A DNA stretch of 64,000 nt from Sialis fuliginosa (taxonomy: Eukaryota > Arthropoda > Insecta > Megaloptera > Sialidae). Numbering within the stretch: position 1 is the first letter of the stretch; each line of letters opens with the position of its first letter. The notes below the pieces were generated by a model, which made no database searches, was not told the DNA's origin, and was given only the letters and a program-made list of their open reading frames with translations. The stretch covers positions 11,753,001 to 11,817,000 of the forward strand of contig OY540817.1 of the NCBI GenBank assembly GCA_961205875.1, given 5' to 3'. A program made the position numbers and the translations under genes. This document shows, in pieces, positions 1 to 64,000 of this stretch.

Positions 1-227
1 TGTTAAATCGGACAACAATGGGTTAGGCATTTCGATAAAAGGCGGTAAAGAGAACAAGATGCCGATTCTGATAAGTAAGATTTTTAAAGGGATGGCAGCG
101 GATTTGACCGGCCAACTGTACGTAGGGGATGCTATTTTATCTGTGAATGGAGCTGATCTAAAACAAGCGACACATGACGAGGCTGTTAAAGCGCTTAAAC
201 GTGCCGGCAAGGTCGTGGAACTTGAAG
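1..227 (+). CDS. Syntrophin PDZ-domain exon (partial, enters from the left)
   Basis: Read from base 2, this gives 75 codons without a stop, then one extra base before the splice donor. The protein has the hallmarks of a class I PDZ domain. The carboxylate-binding loop GLGI is at residues 7-10, followed by [18 protein letters not shown], then [10 protein letters not shown] at 41-50, and THDEAVKAL starting at residue 57, with the helix-B histidine at 58. This wording is diagnostic of alpha/beta-type syntrophins, adaptor proteins of the dystrophin complex whose PDZ domain binds C termini of channels, nNOS and kinases beneath the plasma membrane. In known syntrophins the PDZ interrupts a split PH domain, so a PH half should flank it on both sides. 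The exon ends in phase 1; a following G-T-N codon would give the Val of the family's VKY motif. Neither the upstream part nor the next exon is visible. Syntrophin family is near certain; the paralogue is not resolved. Confidence 0.95.
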
Positions 228-233
228 GTCGGT
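228..233 (+). other. 5' splice donor of the PDZ exon
   Basis: The exon ends ...CTTGAAG and is followed by GTCGGT, a fair match to the animal donor consensus (MAG|GTRAGT). The alternative GT a few bases further on (after GAAGGTCG) would add two residues that do not fit the syntrophin family, whereas 227|228 keeps phase 1. Beyond it the frame runs only into CELCFF and a stop, which is intron read-through. Confidence 0.85.
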
Positions 234-479
234 GTGAATTGTGTTTTTTTTAGTCAATGCAGTTTTTGTATTTGATATTGCTTGTTTGTTTTTGTTATCG
301 TCACTTGCATTTGTCATATTTATATTTACGATAACGTTATGCAGATACCATATGACTTGAATCATACCTATGATTACATTGACAAATCATAAATTAGAAT
401 ATAATTAGTCATTAAAATAGTAATCATCTACGTATGAAGTCATAAATAAATAATAACCAAAGGGATGTATAGAATAGAC
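234..479. other. Intron start, AT-rich, nothing recognised
   Basis: Simple AT-rich sequence between the donor and the first transposon. No open frame, TIR or repeat copy was recognised. Confidence 0.6.
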
Positions 480-1075
480 CAGTGGTTCTCAAACTTTTTA
501 TAGGTATCAACACTAAAATGAAACAAGCCGTGGGTTCGACCCTTGAGGTTTACAAAAAAGTACTGAAATACATGTTTCATTATTTGTATTGTAAAATATT
601 TATTCATGCTAAGTTTCAAGAATATCCGACCAAAAAAATATTTTTACCAACATAAACTTTTAAACCCTTTTTACTCTCGTAGGGGTCGAATTTCGAAAAA
701 TCCTTTCTTTCAGATGATATTCACGTCAAGATGCTTCGATTGGTACCCTAATGAAGTCAATATCATTTTTTATTTGCGAGATTTCGTGCACGTACGTACA
801 TCCACACACACATCCATCCTTCTGAAAATAGTGTTAATATACTATAGTGATTTTGAAACATAAAAATATGTTGATATTTTTGATTTTGATTTTCGGACCG
901 ATTACAATAACTTCCTAACTATGGGAAGTTAATAAAAAATTCGATTCCTTTATTTATCGATGTTTTTCCTTCCATTTAGGATTAAAAAGCTACGATTTTT
1001 TCAATTTTAGTGCACTAAAGATTTTTTTGCATAAATAATAGTAAATTTGACCGCCTCTATGTTTGAGAACCACTG
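480..1075. mobile_element. hAT-type MITE, family A, both ends present
   Basis: The element begins CAGTGGTTCTCAAACTTTTT and ends GTTTGAGAACCACTG, inverted copies of a TIR typical of hAT elements. The flanking 8-mers GAATAGAC and AAATAGAT match at six central positions, consistent with an old 8-bp target duplication. The 596-bp interior has no transposase frame, so it is non-autonomous. Much of it reappears inverted at 40420-41065 and a piece at 27199-27330, showing it is a family and not a chance inverted repeat. Confidence 0.8.
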
Positions 1076-1649
1076 AAATAGATATTTGAAACAGGAATAA
1101 TATACCTTTATTTTAACGGTTGTAGAAATTATGTTGTTTATTGATTTTATCAGAAAACTTTCAAAACGAATAACTAATACAATCACTTTTAATTTTACTT
1201 GGAAGATTTATTTTATAATATCAGACTTAAGTTATGCAATTTTTCTTATTAATTATTTATATGTGATATTTATGATCTGTTAAGTCATTAGCGAAATAAA
1301 ACACTGCTATTGCACAATATGATGGCCTGAAAAAGATCAACATGTGTTTTATATATTATCTTGGAAGCATTATAAGAGAAAGAATACATTAAGTACATAA
1401 TTATATTTTTTCTGAAGGACGTTTCTATGCAGATGATAATCGTTTGCATCATTTGAATAGAAACTTGAAGTTAAAAATATCAAGAATGAAATATTAATTA
1501 CATTAGAAATATATAGGCATTAGTAAGGATGATTTAACGTAATTCGAGTCCCTAATAAATTATTCCCTATATCCTGGGTTCTTAATATGTTGAGACTTGC
1601 TAAGATCGGCCTATAAGTACTATCTTCTTGCGTTCCCTCTAAGTTTCAG
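1076..1649. other. AT-rich intronic sequence, nothing recognised
   Basis: Stop-dense AT-rich DNA with no TIR pair or repeat family copy recognised. Confidence 0.5.
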
Positions 1650-2018
1650 TTAGTTTGAACACGATGTATGTATATCTACAGGTGCGTTTCACTGAAAGGT
1701 AATTTTAGAGAAAATAATATAATCCTTAAAATTGCATGTACACTCATGGGTGCCGACTTTTCATTTTACCCGGGGTGGCGGTGAGATTGACATAACTAAA
1801 GGAGGGGAAGAGTGAGTAAAAAAATCATAAAAAATTAGTTTGAAGACGGTGTATATCTACAGGTGCGTTTCACTGAAAGGTAATTTTAGAGAAAATAATA
1901 TAATCCTTAAAATTGCATGTACACTCATGGGTGCCGACTTTTCATTTTACCCGGGGTGGCGTTGAGATTGACATAACTAAAGGAGGGGAAGAGTGAGTAA
2001 AAAAATCATAAAAAAATT
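1650..2018. repeat. Recent 185-bp tandem duplication (two units)
   Basis: Unit 1 runs 1650-1834 and unit 2 about 1835-2018. Both start TTAGTTTGAA and carry TATATCTACAGGTGCG, TGGGTGCCGACTTTTC and GGAGGGGAAGAGTGAG at the same spacing. The units differ by a few substitutions near the start, a 4-bp indel (TATG) and one G/T change (GCGGTG versus GCGTTG). Such high identity in neutral DNA points to a recent event. Confidence 0.9.
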
Positions 2019-2724
2019 GTGCAATATCCAAATAGAGAATAAATTAATAATAATAGCGATGAAATTTTTCAAAAAGGAAATCAAATCTTAGATTCCTTCA
2101 AAAAATGTATTTTCTTTTTCATCTTAAAAATTACACGCCGAATTAAATTATTACTTGGCGGCATTCTTTTAATTTTGTTGACGAGTCTATGTTCTGTTGT
2201 TTTATTTAATAAAAACTAAAGTGCAGATTCACAGGAGGGGTAAAAAATACTGAATTCGATCCTTGAAGATGTCCACTGCTATGTAAAATGAAACGTTGAC
2301 CGAATTAACGAACGTTCATGACAATACTGCTTATACCCAGGAGTCAAGAATTACTTAGGTATTTAAAACGTTTAATACATTTTTTAATTTGAAGCTTACA
2401 ATAAAATTCTGATGAAAATGATATGCGAATAAAGTGGGTTAGATTAAAACCGATAAATTAATGATCACTTATAGTATGTATCACTGACCTTGGAAATAAA
2501 GGTAGATACCCGCACATTTCTATATGGATCGCGATAAGAGTAATTATATTTCGAAAATGCTGAGATCCAAAGTTTTCTAGCCGTATCGCGTATAGATAAA
2601 GATAATTTTTACTATAGATGCCAAAAATATTGTATTTATTAAGCAAACAATAGCGTATACAGGTGTTATAAAAGTTCTTGTAGTTTATTTAAAATTAAAA
2701 TAAAAAGTATTGAACATATTATTA
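2019..2724. other. AT-rich intronic sequence, no gene
   Basis: No convincing gene. A stretch near 2256-2300 (TTGAAGATGTCCACTGC ... GAAACGTTGACC) vaguely resembles ends of Penelope-like retroelements, but the pairing is poor and I do not call it. Confidence 0.45.
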
Positions 2725-2830
2725 TGTAAGAGCAGATCTGATTTGTACTATGTATTTTCGAAACATAAAGAAAATGGTTTTCTGGATTGTGGCTGTGCGT
2801 GTCTGTCGGTCTGTAGAAATGTGCCCTGGG
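2725..2830 (-). repeat. Diverged fragment of repeat family B
   Basis: AAGAGCAGAT, a TGTAC stretch and GGCTGTGCGTGTCTGTC appear in the same order and spacing as at 25530-25620, the minus-oriented copy of family B. Divergence is high, so the limits are approximate. Confidence 0.5.
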
Positions 2831-3460
2831 ACAAACAGGGCAGGAAATATTTTATCTAATTAATAACTTTTTACCATTAAAATCATTTTAGAAACTTTTA
2901 ACTGAAATAAAATTATTTTATTATTTCAATCTTCTTAATTCGGTTATTTTTAATTAATTAGTTATTGGGATGAATGGGGGCGCATAATTACACAAACTTA
3001 TAAAGAGGTCCATGATAGTAAAAATGTCGAGAATCACAGCACTGTGGTACAAATGACCAACGAAATACAAGAATTTTGAACTAAAAAGACCGAAGATATA
3101 AATCAAATCTATTTAATATTATTTTTGACGTTTGTAGTTGGCTTATCATTGACAAGTACAATTTATTGGCTGTGTAATTGAATGCGTGTGAATTGAAAAA
3201 CATGATTAATTTTAATTGAACAGGTATTAAATTTTTTGATGTTATCGGAACCGTATCTAAACAACGTTGTTATTAATACGTCAGTTACAAAATATATATA
3301 AAAATAACTCTAGTGTTTTAATAAGCGTATAAAAATTTTGTTTTATGAGTTTGATACATTGGCTTTAGTTCAGATCAATTTTACACGTTTGTATAATGAG
3401 TGTTTGTTAATTAATGTATATCATTACATTTAATTCGTTTGTAATAGATACTGTGTTTTT

Positions 3461-3745
3461 ACTTTCTTATACCATGTATATAAAATATACATATGGTATA
3501 AGTAAGTATAGTGAAGCCGATTTTTTTCGAAATCAGGATTTTGATGGAATTATCCATTTTGACCTTCCCTGAATCCATTATGACTATTTTTGCCATGATG
3601 TCTGTGTGTCTGTCTGTAAGCGCTGTAACTCAAATACGACAAATCGTAGAAGGGTGAAATTTTATATTTAAGATTAATTTTTGTCTGGGAAGAAAACGTC
3701 CTATTTTTGAAAACGGTCTTTCAATCGGATACGGATGTTTACCTA
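3461..3745 (+). repeat. Repeat family D, copy 1
   Basis: It starts at a short CTTATACCATGTATA palindrome, then shares TTTTGATGGAATTATCCA, CCCTGAATCCATTATGAC, GCCATGATGTCTGTGT and AAGCGCTGTAACTCAAAT with 10715-11012 over about 280 bp. The GTCTGTCTG core is found in many insect interspersed repeats. No TIRs or coding potential are visible, so the class is unknown. Confidence 0.8.
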
Positions 3746-4912
3746 CGTCGATTTTTGAATTTTTCGAATTACTCTGAAACAGTGCGAAATAGAGAAAAAT
3801 GGTCAAGTTAAAAATTGTAGGTAATATCAATATCTATAATTTATGTTGAGGTGAAATTTATTTTAATAGAGGGCCACAGACAATATTTTGACAGAATTTT
3901 TTCTAAAATTCATTTTGTTTGGTTTCTACTTTTACGTGTAGTTTATTTGAAATAAATATTTTTGAACAATTTTTGCTTTCTAGTTATTTGTTCACTAGTA
4001 ACTACTTTACTAGTACTAAAATAAGCAAATCGTTAAAAATAATCTTGTGTACAGTTATGTGTAGATATGAGTCATCCAGTTTTCTTATCTATTTCAATAT
4101 TTATCTAATACAATGACATAAGATATGGTTTTAAATTTGTATCTTTTAAACGTAGGTACATTTTGTATCCGATTTCTTGGCTACAAGCACTGTCTTTATT
4201 GCGTGGTTGAATATATGTTATATCGTAAAAATATTTTATGAGTATTTTTATAAAATAAAACTCGTAAAATATTTCAGAAACGATTGGCTAGTTTTTTTTA
4301 TACAATTTTCTATTCTATATATTTTTTCTGAAATATTCAATTTTCTAGAAGGATGCGGATAAGTCCTTTATCACTATAGCAGATTTGAATTTTCTGTGGC
4401 TTTAATATTTCTTGCAATATTATACACGAAAAACGGACGACGGCAAAAAGTAATATCGTTATCAAATACAAATCTCTTTTATTCCTTTTTACCGTATTAG
4501 AATCAGAAAAAACGAAACGGTTATTGCGAAGAAATGTCAAAATGGCGTAACGAATGGCTGTCTGGTTTTTGTATTGAAATTAGTTTGTTAGAAAAACAGC
4601 AGAACAACGGTATGGGTTGAAAATAAATATTGAATATACCGCATTCTTATGTAATATATTTTTTTTCATAACTATAATTTACAATTACCTGAAGTTTTTG
4701 GAAATCTGAGTAGACCATAAAAGTACAAGGACGTGATTATTTGTCATGAAGATTTTTTGCTGATAGTTTTTTCTGGTGGCTTGTAAATGCCACCATAATT
4801 GTTATAAATGTACTTGGTTTATGTTTCTATTAGATAAATTGTGGTTTCATCTTCTAATATTATAATTCAATTCATGAAAAAAATAACTCGTTTTATAATG
4901 CTTCAGTGTATA
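3746..4912. other. AT-rich intronic sequence, nothing recognised
   Basis: Several 60-70-codon ORFs on both strands are low-complexity (Phe, Ile, Tyr, Lys rich) and carry no domain. I see no other structure. Confidence 0.5.
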
Positions 4913-6101
4913 TAGTGTGTTCTAGGATAGATGTGATAAGATCGAATTTCAGCATGACATTTGGGAATCGAGTCCTGCTTGACGTAAAACTAAGGTATAC
5001 CAAAAATTTGTTGATTTGGTCTTCTACAGGGTGTTTTATAAGCAAAGTTGTAAAAAAAGTACCTATATTTTTTTAAAATATGAAAAAATCCACAAAGAAA
5101 GTTTTTTTAGATTGCAATTTTGAAACTCTATACCGAATTTTAGAGCAGTTATTAAAATTTTTTTTTTGAATTTTTTTAACTGAATGCATAATATTTCAAG
5201 AATATTGTGTCTAAATTTCAAGTCGATTGGAGCAAAATTAACGAAGTTATGAGTATTTTTATATCTGGCGGATTTTTATACCTACCCGAGCGCGCTATTG
5301 TTTCAACGCAAGTACACAAAACTTTAAAGCGTTTTCCCCACAACTCACTTTTTCAAAGTCGGTGCCCCTCATAACGTCAAAACTACTACACCGATCCTTT
5401 TGAAATTTTGAACACTATTTCTGTACATAATTTACGAGGTAACGCTGGAGAGTTTTTTTCAAATTTGTTAATAATTTTTATTTTACAATTACAAATTAGC
5501 CGATTTTTTCGCAAAAAATCGCGTTTTTCGCTTCAAAGTGTTCCAAAAAAGCGAAAAATTTAAATTTCGAAAAACCCTCCCGGCGTTACCTGGGGAAAAC
5601 TATTATCTAACGAATGAACTTTGATTTTTTGATTTCGGATGATCCAGCACCAAGTTATGAGGGGCACCGTAATTCTACTTTTTTCCGAGAGACGTCCGAA
5701 TAATTGCTGCCATTGCCGTATTTTTTAATATTTCTTCGTGAAAATTTTATACAACATTCTTCGAATGTCATTCTTTAATGTACCATTGGTTTTAATAAAG
5801 AGATTTTAACTGTGTCGTCACAAAAAGTTCACAAAAACATGCCTTTTTTTGTACGAATTAACCTTACCCCGCCCTTAAGTTGTTTCCGCCCCTACTTTTC
5901 ACAATAAAATATCTACTTAATTTATTGAAAGTGTTATTTTTTAAATGCTCTGAAAGGTATTGGGTTAAATAAACTTTTCTGTAGAAGATCAAACAAACTA
6001 ATTTTTGGTATACTTTAGTTTTACATCAAGCAGGACTCGATCCCCAAATGTCATTCCGAAATTCAAAAAAGAATTGTTCATTACATCTCTGGAACACACT
6101 G
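4913..6101. mobile_element. 1.19-kb element with ~125-bp terminal inverted repeats
   Basis: The left end (TAGTGTGTTC at 4913) and right end (GGAACACACTG to 6101) start long inverted repeats. Matching blocks include TCGAGTCCTGCTTGA (about 4970) with TCAAGCAGGACTCGA (about 6026), and TATACCAAAAATTTG with its inverse near 6003. TA flanks both sides, consistent with a Tc1/mariner-superfamily non-autonomous element. The centre holds a second palindrome (about 5340-5690): GTGCCCCTCATAAC pairs with GTTATGAGGGGCAC, and GAGGTAACGC with GCGTTACCT. No transposase frame was found. Confidence 0.8.
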
Positions 6102-6400
6102 TATATTACGTATACCTATATTATTATATTTAACATTGAAAAAGTTGTAACACAAAAATATAATTATATTTTATTGAGTTATTTGTTAATAGATAACAAA
6201 AAATATGATATTGGGCGTTTAATTCAATCAGAGAAGTTTGTGATGTTATTATCGGACTATTAACACAATTATATTGTTGTCATATATCTTATTTAATAAG
6301 TATGTCTGAACAACTAACAGTTTTTACTGATGAAAATAAAGTTAAATGTCCGGTTTTATGAAGAATTTGCTCTGAATCTAAGCCAATGCTATCAATATAA

Positions 6401-6737
6401 ATGGTCACGTTCACGACTGCCCAAAAACAGATAACAACGAGCTTTGATTGGTTGATTCATGGAATTTCTGGTGGAATGTACCAGAAATTAAAAGAATGTC
6501 ATTTTTTAAGCGTGAGATAGAAACTAGTGTTCTAGTAGAAACGCTCAACATGAAGTGAACATAAAAGTTCTTTGGTTAGCCTGGTCACTGGTTTCTATCT
6601 CTTTCTGGTTACTTCTTTCTCACTTCTTTACACGCTTAAAAAATGACATTCTTTTAATTTCTGGTACATTCCACCAGAAATTCCATGAATCAACCAATCA
6701 AAGCTCGTTCCGTTTTTTGGTCAGACGTGAATGGTCC
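6401..6737. mobile_element. Foldback element with ~135-bp arms
   Basis: The left arm (about 6401-6533) and right arm (about 6586-6737) are inverted copies. Pairs include ATGGTCACGTTCACG with CGTGAATGGTCCC, GAGCTTTGATTGGTTGATTC with GAATCAACCAATCAAAGCTC, and TGACATTCTTTTAATTTCTGG with its inverse. The loop is about 50 bp. One arm recurs alone at 46092-46225, so this is a mobile family. A 62-codon ORF inside is an artefact of the repeat. Confidence 0.85.
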
Positions 6738-7353
6738 CAATGACAGCCCACTGTAATCAATGAAATGGTATATATGAAGGACGTTGACGCATACGTGTTA
6801 AGTAGAAATCAGCGGTCTAAAAGCAGTGGTGATACGTGTACTGCTGCTTTAAAAACCCGTGCAAATTCATAATGATTCGATACTTCACAGATAGCGTAAG
6901 TTTTTGCTTTTGCTATAAAATAAATTCGTCATGATATCTGACAAGAAAGTTATATGTTTATTCAAATAATCATAAAATAGAGATAAAAAAGTAGTTTTTA
7001 ATAAAAATCTTTAATGTTTTACCGGTTCGCTATTAAAAATAGATATTTCTTCCGCCCGTAATATAATTGAATTAATATAATAAAAAATGAATTAATTAAG
7101 CGAAAACTATGACATTTAAGATCTCTGTTTATATATGTAATAAAATAAATTTATGTTTATATTATCCATTTTTAAATTTAATATTTATATTTCGGAAGAA
7201 TAATTTTTACTTTATTGAATTTAAAAAAAAATGTGTTTTCTACAATATTGCTAAAAAAATTAAAAAAAGGTAAAATTTTCAACCAAATCATGATTAATTT
7301 TTTCGTTTAACTAAAAAATAATTGATATAAAAATAAGTACAATAATGTTATCT
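6738..7353. other. AT-rich intronic sequence
   Basis: A motif at about 6805-6845 (AAATCAGCG, CTAAAAGCAGTGGTG) recurs inverted at about 28985-29020. Otherwise nothing is recognised. Confidence 0.45.
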
Positions 7354-7367
7354 ACCAATATTTCATT

Positions 7368-7456
7368 TAAACTAACTAAAAATATACACCTTAACCACAA
7401 TAAACAATGTCACTCGACACGTATTTCGACTTCACAGGAAGTCCTCATCCAGTAAT
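7368..7456 (-). mobile_element. Short hammerhead-bearing retroelement copy with 14-bp target duplications
   Basis: On the minus strand this reads CTGGATGA (7452-7445), then GACTTC, a CTGT loop, GAAGTC, GAAA (7427-7424), a minimal TACGTG stem III and GTC (to 7416), followed by GAGTGACATTG. Apart from a disrupted first box, this is the hammerhead core order. Compared with 9010-9155, a deletion between two GATG motifs explains CTGGATGA. The unit lies between direct repeats ACCAATATTTCATT at 7354-7367 and 7457-7470, as expected from target-primed insertion. The host element is probably a Penelope-like or retrozyme-type retroelement, by inference. Confidence 0.7.
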
Positions 7457-7886
7457 ACCAATATTTCATTATTTTATCAATATAAGATAAAATAAAAAAA
7501 ACGTCTCACATTCATAGGACATGAATCATATTTTTCTTGATAGCTGCAACTTGTAGATAATGTACGTAGCAGTGTATACAATAAATGACTATTGCGTAAT
7601 ATTTAATTGAGGTAATTTCTTCAGCAGATGTACTAAATTTTAATTGCTAGTTCTAGCTTAATTGTGTATTATTTGTCAGCTGCAGTAGTTTTAAATGCGT
7701 GCCATTTTTTATGCATTATGTTGGTGTATCTATTTTTAAGAAAAAAAAATGTAATAAGTTATTTATTATAGGTATATATACGCAGAGCCGTACTAGCTAC
7801 CGAGGGACCCTCAATACGTGTAATTCCGTTAAAATCTGGAGTTCGAATTTTTTCATGATCACTATATTTTATTTATACAGTATGTA

Positions 7887-8273
7887 CAGTCGCCTGCAGA
7901 ACTCGTCTGGCACCCTAAAGGCTAGAATCGCTTACAATAGATTCTAAATTTAAAGACAAACATCATCGGTTATCTTTTTCTATCAAGTTTAATATATTTA
8001 AATACTAAAATTCGGAATATCAAATATTTATTGCCACAAAATTTACGTATACAATTTTCAATAGATTACATAATAATTTAATTGCACAAATATATATGAG
8101 TACTGTAAACGAAGAGGAGTTCTTTATCTAGCAAATGAATTTCAAAATATCTGTCTTTGTTTGATACATGGAGAAATGATTTAAATATTATAATAATGAA
8201 ATGGGAGGAGCCTACTAAGTTTGTGATAAACGAAAATGAATACAAACTGCAAGACCATTAATGCAGGTGACTG
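7887..8273. mobile_element. TA-flanked MITE, Tc1/mariner-like
   Basis: TIR CAGTCGCCTGCA at 7887 matches the inverse TGCAGGTGACTG ending at 8273, with one mismatch. TA flanks both ends (7885-7886, 8274-8275). The 387-bp interior has no transposase frame. Confidence 0.75.
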
Positions 8274-8275
8274 TA

Positions 8276-9009
8276 CATTTCATGTATGCACCTATAAAAT
8301 TATTTAAACTTCAGACACCTTAGTGACTTTTGGTTCATTCTGTATATATTATGATTATATGTATATGACGGGTTTCTTTTGTTTTGTGTAGTATAATTAG
8401 TTACAATTTACTAGGTTGATTTATTAACGCTAAATCAATTTGTAATTGGTCTCAATCAATCACAGCAAGTGATGAATATATTAGTGGGTTAGATATTAGT
8501 TAATGTGTGTCCAGAATAAATAATTGTGCGCGTATTAAACATTTATAGGAAGGGTCTATCGACATGTTCTCTTTATGGTAACACATATTAATTATTGAAG
8601 GCGAACAGAATTTCCAAAACTGTCGAATTCTATCAATATTGTGAGTCTTAAAATCTAAACTGACAAACAAAATAAAAATAATTTATTGACGTATTTTGAG
8701 CTGTTACTAGTAATTTAATATTGATATTTAACAGAGTTTCCAAAATTATTATTGTAGAATCTGTTGAGTTTAATTTATTAAAATTTTACAAAATAAAATA
8801 ATAACCTTAAACCACCTTTCATTGAAATTTTTTTAATCAGCGTCCACGATAATTCACAATCATAGAAACGAAATTTCCTAGAGGGTTTTCTCTATCGGAT
8901 GATACAAGGAAATTAACCAGATAAATTCCCAATGGCTGTTTGAAAATAATATATGTTATTTTGTTGTATGTTTAAATACTTAAACTAAAATTATATACTT
9001 AAACTAAAT
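8276..9009. other. AT-rich intronic sequence, nothing recognised
   Basis: No TIR pair, repeat copy or meaningful frame was found. Confidence 0.5.
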
Positions 9010-9155
9010 CTTACTGGATGGAACTGTTAGGCTCCTGATGAGGACTTCTAGTGAAGTCGACACACGTGTCGAGTGACATTGTTTATTGTGGTTAAGGTGT
9101 ATATTTTTAGTTAAAGTGACTAAGAAACCACAGTTTCTCCGTTTTTCCAGTAGTA
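9010..9155 (+). ncRNA. Hammerhead-ribozyme-like motif in a palindromic retroelement (copy 2)
   Basis: The core is CTGATGA at 9035-9041. Stem II is GACTTC (9043-9048) with GAAGTC (9053-9058) closing a TAGT loop. GACA at 9059-9062 replaces the usual GAAA. C9063, loop ACGT and G9068 form a one-pair stem III, then TC (9069-9070) would be followed by cleavage before G9071. CTC at 9032-9034 pairs GAG at 9071-9073 to start stem I. The 3' side continues GACATTG, TTGTGGTTAAGG and ends TTTTCCAGTAGTA, the inverse of the start of the 55.4-kb copy. The changed A14 position suggests it is now inactive. One extra G sits between CTGATGA and stem II. Confidence 0.65.
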
Positions 9156-9196
9156 TCTTTAAATAATTTGAACTTTTGTGCCCACAATTTCCACAT

Positions 9197-9775
9197 TTAA
9201 GGGGGAAAGCCACTAAGACGGAAAAATATTTTTTTCTTTAAAGTATACATATTCAAAAATATGAAATTTTTTTTTTAAATTAAAATTCTGAAAATTGCAT
9301 GAGTTACAGTCAAATTAGTGAGAGTAGATAACGCGGTAGGTTATGACCCTCAGAAAACTTTAAACGTGTTTTTCTCGAAACGACGTTTTTTGACCTTGTC
9401 CCATTAGACTTGTCATTAAACTAATGAACCGATTAATTTTTTTTTTGAAATTTTGATAGTTACTGTTTTTTAAAACCGCTTGAATTAAAAAAAAGTGTTA
9501 AAAATGAAAAAATAAAGTAAAATAATTATTTTTTTCCGATAACCTATCCCAAAATTTCGATGGGACAATGGAGAAAAATATTTTTTTTGGTCATCACATC
9601 GAGGTTCATAACTTTGTAAATGTTTAATATTTTTCAATAAAAATTGGTTTTGAATAAGTTGAATATATACTTTATAAATGTATTTTTCCCGATCTTAATA
9701 TAATTAGTTATACTTGTGGAAAAAATTCCCAAACATTGACAATTTTTTATCCATCACAGTAGCTTTCTCCCTTAA
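9197..9775. mobile_element. MITE family L, TTAA-bounded
   Basis: TTAA at 9197-9200 is followed by GGGGGAAAGCCACTAAGACGG. The right end reads CCATCACAGTAGCTTTCTCCC and then TTAA at 9772-9775. The TIRs match imperfectly. A TTAA duplication is a piggyBac-type hallmark, although piggyBac ends usually begin CCC, so the class is uncertain. The interior (GAGGTTCATAAC, GATGGGACAATGGAG) recurs inverted at 59640-60285. Confidence 0.7.
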
Positions 9776-10351
9776 AAAATAACTTGTATTATACCAAAAC
9801 ATCATTCTAGAATCTACATAGAATGATGAATTCACAATGTTTATTATTTTCTATAATATGAAATATGTTTTCATTTTGTTTGATATTTTTGGCATCTTCA
9901 ACTGTTTTCATTTTTAATTCTTAATAAATAATAATAAGTACATTTAGTACCTACATACATAATCAAATATGAATGCGATAATTTCTGATATAATTAAAAT
10001 AAATAACACTCTGAATCTGCAAACTACAATAAATAATTATTATCATTTCTAACAATTGCTAGTTAATGAATTTTAAACTGTTCAAACAGAATTCACAGAT
10101 GCGTTTATGTTAAGCGTATAATTCAATAAAAAATAATGTTTGCCGTGTAGTTACAACAACATCGCGAACAATTTAATTTTACTTGCACCGCACAGAGAAG
10201 AAGAACAGAGCACGTGGAAGTAGTTTTATTCAAAATTGTTCCTGTCCGTCGGGACCAACCAGGACAGGAATAAGGACAGTGAGGTTTTACTATAATGCTA
10301 TGCAATTATACCTACAGGACGGAATTATTGTTTCGGATTTTTGAATTATTT
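9776..10351. other. AT-rich intronic sequence, nothing recognised
   Basis: A slightly GC-richer patch at 10140-10310 gives a 60-codon minus-strand ORF without recognisable domain. No repeat family copy was identified. Confidence 0.45.
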
Positions 10352-10650
10352 TAGATCTTTTTATTCTACACAATTCTTTACTACATTTATCGTTCAATAT
10401 TTAACAGTTTAGGCAGCGTATTGCAAAGGAGCGCGATGGCGACAAACTTTTTTCCGACTTAATTTGCTTATTCCTTATGTTATCTAACGTAACAAAATAT
10501 ATACTAAAACCTGGGTAAAGAACATATCTATGAACTAAAAAAAACACGTAAATCGTATAAGTGGTTCTCGAGTGATAAGCGCACTTACGGACAGACAGAG
10601 AGACGTTGCGTTTGATAATATTTGAAGATGATTCAAAACATATAATTGAT
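10352..10650 (-). mobile_element. Truncated Helitron, same family as 21546-21981
   Basis: It shares TTTAGGCAGCGTATTGC, AACGTAACAAAATATA and AAGTGGTTCTCGAGTGATAA with the intact Helitron at 21.5-22.0 kb in the same order and orientation. Both expected termini (TC 5' end and CTAG 3' end) are missing or mutated, so it is an old partial copy. Confidence 0.75.
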
Positions 10651-10714
10651 ATAATACAACGTTCGAAGGTTAAAACAAAACAATGTTAAGGTCTGCTTTT
10701 CATTTCTTATATTT

Positions 10715-11012
10715 TTTACTTCCTTATATCCATGTATATGGAATATACATAATATACCATATAAGTAAAGTACCTACTGTTAAGCCGATTTTTTTTCGAA
10801 ATCTGGATTTTGATGGAATTATCCATTTTGACGTTCCCTGAATCCATTATGACTATTTTCGCCATGATGTCTGTGTATCTGTCTGTCTGTCTGTAAGCGC
10901 TGTAACTCAAATACGACAAATCGTAGGAAGAAATTTTATATTTAAGATTAATTTTTGTCTGGGAAGAAAACGTCCTATTTTTGAAAACGATCTTTCAACC
11001 GGATACGGATGT
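10715..11012 (+). repeat. Repeat family D, copy 2
   Basis: It is near-colinear with 3461-3745: CTTATATCCATGTATATGG start, TTTTGATGGAATTATCCA, CCATGATGTCTGTGTA, a longer CTGT run, AAGCGCTGTAACTCAAAT and TGTCTGGGAAGAAAACG. Similarity stops after GGATACGGATGT in both copies, giving the 3' limit. Confidence 0.85.
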
Positions 11013-12150
11013 GACCACGGTCAGTGACCACTCTGTCACCTTTTGGATAAAACTCTTTTGAAGCTCCCCCAAACAGCGATTTGAATTCAAATTAACTAAG
11101 ATTTTTATTATTTATAATGTATTATTAAAAACATAATTGGGAGTAAAGTGTGCACAACAAACATAAATATATTTTTTAATTAATGCAGGTTAAGTTTAAA
11201 TTTTTCACCCATATTTCTTTGACAGCTGCATTTTTTGTAACAGATGAAAACTTAATGTTTTATTGGATGAATTATTGCCACAATTTGATACAGCACAACG
11301 TTATAGTTATTCTTTTATTCTTGATTGCTTTTTAATAATTTTAATTACTTATTTACATAATTTTGACATTATATTAAAAAATTTCAAATTGCTATTTGGG
11401 AACTTCAGAAGGGTTCAAGCGAAATATATGTATAACAAAATTAAATAAATAATGTATTGCTTATTTGTATTGTGATCTACTATGTTAACGAACACAATAT
11501 AATTAGAAGTAGGGCGTCATTTATGTTAGTACGGCTCTGCAAACACCAGAAGTAGTACGGTTGGATAAAAGGAGAATTAATGAAAAATAAGTAAAATATT
11601 TCCGGCAAAGGAATGTGTTTTGTTTCCCCTAATTAAATAACGAAATTTGAGTTTTGAGTGGTCTAATGTTTATTTGAATCGTAGCGTTTGCTCGTTGATT
11701 TCAACTAATTTAAAATCTGATGTAGCTGTGTGTTTTTTAATGGTTTTTGTAATATCTTTATGATTTCGTTGTTGTGGTATGAGGTTTTGTAGAAAATAAA
11801 ACGGTTTTTGTTAGTTTTCTTTTGCTGTTATTAAAGTTATTATTGTGTTTAAAGACTAGAAAGATAGGTTATGTTTTGTCTTCAAATATTTAAATGATAT
11901 ATACATGAGTATAGTAATAGAGAAATATGTAAATTGATATTTTTTATGACATGAAAATTTGTAGTCAAAAAGTGGTTTTATGATTTGTAATTGATTTAAA
12001 AAACCCTACGTTTACATCCCTTGAATTTGGCTGTCTTATTGGTAAACCTGCTATGATCGACTCATCAGCAACATCCAAGGTACCAATATAAAGACAAGGT
12101 AGTCTTAATAGCTCCTTGACCAATCAGCGTTGGCGCGGGAAATGACGTCA
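11013..12150. other. AT-rich intronic sequence
   Basis: Nothing gene-like. The last 90 bp (from about 12060: CCAAGGTACCAATA, CTCCTTGACCAATCAGCGTT) resemble the outer part of the 49.35-50.0-kb element in inverse orientation, so this is probably family H flank. Confidence 0.5.
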
Positions 12151-12482
12151 CCCAGGGGATATATTCAAATATTATAAATGTATAATAGAAAATCAATTAC
12201 AAAAAATTCCTTCATTTATTCTTGTTTTCGTATTTTTTGATATTTTAACAACATCAAAGAAGTATAAATTCGATATTGCAAAATCATATAAAAACTATCA
12301 CAGACAATTTGGTCTATTCTGACAGTTTTTTTATGATTTTGCAATATCGAATTTGTACTTCTTTGATTGTATTATGTATTGTTAAAATATCAAAAAATAC
12401 GAAAACAAGAATAATTAAAGGAATCTTTTGTAACTGATATTCTATTATACATTTATAACATTTGAATATATTATCCCCTGGT
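12151..12482. mobile_element. Foldback element, family H, ~150-bp arms
   Basis: Starts CCCAGGGGATATATTCAAAT and ends ATTTGAATATA..ATCCCCTGG. Arms pair along their whole length (GTATTTTTTGATATTTTAAC with GTTAAAATATCAAAAAATAC; TTGCAAAATCATA with its inverse) around a short loop near 12305-12325. One arm with its outer GCGCCAACGC flank recurs inside the pogo-like element at 49353-50006. Confidence 0.85.
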
Positions 12483-13710
12483 AGGTTGACCATATTTTAG
12501 TTTCTGTAAACCCTGACATGTTTTTTATTTTATTTTATCTTTTTTATTTTAATTTTATTCCTTTTATTTTTATTTTCATAAGAATTACGTACACTGTTCA
12601 CTGTCATGATTACGCGTATAAGAAAGTCCCGTGGCAGATATTTTTGTTGTCAAATATCCATTAATTGATTTAAGTTTCAGAAAAAATCTGGATGAATAAA
12701 TCGAATTTCTACTGTACTGTACATAATACTACATGTTTATAAAATCCAGACTATTACCAATTTTACAACTCCCTCGTTGGTATTACTTTTCCACGAATCA
12801 CGACCGTCTGAAGTAAATGCACGTGTATTTTTTGTGTACTTTTTCAACTCGAGGTTTCACGTGCGGAAGTTTAAAGACATAAATGTCCCTACCGCTGACT
12901 GTAATTTTTATTTCACAATAGTTAGTTGTAGCGAAGCGCACTTCCGGTGAAAAGAAGACGGCTATATCTCACTCTAATAAACTACCTTTTCTCGTTGTGC
13001 ACAAAAATGTTAGGTAAATATGGCAAGTTTAAATAACTTACTTTTTACGTGTTGTTTTTTTGTAGTGAATATTTTAAAAACTACTCGTTGAATTGTTGTA
13101 TGAAAAGTTGGTAAGAAGGTAGCTTGACTTGTAAGAATTTATATTTTTTGTTGAAATTTTGACCAGTATTTCATACTAGATGTATAAAGAAGATTAAATT
13201 CAAACCTTAGTTTTTATACAAAATTAAATGTCAATAGATGATATTTTTTAATGTTAAATTTTGGTATTAATTTTCATAAATTAAATAAGTTATTTCTTAT
13301 AATTTCAATTTTTATGTATCCAGTTTATGTGAATTTTCTCCAAACTAACCAGTTATCGTTATTAAAATGGCCGCTTATTGAAACGTTTTTTTTTTTTAAC
13401 ACGAACAGTTCAATCAAGAGGTAGGGACATTGAGTTTCACTGTGTTAGATAAAAGTTTCACCCAGAGGTCTAGAATCAAATCAATTTTAACACAATTTAA
13501 TAAACAAATCCAAATTCAAAATTGACTTTATTAAAAATTCAGGATGAAGCTATGGGGTGAAGTAGGGTTTTACGGTTCGACGAGACCACTTCAATTTTGA
13601 CGAGTCAGAGAAGGTATCAAATTTTGAAGAAGTGTCAATAATTAAATAATTAGTAACATTATTTTAGGTTTTTTATTACTGTACTTATATAAAATGTAAA
13701 GAACGTTTAT
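12483..13710. other. AT-rich intronic sequence
   Basis: ATAAGAAAGTCCCGTGGCA (about 12618) recurs near 22174, and AATGTCCCTACC (about 12883) recurs inverted near 13420, so transposon debris is likely. The boundaries could not be resolved. Confidence 0.4.
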
Positions 13711-14175
13711 TAGGGTTCCGTAGAAAACTAGGAACTCTTATAATTTCGCTTTGTCCGTCCGTCTGTCTGTTTATATAAAGTTTGTACCGATTAAGATGAA
13801 ATTTGATATACAGACGAAGACCCAAGAACAGAAATGATAAGATTTAAAAACAAATTTTTTTTGGACGTCCTCAGACTGAAAAGTATATTTAAAAAAATTC
13901 ACTTTAGATAGGTCTCCTAAAATGCAACAAAAAATGTTTTATGACCGTTTGATTTTAACTCTTTAACCACGAATTATTTTCTTTTAAATGCCGTTATCAG
14001 AGCGTCCGCCCTCTAATTTCTAAACTATCAATTCAAAAAATCTGAAAAAAATTTTAAATGTAGCTTTTAATTAGTACTTTAATTGAAAATTATACCGAAC
14101 ACTGTAGCAAAAATAGTTTATGAAAAATTTTGAAATACTTAACTCTTTTTTTACAAAAGAAAAAACGGAACCCCC
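13711..14175 (+). mobile_element. Repeat family E copy (AGGGTTCCG ends)
   Basis: Begins TAGGGTTCCGTAGAAAACTAG followed by CGCTTTGTCCGTCCGTCTG and ends AAAACGGAACCCCC. The AGGGTTCCG/CGGAACCCT ends with a GTCCGTCCGTCTGTC block near the left end are shared with 36865-37155 and 51972-52569. This arrangement is common in interspersed repeats of insects. The interior is non-coding. Confidence 0.75.
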
Positions 14176-14224
14176 TTTTATCTTTTGTTAAAATTCAATT
14201 TTCTATGTTGAAAAAAATAAAATT

Positions 14225-14345
14225 TGCACGAGACCGAGATTTGCCTCCATCACGAGTACAGGACGAGACAAGTTTAAATTTTGACGAGGCGAAAATTTTC
14301 GCTGTAAATTCTGAGACTGATTGTGAGAGTAGAATAACTCATACT
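14225..14345. repeat. Fragment of CGAGAC-rich repeat family K
   Basis: Contains GCACGAGACCGAGATT, GGACGAGACAAG and TTTTGACGAGGCG, like the CGAGAC-rich blocks at 30463-30600, 34440-34565 and 17660-17755. A 73-codon ORF across it is not credible as a gene. Confidence 0.5.
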
Positions 14346-14697
14346 GCCTGAGACATTTAATCAATCTGTTATTGTTAATATTTACTTGCATATTAGGTTA
14401 AAATTACATAAGATAATATACGTATGTAAACAAACAATAAAAATATGCCGTTAATGACTGCTGTATATAATAAACATAGTGAGTGTAAATATTTGTGCGT
14501 GCCACTGTTGTACCTGTACCAATATTTGTATACAGGTGCTGCTTGCGTCGGCTATCGTTATAGATGGTGTTCGAGCGTGTAAAATAAGTTGTCAGTCGTT
14601 CTTTGTGCATTATGCATTATTAATAATTAAATGTGTCAGTTGGTGTTCTAGGTTTTGAAACTTAATTAATAGGGCCGTACTTAGGAATTTATGAGAC

Positions 14698-14982
14698 AGA
14701 TGAATGGGCTGAAAAGTCTTTGGCCTGACATGTAGATGGCAACATAAACAAAAAATCCTTATGCTTCCTATAGAGTACCATCCTTAATTAGAATACTGTC
14801 AAAATTTTATGACATTTCATGTACTCTTGTTCAAGTTACAGCCTTCGAAGTGACACTACTTTTGTTAGCTATTTATTTTAATCATGGAAAAAGTGAATTT
14901 CGTGTTTTGATTGAACACTGTTTTTTGATGGGGAAAAATACCGTCCAAATAAAGGAATGGCTTGATAAGTATTACAGCCCAT
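14698..14982 (+). mobile_element. Mariner transposon 5' fragment with broken transposase start
   Basis: The leader (TGAATGGGCTGAAAAGTC, TTGGCCTGACATGTAGATGG) resembles mariner 5' ends. An ATG at 14884 opens MEKVNF and then loses frame by one missing base. From 14901 a second frame reads RVLIEHCFLMGKNTVQ and then KEWLDKYY, the well-known start of mariner transposases (the N-terminal helix-turn-helix that binds the TIR). Similarity ends at about 14982 and a stop follows at 14998. The catalytic D,D34D region is absent, so this is a dead relic. Mariner assignment is firm; the subfamily is not resolved. Confidence 0.85.
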
Positions 14983-15522
14983 GTAGTATAAGCGTATAAT
15001 GAAAATTTTCCAATGTGATTTTTGTGTATTTTTTTATACGGTGCGATATATTATTGAAATTTGAGTTTTGTTATTATTAAAATAAAAAATTCCCCCGGAA
15101 GGAATAGTCTCGTCTCACGACCGTGCCCGAAAAATTCACAGCCCGCGCCTAGTTCTAATTCGAGTCGCACAATTTTTTTTTCTTATTTTACATAAGGTAC
15201 CTGCGGCAAATAAGGCCCATGTGAAAAAAAAACACATTTGCAGTAGTTGGATCGGTCTGAATTTTTATTTACAGATAGAAGGTACTTATACAAAGCTAAC
15301 TATACACCGACTAGTCTTTCGCCGCGATTAATAATAAATTAATAATAAACCAAAGTTTACCATTAACACAGCCTTTTTAATATAAATACCCGAAATATTG
15401 CATTTTTAATTAAGGTGGGCCCTATTTGTCTCCACGATCTTATATGACGTTTTTATTTGTTTATCTGGTTTATTCTATAACATTCTATGTAATCTTCTTT
15501 TTATGAATAAAATATTATTTAA
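14983..15522. other. AT-rich intronic sequence, nothing recognised
   Basis: Unique-looking sequence with no TIRs or gene. Confidence 0.45.
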
Positions 15523-15921
15523 CCCCAAATGTGAACTGCATAAGCCGCTTTTCAATTATTTCGGAAAAATACCCCTGAGAAACGTGTTCGATATATATAT
15601 ATATATATACAATCATCAATATATATATATAGGTATATAAATGTATTAAAATGCCAGATGCTGCTATTTCAGAGCCAGTGATGTAACCAGGGGGTGGGAT
15701 TCCCCCCATCAATCGTGTGAGTAGTATAGGGGCCATGCAAAACAAATATGGACGAACATTTTTGTTTGTAAATCCCCCCCCCCCCCCCTAGTTGTTTTGG
15801 GAACAAATGGCATTTTTTACGCCACAATTAAAAACTAGGCATATTGAGCTAATTTCATAGGGGTGTTTTTTCGAAATAATTGAGAAGTGTATCTTTTCAC
15901 TTGTACAGTTTATATTTGGGG
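15523..15921. repeat. MITE-like inverted repeat with simple-sequence interior
   Basis: CCCCAAATGTGAACTG, TCAATTATTTCGG and ATACCCC on the left are answered in inverse order by GGGGTGTTTTTTCGAAATAA, CAGTTTATATTTGGGG on the right, giving imperfect terminal repeats of about 55 bp. The interior holds AT dinucleotide runs (15591-15609, 15620-15630) and a 15-base C run (15774-15788). Confidence 0.65.
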
Positions 15922-16206
15922 TCACGTACACCACATTGGTTAAAGTAAAATAAATAGTATGCAAGACATGCTAGTAAAATTTTAATAATGAAGTAATTAG
16001 TTTTTTTCTTGAAAATAAAATAAAAACGAAACATCTTAAAGAATTTGAGTAGTGAAAACAGCCAAAAAATAATTTGGCGTTTGAGTTAACTAGACCTACT
16101 ATACCAAATAAAATCTTTCAACATTTCATATCTTTGTCGATAAATATAACTGTAGGTATATAATGTACATTATAGTGGATTTAATATAATTTTGATTTCT
16201 CATTAC

Positions 16207-16498
16207 TAGAGATTGGAAAAATAGTTTTTCAACTATTGCGTAAAAATGCATTTATTGTAATTTTTATTACATATCTTCACCGTTTTCAGAAAACTGGTTT
16301 GATTGAACACAATTTGAAATCAACTATTTGCAACTATACCTTTCCAACTATTTTAAAACTATTTGCGACACTTTTTACTGTTTCGTTTGCACTAATTATT
16401 ATTAAACCGTAAAAAACTATTTATCAACTATTTTCAAAAAAAAAAAATTCAACTAGTAACTATTTCATTGAAAATAACAACTATTTTTCCAATCTCTA
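16207..16498. mobile_element. hAT MITE with perfect 8-bp target duplication
   Basis: TIR TAGAGATTGGAAAAATAGTT at the left matches AACTATTTTTCCAATCTCTA on the right, perfectly. The flanking 8-mer CTCATTAC is duplicated exactly (16199-16206 and 16499-16506). The 292-bp interior repeats AACTATT-like motifs and has no frame. It is a textbook non-autonomous hAT. Confidence 0.93.
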
Positions 16499-16506
16499 CT
16501 CATTAC

Positions 16507-17002
16507 ATATGTATAATATAGTTGATTCTAACATCACTTTTATTAAATCAATGGTTTTATCTTCTATATCAGTAACGGTTACGATATTCGAGAACATCCA
16601 TTTTATATCTCGGAGACAATTTAAAAAATCTTAATAAAATTACCCATCTCCTGTAATTATAAATTGTACGTGGAAGTCATTTAAGTTTGTGAATTTTTTT
16701 ATTCGAAAAAGAGCTGCAATAAGAAAAATCGACCAAGTTGTAATTGCAATCGTAGACGTGACTTCTATAAGAAAGTTGATTGGATTTCTCTATTTTAGAT
16801 TATACTTTTCTCTCTGTAATTCAACTGAAGTTATTACGTACCGGTAATAAAAATTGTCTTACATTTTTCATTATCCAAGTAATTGTTTTTTATATTAATT
16901 ATCTTTATTAACCTTAGTAGAAAGCTTTTATATTTTATATAAGTAGGTATATTTACATACATTTATTTTAAGAACATATTTAGTTGTACAAATGTTAATT
17001 TT
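16507..17002. other. AT-rich intronic sequence, nothing recognised
   Basis: No TIR pair, family copy or gene-like frame was found. Confidence 0.45.
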
Positions 17003-17232
17003 ATTGCTACCTCGCAATATTGAAGATACGATCATTTGTAATCATTTCAGAATGAGTCAAAAATTATTATCCGTTTTCAAAATTTGTAATTCATCTTCCC
17101 GTTTCAAGTCAAGACAAACACTTTTCGTTCTGTCTGTCTGTCCGTCCGTCCGTCCGTCCGTCCGTCCGTCCGTCCGTCCGTCCCCTGAATCCTTGTCATA
17201 CGCATAACTCATGAACCACTGAACCGATATTA
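17003..17232 (+). repeat. Repeat family J copy with expanded GTCC microsatellite
   Basis: Starts CCTCGCAATATTGAAGATACG, contains TTTCAAGTCAAGACAAAC and ends ATAACTCATGAACCACTGAA. These blocks recur at 29035-29225 and 57010-57243 (minus) and in part at 46665-46800 (plus). At 17140-17183 it contains about eleven consecutive GTCC repeats, absent from the other copies. ORFs on both strands here only read the microsatellite. Confidence 0.8.
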
Positions 17233-18108
17233 ATCCATTAACGTTCAAAACAAAACAAAAACATGCAGAAATTTAACTAAATATTACAACAAAAACTTTT
17301 TTTTATATTTAGACAAAAAATAACGGTATGTATTCGTGCGAGTAAATTTGGCAGATATGAAGCCTATTTTGTGTGAAACTGCTTTTCTGATAAAAATTAG
17401 GATACACCTGAAAATCGTATTTATACATCAATATTGTCGCAGAATATTTTTCAATGAAGGAGGAGGGAAATTGTTAAAAAATACATTCTCTACATTTTTA
17501 GTGTATATTTTTTCTTAAAAATGGCATAGTAATAATTCCAAAAAGTCGTATGTATTTGGTGTTTTACCCCATTTGATAAATATTGTTTACATTGTATCAT
17601 ATATTTATCAGGAAACTTCGAACCGTGTTCAAATATTAATTATTATTGACAATCCCTTAAATCTGAGACTTCCGTTTCACGGCAATCGCGCCTCGTTAAA
17701 ATTCAAGCGGTCATGTCTCGTCTATATAAATTGAATCTAGCCTCGTCTCGGTGAGAATTATTTTTAATTTATGTATAATAACTCGTATTATGTAATAATT
17801 ATCCACGCATTTCTACATAGTTAACACATTCTATTATTTGTTCTAACAGTAACATTTCAGAGTTATGTATATACATAGGGTGCAAGGGTTATTTTAGTGT
17901 GTAGTTGTAGTTTGTTTCTGCAATTCCAAATATGAAAACTGCAGTTATAAAAGCTAATTTGTGTAGTTGAAAAATTGCAAGTAGAAAGAAAAATATAAAA
18001 AAGTGTAGAGCAAAAAAAAGGCCACTATAATTTTTAAGAGAGAAATATACAAAAAAGCCAAAAAAGAAGGTATTTGCAGCTGAAAAATTTTCTTAAAATA
18101 ACTCCTGA
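17233..18108. other. AT-rich sequence with a CGAGAC-rich fragment
   Basis: At about 17660-17755 (GCGCCTCGTTAAAATTCAAG, CATGTCTCGTC, CTCGTCTCGG) lies a family K fragment in inverse orientation. The rest shows nothing recognisable. Confidence 0.45.
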
Positions 18109-18346
18109 TAGGGTGACCAGGTATCAGGTTTTCACCCGGAGTCTCAGGGTTTGTATAATGTTTCTCCGGGCTCGGGGTTTCGGTGTAATTTCTCCGGATT
18201 TTGTAATAATGATGACGACTAAAAAAAGTCGTAAAAATAGAGCAGAGGGTGCAAAAGTGCAGATTTTATTTAAAAAAATGAAAAAGATAAAAATAGGTCT
18301 TCATTTACATGTCAGGGCTTACAAAAATTAAAATCTGGTCACCCTA
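18109..18346. mobile_element. MITE with TAGGGTGACCAG ends
   Basis: TAGGGTGACCAG at 18109-18120 and CTGGTCACCCTA ending at 18346 are perfect 12-bp inverted repeats. If the outer TA is the target duplication the element is Tc1/mariner-like; the 8-mers outside do not match. The 85-codon ORF spanning it is not a recognisable protein. Confidence 0.75.
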
Positions 18347-18966
18347 AATATACACCCAACCTTATTACTAAAATTAACCAAAAATAAATATTCATATAAA
18401 TGTAAATTATTGTACATACCATACAAACACATCTAATTTAATTAACTACAGATATTTACAAAATCCCCGTACATAAATAAACACTTGATCACCAACAAAA
18501 CAATAAAAGGCACGCATAATTAAGAAACCACAGTAAACTTATTTTACGAGCATCTATATCTATTTTATTTCCGTTCTAAAGAGTATTTTATTCAAATCAC
18601 GGCGGCATTGGAATCAATAAAATGCAAATTAAGAGAACATCATACTCTGTAGTAGATGATGCAAGTATTTATAGAAATCAAATATACATGACAACTCATT
18701 TAAAGTATGTTCGACAGGTCACGTCAAGTGGCTTTTTTTCTTCTCTTCTTATTGAATTATGTTATTTATATTCAAAGTACTATCAGTTCAAATAAAAGTG
18801 CTATAATAAGTCAAGGTATTTAACGGTATTAGAAACTTGTGTGTATGGTTTTATTATAATTATTATATATTTTTAATTTTGAAAATGTTTTTCCTGTATA
18901 GTACCATTGGCGTTCGCATAAGGTGGGGGGGTAAACGGGGCGCTTCCCCCTGGGATGTAATATAAC
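18347..18966. other. AT-rich intronic sequence, nothing recognised
   Basis: No repeat family copy or gene. Confidence 0.45.
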
Positions 18967-19428
18967 CCAGGGGTTCTTAAACTTGTATGGACCGGGACCC
19001 ACTTTTAAAAATGGAAGTTTTTCACGATCCATTTGACTTGTGAGAAAATTGGAAAAAGATTGATTTATGTTTTTTCAATTTTAAGATATATTAATAAAAT
19101 AAATAAATTTTGAATGAAACATTTTTGTAATAAAAACCATGACATGGTGGTAGTATGGGTACTTACTACTACTAACCAATTTAAAATTTATTTATCAGAG
19201 AAATAATGAGTAGTATGTGAACTATGCATTTGTTTTCTGTTTTTATTAATTACGTCCAATGTTGACATGTTTATTAATCACTTTCAAACGCAACGAATTT
19301 GATAACCGTACTTTATTTCTATAAGTTTATTTCTAATCACGGTCAAGGATGAAAATGCAACTTCTTGGTGTGTAATATTTTTAAAAATTTTCTATGAATC
19401 CACCAAAACTCGGTCTGTGAACCACTAG
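18967..19428. mobile_element. hAT-like element, decayed ends
   Basis: Left end CCAGGGGTTCTTAAACTTG followed by GGACCGGGACCCACTTTT; right end CGGTCTGTGAACCACTAG. The ends are imperfect inverses (CTAGTGGTTC against CCAGGGGTTC) of a common hAT TIR form. No clear 8-bp duplication remains. Confidence 0.6.
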
Positions 19429-20904
19429 TGGGACGTGACAAACACTAATCTAACCTATGGTAATGCATTTGGTAATGTTTAGCACAGTTTTATGGTTTTT
19501 TTGGTAAGATTGCCCTCCCTTGGGTTTTTAACAGTTATTCTTCGTTTATTTAATGATTTTGTAAAAAAAATGCGGACGACTCTATTCTTTACTAATCCTA
19601 GATTTGGCATGATTATATTTATAGTAATTAGTGGACTTGAAAGGTAAAAACATATTTTTATATTTTGTACCGTCCCGAGCCCATATCAGAAAAATATGAA
19701 AAGTGGAAATATTTTTAATGATGTTGACAATGAGATTAAAAATAATTTTCAGCACACATCGCACTTAAAAAGAATCAATAATAAATCTCTTCGACAATAT
19801 TTAAACTGCTACTAATTGTTCTATTTTAGATTGGTTTTTAACTTTGCTTATATTATTAGGATTAAAAAAATTAAACTCAATTAAACTACAGTTACTATAA
19901 TGGTGTATTGTAGAGTTTTTGTCATTGCTAGTGTTTATAAGTGCAAGTCAAATTAACATAATTGAATAAATTGAAAATCTATATGATCTTTGGCACTAGT
20001 ATGTGTGCTTCGACTAACATATAACTTTATATGAGTAGGTAATGTATGAATAGATTCTATTAAACAATTCTAAATATTAAATAGTTTTTAATCTTCTTTG
20101 AACTGTTTTTATCAAATATTTTATTAAAATGCCTTATTTAATTTTCTAACGAATCATGTTAACCTTGATGAATTTAATGACAGGTAAAATTTGATAATTA
20201 ATTCAAATATGTATTTTTTCTTTTCATATAATAAATTTGTCAAAATAGACATTCGGGAAACACCAAGTTTTTATAAACAAATTGATAAAAGGTAATTGCG
20301 GGAAATTATTTACTACAGTTCTTTGAACTTGAAAATATTAAATTTTAATATAACATGACATAATATATGTACAATTATTATTAGAATTTACATATGATTT
20401 AAAATATAAAAATTATTTTTTCGATTTTGAAAGTTTTTTAGACAGCAAAATCAATTGCGAAATTTTGCAATCTTTTTCTATCGTTATTTCGCCTAACGTT
20501 TCGCTACACATTGCAGTAACCCTCTTCAAGTCGCTTAAAAAGAAGTCCATTAAAACGTTTCATGAAATATTGGTCGAGATAACTATAAAACTTTTTTTGA
20601 ATAGTTAAAATGTGCAAATATAGTTACAACTGTAAATTTAAGGCCACTGCATAATTCAAAACTCATATCTCCGTTAGGAATTATGTTTCTAGTAGAATTA
20701 TTTACTTTTTAGTTACAACTACATGTTTTTTTCCTTGTTTGGAATGTGTTTACCACAGCAGTAATTATAAATTCGCGGTGTGAAAATTTATTCAAATTTA
20801 TGTAAGAACGCGGAATATGTTTGATAATTTCGAAATATAATTATAATAAAATAACTAAATTAGTGATATCTCATTAGCTGTCTAGAGTTATGAATATAAT
20901 ATTA
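19429..20904. other. AT-rich intronic sequence, nothing recognised
   Basis: No gene, TIR pair or repeat family copy is recognised in this 1.5 kb. Confidence 0.45.
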
Positions 20905-21095
20905 ACCAGTTGCGTATACACAGGGGTTTAGGAACACTCCTCCCCCCTCGAGTTGTTGTTTTTAATTGAATTAATTAACGTTTATTAATCCGTTTTGTAT
21001 TACAACTTAATACATTTATAATTTGATTGTTGTTATAATTAATTGGTTATAATTTATTGCAATACCCCGGTGATTTTTTTTAATGCGCAACTGGT
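20905..21095. mobile_element. Short MITE with ACCAGTTGCG ends
   Basis: ACCAGTTGCGTATA at 20905 is answered by ATGCGCAACTGGT ending at 21095, and AGGGGTTT/AATACCCC lie inside both ends. The 191-bp length fits a MITE. The target duplication is unclear (short AT-rich flanks). Confidence 0.6.
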
Positions 21096-21545
21096 AATGT
21101 ATAGGGGAAATCGACTTTTTTATTACTGATTAACATGGAAATCAATTGAATACCTTATAATAATAAAGGACATATGTTCAACATTCATTTTATGACGTCG
21201 CAAATACTTCAACCAATCACGTCGCGTTTTAAATGCGTGCTGATTTTTAATATTGAATAATAAAAACAATTTGTTCAATGTTTTTATTATTTTTTAGTCT
21301 AATTTTTGCAGAGAAGTAATAAAAAGGTTTGTCAAAAATTTTCGGATTACTCTGTTTACATTATTTAAAAAATGAATTATGTGACACACCGTATTCTTTA
21401 TCATTATTGCTTGTCGCAACAAAACTATCTATTAATTTTTTGTAAAATACTAACCATGTCATCCCAATACTCTCACCAGAAAAAAATATTGAAAATTTAC
21501 CTTAACACGTAAATAAGGAAAAATAATGTTCATTTTATGAAAAAA
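21096..21545. other. AT-rich intronic sequence, nothing recognised
   Basis: Nothing gene-like was found before the Helitron 3' end. Confidence 0.45.
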
Positions 21546-21981
21546 CTAGCTGGACCCGTGCGGCTTCTATTTAAATTTAAAAGTTAATTATTGAAAACAA
21601 AATATATGTTTTAAATTTTCTTTGTAACATAAAAGCAGTCATTGTGGCTTAAATATTATAGTTAGACATATGGTGTCGTGGACTTTATTGTATATCTTTT
21701 GATTCTACACAATTCTTTAATACATTATTTTGTTTAATATTGAACGGTTTAGGCAGCGTATTGCGCCGACGGCAAATTTTTTTCCGACTTGATTTACTAT
21801 TATCGTCACTGCTTAGTTGTTATGTTACCTAACGTAACAAAATATAGCCTATAACCTGGCCAGAGAACGTACCTATGAATAAAAAAAACACGTCAATCGG
21901 ATAAGTGGTTCTCGAGTGATAAGCGCACTAACGGACAGATAGACAGACAGACAGAGAGACGTTGAGCTTTATATATATAGA
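21546..21981 (-). mobile_element. Non-autonomous Helitron with both termini
   Basis: On the minus strand it starts TCTATATATATAAAGCTC (from 21981), runs through CTCTCTGTCTGTCTG and TTATCACTCGAGAACCACTT and ends GAAGCCGCACGGGTCCAG then CTAG at 21549-21546. The 5' TC, the 3' CTRR and the flanking host A and T (insertion between A and T) are all present, as known for Helitrons. At 436 bp it has no Rep/helicase gene, so it would be mobilised in trans. The partial sister copy is at 10352-10650. Confidence 0.88.
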
Positions 21982-22314
21982 TAATATATAAAAATTACAA
22001 AAACATACTTTCTGTCCACCGAAACAAATAACGTCGACGACACGTTCTATCTTTACGTCACGCCGCAGTACACTGATGTAAGCGTTAGTTGGGGAGAGAC
22101 AAAGCGGTGACGCTTCGTTGAGAATTCATAGCATACCACAAAGAAGTACACTATACACTCGCTGTTTTACGTATAAGAAAGTCTCGTGGCACACTGGACA
22201 GTTTTTTAAAGTAAAGATATGATAAACAGTTTTTAATAGAAAATTATTGCTTAAAAAATACTTAAAAAACCCTTAAGGGTGAACGTATGAATATATAGAC
22301 GGCGGAAAAATAGG
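21982..22314. other. Mixed intronic sequence, GC-richer patch
   Basis: Positions 22015-22150 (ACGTCGACGACACG, ACGTCACGCCGCAGTACAC) are less AT-rich than the surroundings but show no open frame. TATAAGAAAGTCTCGTGGCA at about 22172 recurs near 12618. Confidence 0.4.
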
Positions 22315-22780
22315 TGAATTTCGGGAATTATTATCTCAAGAACTGTTTGTTCAATTTCATCTAGGTTTGTTTTATTCTAAAGTATATATATTGAGGTATG
22401 TATATGTATAATTTTTTTATGAATAAATATCGACTGGGAGCGCTACTAGCAGTCGGTTGATCTGAAACAGAAATTTCGAAGATTTTCTTATAAGTTAATG
22501 TATGATGCCCTTCGCTACGTAGGATTTTTTTTACTTAGTTTTTTTATAAGCCAGAAGGGTCCGAAATTGTGGTTGAAAAATGAATGTAATATTCAATCAG
22601 GCACCATTTCGTGAAAAAAAATTATTTTTTCAAAAAATCCTACGTAGCGAAGAGCATCATACATTAACTTCTAAGAATCTCTTTGAAATTTTTGTTTCAG
22701 ATCAACCGATTGCCAGTAATCCTAGGAACTACATCGACAATACAAATAGTTTTTGAGATAATAATTCCTGTTCAGTTTTC
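22315..22780. repeat. Foldback (inverted-repeat) element
   Basis: Left-arm blocks GAATTATTATCTCAAGAAC, CGGTTGATCTGAAACAGAAA, TTAATGTATGATGCCC and CTACGTAGGATTTTT are answered in reverse order by AAAAATCCTACGTAG, GCATCATACATTAA, TTTCAGATCAACCG and GAGATAATAATTCC. The best-paired arms are 22452-22535 and 22632-22716. A 100-codon ORF from 22683 starts within the right arm and has no recognisable domain. Confidence 0.75.
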
Positions 22781-24183
22781 GACGATTTGGGACATTCCTA
22801 TTATACTAGAGAGGATCCCAATTGGTTTCCTTACTCGAAATGAAATGTTGAGTATTGCAATATGCAAATACTTTGATTATTATTATATTATGAAAATTAT
22901 ATTTCTACGGAGAGCAAACGTTAAAAGCCGACTGAAAAAGAACGATTCTATAAATATTAGGTTTTTCAAAAACTTTAATCTATAACATTAAAACAAACAA
23001 AAATAATATTTGCATTTCTAATATCACTCTACTTAAAATAAACATTTGAAATTTTATATAAATTGCTTTAAATTAATTTTCTGGTGTGTACCTTATATAC
23101 AGACTGTATTAAAATATGTGAATGATGTTTGTATATAACAAACTTCGTCTATCTCTCTTACCAACATTTATTTACATACAACCTCTCTCTCTCTTTCTTG
23201 TGTAATTATTTACTATCTCTCTTTACTCAAGCTCTTTTAGTATGAGTGTTTTGTATGTTATAAGCTCATATGAATACAAGTTTACATTATACTGTTTTAT
23301 TTTCTGTCTTTCTTTTTCACTACTCTGTCGTACGTATAAATGTATTTGTGATTTATCATCTACTATCTTTGTTTAGCTCTTTTATTATGAGTATGTGTTT
23401 TACATGTTTTGTGTACAAGATATTCACAAAATACACCTACAGGTTGGTTTAAAAATAAATATAAAATGATTTCATTTTTGAATCGGTGGTCGAATAAAAA
23501 ATTAACTTTTTAATTTAGCGAACAAAATCAATAAAAATTTGTATGTGAAAAAAATGTTGATAGTGAAATAATTATATCAGTGGCCAACAAAACCAATAAG
23601 TTTCTTTATATATATATAAGTTGGGCTAAAGCGGGTTGCAAAAAAAAATAATAATTAAAATAAAAAAATCGCCTCATTTTGAAAAGTGACTATTCATTTT
23701 TATTTTTTTTGTTTTTAATCTTTCGCTATCTATACAATAAAAAAAATATTTTTTACTCAATTCTGCTAACGGTGGTAATAACATGTGTACTTAAGGTATA
23801 TACACAGCAAATTTGAATTTAGACATAGGGTTTTGAATACATATTTTTGAAACCCTGTTTATTGATAAAATGCAATTTTTTTTTATATTTTCACATTTTT
23901 AGACTAGAATACCCTCTTAATAAGCGAAAACGATTACTTGTACGAAAAAAGTTGTAAGATCTTTATTGTAGGTAATTTTCTAAACTTTATATTTGGTAAT
24001 AACTATTTTAGTCATAGAACCAATAGATACAGAGATATTTACTTAAAACTAATTGTTAGCACCTTTTGTGGGCTGTAAAAAAGTATGCTCGCATGGGATT
24101 GTTAGGGACTTTTGGTACCTTATTTATAAAGACAAAATGAAAGTGTATACAAAAATTCAGCTCATTGCGAATTTTTCGTCTAA
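22781..24183. other. AT-rich intronic sequence with CT-rich patches
   Basis: CT-rich runs at 23150-23230. CTCTTTTAGTAT and GAATACAAG/GAATGCAAG motifs near 23235-23280 recur loosely at about 25035-25080. No gene was recognised. Confidence 0.4.
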
Positions 24184-24965
24184 ATGTACTGGATATTAAA
24201 TATCGGTATGGAGAACCATACATGACTTCCATGTTCTTTCTATCTTTTTAAATAATTTTTAAATATACATTTTTTTAAATATTTTATTTATATAACCTAC
24301 TACTATGAATATACCTATCGTAATACATTAAAAAAACATATATACTTACAACGGTTACAGCTCTTTTTACCATTTGTATATAAATATTAGTTTTCTAATG
24401 TCAAAAACATAATTCACATTCGTAGAAAAACTAATTTGACAATTTGAATTTAGTTGCATTTGTTTCCAAGGCAACATGAATTAATGACATATTAGTATTT
24501 AAAATTCAAATTTTAAGTGTGTTTTTCACCCCTTTAATGGCTGTTTGGGCACGTACAAATAATAAATGTCCCTTAGATTCAATTGAACTGCAAATGTACA
24601 AAATCTTATCAAAATTAGTGAGATAATACTCGCAATATTCACTTTTTAGACGAAAAAAGTTACAAAATTTCGAATATTTCCAAAACCCCTAATCCGATTA
24701 GCACCAAAATCAATAGGTCTAGAGTACTCACTGAGACAAACATTTTCTCCAAAAATAATTCAGATCGGTGCATTTTTACACTAGTTATCGTGAACGAAAG
24801 AAAATTCTACATCCGCACAGACACACAGACACACGCACAGCCGCCATGCGGAAATTAACTTAAGTTTTGAAGTTAGTACAATTAGAATTTGTCATTTTCT
24901 CGGACACGATTTTTCGATGGTATTACAATACTTCCATTTCTTTCAGAACATGGAAGTAAAAAAGA
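24184..24965 (+). repeat. Repeat family B, uninterrupted copy
   Basis: Runs from CGGTATGGAGAACCATACATG through TTTCCAAGGCAACATGAATT, TTTTTAGACGAAAAAAGT, AGCCGCCATGCGGAAATT to TTCAGAACATGGAAGTAAAA. Near the ends ACTTCCATGTTCTTTC and TTCAGAACATGGAAGT form inverted termini. Other copies lie at 25465-26515 (minus), 31925-32975, 36070-36300, 40785-40960 (minus) and 2725-2830 (relic). It is non-coding; the class is unknown, perhaps a large MITE. This copy provides the empty site for two hAT insertions. Confidence 0.85.
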
Positions 24966-25099
24966 ATACTAATGTAAGAACAACTCTATTAAAGAGCTAC
25001 TACGACTCAATCAAATCTAGCTCTAACTCTTTTAGTATATTCGTATGTTTTGAATGTTACACGCACGTTTGAATGCAAGTAGGTATTTGTGTAGTAACG

Positions 25100-25395
25100 C
25101 ATGTATGTATTCAAGCGTGCTGTGAGAACGCGCTGCTGTGTTCCCGTTTTATTAAGGATTTATTCAATGTTGCGCAGTGGTGAGGTGGTTTATTTATCGC
25201 CCGTGCGACGCGAGAAAGCTGTTTGCCGCCGATCTCCAGGACACGCGGTACCTGTTTACGACCTCACGTGTGCTTCTGTACCTCGTCTTGATTTTAGCCA
25301 GTGGCAGCAGATCGCCAACATTTCTTATGAGATTATTAAAGAAATGTTTATTTTGTTATCTTTGTTATGGTGCACGGGGTGTAATAAATAATTTT
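25100..25395. other. GC-richer unique segment between the inverted family B copies
   Basis: Notably GC-richer than the surroundings (CGCCCGTGCGACGCG, TTTGCCGCCGATCTCCAGG, CACGCGGTACCTG). Two overlapping + strand frames of 87 and 96 codons are open, but neither shows a recognisable domain. It could be a degraded gene piece, exon or regulatory element; the evidence does not decide. Confidence 0.4.
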
Positions 25396-25464
25396 GATAA
25401 AATAAAAAAAATATGTATTTTGTGCCGATATTTATTTTAACTGTATTTTGACAAAAAGTGTTTG

Positions 25465-26515
25465 ATTTTTACTTCCACGTTCTGAAAGAAATGAGTGTTG
25501 TAATACCGTCGAAAATCGTGTCCGAGATAAGAGCAGATTCTGATTGTACTAACTTCAAAACTTAATTTCCGCATGGCGGCTGTGCGTTTGTCTGTGTGTC
25601 TGGATGTAGAATTATTTTTGGGGAAAATGTTTATCGCATTGTCAGTGAGTACTCCAGACCTATTTGGGATTTTGGAAATATTCGAAATTTTGTAACTTTT
25701 ATCGTCTAAAAAGTGAACGATGCGAATATTATCTCACTCATTTTGATAAGAATTGGTACATTAGTAGTTCAATTGAATCTAAAGGACATTTATTATTTGT
25801 ACGTGCCTAAACAGCTATTGAAGGGGTGAAAACTACCCTCAAAATTTGAATTGTAAATACTAATTAATACGTTATTAATTCATGTTGCCTTGGAAACAAA
25901 TGCAACTAAATTCAAATTGTTAAATTAGTTATTCTACGAATGTGTATTTTGTTTTTGACATTAGGACATTAGAAAACTAATATTTATATACAAATGGCAA
26001 TAACTGCTGTTACCTTCGTATATGTTTTTTTATGTATTACGAAATTTACATTCATAGTAGGTACTAGGTCAGGGGTGGGGAACCTTTTTATCATAGAAGG
26101 CCACATTTAAATTTAAAAATAATAAGCACGCCGCATGCTTACCGTCTTTCTTGAAGTAGTCTTCGTCGTGAAACATATCCCCACTAGGAAGTTCATATCA
26201 AATAACTTCAGAATATAAGCGCAATAGCCAATTTTAATTTACGTTTGATTATTGTAGATTATTTGTTCAAACATTTTTATTTTTCTCTTGGCAGAATAAA
26301 ATTAAAAATAAATTGAGAAGAAAAAATATAATAAATATAAATAATTGAAATATTTACCGGCCGCAATGTAGTATTGAAAAGGCCACATGCGGCCTTAAGG
26401 CCGCAGGTTCCCCATCCCTGTACTAGGTTATATAAATAAAATATTTTTCAAAAAAAGTATATTTAAAAATTATTTAAAAAGATAGAAAGATAGAAAGCCA
26501 TGTATGGTTCTCCAT
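25465..26515 (-). repeat. Repeat family B, minus copy split by a hAT
   Basis: This is the reverse complement of 24184-24965: TACTTCCACGTTCTGAAAG, CGCATGGCGGCTGTGCG, AAAAAGTGAACGATGCG, TGTTGCCTTGGAAACAAATG and finally CATGTATGGTTCTCCATACTG. It is interrupted at 26070-26420 by a hAT element. With 24184-24965 it forms a 2.3-kb inverted pair around a spacer of about 500 bp. Confidence 0.85.
26070..26420. mobile_element. hAT MITE with perfect 8-bp target duplication, nested in family B
   Basis: Left TIR CAGGGGTGGGGAACCTTTTT; right TIR GGTTCCCCATCCCTG. TACTAGGT is duplicated exactly at 26062-26069 and 26421-26428. The 351-bp interior carries GGCCACAT and GGCCGCA motifs near both ends. The uninterrupted family B copy (around 24280-24300, inverse) shows the empty site with one difference (TAGTAGGT). 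Confidence 0.95.
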
Positions 26516-27198
26516 ACTGATATTTTGCTTGCTTTATAATTGTCCAATTCTGTAAAAAAATGTAAAATGTATTCAAACTTTTTCCTTCTTTACGTACAAT
26601 TTTTTTATCATAATTAATTATATAACTTTTAAATAACCCATTTTTCTAGAAATATTTTGATCTTTTAATTGTTTTGATGTATATGTATAAAGTTTTGAAG
26701 AAAGATAGATACACTGTTTCTCTGTGCTCTGTCCTTTTATTATTTCCAACGTTGGTTGTAACGACTTGTCAGGATTTATCGACGGCGAGGAATTATAAAG
26801 TTCCATCTGATATGAAGTTGTAACCGTTAAGATCTAGAACATGGGTTTAATAAAGATTATCTTATACCTCCAACTCTACTACCAGTAAATCTCAATAGTA
26901 TAGGTTTGATGAATTTTCTTTAGATTTAGTTGAACAGTGTTATAGGTTTTGAGATATAATGCGAAGATTACAAATATATAAAATTATTTTTATTTGTTTT
27001 TCTTGTATTCTGTATTTAATAATTCATGACGTTTTGTTGGAAAACTTTGTAAACTAGATTTTTTTATATGACGCACAGTGGGGCAAGAGACCTTCAAAGC
27101 TGGCATCAAATCAGATACTGTATGATTGAACTTCTACGTTGGTTATTTCTTTGTAAAGTAGTTTGTAGTTTAAAATAAATGGCATATTACAGTTATTA
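26516..27198. other. AT-rich intronic sequence, nothing recognised
   Basis: CAGTGGGGCAAGAGACC near 27077 resembles a hAT end, but no partner end was found. Confidence 0.4.
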
Positions 27199-27330
27199 AC
27201 TTCCCATTAGGAAGTTATTGTAATCGGTCCGAAAATCAAAATAAAAAATTTCAACATATTTGTATGTTTGAAGGTTACTATAGTATATTTACATTCTTTT
27301 CAGAAAGATGTATGTGTGTGTTCATGAGAA
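27199..27330 (-). repeat. Fragment of hAT-type family A
   Basis: AGGAAGTTATTGTAATCGGT, CCGAAAATCAAAAT, TTTGTATGTTTGAAGGTTAC and AGATGTATGTGTGTG match the inverse of about 790-930 in the 480-1075 element and the same region at 40420-40520. The ends are missing. Confidence 0.75.
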
Positions 27331-28544
27331 AATTGGCAGTAGAGGAAGGTGTTGTAACTTGATTCAATCTTTATATTCTTTAGTTCATAGAGAGCTACAT
27401 TTTTACATGTAGGAGTGTTAAAGAAGAACTCCCCACAATTACAATTCCGTACTACCCTGCTTAAAGGTAAAATGCAATAAGAAGAGAAATGTAAGAATTG
27501 AGGAAAATGGGATCAACATCTTAACTATACAAATAGTTTGAGGGTGATTTAATGCTAGTGTTTTATTAACCTAACTTTTACTGTCTTCATGTTTTGAAAA
27601 GAGTATTTACTATCTTCTCACTTTGAATAAGCAATCAAATTAGTAGCAACCAAAGTGAATTTTTCGTTTTTAACTCACAATCAGAAACGGGGAAAAATAC
27701 ACAAAAAGTACATGACATTAATATAAAATAAAAAAAAGTGTGTGAAAATATAAAAATTATAAAATCAATAAAAAATGAGTTATTCATTTTGGCTTTTGAA
27801 TGACCCATCAAAATAGACACACCTGTATGATATGTATATGCCTTGCTAAAATTTCTGTAATCAAATAAAATCAAACCTGTTATTGTATAAATGATAACCG
27901 GAAACACAGCTTTTGCTATTTACATGAACATTATCCTAGCTTATCTATAAATAAATGATTCTATTTTGAAATAAACGTGGCTGTTGGGACGCTATCAAAT
28001 AGACGCGAACAAATTAATTATAGTTATTATTTGCAATGCTATGAAATTGACATATTTATTAAATTGTATACATATATCTGATTTTTTTCTGCTTGAAATA
28101 TGTTTAAACTGCGCTTGTAGTTGATATATATCTTAACGCAATGTTGGTTTTTAAAATTTATCGAACTTATTTTTAATCTTAATGTATTTCTTTATAATTA
28201 CGGATTATTAATCTTTACTCTCTTTTATTTTTAATGCCAACAATTTTTTAAACGCAGCAAATTTTGTATTACATAAATATTTCAAATAAAAATACTCTGC
28301 CAATGTGTTTCTCGTACTAAATTCTGCAAAGAGAGCTAAAAGAAACTAATTCTAGTTGTAATGATCGACCCGTTCAAAAGAAAATTTAATGCTCTATATA
28401 AATATGTAAGATTTTAAACAATGTTAGTGATATGATATTGACTTCTGGGTGTGATTTGGTCGTTCTATCGTCTACGTTTCGTCCTCCGTTGTAGTAGGCA
28501 TATCTTTATTTTTTTTACAAGAATTCTGAAGATAAACGGCCAAA
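27331..28544. other. AT-rich intronic sequence preceding the orphan exon candidate
   Basis: No gene recognised. The last 100 bp (about 28445-28544) are a little GC-richer (TCTACGTTTCGTCCTCC) and could be a 5' leader if the exon at 28545 is real. Confidence 0.4.
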
Positions 28545-28608
28545 ATGACGCGGTTTGTACACAGAAGCCAAGATCCGTATCAGGATCATCGAGGAAGCCT
28601 TAATATCG
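28545..28608 (+). CDS. Candidate isolated first coding exon (unidentified)
   Basis: ATG at 28545 sits in a good animal start context (CCAAAATGA). Twenty-one codons follow (MTRFVHRSQDPYQDHRG then SLNI) with balanced, protein-like composition unlike the Phe/Ile/Lys/Tyr-rich junk frames around it. It ends in phase 1 at ATCG|GTAGAT, an acceptable donor (donor GT at 28609-28610). I do not recognise the peptide. It could be the first exon of a nested gene or of an alternative transcript, or chance. No downstream exon is identified; the 78-codon frame at 28691-28927 is nearby but lacks a convincing connection. Confidence 0.35.
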
Positions 28609-29034
28609 GTAGATATTTTATTTAATTTTTGACCAAATAACGTCTTAAAATATATGTATATCTTAAATTAAATAGAATGAATTTTATACGTTGACAATTT
28701 TTAAGGCTTTTACGGAGACTTCGAATCAATTCTTGTCTTCTGAGTATAGATCGTTTCGTTTTGGTTGCTTTACATGCCAACGATTTTCCATACATTCAAA
28801 TAAACATCTTCTGGACTCTTCAAAGGAATTCAAAAGAGTTTTTCATGCCCGGTATTATAAAGAATTTGATTTAGAAAATATCAAACCGAACTCTACAGGG
28901 TGTCATGTCGACTTGAGTTTGATTTAGATTTTAGAGCAGTGATAGTTTTAAAATAATGTAAAACCGCTGTTTTTTTATTGTGTACATCAACCACCACTGC
29001 TTTTAGTTCGCTGATTTATTCTTAGCTAATGAAC
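28609..29034. other. Intronic sequence with an unassigned 78-codon frame
   Basis: The + strand frame 28691-28927 has unusually mixed composition (CFTCQRFSIHSNKHLL) but no family match that I recognise. A short block at about 28985-29020 recurs inverted near 6805-6845. Confidence 0.35.
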
Positions 29035-29225
29035 TGAAAAGTTATAACTATAATTTTTAAACAGACAGACATACGGGCGGACGGACATACACGGAACGAA
29101 AATTGTTTGCCTTGACCTGAAACGGAAAGATCAATTTAAAATTTTGAAATCGGAGAACAATTTTTTTGTCTCATTCTAAATCGATCACAAAGCTTCTCGT
29201 TTCTTCGATATTGCGAGGAAGCAAA
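29035..29225 (-). repeat. Repeat family J copy
   Basis: ACAGACAGACATACGGGCG, CTTGACCTGAAACGGAAAG, CGATCACAAAGCTTCTCG and GATATTGCGAGGAAG are the inverse of the blocks at 17003-17232 and colinear with 57010-57243. Confidence 0.8.
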
Positions 29226-29859
29226 AATATTGTGGAGTTAGTCGTTCAAACTTTTGAAGAGCTCAAATAATCATTAAAGTTTAGTTTCTTCTGACCTGCA
29301 TTATACAAGTGTACCAACCATCACAATTAATTACAATTTCACGAAAATGTCACATTTATAGGATCACAAATAATACACATAATTAATAATTTCATTTCGA
29401 GTAGATTATGCGTATATAGGTTAACCGAATCGTACTTTACACACAAATATGTTTGAGTGAATTTAGAAGGCTTTTCTGTAAATCCTCAGACTGCCATTTT
29501 GTATCCAGGAATGATTGATGAGCCGTATCTAATGCGCGACATAGACGGACAAAACTAAAAATACAATCGCGAATAATGGAAATTCTGGAATTAAAAAATC
29601 CCTGTTATTTTTGTTTGGTTGTAAAGTTTTTTTTTAAATTTAGTAAAAATAAATAACTTCACATGTAAACAATCGAAGAAATTAATGTTTTTAAACCGAC
29701 TTTTAGGAAGTTAAATACTTCAAATTTTAAAATAAAATAAAAATTTTTATGTGAAAATGAATAAATAATCAACTAAGGTACTGGTACCAGTCGTGAATGC
29801 TTTAAGAGCAAAGTATTTATATTACTTTTTAGTAATTCTTTAAATCAATTTAATTAGTA
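29226..29859. other. AT-rich intronic sequence, nothing recognised
   Basis: No repeat copy or gene recognised. Confidence 0.45.
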
Positions 29860-30049
29860 AGGGTCGATCCAGACTATCGAGCCGGTCTTGCTTCATTCAA
29901 ATATAAATCAAAAATAAACAATTAAACCATTCACATTATAGGTATCGCTCAGGTCTTGGTCCAATCACTTACGATACAGTATTACTATACTGAATATTTG
30001 ACTGGAACGAGACCGGATCGAGACCGGCTCGATAGTCTGGATCGACCCT
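29860..30049 (+). mobile_element. 190-bp MITE with ~30-bp inverted ends (pair member 1)
   Basis: AGGGTCGATCCAGACTATCG then AGCCGGTCT at the left; AGACCGGCTCGATAGTCTGG then ATCGACCCT at the right. The asymmetric centre (AACAATTAAACCATTCACA, TAGGTATCGCTCAG, ACAGTATTACTA) matches the inverse of 42627-42812, so both are one family in opposite orientations. The superfamily is unknown. Confidence 0.88.
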
Positions 30050-30184
30050 TATGAACACCAATTGATGAATACTTGCTAAAGGTTTCAGAATGATTAGTAC
30101 TACTACAGAAATGTTATAAAATAAAGAGTTGTAAAATTTAAAACAATATAATGAATGCATTTATATAAGAAAATACACTTTTTT

Positions 30185-30370
30185 TAGACTGTGCTGAACT
30201 GCGATAATTATTTGTCAAACAAAATGATCAATTATCATCAAATCACGTGTAAGAAAGTTAAATGTATTATATAGATTAATATCTAGTAATGGCAGTAATC
30301 AAATATCAACAATTATTTCTAATTCAGTATCTACATTTAATTTTAAAATGTTCGACACTGGAGTATTGTT
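30185..30370 (-). repeat. Copy of the THAP-element intron (family M)
   Basis: AGTAATCAAATATCAACAAT, TTTCTAATTCAGTA and TATAGATTAATAT are the inverse of sequence in the intron of the THAP relic (34967-35130) and colinear with 44585-44670. This is a dispersed copy of non-coding sequence from a THAP-bearing repeat. Confidence 0.7.
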
Positions 30371-30462
30371 CCAAACTGGTGACAGTATAATTTTATGTAT
30401 TTATACAGGTGGAGTTGGTGTAATGCAATATCACATCTTATTGATTATTTATATGACATGGA

Positions 30463-30600
30463 CTGCACGCCGAGATAAGACTTTCCTCGGTTTCCAAACG
30501 AGATCCAGATCGATACGAAAGTGCCTTAAATTCACACACGACTGTACCGAGACCAAGAGATGAGACCGTTTAAAATTTTAACGAGATCGTGACGTCCTTT
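30463..30600 (+). repeat. CGAGAC-rich repeat family K
   Basis: GGACTGCACGCCGAGATAAG begins a block full of ACGAGATC, CCGAGACC and ACGAGATCG motifs. The same start, inverted, closes the block at 34440-34565, and a third copy starts at 63838. Confidence 0.65.
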
Positions 30601-31789
30601 TAAAAAGATTATAATAATAAGTAAAAAATTGTCTGTCGTACCATGCGGAGGGGGTGAAATTGGTTTATTTTACGACAATCTTTTTTGTCGATTTTTTGAT
30701 TTTACGAAGATCAAAAAAGCTTTTTGAACTTTAAGGTCTAAGTTTTCAAATGGCATGTTTCAAATTAAACTGCATTTTTTTACAATCAGCACACGTTGCC
30801 AAAGTTGTAAAAATTTCTGAAATTCAGTGCACCCTTTATTAGTTTTCAATTTCTTAAGATGTTAATGAATTTTTAAAGTAATCTTAAAAAAGAGATTTTA
30901 AGCTTTATTTTACTTTTAGAAAATTTTAATTGTGACTATTTTCACCAAAGTTTGAATATTGTAAATTTTTTTAAGAAAATAAATAATTTCCTTATTTTTT
31001 TTGACGAGTGTATTACAAATTCTCATGTATAAAATTATAACATCAAGAAAGGTGTACATAGTTGTACTGACTTCTTAACAGTTCGTACGAGTAAATTTAC
31101 GTGTATGAAATGTTCTGCCATTTATTATTCCTGTTTCTTCGATTAAAAGATCTGGACAAGTTCCAAGCATCTGTTGGTCGGAAAAAACGATTCTTTGTTA
31201 AGTTACGTTTAAAAGATTACAAGGTTCCTACATATTTTTTATTTATAAATTACAGATTGTATTTAATCCTGTATAACTTACCAATTTCTGGTTTCTATTT
31301 TACTCTTTAAACGATAAACAAATTTCGTCTCGGAAACGTACAATGACTAACATATTCAAGTTATATGGTCTTATAGAACTATGTACATAATTGTACACTA
31401 TATAATTCCAAACATAAAAATCCCGCTCTTTCGATCGCCGATATCAAAAATATGTGTTTTCATTAAAAAAAACGAAATTAACCTTGAAACACCCCCAAAA
31501 AACGATTTTAAGGTCATTTTACTTGATAAATATTGATTATTTTGAAATGCGACGACAGTAGAGAAAAACGATCATTGCGTATTACGTTGTATAATATTTG
31601 TCAATATTAAAAATAAGTATGAAAGAACGAGGCTCATTCAGAACAAGATTAAATTTATAATGGCGTAAGCAACCCCTTTTTTGTTACATATTTCATAGAT
31701 TCGCTCGACTGCTTTTCACCTAAAGTTCAGTCATCACTTTTGCATCTGAATGATTGAATAAATAATCGAAGCTGCATTAAGCATCAGTG
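30601..31789. other. AT-rich intronic sequence, nothing recognised
   Basis: A 69-codon frame at 31101-31310 has no domain. No TIR pair was found. Confidence 0.45.
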
Positions 31790-31915
31790 AGAATAATGGT
31801 ATCCACCTTAGACATAGAGCATAGACCGCGCATTCTGTATTACCATAATGGTGTAACATTTCTCCAAAACAGTGAGAGAAATGCGGTAGGTTTGGGATAT
31901 ATCTATCTCTTTTTC
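31790..31915 (-). repeat. Repeat family C, inverted copy
   Basis: Inverse of the family C block: GACATAGAGCATAGACC and AGGTTTGGGATATATC match ATGCTCTATGTCTAT and GTATATCCCAAACC at 32985-33075. Together they face each other around the family B copy. Confidence 0.6.
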
Positions 31916-31924
31916 TAATAAGAA

Positions 31925-32975
31925 TGTACAAATGTACCAAGCATTATCAAAATTGGTGAGATATAATACTCGCAACGTTAACTTTTTAGACGAAAATAGG
32001 TACAAAATTTCGAATATTTCCAAAATCCCTTATTCGATTATCACTTGAATATTCACTGAGACAAACGTTTTCATCAAAAATAATTCTAGTCGGTGCATTT
32101 TTACAGTAGTTATCGTGAACGAAACAAAATTCTACATGCACATGCAGCTGCCATGCGGAAATTAACTTTTCTTTACGTTTTGAAGGTAGTACAATCAGAA
32201 TATGCTCTTATCTCAGATAGGGCATGTAAACCGGTTTTAACCGACACCGGTTAACCGGTTTTTTGTTAAAATTTACCAAAACCGTAAAACCGGGTTTTTC
32301 CCGAAAAACCGAAAGTCAATTATATATATATATTTTTTTGTTTCTTTAAGTGACAAATAATTTTATTTTTTTACTGTTATTCATGAAGTATTTATGTTGT
32401 GAATTTATTTAAATTAAAAAAGGGGGACATCTATAAAATAACGCGTAATGTGTAAATAAAAATATTATAGCGGAGTAAATGGAATTTGAGGGTCATTCCT
32501 GAAGTATATAATAATATGTTAATAAAGGAGATTATACCATTTTAAGTTCAAATTTAGAATAATAAATTTCAAATTGAGAATTGTAAATTCCACATTTGAG
32601 ATGAAAATAAATAAACAATTTATTTCAATATAATATAATGTTTTATAAAACAAAATATATTTGCTATAGCTGCAATTATGGCCTCCACATACTATCACGA
32701 GCTCCTGTTGAATTATTGGCGAACCCCATAAGAAATTTTTTCTTGTCCAGCCTTTTTTTCGGTCATTCAATTAATAATTTAAATACGTAAATGTACCATT
32801 CGCTGATTTTTAAACTTAATTGAAAAACCCGACTAAAAACCGGTTAACCGGTTTTTCACTTTATGAAAAACCGAAAACCGGTTTTTGAAATTTTATCGGG
32901 TTTTTGTATGCCCTAATCTCAGACACAATTTTTCGACGGTATTACAATACTTCCATTTCCTTCGGAACATGGAAG
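31925..32975 (+). repeat. Repeat family B copy split by a hAT
   Basis: Colinear with the second half of 24184-24965: TTATCAAAATTGGTGAGAT, CTTTTTAGACGAAAATAGG, GCTGCCATGCGGAAATT, then the insertion, then ACAATTTTTCGACGGTATTA and ACATGGAAGTAAAAAGG. The 5' part of the family is missing. Confidence 0.85.
32218..32915. mobile_element. hAT element with AACCGGTTTT-rich ends and perfect 8-bp duplication
   Basis: Ends TAGGGCATGTAAACCGG and CGGGTTTTTGTATGCCCTA. ATCTCAGA is duplicated at 32210-32217 and 32916-32923. Subterminal regions on both sides are packed with AACCGGTTTT palindromes (32231-32300, 32840-32885), which could be transposase-binding sites. At 698 bp it has no transposase. Uninterrupted family B copies read CTTATCTCGGACAC at the same point, confirming the boundaries. 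Confidence 0.95.
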
Positions 32976-33085
32976 TAAAAAGGACAAGTATATCCCAAAC
33001 CATTTTCTATTTCTTTCTTTTGACAGGGCTCTGTTTTCGAGTCAGGTACCGGTCCATGCTCTATGTCTATAGTATCCATTGCTCT
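32976..33085 (+). repeat. Repeat family C copy
   Basis: AAAAAGGACAAGTATATCCC, TTTCTTTTGACAGGGCTCTG and GGTCCATGCTCTATGTCTAT recur in order at 51308-51425. The class is unknown. Confidence 0.75.
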
Positions 33086-34439
33086 ATTGCAGCCGCATTC
33101 AACAGCCTCTCTACTGTCAATTACCAACAGATTTGAAGTGAGTGTCACATAGGCGCTGTTATCTCTGTTACAGTTGACAGAACAATTATAATTTATATAT
33201 AAATAGATAGTGCTTAATAATTCATTTGATATTCAGCTCGCTACGAATAACTATTGCACATTTAAATGTGATTTGGGCTTGATTAACAAATTTAATGGGG
33301 TGTTTTTAAATTCCCTGCATGTATGTTGATCATAGATTTAACTTTTGGGTTGACAGTTTTCAATAATTTAGCGTAAATGTTATTTGTTTGTTTGTATAGT
33401 TGTAATATAGATAGATAGAGTGTACTCGCAAAGTAATATTCATTACTGTCGGTGAATTTACTTCTCATATTTCCCAAGTTACGGGTCTTTAACTTACGGC
33501 ACTTGGGATATACATGCATTTTTAATTACAACCATCCCTCGAATTTGTTGAGATAAGTCTCTTTGATGTTACCGTCTGATCATATTATAAAATAAGTGTT
33601 TGAGAGTTATAGCATACGTAAAAATAGTAATAATTATTTCTACATAAAACATCAAAAAGGATAAAATAATATTGGATATAGATTATATATTATTATTATT
33701 ATTTATTATTATTTAATTTCCAAATCCAATATACAGTATTTTTTCCATTTAAGATATCAAAGTTGCCCCCACCCCCCACCCCCTTTGACACCCTATATAT
33801 AATGTGCATTATGCATAAATAAACGATTATTTATATTTGCATTGATTCCGTGCACTGTAACATGGAACGAAACATTAATCACAACTAAAAATGTAAGTAC
33901 AATTTATACTTCTTATACTGAGTTATTAACAATATATTTTATATTTTGACGTTATATAAAAAGAAATAGTGAATTGTGGTTAGAACAGAAATTGGATAAA
34001 ACGAAACTGGTCGAAAAAAAAGTATTTGTATTTTATAAAAGTGTTCAGTAGACTAAAAAATGAACACCGCCGTCGATCTAAAGTATTTGATATAAATGGG
34101 CGATTTTACGGATAAGAACCTCTATATTTCACCATTCATGTTTTATACCGGGCGGTATTATGATACATATAAAATGGTCGTTATATGCTCTGGTGTATAT
34201 AAGAATGTGTGTACAGAGGAAGAAGCTTATATAAATATTATACAACATCATGATTTAGGAGGTAACATCAACTACAAACAAACTTATGAACCAGCAGTCT
34301 TGAAACTGTTTTTATTGAAGTACCAATTTTTTATGGTATTTTATTTGAACCATTAAAAAAGAAATACATTTAGCTATTATTATTATTAGCTTCGGTATTG
34401 CTTTAATTATTTATATAAAAAAAGTTTATATTTACTAAG
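33086..34439. other. AT-rich intronic sequence with unassigned frames
   Basis: ATT repeats at 33688-33716 and a C-rich run at 33768-33784. A frame at 34096-34356 (86 codons, KMVVICSGVYKNVC) is mixed in composition but unrecognised; being 450 bp upstream of the THAP relic, it might be debris of the same element. Confidence 0.35.
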
Positions 34440-34565
34440 TAATTATTAATAATCCTTTAAAACGAAACTTTCGGTGAGACACTCGTCGAGACATAAATAA
34501 AAATAAATTTCATCTCGATCTCGCCTCGTTCAAATTTAAGGCTCTCTCGTATCGGCGTGCAGTCC
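34440..34565 (-). repeat. CGAGAC-rich repeat family K, inverted copy
   Basis: GGTGAGACACTCGTCGAGAC, CATCTCGATCTCGCCTCG and the terminal ATCGGCGTGCAGTCC are the inverse of the family K copy starting at 30463. Confidence 0.65.
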
Positions 34566-34810
34566 TAGTTAGTTTTGTTATCTCAAAAGCACTCTACGAT
34601 CATTAATGTACTACATATTTTGGTAACAAAATAAGAATATCGACCAGTTGTGTTAGTCCATGGTGGAAAGATTACAAGGTGAGCTCGATAAACAAATGAC
34701 ATCTACTATTGTGACGTCACGTGAAGTACTTTATGTGTCAGATGGAAAATTCGTGTATTGTTGTTGTGTAGAATTCGCTTTGATATATGGTGAAAAGTAA
34801 ATAATATAGA

Positions 34811-35685
34811 ATGCCGGGTGTTTATTGTGCAGTGGAAAATTATAAAACTTCAAGTTATCTTAATAAGAAAAAGGATTCTGAACATATTAAGTTTTTGTTA
34901 ATTCCCAAAAATAGAGAAGTGCGTGAATTGTGGTTGAAAGCATGCGGGACTAAAAATATCAATAAGGTACTGTCACCAGTCTTAGATCATACCCTAGTGC
35001 TGGATTCTTGTTTAATTAAATGTACTAAATTAGAAATGTTTGTTGATATTTGATTACATACTGTCATTATTGAATCATAATCTATAAACACTTGACTGTA
35101 AAACAGCTTAATTTGATGACAATCGGCTAATTTAAAGTAATTATTAGTGTAATCTATTTATTAATTATTATATTATCATAGCATCTGCTTTACATTGTTT
35201 CACATTTTACGATTCTTTATATTTTATATCTTTTGTATCTTTTATAATCATTAGCAAGTGTCCTTCTCTGGATGCCCATTATTGGTTTTATTTTATCCAT
35301 TACTGGAGAAAAAACATAAGCAAAATAAAAAGCTATAATTTAAAAATGAAACTATATTTGCGGACTTTGGTAATTAAACTGATTTAATAAAGAGGTACCT
35401 ACTAGTTTTTAGTAACATTAGTTCATGAGAATTATAAAAGTCGATCAATCTCAAAAAACAGTATACATATCTTGCTATTAAAGCGTCCAAGACTTGTGCC
35501 AATACCTTATAAAGTCAAACAGAGTTTGCTCGCTGAATTTTACTGACAAAGATTGGCGACTCAAATATATTATTTTGAATAATCCTATCATCAAGAGGTT
35601 ACTAAATCCAAATGCTTTGCTTTCAATACAACTTTTAGATTTAGAAAAAGGGTTTTTTAAAATTAATTTAAATAGTTTAAGTTAA
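34811..35685 (+). pseudogene. Decayed two-exon THAP zinc-finger domain (transposon-derived)
   Basis: Exon 1 (34811-34966) starts MPGVYCAVENY and continues IKFLLIPKNREVRELWLKAC, the first half of a THAP domain. It ends AATAAG|GTACTG. Exon 2 (from about 35515) reads SNRVCSLNFTDKDW and later KRLLNPNAL, the second half, including the family's VCSxHF and LxPxAvP segments. Joined at K|S the frame is kept and the spacing fits a THAP domain. The C2CH zinc ligands are damaged: the second Cys is Tyr and the His of CSxHF is Asn, each one base change away. The acceptor (TATAAAG) is weak. Intron sequence recurs at 30185-30370 and 44385-44760, so this is a repeated, probably P-element- or other THAP-transposon-derived relic rather than a host gene. 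No catalytic domain was found. Confidence 0.7.
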
Positions 35686-36069
35686 GCATACGCTATGATT
35701 TCTTAAAAGTCAATGTAATAACATTAACATACCTGAAAAAGCTAAGCAATCATTTTTTAGATGCAGATTATATTTTAGATTACGTAAATTAAATAAGTAG
35801 CTAATGTATCATAAATCTCAAAAAAGAAAATTTATTAAAACTATAACATAAAAACAACACTTGTTCTTTTCATTTATATAAACGATTATCATTTTATTTT
35901 TCAGTTTGCACTGACAATTATGGTTACTTCATTACTATCTAGTATAGGTTCTTTCTCTGGAGTTTTTATTACAAATTTAGATTCTTCTAAGCGGTTTCTA
36001 TTACGTCTTCATTTGCTTCTTTTAAATCTACATCGATTTATAATATTTTAATTAAAACTAGAATATAAA
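35686..36069. other. AT-rich sequence downstream of the THAP relic
   Basis: An acceptor-like ATTTTTCAG at about 35905 precedes a 50-codon open stretch without recognisable domain. It could be more of the same element, but this is unsupported. Confidence 0.35.
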
Positions 36070-36300
36070 ATACCGGTATGGAGAACCATACATGACTTCC
36101 ATGTTCTATAATATCTTTTTAAATAATTTTTAATATATGAAAAATTTAATAGGAATTTGTCAGATATAAAACTCACCTTTGTATTAAAAATATTAGTCCT
36201 ATAATGCCCTAATGTTAAAAATATAATACATATTCGTAGAATAACTAATTTGACACTTTAATTTAGTTGCATTTGTTTCCAAGGCAACATGAATTCTGCA
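36070..36300 (+). repeat. Repeat family B, 5' fragment
   Basis: CGGTATGGAGAACCATACATG, ACTTCCATGTTCT, AATTTGTCAGATATAAAACT and TTTCCAAGGCAACATGAATT are colinear with the start of 24184-24965, then similarity ends. Confidence 0.8.
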
Positions 36301-36864
36301 ATTTCGATGACGTCACAACATTCAAGGTCAGAGCTGTCAATCTTACCTTGTATATTTGTATCATGGTGTTAGTCTGGTTGGTTTCTGAACGATACAATAA
36401 TTGATAAATGTTTCGAAATCCCTGATAAACGAGTGTTTTTACAGTGTTCAGTCATGAAAGTTTTTCTTCTGTAATAGAATTTAGTTTGAAACAGATCATA
36501 GTAACATCTGGTAAATTAAATAAAACTTGTTTCCTGGTAACTTTGAGAGCTGTATACAACACAAATCCAATAATAGACTTACTGTTTATTAGAGAACTTA
36601 TATCACGTTGGTATATTGTTGTTACTTTGGAGATATAATCACGTTAAAAGCTTCTAGATATAATGGCTCTGTTTACTTCGAATCGATAAATATCATTAGG
36701 TGGGAGTATCAGTTTATAACTTTTGATAATTGGTAATACAATAATTAGTATAATTTTATTTCTAAGTCATGTAGTAGCTCAAACTACTAAGCCTATTTAA
36801 CGAATAATCTAAAAAAAGATTTGTAAATTCAAATGGAAAATAAAAAATAAATTTGTTTGTTTAT
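36301..36864. other. AT-rich intronic sequence, nothing recognised
   Basis: A 64-codon frame at 36444-36638 carries no domain. Confidence 0.45.
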
Positions 36865-37155
36865 AGGGTTCCGTTGATACCCTATTAATCTCACTTTGTC
36901 GTCCTTCCGTCCGTCATAACTAAATAGATAGAAAATTGAAATTTTATGAAAAGTTATGACTCCCAAACAAAGGTGTAAAAATGTTGGGAATTTTTTATCA
37001 GAGATAATTACAGCTAGTAAAATTGTATTTTGTATTTGCCCTCTCTTCCATCTATCACGGTAACAACTGGTTAAAAAATCTGAAGAAAAAAACAACATTT
37101 TATAGAAAGGTATGGTATCCACGTCCCTTAATAGCTAACATACGTATGGAACCCT
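36865..37155 (+). mobile_element. Repeat family E copy (AGGGTTCCG ends)
   Basis: AGGGTTCCGTTGATACCC then TCACTTTGTCGTCCTTCCG at the left; GGTATCCACG and CGTATGGAACCCT at the right. 291 bp, non-coding, both ends present. Confidence 0.75.
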
Positions 37156-38866
37156 AACAAATTAAACACTTACTCTCGACTGTCTGTGAAGTATGGGGAT
37201 ACAAGATGGATGGAGAAGTTACTAATGGGTCGATCGTAATAGGATATGACAAGAAGGCTGTATTCAGAGGGGATTAATAAGGGTTGGAGCGAATGGACTT
37301 CGAAAATCACTCACGCGCTTAGCTCTTTTTCATTCATGAAAATACTAAATCGACATTTAGGTTTTTACTGTTTAGAAGCCAAACTTGATACTTTTTGAAA
37401 ATACAGTAGGATTACTTTACGTTACGTGGTGCGATTTTCATGCAAATTCAGGGATTCCCCGTTTCGGCGAGTGGAACATCTAATGTAAGCTAAAAATTCA
37501 AAGAATTTAAATAATAAAGTTGTATTTTTAGATAGTGATGTAAATTCTGATGAAAAAATATAAAAAATATTGTTACTTTTCCATAAAGTTAAATATATAA
37601 AATTGAATATTTTATTTTAAGTTTTACATCAATTTCTTTCAGATTTTCAAACTAATTTTTAATGTGTTTTTCTAGACATTCTCTTTTTCGTAAATTTTTA
37701 TAAACTTTTTACTCGATTTTCAACTTATTTTATTTGATTGACCCTAATTTTACAATATAAGCAATATGTCTTTTTTAAGTGATTTTTTATATGCGATTTG
37801 CTGTGGAACGTATCTACCGTGTAAAAAGAGGTATAAATCGATAATGGGACGTTTCATATTCGTAAATAAGGCAAAATAAAAAAAAATGTTTTTATACATG
37901 GATATTTACTTAAAATTAAATATATGCAAATAAAATGAAGAAATTATATTTGGCTAGGCTATTGTGATTGAAGTAACTCGGATATGTGTTTTGACAGGCG
38001 ACAGAGAATAATTTATGCCGCATTGTTTTGCGTGGAATAATTGTAGGTTTACTTAATGATAAACGTTATATAATTTGACATTAATTTTACATACAAGTAT
38101 GTTGTTTACACTAACAGTAAAATTCTACTGCGGTCGTATGTATTTTTACTTGGTATCGATTTTATATAAAAACAATCGTTAAAATGCTAAAATTGAGGTG
38201 ATAACAATAAATAATAACAGTAATTTGAATATGATAATAGTTGTTTGTTATCATAGCTATTGTATTTTATGTTTTAATTACAAGAGAAATCGAGAAATTG
38301 GTTTTGGATGTTTATGTATATTGGTTTTATTTCCTTGAGTAGAGAAGATTGTTTATTTTAATTGCAGAATAAAATTGTTATTTTGTTATTCCAATTATTT
38401 TAGCTGTATAATTTTATTTTAGGTCTTAAAATTTTATTTCATCGTGAATTTGATAATTTGATATTGATTTTACGCTGTAAGGCTTTCGCGGTGACCTATG
38501 ATTGTCAATTATTTTTATCAATGATTTATCGCATATTACTGATATTTTAAGGATTATTTTGTGTGTGTAGATTTTACACCTAAATAATTATTTTTATTTT
38601 GAACATTTTGTTTCTTTTTGCTATAACATCCAACATTATTGATTAAATATCATGTATGGATGAAAAAGTTTAAAATGACCTGGAAATGCATTTATGATTA
38701 GTTCTAGTTATTACCTAAATAAAAAGAATACAATATAAACATTATATAAATGCATAATTTGTAAAATAGCAATTTTTTGTACTCTTTATATTTTTACGCA
38801 ACTATATTAACCTATTTTCGATAGAATTTTTTTTCCTAATTACTCATTGAAAAAAATCAACTGTAT
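37156..38866. other. AT-rich intronic sequence with a short GC-richer patch
   Basis: 37160-37320 (GAAGTATGGGGATACAAGATG, AGAGGGGATTAATAAGGG) is less AT-rich but has no sustained frame. The rest, to 38866, is very AT-rich and shows nothing. Confidence 0.4.
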
Positions 38867-39430
38867 TAGAGTTGAGCGTGTAAGTAATTTTTGCTCACGA
38901 TCACACACGCTCACGGGAGAAAATTTTTTAGTCACGTCCGCTCACTCACGGTTACAAAAAAAAGTATTCACGATCACACACGCTCTCGAATTCTATTTTT
39001 ACTCACGCACGGCGGGTCACGCTCGTAACATGATTTAATGTAATTGTTGTAAATAAAATTTTGAAATTATGAAAATTAATGCTTTTTACATGCAATATAT
39101 TATGTGTATATTTTATATTCATATTATTTCTTCTAAACTGTATTTCTAGTACAAATATCTTTTTTGGTGGCAATACTGAAAGTGCTTCTAAAAATGACAT
39201 TTATTTTTTATACTGTATATATTGTCTAAATTAATTTTAAAAAATTATTATATCTATGCATTATTAGTTCAGATATTAAAAAAGGATAAAATAAGTTTAT
39301 TAAAAAATTATCTTCAAAATATACTCACGGACTCACGCACGATTGTTTTAATTTGATTTTCAATCATGCACGCTCATGATTCAAGATTTGAAAATCGCAC
39401 ACGCTTGGCTGTGACCCGCGCCCAGCTCTA
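38867..39430. mobile_element. hAT-like element with CTCACGCACG repeats
   Basis: Left TAGAGTTGAGCGTG, right CGCGCCCAGCTCTA, inverse of TAGAGCTGGGCG. Subterminal CTCACGATCACACACGCTC-type motifs are repeated at both ends (38895-39030; 39325-39400 inverse-like CACGCACG, CACACGC). The flanking 8-mers do not match well, so the insertion is old. Confidence 0.65.
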
Positions 39431-40419
39431 AAATCTTTTTTTTCAATCTCTATAGATATCTAATTGATTTTACAAGGTTCATGACAATATATTCGCATGT
39501 TGTTAACTTTAGTATTTTTTCTTAAACATCCTGGAGCTTTTGCTTGATATTTGATTGAAAAAAGGCATTCAAAGAAATTTTCAATGGATACAATAAATAT
39601 TTTTAAATAGCTATATATCTAACACAACACGACAAAAAGAAGCCAATATTCGAACGTGAATTTTGTAAAAATCAATCACTGCCATAAAGAAGACTGTCTC
39701 AGAGTTGAAGTCGTATGTCAACACACTGGTAATGTAAAATCACAAAAACTATTTGCTGTTCTTTGAACCGATTCTAAATCTGTAAATAAGCAGCAGTGAC
39801 AGCAACGCTGCCACCTAGCGTTCGGGCCCAGAAGAAATCTGTGTATGAATAATGGAACGTGACAACCGCGTTGGCAAACAACCAATAATCGTACTGCTTT
39901 ACAAACAGTCGATAAATATTTGTTGTCGAAAGCTACAACACGCTTTAACCTTCCACGGGCTCGTTTTTGTGGTTTTAAAAAAACAATGTTTCTAAAGTAA
40001 GGACGGGTAGGTTTTAAAATGGATAGTTCTGAATAAAGGGTGTAAATAAAAAGTATTTTTAATCAATTTCAAAAAAGGAGAAGGTTTCTCGATTCAATCG
40101 ATATTTATTTTGTATGTATAACACTGATTTGGGCGATTTTGTTTGTTTGTATATTCCCGAGGTGGTCCTATTAATTTTTATAAAAATCTGACCATGGTCT
40201 TCTTAAATACTCTACTCAAAAAGGGAAAAAATAAAATAAAAATAATATCGACTTCAAAAAAACTCTAAAAACACTATACTAAAAAGTCTATAATAATTAA
40301 ATTTTACAGTTTTTGAAGTAAGTACCAAACCAATAAAAAACTTAAAAAAAGAAAACCGACCTACAAAACTGTTAAATTTAATTATTATATACTGTTTACT
40401 GTTTTATACTTTTCATTAC
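39431..40419. other. AT-rich intronic sequence
   Basis: A GC-richer 39790-39960 patch (AACGCTGCCACCTAGCG) with no frame. Nothing else is recognised. Confidence 0.4.
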
Positions 40420-41065
40420 GAAGTTATTGTAATCGGTCCGAAAATCAAAATAATTTTGTTTAACATATTTGTATGTTTCAAGGTCACTTTAGTATATTTA
40501 CACTATTTAAAAAAAATGTATGTAGGTATGTACGTACGTATGTGCATGTCATTTTTTGCGTGTACGAAATCTCGCAAATAAAAAATGCTATTGACTTCGT
40601 TGGGGTGCAAATCGAAATGTCTTGACATGAATATGATCTAGAAGAAAGGATTTTTCGTAATTCAATCCCTACGGGGGAAAAAAGGAGTGTAAAAGTTTTT
40701 TTTTGGTCGGATTTACTTGAAGCTTAGCATAAATATTCTACAATACAAATATGGTAATGAAACATGTATTTCAGTATGTGTATGTGCCTAAACAGCCATT
40801 GGAGGGGTGAAAACCACCCTAAAAATTTTAATTACATTCAAATTGTCAGATTAGTTATTCTAAAAATGTGTGTTATATTATCATTCATAATACATAGAGG
40901 TGGGATTTATTTCTGACAAATTCCATTACATATTAAAAAAATTATTCACATAAACTATATGGAAACAATAAATAATCAGTAGTGAAGTATTTATAGTCAT
41001 ACAATGTTGGTTGTGTGGCCCTCAAGGGTCGAACCCACGGCTTGTTTTTTTTTGAAGTCATAAGT
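40420..41065 (-). mobile_element. hAT-type family A, inverted copy carrying a family B insert
   Basis: Inverse of 480-930: TTATTGTAATCGGTCCGA, TCGCAAATAAAAAATGC, GTCTTGACATGAATATGATC, AATTCAATCCCTACGGGG and finally CTCAAGGGTCGAACCCACGG with CTTGTTT. A family B piece lies inside (40785-40960). Both TIRs are lost. Confidence 0.8.
40785..40960 (-). repeat. Repeat family B fragment within family A
   Basis: GTGCCTAAACAGCCATTGGA, GGGGTGAAAACCACCCT and TCAGATTAGTTATTCT match 25800-25935; TTTCTGACAAATTCC matches the inverse of 36150-36165. Confidence 0.75.
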
Positions 41066-41577
41066 TTTTTTACAATAGTGAGGTACTTAATAAGTGACAA
41101 TATTGACGATATTGTTTACTTACACAAATACGTTTAAAATTGAATTAAAGTATTTGCTGTATAAACTTTCAAAGTTTATTTATCACAAAATTCGTTTTGT
41201 GGACTTGCAACAAACAAATATTCGCGTCACGATATGCTGGTTTTATGGAATTTGGAATATGGCTTATCTACATACGAGGAAATTAGGTTTATTTTAGGTT
41301 TCGTAATTTCTATTTTTTTGAATTTAAACCTTGGGCTTTCTTGAATACTCGTCTCGTCAAAATGTAAGCTCTAATTTTCAGCTGTTGTATTCAGCATACA
41401 TTATAATAATTAATTAAAAATCTGGCAATCGAAGAAAAGTCTACGAAAAACTTTCTTATGTATTTTGAAGTTTAAGAGAATACTTTTATTTTTTTGAGTG
41501 CCGGGCACTCGCGTTGTGATGTGTAAAAAACATTTGTCCATAATTTATTCAGCGCATTAAAATGATCTGTGATTAAT
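41066..41577. other. AT-rich intronic sequence, nothing recognised
   Basis: No repeat or gene recognised, apart from a weak family K trace (CTCGTCTCGTC at about 41348). Confidence 0.4.
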
Positions 41578-42376
41578 GTACTCACAAGGGGAAGCAACAG
41601 CACGGTTAATGAGAATTTCAATGAGCTTGTGGTATGTCAAACTAGAGCAAAAATAAAAAGACACGTGTCCAACAATTTGATCTCATAGGCCTTAATTACA
41701 AAGATAATTAACTTTGAAAATTTGTGTATTCAATATAACCGTGTATTATGTTCGCTCGAAATATAAGTGTGTTGGCCCTACGGTCAACGCGCTGGCGTTG
41801 GTTTTAAGATTTTGATTTTAATTTTTATTTACAATTATTTTTTATTTTTTTGTACACATTACCTCTCCCACTTGCGTAAAAATCGATAAATTATACATAA
41901 ATAAATCATATATTATTATTGACAATAGATGTTTGTGGTTTCTTTCAAGTTTGTTTTTTATTAAAACTTTTCAATTTATTAATTAAAAACTAATGAGTTG
42001 TGTCAATAATAAATTAAATTTTCATTGTCAATAATAATATATGTTTTATTTATGTCTAATTTATCGATTTTTACGCAAGTGGGAGAGGTAATGTGTACAA
42101 AAAAATACAAAATAATTGTAAATAAAAATTAAAATCAAAATCTTAAAACCAGGCGAGACGCCAGCGCGTTGACCGTAGGGCCAACACACTTATATTTCGA
42201 GCGAACATAATACACGGTTATATTGAATACACAAATTTTCAAAGTTAATTATCTTTATAATTAAGGCCTATGAGATCAAATTGTTGGACACGTGTCTTTT
42301 TATTTTTGCTCTAGTTTGACATACCACAAACTCATTGAAATTCTCATTAACCGTGCTGTTGCTTCCTCTTGTCAGT
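41578..42376. repeat. ~800-bp near-perfect inverted repeat (350-bp arms)
   Basis: The arms 41578-41926 and 42024-42376 are almost identical in inverse orientation: GAAGCAACAGCACGGTTAAT with its inverse; TAGAGCAAAAATAAAAAGAC; CCTACGGTCAACGCGCTGGC; CCTCTCCCACTTGCGTAAAA. The main difference is a 6-bp indel around CTGGCG (about 41793 versus 42155). The spacer is about 97 bp. No frame, no TIR-like motif at the outer ends. Identity far above that of the other inverted repeats indicates a young or gene-converted structure. Confidence 0.92.
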
Positions 42377-42626
42377 ATTTAAATATGAAAACCGATTTCA
42401 TGTAGTACGAGTGTATCCCGTTACTGAGATAATGTAGGTTGAAAATAAACTTTATACGGTGCGTAGCCCGCATTTTATATTAAAAATATTCTAGTTTTTG
42501 CAGTTATTGAACTGTACAAAACGTACATATAAAGTTTTGATATATTTCTTATAGTTTATTGACTTGCGTAGATAATTTATTATTGCTCAATTTTTTTAGC
42601 GATAGCGTGATCATATGTATTTTGTA

Positions 42627-42812
42627 AGGGTCGATCCAGACTATCGTGCCGGTCTCGGTCCGATCTCGCTCCAGTTAAATATTCAGTGTAGTAATACTGT
42701 ATCGAGAACTGAGCGATACCTATAGTGTGAATGATTTAATTGTTTATTGTATATTTATATTTAATTGAAGTGAGACCGGACCGGGACCGGTACGATAGTC
42801 TGGACCGACCCT
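42627..42812 (-). mobile_element. 186-bp MITE with ~30-bp inverted ends (pair member 2)
   Basis: AGGGTCGATCCAGACTATCG then TGCCGGTCTC at the left; GGTACGATAGTCTGG and ACCGACCCT at the right. Interior (AATATTCAGTGTAGTAATAC, GAGCGATACCTATAGTGTG) is the inverse of 29860-30049. Confidence 0.88.
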
Positions 42813-42876
42813 AATACTTCTGAGATTTCAAAGAACACGTTGGTGCAGGTTTAATCAAAATCGGTCCAGTAGTTTT

Positions 42877-42960
42877 AAGTTACTTAAACTAAAATTATAT
42901 TTTTTTAGTTTAAGTAACTAAGGAACCACAGTTTATACGTTTTCCAGTAGTTTTAAAAAT
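42877..42960 (+). repeat. Hammerhead-family hairpin that has lost its core
   Basis: AAGTTACTTAAACTAAAA and TTTTAGTTTAAGTAACT form a near-perfect hairpin, followed by AAGGAACCACAGTTTATACG and TTTTCCAGTAGT, the 3' end of the 9010-9155 element. The CTGATGA...GAAA centre is missing, so this looks like a deletion derivative. Confidence 0.65.
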
Positions 42961-42984
42961 TTTATATATTGAATTGGACAGAAA

Positions 42985-43258
42985 CAGTGTTCTCGTTTAA
43001 CAAATTTCACTCTCGCCTAAGATTATATGCTCTACCGCTCGTAAAAATGTTTAAACATCAATAATATGTGATTCATAATTTACAACTTTCTTTTGATTCT
43101 TATAGCACCCTTATGAGGCATTTTTCTTCAGTTTTCATCTATCAGTTTTAAGATTCTGGAAATTTAATTCTAAACATATAAGTTAAATTTAAAATTTCGT
43201 AGCACTGTTTAAGGGTCTTTTGACACATTTCATGTGTCACCCCGTTTGAGAATCACTG
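42985..43258. mobile_element. Possible decayed hAT (one clear end)
   Basis: CCCGTTTGAGAATCACTG ending at 43258 is the inverse of a CAGTGATTCTCAAACGGG hAT end. CAGTGTTCTCGTTT at 42985 is the only candidate partner and is a poor match; there is no target duplication. Confidence 0.3.
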
Positions 43259-44384
43259 CTATGGCTGTTTGAATCAATAGAAATATGTGAACATAATACT
43301 TTCGCAAGGGAAATTCAATACTTTTTTTAAGAGTCCATCAAAATTAGTTTGCTTAGGGTAGAAAATAAGGTAAAGCCACTCCTGTAAACAGACCTATATA
43401 TTTAATTAAAATGATTAAAATATAGACACAGCATAACAGAATTGGTCCTTAGCAAACACAGTGCTACCAACTTTACATAAATTACGTACGTAAAACCAAG
43501 AAAGCGTCGCGACGTTGGGATGAAAGGGAGGACATGATGGTGGTGTGGGGGTTAATGAGAGAAAGAGAGAGAGTGACATGGGCGTTGGTATGAGATGGTA
43601 TCGACGTTCAGGAGAGTGCTTCTGTACACGTAACAGGCAAACATACTTCGTTTTGATTGAATATCAAATCTTAATATCTAGTGAAACGCATTAATGGGAA
43701 AAGTGTGTTTCCGCGTTCCGCTGAACCCATTGGCGCCGCGCTATTGTACGGGGATAATGAGGTTTTATGACCGAACACCGAGTTAAAAAGTAAAATTGAA
43801 AATTTATACGTGTTTCGGTAAAGTGAAGTCATGTTTGGCAATTAGCTGATTTTTATTTCTATTTCTGGACAAAATATGAAGATGATATATAATATAGAGC
43901 GAATAACCTTTTCTTTTTGAAAAGTTTTGTTATTTTTTTAATAGCTATCATATTTTATATATACGAATTAAACTTCAGGTTTTTATTTTGTTGTTGAATA
44001 GGTAGAATCTGGTTCATAAGATATCTAAAATTAAAACTTCATTTGAAATGTTTCTCTGTCGAATCGAATACTATGTATTTATTGACGTAATTCTTAATTG
44101 AAAGTGACTTCTGTTTATTTGTTTTTATAAGATCTAGAGAATTAGTGTTTCTAAAAATATAATACATTAAAAATAATCATTTGTTTGTCTTCCATTAAAA
44201 TTTGAATGAATTATGTGTATTACTACTGTAATGTATTAGATTAGTTTCGATAAAAATTCCCGTACTAGATTTTTTTTATGAATTACTTATATCAATTACA
44301 TTTAAAAGTTGCTTTAATTATTGCTGATACCAATCAATTAAAACAATTTATATACCAAACTTCGCAAATATAGTTTTTTTTTCA
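43259..44384. other. Intronic sequence with a GC-rich island (43480-43760)
   Basis: 43480-43760 stands out: AAGCGTCGCGACGTTGGG, a GA-rich run at 43558-43575, and TTCCGCGTTCCGCTGAACCC with GGCGCCGCGC. It has no repeat copy in the window and no open frame. A regulatory element or internal promoter is conceivable. The rest is AT-rich. Confidence 0.4.
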
Positions 44385-44760
44385 ATTATAGCCTTTTATT
44401 TTGTTTGTTTTTCCCCAGTAATGGATAAAGTAAAACCAGTAATGAGCACGCAGTGATGGACACAAACTGATAAATACTACGACACAAAAGGTATAAAAGA
44501 AAGAATCGTCAAATTATACTAATAATTAGTTTAATGTCCACAATTTTGACACCTATTTGCCGATTTTCATCAAATCGCGCTGTAAAACAGTTAAATGTAT
44601 ATAGATTAATATTCAGAAATGATAGTAATCAAATATCAATAACTATTTCTAATTCAGTAAATTTAATATCCAAGACTGGTGCAAGTACTTTATATACTTT
44701 TCAGTGTTTTTAGAGTTTATTTTTTCTTAAAAAGATTTTTATATTTTAAAACATAGTAGA
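44385..44760 (-). repeat. Copy of the THAP-element intron (family M)
   Basis: The reverse complement is colinear with about 34960-35345: AAGTACTTGCACCAGTCTT, TGATATTTGATTAC, TTTACTTTATCCATTACTGG and AAAATAAAAGGCTATAATT. Neither THAP half is recognisable in this copy. Confidence 0.8.
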
Positions 44761-45436
44761 ACTAAAAAGTTATGTGCATAAACATAGCCCGTATAATAAA
44801 GTACGTTAATGTTCGATAAAATAAGGTAAATACATACAACAAAATTCAATAATTGAACACGAAAAGACCTTGCTAGTACAGCCGAACTAACAAGTGTAGG
44901 GGATTCCTAAAAACATCAACATTTAATGAGGAATTTGTCAGGACAGACGAGGAAAAATCCTACAACATTACGGCGTGTAACATAATTGTGTTTGATTAAA
45001 AAGTCGCGTGTAGGACAAGCGGTGGCGAGCACTAATGACTTAAATATTTCGATTTCACTTAGAGATTGTGGTTGTTGTACACAGCTACCGTATTTTTATT
45101 TTATTTTTATTTTGTGTTACCGGGTGTTTGAAAGAAATCACTGTAATTGTAATATAAAAACATGTTTGATGTATAAATTGAATTGGTCTTATTACTGATT
45201 GTTTATAGGAATCGAAATGAACGAAAAGAATTGACTTTAATTGATTAATGATATTTATATTTATAATTTTTGTTGGGTATATTTTGTTTTAAATGATTGG
45301 TTCTAGAGGTGATTATCTTAATATTGTTCAGTGTAGAAATTTGTTTATAATTGTGATATTATTTTAGAATTTTGTCTTTTATGAGCAACAAGATATTTTG
45401 GTGATCCTAAGTTGATTTTAATTTTTATAGATACAT
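44761..45436. other. AT-rich intronic sequence, nothing recognised
   Basis: A 70-codon frame at 44986-45198 has no domain. Confidence 0.4.
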
Positions 45437-45535
45437 TTTTACTTCCTTATACCCATGTATATGTAATATAAATATAGTATAAGTATTGAAAAGCCGAAGT
45501 TTGTCAAAACTCGGATTTTGATTGAATTTATTACG
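45437..45535 (+). repeat. Repeat family D, 5' fragment (copy 3)
   Basis: CTTCCTTATACCCATGTATA, AAGCCGAAGTTTGTC and TCGGATTTTGATTGAATT match the start of 10715-11012; the remainder is replaced by an inverted repeat. Confidence 0.65.
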
Positions 45536-45539
45536 AGTA

Positions 45540-45925
45540 TATAGAAAATGACGTGAAAAGTAGAATTTTTCAAACTGCAGGTCTGTATTTTTATTTTAGT
45601 TGATGGATTTGAAATCAGCGTGTGAAAATCTATATAGTGACACGTATAAATATTGTATAATACTTCAAAACCCGACAAAAAAGTTTTCGCAAAAAATCGA
45701 ATAAATTAAAAAGAATGTTGGTTTTTTTGCAAAATTTTTTTGACGAATTTGAAAGTATTATACTTATAGTAAGTACGTGTCACTATATAGATTTTGACAC
45801 GCTGATTTCAAATTCGTTAACTAAAAACAATTCCGACCACGCGTTCAAAAGTTACGGGCCATATCTTGAGAACGGTTTGATGTATACACCTGCGGTTTGA
45901 AAATTTCAACTTTTCACTTCATCAC
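45540..45925. repeat. Imperfect inverted repeat
   Basis: GAAATCAGCGTGTGAAAATC, TATATAGTGACACGT and GTATAATACTTC (45610-45668) are answered by GAAAGTATTATAC, ACGTGTCACTATATAG and TTGACACGCTGATTTC (45750-45815). Frames on opposite strands therefore encode near-identical peptides (CHYIDFxTLISN), an artefact of the palindrome. Confidence 0.75.
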
Positions 45926-46091
45926 AAACATACTTTTAACGAAATCTAAAATTTAAATTTGTATGTCAAATTCTATGGTTCAAAATTCAACTTTCCACAG
46001 AAATATCAATTTAAAGAAATGTAAATAAGAACTTATTTACTTTAAAATAACTTTTATGTTTAATTCATGTTGAGCGTTTCTGTCAAAACAC

Positions 46092-46225
46092 TAGTTTCTA
46101 TCTCTTTATGGTTACTTCTTTCTCACTTCCTTACACGCTTAAAAAATTACATTCTTTAAATTTCTGGTCAAAGCTCGTTGTTCACTGTTTTTTGGTCAGT
46201 CGTGAACGTGACCAATGTTCATCAA
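46092..46225 (+). repeat. Half copy of the 6.4-kb foldback element
   Basis: CTAGTTTCTATCTCTTTATG, TTACTTCTTTCTCACTTCC, CACGCTTAAAAAATTACATT and TTTTTTGGTCAGTCGTGAAC are colinear with the right arm 6586-6737; there is no left arm. Confidence 0.8.
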
Positions 46226-46664
46226 AACTTACAAGATAATCACGAAACTCTTTTTCAATTACATATGTTAATCAATTCATATGTTAAAAACAATCAACAC
46301 TTACCTATTTTATATATATGTATATTGTGAGTCAAGTAAAATTTTGAAATAAAACTATTTTTCGAGAGCACGTTATGTTTTTTTCCACCTTTTGTATCTA
46401 GCGTACACGCGATGGGAAAACATCACACTTTTAATGTAGAAAAATGCGTGTGTGTGGCCGATGATGGCGATAACAGAGGAAGTCACTGATAGTGGATTTT
46501 GATTTAACCAATTAACTGCCCGGATTTTATTTCAGTATAGGGTTGTGCGGGAAAATAAGCAAGTGGATGAAGAAATAAGCGACCGGTCAGGTATAAAAAT
46601 TAATTTGGAAAATGTAATGTTTTGAAGGTGAAATAATTAAAGGGTTGCGGACGTTAACGAAAAA

Positions 46665-46800
46665 TATTTTTACTTCTTCGCAATATCGAAGATACGAGAA
46701 GCTTTGTGATCGTTTTAAAATGAGACAAAAAAAATGTTCTCCGATTTCAAAATTAAATTGATCTTTCCGTTTAACGTCAAGACAAACTTTTTTTTAGTAA
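46665..46800 (+). repeat. Repeat family J fragment
   Basis: CTTCGCAATATCGAAGATACG, GAGAAGCTTTGTGATCG and AACGTCAAGACAAAC match 17003-17125 and the inverse of 29100-29225. Confidence 0.75.
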
Positions 46801-47924
46801 AATTGTATAAGAATTAATTATTAATTTATTAATTTATTAAACTTTCGGTTTTTAATTAAATTGTTTAATAATTAACTACCTTTATTGAATTTAGCACGAG
46901 GAAGCACTGTGTATTAACTTGGCAGATGTTTTTTTTATGGTTTATTGTATTTGAAAAAAGTGAATTTTGAAAGTATCTAGGTAATAGTTATTTATGAACA
47001 TTTTAATTGAGTTTAGAATATAAAATTAATCTTTGAATCTTTTATGTTACAGAAAGACGCCCCTATTCTTTTACGTTTCTAGGTTCAGGAGTTTTAAAAT
47101 GTATTTGACAAATAGATTGAACTGCGTTTGATATGTAAAGTTCAACAAAAAACAAATAAAAAACTTGAACCCTATTTGAACATCTCTCAAAGTAAAACAA
47201 ATTCTTTCAAAATATTATCTTATCAACGTGTCAAAAAAATTCAACAGCAACAAAAACTCGTAGACGAAAAAAAACGAACGAAATGAGTTTTTTTCCCTCC
47301 AACTCCTCTTCTATAAAAACATGATTGCGTTTTAAGTAATTCTCATTCACAAAAATGTTCGCCAAACATTTGTCGTGTGAAATGATTAAACACAAAAGAA
47401 TTCAATTATGCAGAGTGGAATGGAGTGCGCCTCGGTCAAAACAAGTCTAATATACAATTCAACAGCGCTACAATAGAACAGGCAAATGGCGTGCACTTCT
47501 GTTTTTGGTAGCGATGTACATTTAATTTGGCCAACTGCATTTCAACTGTATTTAGCGAAAACCTACTTCGTTGTTGTTAATTATGTATTGATTATTGGTA
47601 CCTTTCTACCTCTATAATTAACGATTCCTGTATTTGGTAATTAATAAATTATCTATGTATCATAATTTGTATTTCACACTGTAAATACTGATTTGTCTTT
47701 CAGATACTTGGATTAATATTTTATCGCCGCAGTTTTTCATGTGACCAATTTTCAGAATGTGTTCTTGTTAATAATTTGTTTTTGTGGTAAATTGATTAAT
47801 CGTTTAATAAAAAAATTCCTGAAATTTTATATAATATATTGCATGCCGATATAATTGGTATTTGCAGGCCGGCATACTGTTGATCAAAATTTTTGTATCA
47901 AATGAAATTATCAGAAATAATAAT
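46801..47924. other. AT-rich intronic sequence, nothing recognised
   Basis: No repeat family copy or gene-like frame recognised. Confidence 0.45.
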
Positions 47925-48220
47925 AGGGGAAAGGGATGTATCTTGGGACGGTTTTACCTTGAGACAATTGCTCTAAAAATCCAACCACTGTAGCTGTAAC
48001 TCAGAATTACATGTTATATTGGCAACCATGTCCCTTGTTTGCTCACCAAGTTATTTCAGTTTCAGTTATTGTTCGAAGCTTTAAGTGTCAAATTATAGTT
48101 CTTGTACCTTGAAAGTAAAATTTTGCTGCAACTTCCAGATCGTATACAAACAAGCTAAGCATTATTACTGACATTATCTGATGTAGTATGTAACTGTCCC
48201 AAGGTACAACCTTTTCTCCT
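47925..48220. mobile_element. 296-bp MITE with AATAATAAT target duplication
   Basis: AGGGGAAAGGGATGTATC then TTGGGACGG at the left; CTGTCCCAAGGTACAACC then TTTTCTCCT at the right, imperfect inverses of about 30 bp. AATAATAAT flanks both sides (47916-47924, 48221-48229). The repeat is low-complexity, so 8 or 9 bp cannot be separated (hAT or Mutator-like). Confidence 0.7.
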
Positions 48221-49352
48221 AATAATAATTTATAAAAAAAAAATAATTTTAAGAAAACGTACTGGTAAGAGTAGGTACTATTTATTTTCACCCCTGCATA
48301 TTTGAGAAAGATTTTTAGGATCTTATATCTCGATAATGGTAACATACAAATGTCAAAATAGATAAAATAGTCTAATTACCGCCCCATTATTTACTAAATT
48401 GTATTTTTTTCTTGATTTAAGGAATGTGAGAATAATAAATAATATATACAAATCTTCTTTTTACATCAATTGATAATTCATTAATAAAATGAGTCAGAAT
48501 TTATATGAACTTTCCCCAGCAAAACCCCATAACTTCGCTATCCAACTCTGGTTTATTATTGTTGTATTTATTTTATTTGCTAAATACAAACTATCTGAAA
48601 ACACATCATTCTATTTAACTTTCATAAAACTAAAACAACAGTAAGCATATGTTTCAACTTAACATAGAAGCTTTTATCAGGAGTTAACTGCTAATACGAA
48701 GACTATCTACTTGAGAAGTCCGCCATTATGTTGTTTTATTCTGCATTACAGCGAAAAGTTTTCCTGAAAGAAAAATAACAAGACATGCTAGTTTCGTTAT
48801 GAATATGTATGTACTTGGTACATTGTTTGTAGTGCTGAAGACTGATTTACTAAACGTTAAAAATAATATTCAAACAGCTTAACTAAAACTAAATAAATAG
48901 TTAAGAAAAGATCCATAGAAAAATTTTAGTCTAATGTACTTACTAATTTTTGACAATTTTTTTTAATTGATTTAAAAACCCCGTTTTTAAAAACTGCGGA
49001 AAACGTAGCATAGTAATTTTCCATCCGATTGATTTGAAATTTTAACTGTTAACTTCTTAGATAGATTTTACATCGAAGTACACACGATTTTTAAGTTTTA
49101 TTACGGTTAATTAATGCACTTAGTGTAGCAACGCTAAAGTCACCATTTTGTTTTATATATCATTAAGAAATTTTTTATGTATATTTTGAGACATCATTTG
49201 ATTGCTTTTTTTATTATTCTAAAAAAATTCTTAAAAAAAGTATCATTTTCCGAAGTGACTATTAGATGTAACCCCTTAAGTACATTAAATCGGTTCCTGA
49301 GAACATCGCATCGCATATAAATGCATTTCTGTAGAGTATAGATACTCAAGTA
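48221..49352. other. AT-rich intronic sequence, nothing recognised
   Basis: No repeat family copy or gene-like frame recognised. Confidence 0.45.
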
Positions 49353-50006
49353 CAGTCGGGACTCATTTATTTTAAACCTTCTGAATCGTTTGACACGAGA
49401 AATTCGCGTTTATTCTAATTGACATTGCAAAATCATGAAAAAGCTATCACAGACAATTTTGTCTATTCGGGAAGTGTCATTTTTACTATTCTTAAGTTGG
49501 CAATACGTTCTGTGGTTTTTGACAGCTCTCTATGATTTTGCATGTCGAATTTGTATGTATGTACTTCTTTGATTGTATGTGTTGTTAAATTATCAAAAAA
49601 TACGAAAACAAGAATAAATGAAAGATTTTTTTGTAATTGATGTTCTATTAAGTATACATTTATAACATTTGAATACGTCTTCGTGGTGACTTCAAATCCC
49701 GCGCCAACGCTGATTTTTCAAGGAGCTATAGAGACTATATATGTAAACCTTGGTATTTAATATTTATCGTTAATAGTTAATCGTGATAGTGAAATAATTT
49801 TACTTTACTTTTAATTTCGAATATGAGCAATGTGACGAGTGACGACGGTGATAAGTGTGTCTAATTAATTCTACAAAAATTTCAAAAATATGTTCGTTTA
49901 CGCCATGACTCGAGAATGGTGGGAGGTGAAGGAGGAGAACAAATTTCGAATAAACGAAACTCGGCATTTAGGATAAACGAGACTTACAATAAACGAGTCC
50001 CGGTTG
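49353..50006. mobile_element. Pogo/Tigger-like TA-flanked element containing a family H arm
   Basis: CAGTCGGGACTCATTTATTT starts at 49353, and AATAAACGAGTCCCGGTTG ends at 50006. TA lies outside both ends. CAGT...CTCATTTAT-like termini resemble pogo/Tigger TIRs, and internal GATAAACGAG/ATAAACGA repeats lie near the right end. The centre (TTGCAAAATCATGAAAAAGC, TCAAAAAATACGAAAACAAG, CCGCGCCAACGCTGA) matches one arm and flank of the foldback at 12151-12482, linking the two. No transposase frame. Confidence 0.78.
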
Positions 50007-51307
50007 TATCAAAATTATACATTTGACATTTAGCTTCTAAAGGGCTCAATAATTTCTCGAAGACGCGTACCTAGTGATAATAATTAAACACGGTAATGTA
50101 TGTTCACATACACGCACACTTGATACGAATGTTAATCGCGCACCCACCTCGCGTCTCTCACCGCATTGTTATAAATGTGTTTAGCTATTTAGTAAAATTC
50201 CTGTAATTAGCGAGCGATAAATAATCAAAACCAAAATGAGTATTGAATTACACCAGATCCGTATTTAATAAATACATTGTTGTTATTTATACATCTGTGC
50301 AAATTAAAATATAAATGTCATTAGGAAGGATGAAATAAAATTTAATTACCCAGGACTATAATATAGTCATTTAATTCGAAAATATATTTTTTTCGAGTTA
50401 ATGTGTTTTATATTTTAATGGAAATGTTTGCAGTGGAATAATTTCAGGATTAATTATTTCACATAAAAAAATTACTTACATTAACTTTTTTTGGATATCA
50501 GAATTATTATATATTGTAATTGTTGTATACAATAATTATAGTTATGAAACTTTTAAATTAAACTTCTTGTAAATAAATAAATTTACCACAGTAGGCGCTG
50601 GTTATTGCGTTAATTGCGGTTAATAGAATCCGACGCTTAATGTGCTCAATTTCTTATCATTTTCAGTATTCCATACCGAAATCGGAAAAAGGGACACTTA
50701 TGGAACCAAATGCACTGTGTCTGTCTGTTATAACTTTCAAACTACTTAACTGTTTAAATGAGAAAGAAAACTAAGAATTAGCATATTCATAGTAAATTGT
50801 GTACTTATAATAAACCTGATATAATACTTCAACTAACTAACTAAGAATATACAAGGAAGTGTTTTTAACACTTACTTTGATCTGATTGAAATTTGCAAAA
50901 TTATGAACGGATATTCCGGGAAAATAACATTTTTGCTACCAAAAATATTAAATATATATTCATAAAAAATAGTTTTTAATCAATTCCCATGTGGTTGCTA
51001 CAAAATGATGAGGTGGATTGCACTTACAAACAACACATACAAGATTTACCTAACAAAATTTTAAATATTTTTTTTTATATTAGGTTACATTACGAAGCTA
51101 CGAAAAAAAGAACAAAATATTAAAATTGGGTAAAAAAATTCGAAACTTATATTATTTATAAATCAATAATTGTTTTTTTTTAAATAAAATTATTTTATAA
51201 CGTTAATTATTTTTTGTTTTTTAACCTCTTTATATACATATATATCTATGTATGAATACTTTTAATGTTCGGGACTAAGAATGAAATAGTTACACACCTG
51301 TTTAAAA
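50007..51307. other. AT-rich intronic sequence, nothing recognised
   Basis: 50085-50180 is slightly GC-richer (CGCGCACCCACCTCGCG) without a frame. Confidence 0.45.
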
Positions 51308-51425
51308 AAAGGACAAGTATATTCCAAAACTGTTTCTATCTCTTTCTTTTGACACGGCTCTGTTTACGAGTTAGATGCGTGGTCCATGCTCTATGTCTAT
51401 GGTACGGAAATCCTCGCTGCTGAGA
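51308..51425 (+). repeat. Repeat family C copy
   Basis: AAGGACAAGTATATTCCAAA, TCTTTCTTTTGACACGGCTC and GGTCCATGCTCTATGTCTAT match 32976-33085. A minus-strand 80-codon frame just downstream (51459-51701) is mixed in composition but unrecognised. Confidence 0.75.
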
Positions 51426-51971
51426 TAGAAGTAACTAACTATGTCGCATTCTATAAAATTAAATTACTCGTATAATAAATAGTAGCGCAATATAATTCAA
51501 CGTCCAACATTTTTTTGTACCATTCTCGCTCGCGTCTGCAAATGAAGATCTATTTAAAGCCTTTCCTTCTGAAGGAAGTAATTTACTTTGGTTCATAACT
51601 CCTTTGTACCAAAAAGGTCGTACTATTGCGGACCTGTGTCTCCTGAACAATAGACTCACATATACATACACATCATGGACGTCTGATGGAGTTTTTATCA
51701 AGAGGGGCAGGGTAAATACATATGTCTATTTTAGGGAATTATCTTAATATTTTTCTTAATTAGTATTGCGTTGTATATAAGATATATTAGGTTATTTACA
51801 AAAAAAAATATAAATTAGAATTTATTTGTGGAGGTTTAATAAATCCAACAAAAACTGATAATTAATAATTATTGAAGAAAATGTTATTATCAATAAGTAA
51901 AAAATCAAAATTGACTACGATAAGCTCTTTAATGTTATGTTAATATATTGTACATAGGTTTAATAGTTTTT
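51426..51971. other. Intronic sequence with an unassigned minus-strand frame
   Basis: Frame 51701-51459 (80 codons, minus) reads SLLFRRHRSAIVRPFWYKGV and LPSEGKALNRSSF; composition is more protein-like than elsewhere but I know no match. It may be a gene fragment or chance. Confidence 0.35.
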
Positions 51972-52569
51972 AAGGTTCCGAAGAAACCAATTAATCTCAC
52001 TTTGTGGTCTGTCCGTCTGTACTTTTCAGTCCAAGCAAAATATCTTTATAATCTAGAAACTTGAAATTTTTACTGAAGATGTAAAATAAATGTTAAAATT
52101 AAAAAAAAAGAAGATTTTCTGGAGGGGGGGAGGGTAACCAAACCAGTAGAATTTCACGCTATATCTTATACAGAGGGCTTCTTCAAAGCAAATACCCCAA
52201 GGTGTATGGGATGTTAAAATGTAGATCTCAATCAGTAGAATTTGGCCCTATTTTATATTTTTTTCCTAACTCCAAAATGGCGCCTGCAAGGGGTTCAAAG
52301 CAGTCATTTATTTTGTATCTCCCCCCCCCCCCAAACTGTCTAAAAAATTTTTGAAAAAATCTGATATTGAGGTGGGATTACCACCGACAGATACTAAAGT
52401 CAACAATATCATTTCAAATTTTGGAGAAATAGACAGGGGCGTGATAAAAATTTTTATTTTTATATCTAGACATACGGCATATGACCCTATTTTTATATAT
52501 TTTTTTAACTAAAAAATGCACCTGTAAGTGGCTCCAAACAGTTCGCGTAGTACGTACTTCGGAACCCTT
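51972..52569 (+). mobile_element. Repeat family E copy, 598 bp
   Basis: Left end AAGGTTCCGAAGAAACC then TCACTTTGTGGTCTGTCCG; right end ACTTCGGAACCCTT. Inside, AAAATGGCGCC and a C run (52321-52332). The right flank (ATGGCATACATATGTCTTG) is also similar to that of the 58.15-58.48-kb copy, so the element may extend further. Confidence 0.75.
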
Positions 52570-54499
52570 ATGGCATACATATGTCTTGACCGATTTTTAA
52601 TATACTTATTTGTATTGAGCATCAACGGTTCACTGAAAACATAATTTGTGTACCCATTGTTTTTACTTATAGGCGCCTATGATACAAACACATACGCACC
52701 CACACATACACACAAACAGAGTGAGCGTGTGCCGTGGAAGGATAGTAATTTATTTGACCTCTTCCCAACAGTCCCGTCTTTTAATTCATTCACAAAGTGC
52801 GAGTAATTATCTAATACGGAAACTGTAGCTCATCTCTGTTTATTTGCCTCTCTCTTTCTCAGGTTTTCTTACTCCTTTGTGTCTTTGTACACTTATATTA
52901 TTCCACGAATTAACTTACCAAAAGGATGTCGGGTTTTTAGATTTATTGGAAAATTAGAAAATATTTTGGAGTTGATACGTATTGTAATATTTTATTATGC
53001 TTCATAAAGATGCATTTTCATACTGACACTCAAATGAGTGTCAAATTATATCACGTGACCGAATTTTGATGTTCTTCGGAGAGATGGTGAAGGGAGAAAC
53101 AGCGTTAAAAACCAGCGTCAATACCTTTCTGACATTTAAGCGTTTACAAGATCTATTATCACTTAGGATTTTAGGATTTAGGATTTTTTCAGGAGGACCA
53201 AAAAACAATTTATTTATGTATTATAACTTGAAATATGATCATACTATTAATCAAATTTTAGACATTCTAGAATAATTTAATATAATAAAATTGATTTACG
53301 TTGTGTTGGATTAAGCGATGCTATGACGTCTATTCGGCTTTTAAAGTGATTGATTTACTTTTTAATAAGCCTATCGAAACGAAGAAACAACGTTTCTTAA
53401 CAATTTTAATTGATATTTACCTCTTCAGGATTAATGGCGTCAAAGATCAACCCAGTTCAGTTTTTTTTTTCACTTGACGCTAGAATTCAAAATTTATCAC
53501 GTGACCTGTGCACGTGACTATTTTTGACGCTAGAATGAGCGTCGAGCGTTAACACGGAAAAAACTTTTAAAGAGGGTCTTCCACAAATCACGCCGTTTTT
53601 TGTTCTGTTTTTTGAGAATAAGTCGTAGAGGAAACCAGTGATGCGAATGAGATGCAGTTTTCTGGGTTTAACATGTTTATTCTTATACTTTTAACAGAAT
53701 TTTTTTCGTGGTTTGACTCCTGTTCGACCTTGAAAACACCCCTTTGGAAAATTTCATATCAAACGGTTGACACGATTTAGCTCATGCGTTTTAACGGTGC
53801 ATTGTTGCATATCTATAATTTACAGTTTAATATATCATATATTATATTACTCGAAACTACATAAATGCATATATGTAAATGCACAATATAAAATGATATG
53901 TATACATAATACCGTCATATAATAATATATAGCATCCATACAACAGTTGATACCGTATGTAGACTTTACATTTAGAATTTTACAATACCTCGAAGTAATA
54001 TAACGTATGTGTGAAATTGCTTCCTTTATATATACGAAAATAATATAAAATAAGACGGATGAAATATGCACACGTTTATACACAGTAACGTTCAAATTTC
54101 ATTTTTGTAACGCGCAGTATCTGAACATGGATCTAAAATTGGTCCCTGGACGCAGATACTTGTAATATGATGTAGATAGAATTATCAAAACATTCTGCCT
54201 CCTTATCGTATGAATTCGCTATACAGCTAAAGTGCCGTTATGTATGTGTAAGAGAAAGAGGGCGAGAGGTGTAGTATTAATTGGTTCAATAAATAAGGAA
54301 AATGAAGGTTTCGGTTCAAAATTCAATGTCTTGTATAGACATCCGTTTTTATTTTAAATAATTTGATAACTGTATCTTTATATATATTTTATTGCAGTTT
54401 GCTATACGTTTTTATTGTTTGTTTATTTTGGCTTTCCATCTTCGAATTTAGCCAGGACTCTTTTATTTTTTTACGTTTATTTTGTGATAAGAGGAAAAG
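52570..54499. other. Intronic sequence; CACGTG-type motifs
   Basis: 52660-52900 has CA-rich and CT-rich stretches. TATCACGTGACC occurs at about 53049 and 53498, TGCACGTGAC at about 53509 and GACGCTAGAAT twice (53478, 53527), suggesting degraded repeats. An ORF at 53066-53275 is unrecognised. Confidence 0.4.
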
Positions 54500-54712
54500 A
54501 AGTTCCAAAACTCGTTCGTTCCATTTTAAAAAATAATCGAGATGTAGTGGATTTTGAAAGAATGTTTGGCTACTTTCATATTGTAATGTCAGTTTTGAGC
54601 AAAACTCACTCAATCATATTATAATTGGAATATGAAAAAATGCCAAAAATTCTTCCAAAATCCACTACATCTCGATTAATTTTTAAAATGGAACGAACGA
54701 GTATTGGAACTC
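54500..54712. repeat. Foldback element with ~80-bp arms
   Basis: AGTTCCAAAACTCGTTCGTTC, ATCGAGATGTAGTGGATTTT and AGAATGTTTGGC on the left are answered by GCCAAAAATTCT, AAAATCCACTACATCTCGAT and GAACGAACGAGTATTGGAACT on the right, around a loop of about 45 bp. Confidence 0.85.
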
Positions 54713-55407
54713 ACCTCGTCATATACTTTTTAGTTTTTTTGTTAGTTTCTGTTTATTGTTTTTAATTTCTTTTTTCACGTTTCGCTGTTATTGATTTTTA
54801 ATTTCTTATTTTCTAAGTCGGGGACAAGACAAAAAAAAGACCAAATGTTAAAAAAAATCTTAAATAACTCTCCACGTTTTATTACCCCAAAGTACTTACT
54901 AAACATTTTTTATTTCTTGTACTTTTTCTCTAAAGTTGATGATTTCTGAGTAAAAAATTCTTGAAAGTTAAAAAATCTCTCGAATTATTTTGTTAGATAT
55001 CTTTGAAAGTTAAGGTTGTTTAAAAAAATAAAATAAAAAAATAAAAATTACTGTTCGATTACCCCCTCACAACCAAACATGAGATAAAAATCTGTAACAC
55101 AAAAACACCACCCTGTATGTGATACGTACAAGAGTATTTAGTTATAAAGGTAGAAAAACAAAATGATCCTTGTTATATACTTGCATGTTAGTATCACCTA
55201 GATCGTCCCTAATGGCTAATGTCTGAGGCAACCCTTGCAACCCCTTCTAAATAAATAAATATAGCACACGTCCGCAAACATACATATCTACAAATTGAAC
55301 CTACAATAAAAATTAAGTATTTATCGTTTTCTTTATTTTCATCTCAGGGCACTCAACACTTTGACAGGGCTGAATCTAGTTAAAGTTTTGTATTTATGTA
55401 TGATCTT
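54713..55407. other. AT-rich intronic sequence, nothing recognised
   Basis: No repeat family copy or gene-like frame recognised. Confidence 0.45.
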
Positions 55408-55592
55408 ACTACTGGAAAACGGAGAAACTGTAGTTGCTTAGTCACTTAAACTAAATAAATACACCTTAACCACAAGAATACAATGTCTCATAGATTGTTA
55501 GGTTCCTGACTCCTGATGATAACTTCTTGTGAAGTCGAAGCACGTGTCGAGTGACATTGTTTTCTTGTGGTTAAGGTTTATTTATTTAGTTT
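55408..55592 (+). ncRNA. Hammerhead-ribozyme-like motif at the tip of a long hairpin (copy 3)
   Basis: The core is CTGATGA at 55513-55519. Stem II is ACTTC (55522-55526), TTGT, GAAGT (55531-55535). GAAG (55537-55540) stands for GAAA. C55541, loop ACGT and G55546 form stem III, then TC with cleavage predicted after 55548. ACTC (55509-55512) pairs GAGT (55549-55552). Beyond an internal loop, CAATGTC pairs GACATTG, and CTTAACCACAAGA and AAACTAAATAAAT pair with TCTTGTGGTTAAG and ATTTATTTAGTTT, extending stem I to about 40 pairs. The 5' end TACTACTGGAAAACGGAGAA is the inverse of the 3' end of the 9-kb copy, so an intact element is an almost complete palindrome with the ribozyme at its tip. Confidence 0.65.
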
Positions 55593-57009
55593 CAATGTAT
55601 GACCTTCTCACAACTTTTGTTGTAAGGAAATTATTGTTCTCAAACCATACAAATATCCAATATTTATAAGAGATAAAATTCGCCGATGCGATTCACAGTT
55701 ATGCTATCTATTTAACCAACCCCAAAAAATATAATTGTCCAAAGAATATAGAGATTTCGTCGTAATGCATTTCACATTAACATTACATTAATATTTGAAA
55801 AAGTGTCATCTGTTAAAACACCTAATAATCGGAATAAAAGCGCTGTGTAAACGTACTCTATGTCTTTATTTTAAGAAGGTATCTTAAATTGTCAGTTAAG
55901 GGTTCTGATTGATCAAATCTACAATTCATCTCTGACTATCTATTGTTTGTGAAACCGGGCATAAATAGTACTGAAGAAACGTGGTCTTTAATGCTATCAG
56001 ATAATTTGAAGTTGGCAACAAAAGTTAACATAAATACAGAAATAAATTGATATTATTAGTTAGTACATGCAAAAAAATAAAATCCTATTACTCTTATACG
56101 TTTTTTGATGAATAAATACAAAAATGCTGTTTTCATAATTAATTTTAAGAAGTCATGTATAACATAAAACTATAAATGAAATTGAAAGCGTTTATTGATC
56201 TGGTTGAATTTGATGACGATAAAAAACAATTTATTTATGTATGAAAGATAAGAAAGGGGGAAGCAGTGAAAGCTTGGGGTCCGAGTGACACTATTTTTCC
56301 ACTTCATAAAAAAATCAGTAGCGGAAGGGTGTGCGACTGGCAGCTTTTACTAAAATTGCACAAGGGCATTTCTGTTATTAAATGTTAAACATCGCTATTT
56401 CGCAACGTAAACTTTCGGGTTGACGTATTAGAGAAAATATGATAATTCCGAATATCTCATCAAAGGCTTTTATTTACATAAAACATACAAACTGACAAAC
56501 ACACATACAGAAATCAGTGCCGTATCGTTATTTAAATTAAATATAACTGTATAAATGGTTTTGAAAATTTTGATTTTATTAAATGTATTTTAATATGTAT
56601 AAGCTATGAATTAAATTAGTAATAAGTTTTAAAATGTAGTGAAGTTATTTTTATGGTTTTATAACAGATAACAATATAATTATAAATAATAAATCTGTCA
56701 AGTATATGCGCAGTGCTTCATCGTGCTAAATTCATCAAATGTAGTTAATTATAGAACAATTTTAATAAAAACCGATAAAGAATACAGATGAACTGCCTGC
56801 CATTAGTCAACCATTTAATTTTCATACAATTTTATTAAAAAATATTAATCAAACATTTTTCTTAATACGTGCCTAGATATTTTTTCGTATATTTTTAATT
56901 TTTTGACAATTTCAATCTAAATCTAATTTTTTTTGATTCCAACAAACGTTGTAGATTTATATTATAGGAAATTGAATGCTATAAAATTTGTCATCCCTCC
57001 CCTTACACA
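55593..57009. other. AT-rich intronic sequence, nothing recognised
   Basis: No repeat family copy or gene-like frame recognised. Confidence 0.45.
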
Positions 57010-57243
57010 CTTTTTTAATTATTTTGAAATGCGACCGTCCTCAAACCAGACCCAGTGGTTCATGAGTTATGCGTGTGACAAGAATTTCGGAGACAGACAG
57101 ACATACAGACACGGAACGAAACGTGTTTGAATTGACCTGAAACGGAATAAGTTAAAATTTTGGAATCGGAAAACATTTTTTTTCTTCTCATTTTAAAACG
57201 ATCACAAAGCTTCTTGTATCTTCGATATTGCGAGGAAGTAATA
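57010..57243 (-). repeat. Repeat family J copy
   Basis: CCAGTGGTTCATGAGTTATG, GGAGACAGACAGACATACAG, GAATTGACCTGAAACGGAA and ATCTTCGATATTGCGAGG are the inverse of 17003-17232. Confidence 0.82.
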
Positions 57244-57940
57244 CTGATAATTTATACCTACATCAACTCGAACCATTCTAATAATGCAATGTTTCTACCA
57301 TATTAATAGTATTTCCTATATTAGTTATATACATACATTATACACATATATATTTTTATATATAATGTATGTATTCTACATGAGTAGAATCCTTGCTTTA
57401 TCCTTGCAGTCCGCGTGGCTTCCTTTATCATTCGTGTCCATACAAATTCCCCTATTTGCATTGCCATAAAGGATCTAGATAAAAGCCATTCCGTACACTA
57501 ATTCCCAACAAGTCCGGATCCGGTGTCCTGTGCGGAACAGAGAGAGACGTATGCATCCGTACGTGTTCCTCTCGCTCGCGATAATCGTTTCCTGCACGTT
57601 ACGATAATAATTATGCTAAAATAAAGATTGACGGAGAGAAAATGATACCCGGGTTATTGCAACAAACGTCTTTTTCTTTCCTTCGTCGTTGGATTAAAAC
57701 ACTGTGTTCGTGGGGATTTTTTTCTTTGTATATAAATTTTCTCAATTTTCGTAGAACTTTGTTGGTGGGGTATGAGATGCTCAGACTCCGTAAAATAAAT
57801 AGTTTAGAAATTGATGCTTTTGTAAACTGACTTCATTTTAAGGTCGATATATAAAAGGTTCTACAAATTATTTGAATGGAAAGTAATTTAGTGATCAATT
57901 ATCCGGATAAATAAATCCATAAAAAATTAAAACTTATATA
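57244..57940. other. Intronic sequence with a GC-rich island (57480-57660)
   Basis: 57480-57660 (AACAAGTCCGGATCCGGTGTC, CTCTCGCTCGCGATAATCG) is conspicuously GC-rich, without repeat copies in the window and without a convincing frame. It could be a regulatory element or unannotated exon material. Confidence 0.4.
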
Positions 57941-58099
57941 CAGTGGAACCTCGTCAGTACGCTTTTGTAAGGACTGGGGGGGGGGGGGAGGCACGTACTA
58001 ACGAGAAAAATATACTAACATTTTTTATGGAAAAATGCCGGGATCTAAAAAAACTTTTAAAAAAATTATGGCGAAAAACGTTCTAACGAGATTCCACTA
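57941..58099. mobile_element. Pogo/Tigger-like MITE, 159 bp
   Basis: CAGTGGAACCTCGTCAGTACG at the left and CGTTCTAACGAGATTCCACTA at the right, with TA on both sides (57939-57940, 58100-58101). The CAGTGGAACCTCG terminus is characteristic of pogo/Tigger elements. It contains a G run at 57969-57977. Confidence 0.85.
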
Positions 58100-58149
58100 T
58101 ATTTTGTTGAATATCGCCACCAAAAAAGTATTTTTCTGGGTTTCGATAA

Positions 58150-58480
58150 AACCTGTTAATTTTACTTTGTTTTCCGTCCATCTGTCTATTCGTTTTTTTT
58201 CAGTTAAAACAAAATATCTCGTAAACTATATAAGTTAGAAACTTGAAATTTCAAATGAACATGTAAATGTATACCCTTTAGACAAGGATTGTGAAAAAAT
58301 GTAGATCCAAACCTATTTCTTATTTTTGATCTAACTTAAAATGACACCTGAAATGGGATTCAGAGCAATACCAAAAAAAAAATTATATTGGGTGTCAAAA
58401 TGTAAGTTTCAATCATTAGAATTCGACCCTATTTTTATTAAATTTTTTTAACTCAAAATGGCGCCTGTTATCTTGGGAAC
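58150..58480 (+). repeat. Repeat family E, 5'-truncated copy
   Basis: TTCCGTCCATCTGTCTATTCG, AACAAAATATCTCGTAAAC, TAGAAACTTGAAATTTC, AAAATGGCGCC and GGGAACCCT match 52000-52569; the left TIR is missing. Confidence 0.72.
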
Positions 58481-58836
58481 CCTAACAGCATTGGCATACA
58501 CGCGTGTATGTCTTGCATATAACTAGCGGTGAATAGTTTTTTTGTGTTAATATACTACTTACTAGATACATTGTTATACTTGAACAAATATAGTTAATAT
58601 AGGTAGTAAAATTATACGATAGAATAACGCCCGTGATATGTACAATGTACCTATATCCGAACACGCGCATTTTGTGATAAAACGCTTGTTAGGATATGAC
58701 ACGAATGTGGGCATTAAGTTGTGAATAAGATTGTATTTTATAGATATTTTTCAGTTTTATTACATAATAAAAGTAACAATACATTAGGTTGCCAAAATGT
58801 CAATTTTCTGTCAATTTTTTTTTTCTAAAAATGTAT

Positions 58837-59183
58837 TGAAGTGAAACTTCTTTAGCGAGACTAGTGAATTAGAATGACCTCGACAGATTTTAAAGATGAA
58901 ACGCTAAGGAGAGTGTGCATATGCGTGAATAGATGTATAAGAGAAAGATGAATGAATAGCGCATGTGTACAAGTCACTTTATGTCGGTTATGCGTGAGAG
59001 AGATGAGTAAATGTATAAGAGAAAGATGGATGAATGCGTATAGTTTACGTTGGTGTCATGCGATGTGTTTAGTGTAGGGTTTTGTGTTAAGTTAAAATAA
59101 TACGTTTCATTATTAATTTAATTATCACTTACTTTATTTATTTGATTCGCATGATTAATAAAAACAAAAGAAGTTTCACTTCA
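58837..59183. mobile_element. MITE with TGAAGTGAAACTTCTTT ends
   Basis: TGAAGTGAAACTTCTTT at 58837 and AAAGAAGTTTCACTTCA (approximately) ending at 59183 are inverted ends. The interior has a repeated TGTATAAGAGAAAGATG unit (58934 and 59014). No frame. Confidence 0.7.
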
Positions 59184-59639
59184 GCTGTGTGCTTGAGTGG
59201 GCGAGGCACACGCCATTTTTTTTGTTAATAAAATGAAAAACAATTTATTATTTTTTTTGTGAGGGGAGGTTATTGACCCCTGAATGACAATTTTATAGAA
59301 AAAACTAATTTTTTTAAATATGAACCAAATATGAAATAACGTACCTACTATATGTAATATTATGAAATATATCTGGTTATATTTATTTTACGCTATAGTA
59401 AAATTCATTTTGTTACAATAAGAAATATATGAGTGAATGTATTTTTTAATAACGCTATTATTATAATATACGAGAGCAAACGTTCACGACATTTTAAATT
59501 TTAATGAAAAACCAACAACAGAAATTGCCATATCAAATGTATGACATTTTTATTCATTTTATATATTTTACTCTTTGTCACAACTCTTAATAGACAGAAA
59601 AAGAACTTTTGCAAAAATGAAAAACAAATAAATTTATAT
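59184..59639. other. AT-rich intronic sequence, nothing recognised
   Basis: No repeat family copy or gene-like frame recognised. Confidence 0.4.
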
Positions 59640-60285
59640 AATTTTTATAACTATTTCTCGATTTTTAAACTATATAGTTATGAACCTCGATGTGACGACC
59701 AAAAAAATATTTTTCTCCATTGTTCCATTTTAAATTTCGGGGTGGGTTATCGGGAAAAAAATATAGATATTTGTATATATATATATGTATTGTATTATGT
59801 ACATATGTAGCTATGGTTGTGCGTAGGACTTTTTTTTAATTTTATTTTTTATGGCGATGGTTAAATTTTATTTTTTATTTTCACCACTTTTTTTAATTCA
59901 AGCTGTCTTGAAAAATAGTAAATATCAAAATTTCAAAAATCGGCTACGCACAGACTTAGCCACAGCAGAGGGTCATAATCGTCCTCGCTATCTGATCTCA
60001 CTAAATTGACTGAACCTCAGGAAATTTTTAGAATTTCGACTTATATTTTTTTTACATTTTTTTAATATGTATAAAATCTAAACTTTTCGAAATAATTCCC
60101 AAAAACAACTCGTAAACGTTAGCTTCTACGAAAAAAGTATAAGAACAAAAATTGTAGAAAATTTAATTTCCTACAAGATGGTACCAAGGTATTTTATCGT
60201 AAAATCTAAACTTTTCTAAATATATTTTATGTTTAATTTAAAAAAATGCAAAAAAACGTTTTTTCCGTCACAGTGGCTTTCTCTC
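59640..60285 (-). mobile_element. MITE family L, inverted copy (one end)
   Basis: GTTATGAACCTCGATGTGACG, TTTTCTCCATTGTTCC, GAGGGTCATAATCGTCC and the right end CAGTGGCTTTCTCTC then TTAA (60286-60289) are the inverse of 9201-9620. The left end was not found. Confidence 0.7.
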
Positions 60286-60289
60286 TTAA

Positions 60290-61092
60290 ATAAATATTGA
60301 ACAAAAAGTGCTTCAAGTGTCCCGTGCCCCATACTCCCCCTAAATAACCTCATAATTTCCAAACACATGTAAATTATTGTTATTTTGTAAATATCCATAT
60401 TACAACAATTCACAAGAGACATATGATGAATATTTAATTGTATTTAATCAGAAAATTCTCATATTTGGGAATAGTAACCGCTAACTATGAATAAAATAAT
60501 ACTCAATTTGTTCGACATTGACGTATAAATGCTTAATGACCGCATGTGCTCTGAATGAACAAAGATATATGGCGAATTCACACCCGTTTCTGAATGCGAG
60601 TCATTCAAAAATTGATTAAATGGGATATTGTTTATAATTTATTACCTGTTCTCTGCTATTCTATGCTTTTCAATTTCATTGCACAATAGTTTTTCAATTC
60701 GCTGTTTGTTGAAATATTGATTTCATTTTAGTAGTTGGATGTAATTGTTATTTGGTAAATAGATGTAATGTTTTCAATCAGTGCTGGATTACCCAGAATG
60801 CACGGGTTTAGTTGTCTACAAACTGAGGATTTAACTTACTATTAAATTTGATTATATATACATATATATAATTTAATTAATTAAGGGATCAAAATATTGC
60901 TAGAAAAATACGATAATATTTAAAAATCTCTATTATGATACGAATAAATGAATAAATAATAATTTTGCAAATTATTTTTTACGAAGTTATATAATTTTAA
61001 ATCAAGCAATTTTTTTTGTAAATTTTAAGACTCACAGAGTAAAAAATAGTTCAGACAAAATCTCTTTATATCATAGCAAAGGAATTTGGTTG
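60290..61092. other. AT-rich intronic sequence, nothing recognised
   Basis: No repeat family copy or gene-like frame recognised. Confidence 0.45.
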
Positions 61093-61366
61093 AGTGCAAA
61101 TGCAAATTAGCTTCCAACTAATGCTAAATTGTTATGAAATTGCTCGATATTTTAAAGCAGTGGTAATTAATGTATAATAATGTAAATGCTATGCATTTTA
61201 TGAGGTACACTTGGTAACACTTACTTTAAGTCGCTGATTGTACTTATCGTACATGTGTCAAGGTTATGAAATGTACGATTTCATTCGCTACATGTGTGAA
61301 TGTGTTGTCATTTATATTTAATACCTAGTAGATAGAGTTAGCTGGAAGCTAGTTTGCATTTGCACT
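61093..61366. mobile_element. 274-bp MITE-like inverted repeat
   Basis: AGTGCAAATGCAAATTAGC then TTCCAACTAA at the left; GTTAGCTGGAAGCTAG then TTTGCATTTGCACT at the right, about 30 bp with few mismatches. The target duplication is unresolved. Confidence 0.78.
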
Positions 61367-62144
61367 AAAGCTACCGGGCATAATGACTGTACTTCAATTT
61401 AATACAGTTTAATGCAATGATATTAAATAATTATGTTGGAAAAATGTAAAATCTTTTGCAAATTGCAAAAAAAATAAAATTGTTTCCTTTATAATTCCAG
61501 TTTGACGAAAAATGAATAAAATTTAAATTTGCAAAAATCGCCAAAAAGTTAGATTTTAGTCTTTAAATGACTATTTATTTATTGACGTACGGCTATTTTT
61601 ACCATAATTAGAAAGCTTTCAAGGTTCCCTGTTTTTCTCTAGAAATATTTTGATCTCTTAATTAATTGAACGAGTGTATTTTCAAGAATTTGCTAGCAAA
61701 CAGAAGCAAATCAAAATCTGTTTACGACGTATTTTCATTGCGATTGACAGCTGTGTTATTGTATATTGTTTATGGATTTCAGTAATCTAGTTTCAGTACA
61801 AAAGAAATCCATTACGAAACTCGGTACTCTGTAAAGTGATTTTGGTTTCAAAAATAAATCGTTGTTTTTTTTCTATATCTCACATTTTATTTGTATAAAT
61901 TTGAATACAAATATCGCTTTTATGTTTTATAGAGCTGATCTGTTTGACTTATGAACAATAAATGTAAATACAGTAATTGCTGGTTATTGTGATCACATTT
62001 GTCCTATGAGTTTTTAAAACGGAAGATTCTATAAACCGAGAACGCTTTTTTTCTACCTTAAAAACTACCAATTACTCAATATTTAAATAAAAATGATTAT
62101 AGAGCTTTTAACTGTACAAAAATTGAAATTATAATATATCCTTA
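61367..62144. other. AT-rich intronic sequence, nothing recognised
   Basis: No repeat family copy or gene-like frame recognised. Confidence 0.45.
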
Positions 62145-62640
62145 TCTCTACATATATGTATATGTATATAAAAATGAATGTTAATTTGTATGAGGCTTAT
62201 AGACTCGGGAATTACTGAACCGATTTCAATGCGGCTTTCATCAGTACTTAGATAATTTTTCTGTGATATTCCGTGGCTATTAATATTTTATGAAAACCTG
62301 AGATTTAACATCAAAAGACTTAAAAAATCTTTATCAAGTCGTGTTTTGTTTCCATGACAAATTTTAAGACGGGACTTGGTGTTTCCTGGGAGTTTGAAAA
62401 TATAATTGTACACGATTTTCTCAGTAACTACTGGACGGATTTTATTCCGGTTTTCTCTAATAGATAGGTTAGATATAGATGTATAATTTGTGGATATTTT
62501 GTGTAAATTTCATGAAGTCGGAAAAAACAATTCGCTGTGAACTGTGCATGTTGGGTGGGTATGTTGAATATTTAAGGTCACTATAATTTTGTGGATATTA
62601 AGTAATATTAACTCGGGTAACACCGGGTCCAATGCGCTAA
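62145..62640 (+). mobile_element. Non-autonomous Helitron, second family
   Basis: Begins TCTCTACATATATGTATATG after an A, with GACTCGGGAATTACTGAACC and GATTTCAATGCGGC, a leader typical of insect Helitrons. It ends ACCGGGTCCAATGCG then CTAA, followed by T. Host A|T target, 5' TC and 3' CTRR all fit. 496 bp, no Rep/helicase. It shares no obvious sequence with the 21.5-kb Helitron. Confidence 0.8.
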
Positions 62641-63770
62641 TTTATCTTATAAATTAGGCAATGATTGTCCGAGATTTTTATTTTATTTGTTTTTAATTTT
62701 TTTCTTCAAAATTAAAAAAAAATTACTTTATTAAAAAGTTGTATAAAAAGTTCATATTAAATTTGAATAAAAAAATTCTCTGAGAATCCTTGCCTAGATC
62801 TAGGTACTTTTTTCCTTTTGTGATTTTTCTAACTATAGTTTTCGAGTAAAAAATTATTGAATATCCAGAAATTTATTTTTGTTTTACTCCATATCATAAA
62901 AAATGGACATTTTCATAAAAAATGTTTCAAGTAAAAGTTGCTTATTTTTCCTTGTAAATTACGAATCTGCAACATAAAATATAGGTTTAGATTTGAAAAA
63001 GAAAAGTTAAACCTGAAAACCCATTAAGGTGACCTTTTCAAGGTCAACCCATATTGTTAGTATTGAGCCCCCTCGAAATCATGGAACTTTTATACGAAAC
63101 ATTTTCCCTGAAAATACGTTATTTAGGAAATAATCCACTGGAAAGTGGTTAAAAAAACATCCGGTATAATAAACAAATGATTCCACTAATATGTGAGTAA
63201 ATTATTTGTCATTTCACAATTTTTCCACTATATTGATAAGCGATCGAATCGATAATAAGTTCCAAAACAATCAATACAGTAATCGTCTAAAATGAAAATG
63301 TATTACCTACACTAATTCCTGAATTTCATCTGGCAACAACTCACAACACCCTCGCTTTCATAACAACTGTCCAATTAGTTTTTCATACCCGCAATTTTAT
63401 TCATGCATTTTTATAACATTATTTAATCCTGGCCAAAAACAAAATACGAAAAAATCTCTTACATATTTATTATTTTTAAGTTTTACATTCGTTTTATGTA
63501 AAACTTTGGGGTCGATGTTTAGGTGATGCTGTTGTTTTTAATACAACCAAATCCTGCACGAATTTGTTGCAGAGATTCGGGTGTTCTGCGTACGAGTGTG
63601 CGGGTATGTATGTGTGTGGGTATTGTGTTTGTATCTGGGTGGGTATCGTTAAAAATATCGCAACGAAAATAACGACAACGAAAATCTAACGAAACAAACA
63701 CTTTGATAGCAGAAATATCGTAATAAAAGTTCATAGAAATAAAAGGATAACTACTGTAGATAAGATAAGG
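62641..63770. other. AT-rich intronic sequence with a TG-rich patch
   Basis: 63590-63650 (GTATGTATGTGTGTGGGTATT) is a degenerate TG repeat; the 71-codon minus frame over it is not a gene. Confidence 0.45.
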
Positions 63771-63835
63771 CAGTAGTTTATAAACTTTTTAGGTGATGGC
63801 ACTATAAAATAAATTTTATTGATTCACATCACCCT
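63771..63835 (+). mobile_element. Solo hAT-like end
   Basis: CAGTAGTTTATAAACTTTTT then AGGTGATGGCAC is a mutated form of the CAGTGGTTCTCAAACTTTTT end. The partner, if any, is hidden or beyond the window. Confidence 0.35.
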
Positions 63836-63837
63836 AC

Positions 63838-64000
63838 TACTGCACGCCGAGATTGAAATTTAGACGAGAAAAGACCGAGAAAATATTAATTATATTTGCG
63901 ACACCTTATTTAGCAATTACTGAGTGAAATAATATACTATATTATATCTGGGTGAGTCCAGACTAACCGCTATTTCACTTTTTTGTTTTATTTATTTTTT
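63838..64000. repeat. Family K start and possible MITE end at the window edge
   Basis: ACTGCACGCCGAGATTG repeats the start of 30463-30600. At 63951 GGGTGAGTCCAGACTAACCGC looks like the beginning of a further MITE (compare GGGTCGATCCAGACTATCG), cut off by the window end. Confidence 0.4.

Follow-up and report, generated by a model that had tools for sequence, protein, structure and literature searches.

A hammerhead-bearing palindrome in the genome of Sialis fuliginosa as a probable self-inverted insertion of a Penelope-like leader

Introduction

At 55.4 kb in a stretch of 64,000 nucleotides from Sialis fuliginosa (contig OY540817.1, positions 11,753,001 to 11,817,000; hereafter the window), a short palindrome carries a hammerhead-ribozyme-like core. 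A preliminary description had taken it for a separate small retroelement with a hairpin RNA capped by a ribozyme, and the locus raises the question of whether such a hairpin is itself a mobile RNA or the product of some other element's insertion. Rather than an independent ribozyme element, the palindrome is most likely a doubled, inverted piece of a Penelope leader with a hammerhead motif, and its construction offers a hint of how Penelope-type elements insert into chromosomes.

Inverted leaders, the tail and the hammerhead are already known in Penelope elements, and Cervera and de la Pena are said to have been the first to report hammerheads in them. In twin priming of LINEs, which leads to 5' inversions, the second strand also primes and the inverted segment lies inside one target duplication. 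According to the excerpts cited here, PAc, the Penelope protein of Anolis, cleaves each of the two strands, extends both, and uses two internal start sites, the interval between them being the tail; PAc hammerhead mutants insert equally well in vitro, the strands did not differ in start site, and a coupling of the two sites is not mentioned in these excerpts (PMC11167929). For Pen2a of Adineta vaga, the cited part of the source gives inverted leaders with a tail on one and discusses self-priming (PMC3846280). Inverted pLTRs and short 3' extensions are mentioned in the excerpt of another study (PMC8969392), and retrozymes are reported in a further excerpt that names Penelope elements as their likely helper (PMC7229834).

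Results

Copies of the palindrome in the window

Four copies lie in the window. Signed positions refer to a leader unit, U, and are counted from its predicted cleavage site; sites 1 and 2 are the putative start sites of reverse transcription.

Copy A (55.4 kb): about 55407-55594, the extent being corrected from the preliminary description
Copy A, tail arm: 55407..55487, minus strand, antisense leader from +86 (tail end) to +5
Copy A, no-tail arm: 55510..55592, plus strand, sense leader from -39 to +44 with the hammerhead-like core
Copy A, left target-site duplication: 55396..55406, 11 bp, one mismatch to the right one
Copy A, right target-site duplication: 55595..55605, 11 bp
Copy B (9.0 kb): 8979..9152, plus strand, short stub followed by sense leader
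Copy B, duplication: 8966-8978 / 9153-9165, one mismatch
Copy C (7.4 kb): 7368..7456, minus strand, antisense leader without tail, ending near site 1
Copy C, duplication: 7354-7367 / 7457-7470, 14 bp
Copy D (42.9 kb): 42879..42951, plus strand, short inverted insertion without core

In copy A, CTGATGA (55513-55519), stem II (AACTTC/GAAGTC), GAAG, CACGTG, TC and GAGT follow each other between inverted-repeat flanks in the hammerhead order first described; cleavage is predicted after 55548, and the core departs from the canonical form in GAAG and in altered bases at stem II. The tail arm aligns to U with 91% identity, and the no-tail arm ends near site 1. The statement that the copies at 7.4, 9.0 and 55.4 kb each have a core change is borne out, copy B being broken to GACA and copy C showing CTGGATGA, and copy D is added to them as a fourth. 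Copies B and C are strongly lopsided, one arm being a short stub. In copy B this stub is antisense and without tail (about 8979-9004, 85% match), and the sense leader runs from -52 to +86 with the tail (CTGATGA at 9035-9041), while in copy C we read the opposite side as an 8-nt stub resembling the tail end (CCAGTAAT). The arms of copy D, which lacks the hammerhead, end early, near +31, with the no-tail arm on the left and the tail arm on the right; the direct repeat CCAGTAGTTTTAA is found at 42866-42878 / 42944-42956, and the repeat start coincides with the tail end. As read here, with the 8-nt stub taken for the tail of copy C, all four copies obey a one-tail rule, i.e., the tail is on exactly one arm. 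The window also contains a 181-bp tandem repeat at 1669-2015 (1.9 copies, 99% matches).

The hammerhead core across the genome

The 392-Mb assembly (20 contigs, the window sitting in contig C9) was searched on both strands with a 36-nt core pattern (CTGATGAGGACTTCTTGTGAAGTCGAAACACGTGTC), allowing up to three mismatches, and with the reversed pattern as control. The core was found at 1,891 places (941 + 950) and the control at none (0 + 0), an abundance far beyond chance; the 100 places listed of these 1,891 match the core exactly. A canonical core, obtained at first by combining the best bases of the window copies, turns out to be the common genomic form. The extra base before stem II is indeed present, but it belongs to the common form of the family (CTGATGA-G-GACTTC) and is no defect of the window copies. 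CUGAUGA, GAAA and NUH follow in order with stems I-III, and the intact core of many genomic copies supports the proposed hammerhead motif of type I, in which stem III is tiny.

The Rfam type I model, RF00163, aligns to near-consensus copies, throughout the core in one of them (L079), where it is the only family reported, but with 17.7 bits it does not reach the gathering cut-off of 34, and the Hammerhead_HH10 model attains 24.9 of 75 bits in L002. Since the family aligns below both cut-offs, no Rfam match is obtained at the gathering score across the window. Loose-threshold matches to the palindrome were mostly to unrelated microRNA models, which long hairpins commonly draw, and were discarded. 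In minimum-energy folds of the leader, stem II forms and hammerhead stems I and III do not. Self-cleavage of the predicted ribozyme is uncertain because of the two-base-pair stem III and the extra base at stem II.

Paired direct ribozymes are the exception, with one tandem array of four units among the 100 listed core places of 1,891, whereas the eight opposite-strand core pairs among these 100 are all head-to-head. The four cores of this array (L061, C1:39235500-39237500) are spaced by 176 bp with a spacer foreign to the leader, and it looks like a local tandem amplification around one insertion.

The unit adjoins a Penelope reverse transcriptase frame

Thirty copies were aligned, and 120 loci were then mapped onto one unit, U. 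It consists of TCAGTC, which we take to be initiator-like, the hammerhead, a body (GAGTGACATTG...AGTTTAAG), and an optional tail of ~39 nt ending in TTTTTCCAGTAGTA; in palindromic copies an antisense unit comes first and a sense unit second. At L033, the end of a frame lies just upstream of the unit, and L126 contains an open frame of 854 codons (stop to stop, taken as it stands without edits) with a Pfam match to RVT_1 (E 6e-15). The unit of L126 begins nine bases past the stop of this frame, is 92% identical to U over 124 nt, single and non-inverted, and ends near site 1; in our reading, TCGCTATATTG is present at either end of this insertion. The nearby Penelope-type reverse transcriptase for which the preliminary description had proposed to look is thus found, and the link drawn there between the hammerhead and Penelope-like elements holds. 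The frame is assigned to the Penelope type because of its likeness to a second frame of this type (31% identity over 124 aa of the C-terminal part) and because of the pLTR layout. In the 854-codon frame, GIY-YIG gives no Pfam match at E 0.01, although the letters GIY..YIG are visible and the frame of the relative matches PF01541; a PDB search with the 854-codon frame gave no match at E 0.01. The relative (L064 / L125, C4:31453000-31459000) is a more distant Penelope frame with a GIY-YIG hit, split into two overlapping frames, and neither CTGATGA nor CTGACGA occurs in the 6 kb around it.

Ahead of the first ATG in the L126 frame lies a stretch resembling the tail (81% over 32 nt). The order hammerhead, body, tail and frame would be that of the complete leader, as pieced together from L126 and the short copies; no single locus among those read combines the first three with the start of the frame. 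At the 5' end of L126, what looks like a stub of the tail is joined to the tail, which would be the same one-tail rule, and the long hairpin there (z -5.2), considered as a native RNA hairpin, is probably an inverted junction instead. Judged by these sequences, the unit is the predicted leader (pseudo-LTR) of a Penelope-like retrotransposon. A 43-aa C-terminal peptide gave 150 scored matching places of 250 candidates, and neighbouring places within 8 kb are head-to-head in 15 cases, tandem in four, and tail-to-tail in none. Five copies of a Penelope C-terminus at C10:3223936-3253527, regularly spaced by about 7.37 kb, are a tandem array of a larger unit.

Inverted insertions carry the tail on one arm

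The first sample comprised 86 insertions from the first 100 listed exact-core places, namely L031-L060 without L042 and L058, which are the same insertions as L041 and L057, and L065-L122. The other 14 places were eight second hits of the same insertions, the four-unit array, and L005 and L029, fetched earlier by similarity. Left out of the tail count were L001-L030, for which the query had one tail, the array L061, and the query-ranked L123 and L124. This sample required an exact core, so that every copy was bound to have one long arm, and a second sample of 20 copies was chosen by the tail arm.

A script called 56 of the 86 insertions inverted, all of them head-to-head; eight had one end unclassed, and the 48 with both ends classed divided into 46 with one tail, two with none, and none with both. 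Manual re-reading of the unclear copies and of the 30 simple ones revealed a second arm in nine of the latter, ending at the two sites in eight (L033, L038, L043, L066, L068, L071, L086, and L116) and cut short to a 15-nt piece in L049, which brings the inverted insertions to 65/86. In 58 of these 65 the tail is on exactly one arm and the other arm ends at site 1 (L048 and L111, included here, have a deletion inside the tail), and in none is it on both. The remainder consists of two copies with a partial tail (L077 and L121), one with a tail on neither arm and without target repeat (L074), and four with an arm cut short (L049, L083, L106, and L115); in L106 one arm starts within the hammerhead. 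With partial and cut-short copies set aside, 58/59 follow the one-tail rule, compared with about half under independent choice (binomial p 2e-16). Among the 21 simple copies the two sites are used about equally: 11 lack the tail and 10 have it. L070, which opens with a fold-back of 6 nt, was counted as simple.

In the second sample, nine of 20 copies are inverted; the other arm ends at site 1 in eight and is cut short near +31 in L127, and no tail was found on the other arm in any of the nine. A weak 21-nt antisense tail match 85 bases upstream of L146 is taken for chance. The tail-arm pattern occurs at 754 places with up to two mismatches, and among the 100 listed no two exact tail-arm places lie within 400 bases of each other, a partial test in which both arms must match exactly.

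These counts bear on self-priming, in which a cDNA would fold back at its 3' end and copy itself into an inverted repeat. Inverted copies are common, short overlaps occur at their junctions, and the order is head-to-head, all of which would suit such a process, and the cited part of the Adineta study favours it for the Penelope copies there, with an antisense template (PMC3846280). However, fold-back of a tail-bearing cDNA is expected to copy the tail into both arms, which is seen in 0/65, and in most inverted copies the end of the tail-less arm falls no more than a few nt from one site, so that we consider self-priming improbable.

Target duplications, shared variants, and 5' ends

Flanking repeats with a score of at least 9 were found for 44/86 copies, compared with 2/600 mispaired flanks, and 42/86 copies have no target repeat at this threshold. 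Among the 44 repeats, 23 are 12 bp and nine are 13 bp long, and they are 81% AT, compared with 69% in the flanks. In 39 of the 56 copies that the script called inverted, both arms lie within one duplication, and the palindrome therefore arose in one integration. This, together with the single, non-inverted source leader, does not fit the separate retroelement with a ribozyme-capped hairpin RNA that had been proposed. Minor variants are common to both arms in 38/48 informative cells, compared with 3.8/80 per shuffle for random arm pairs (71 copies and five variable columns, with L001-L030 among the candidates). Across all 28 columns, 41 differences are shared by the arms and 81 are private, and thus the arms are not kept alike by conversion.

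The 5' ends cluster at the initiator-like TCAGTC and not at the ribozyme cleavage site. Among 92 arms (46 copies), 44 end at -60..-52, 12 beyond, 25 inside the hammerhead, four at -3..+4, and seven further 3'. A peak at the cleavage site was looked for and rejected (4/92 arms, and 0/20 tail arms in the second sample); tail arms in the similarity-ranked L001-L030 do lie near this site, a biased set, as the query's own tail arm starts at +5. The position of the 5' ends argues that most insertions would derive from RNA uncleaved by the hammerhead. Junction overlaps of at least 3 nt occur in 15/51 cases, compared with 6% expected. The tail arm is shorter than the other in 16 copies, longer in 15, and equal in 15 (Wilcoxon p 0.36), and the prediction that the tail cDNA is shorter if both polymerases share one RNA, the polymerase behind it trailing, was not borne out.

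An independent non-LTR retrozyme, i.e., a small hammerhead RNA that would cleave, circularise, and be reverse transcribed with palindromes as by-products, might be expected from the type I motif, the short AT-rich repeat, the 1,891 core matches, and the 176-bp array of four units, and such repeats are reported in insects in the excerpt cited (PMC7229834). Instead of tandem multimers of a 150-450 bp monomer, there is the single array among the 100 listed places of 1,891, with a spacer foreign to the unit, and opposite-strand pairs are exclusively head-to-head; the 5' ends show no peak where cleavage is predicted, and the unit adjoins a Penelope frame. We regard a retrozyme as unlikely, slightly more so than self-priming. 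A MITE-like DNA transposon that acquired a ribozyme would account for a short palindrome with target duplications but is very improbable, as symmetric terminal inverted repeats are absent from these copies (the tail is one-sided and the centre variable), inner breakpoints differ between copies, non-inverted copies exist, and the unit adjoins a reverse transcriptase frame.

Discussion

The mini-element is probably a solo self-inverted insertion of a Penelope-like leader with a type I hammerhead motif, generated by two-end priming with one start site per end, a reading to which we assign a probability of roughly 0.78. Inverted leaders of which one has a tail occur here together with a target duplication, as in Penelope-like elements. 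The leader RNA would start near TCAGTC, at about -56 from the predicted cleavage site, and comprise the hammerhead and a body of ~47 nt up to reverse-transcription start site 1, beyond which a ~39-nt tail with a short hairpin would extend to start site 2, immediately ahead of the frame's first ATG. The Penelope protein, to which we ascribe two-end priming, may make staggered cuts in the target, about 12 bp apart on the two strands; reverse transcription would be primed from both 3' ends, with site 1 as the start of one cDNA and site 2 as that of the other, and both would run toward the 5' end of the RNA. The cDNAs would then be linked, in many cases across a few overlapping nucleotides, so that the two arms stand head-to-head and only one of them bears a tail. 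The template would be mostly uncleaved RNA, transcription presumably starting at the leader, and hammerhead cleavage would seem dispensable for these insertions. Two-end priming with one site per end would explain the head-to-head order, the ~12-bp duplication, and the defined outer ends, and likewise the variable centre, the overlaps at the joint, and the one-tail rule. The hairpin is best explained as an integration product and not as a mobile RNA.

In a more specific version, which we hold only tentatively at somewhat less than even odds, one Penelope RNA would serve both broken ends, each start site being used once per inverted insertion and the tail marking the site-2 end; the inverted leader would be a normal product made from uncleaved RNA, and the hammerhead would act elsewhere. 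Shared variants and the one-tail rule favour one RNA rather than two from the same source, and the lack of a length difference between tail arms and the others lends no support to the single-RNA version.

With Penelope/Poseidon elements (Pen2a and PAc), as far as the excerpts cited describe them, the present family shares the reverse transcriptase frame, head-to-head inverted leaders, short target duplications, and a tail of about 30-40 nt on one inverted leader (PMC3846280, PMC11167929), and with PAc in particular a leader hammerhead, a pair of internal start sites, and target sites rich in AT. In contrast to those descriptions, inverted leader insertions are numerous here (65/86 sampled, some of them belonging to longer Penelope copies), counts are given for the tail rule, and the position of start site 2 is apparently just before the first ATG and not inside the frame. 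Metazoan non-LTR retrozymes, in the part of the source cited (PMC7229834), likewise have a type I hammerhead within a short repeat rich in AT, in genomes where Penelope elements are present too, but here tandem arrangement is exceptional among the listed places and 5' ends lie at a transcript-like start. The difference from twin priming of LINEs is that here the arms copy the same RNA stretch twice, from two fixed sites about 39 nt apart. Among open-licence PMC papers, consulted mostly as listed entries, we found no report of a counted one-tail rule or of a coupling of two start sites, nor of a large family made up of short inverted leader insertions.

The 1,891 core-bearing places, many of them short bounded insertions, are a record of the integration reaction. 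The stagger of about 12 bp and the two start sites can be read from them, as can the one-tail rule, the template variants common to both arms, and 5' ends that are for the most part uncleaved. The one-tail rule, the noteworthy part of the case, is a sharp test between two-end priming and self-priming. The family thereby bears on how Penelope elements integrate, on the reason for inverted leaders with an optional tail, and on the role of the hammerhead.
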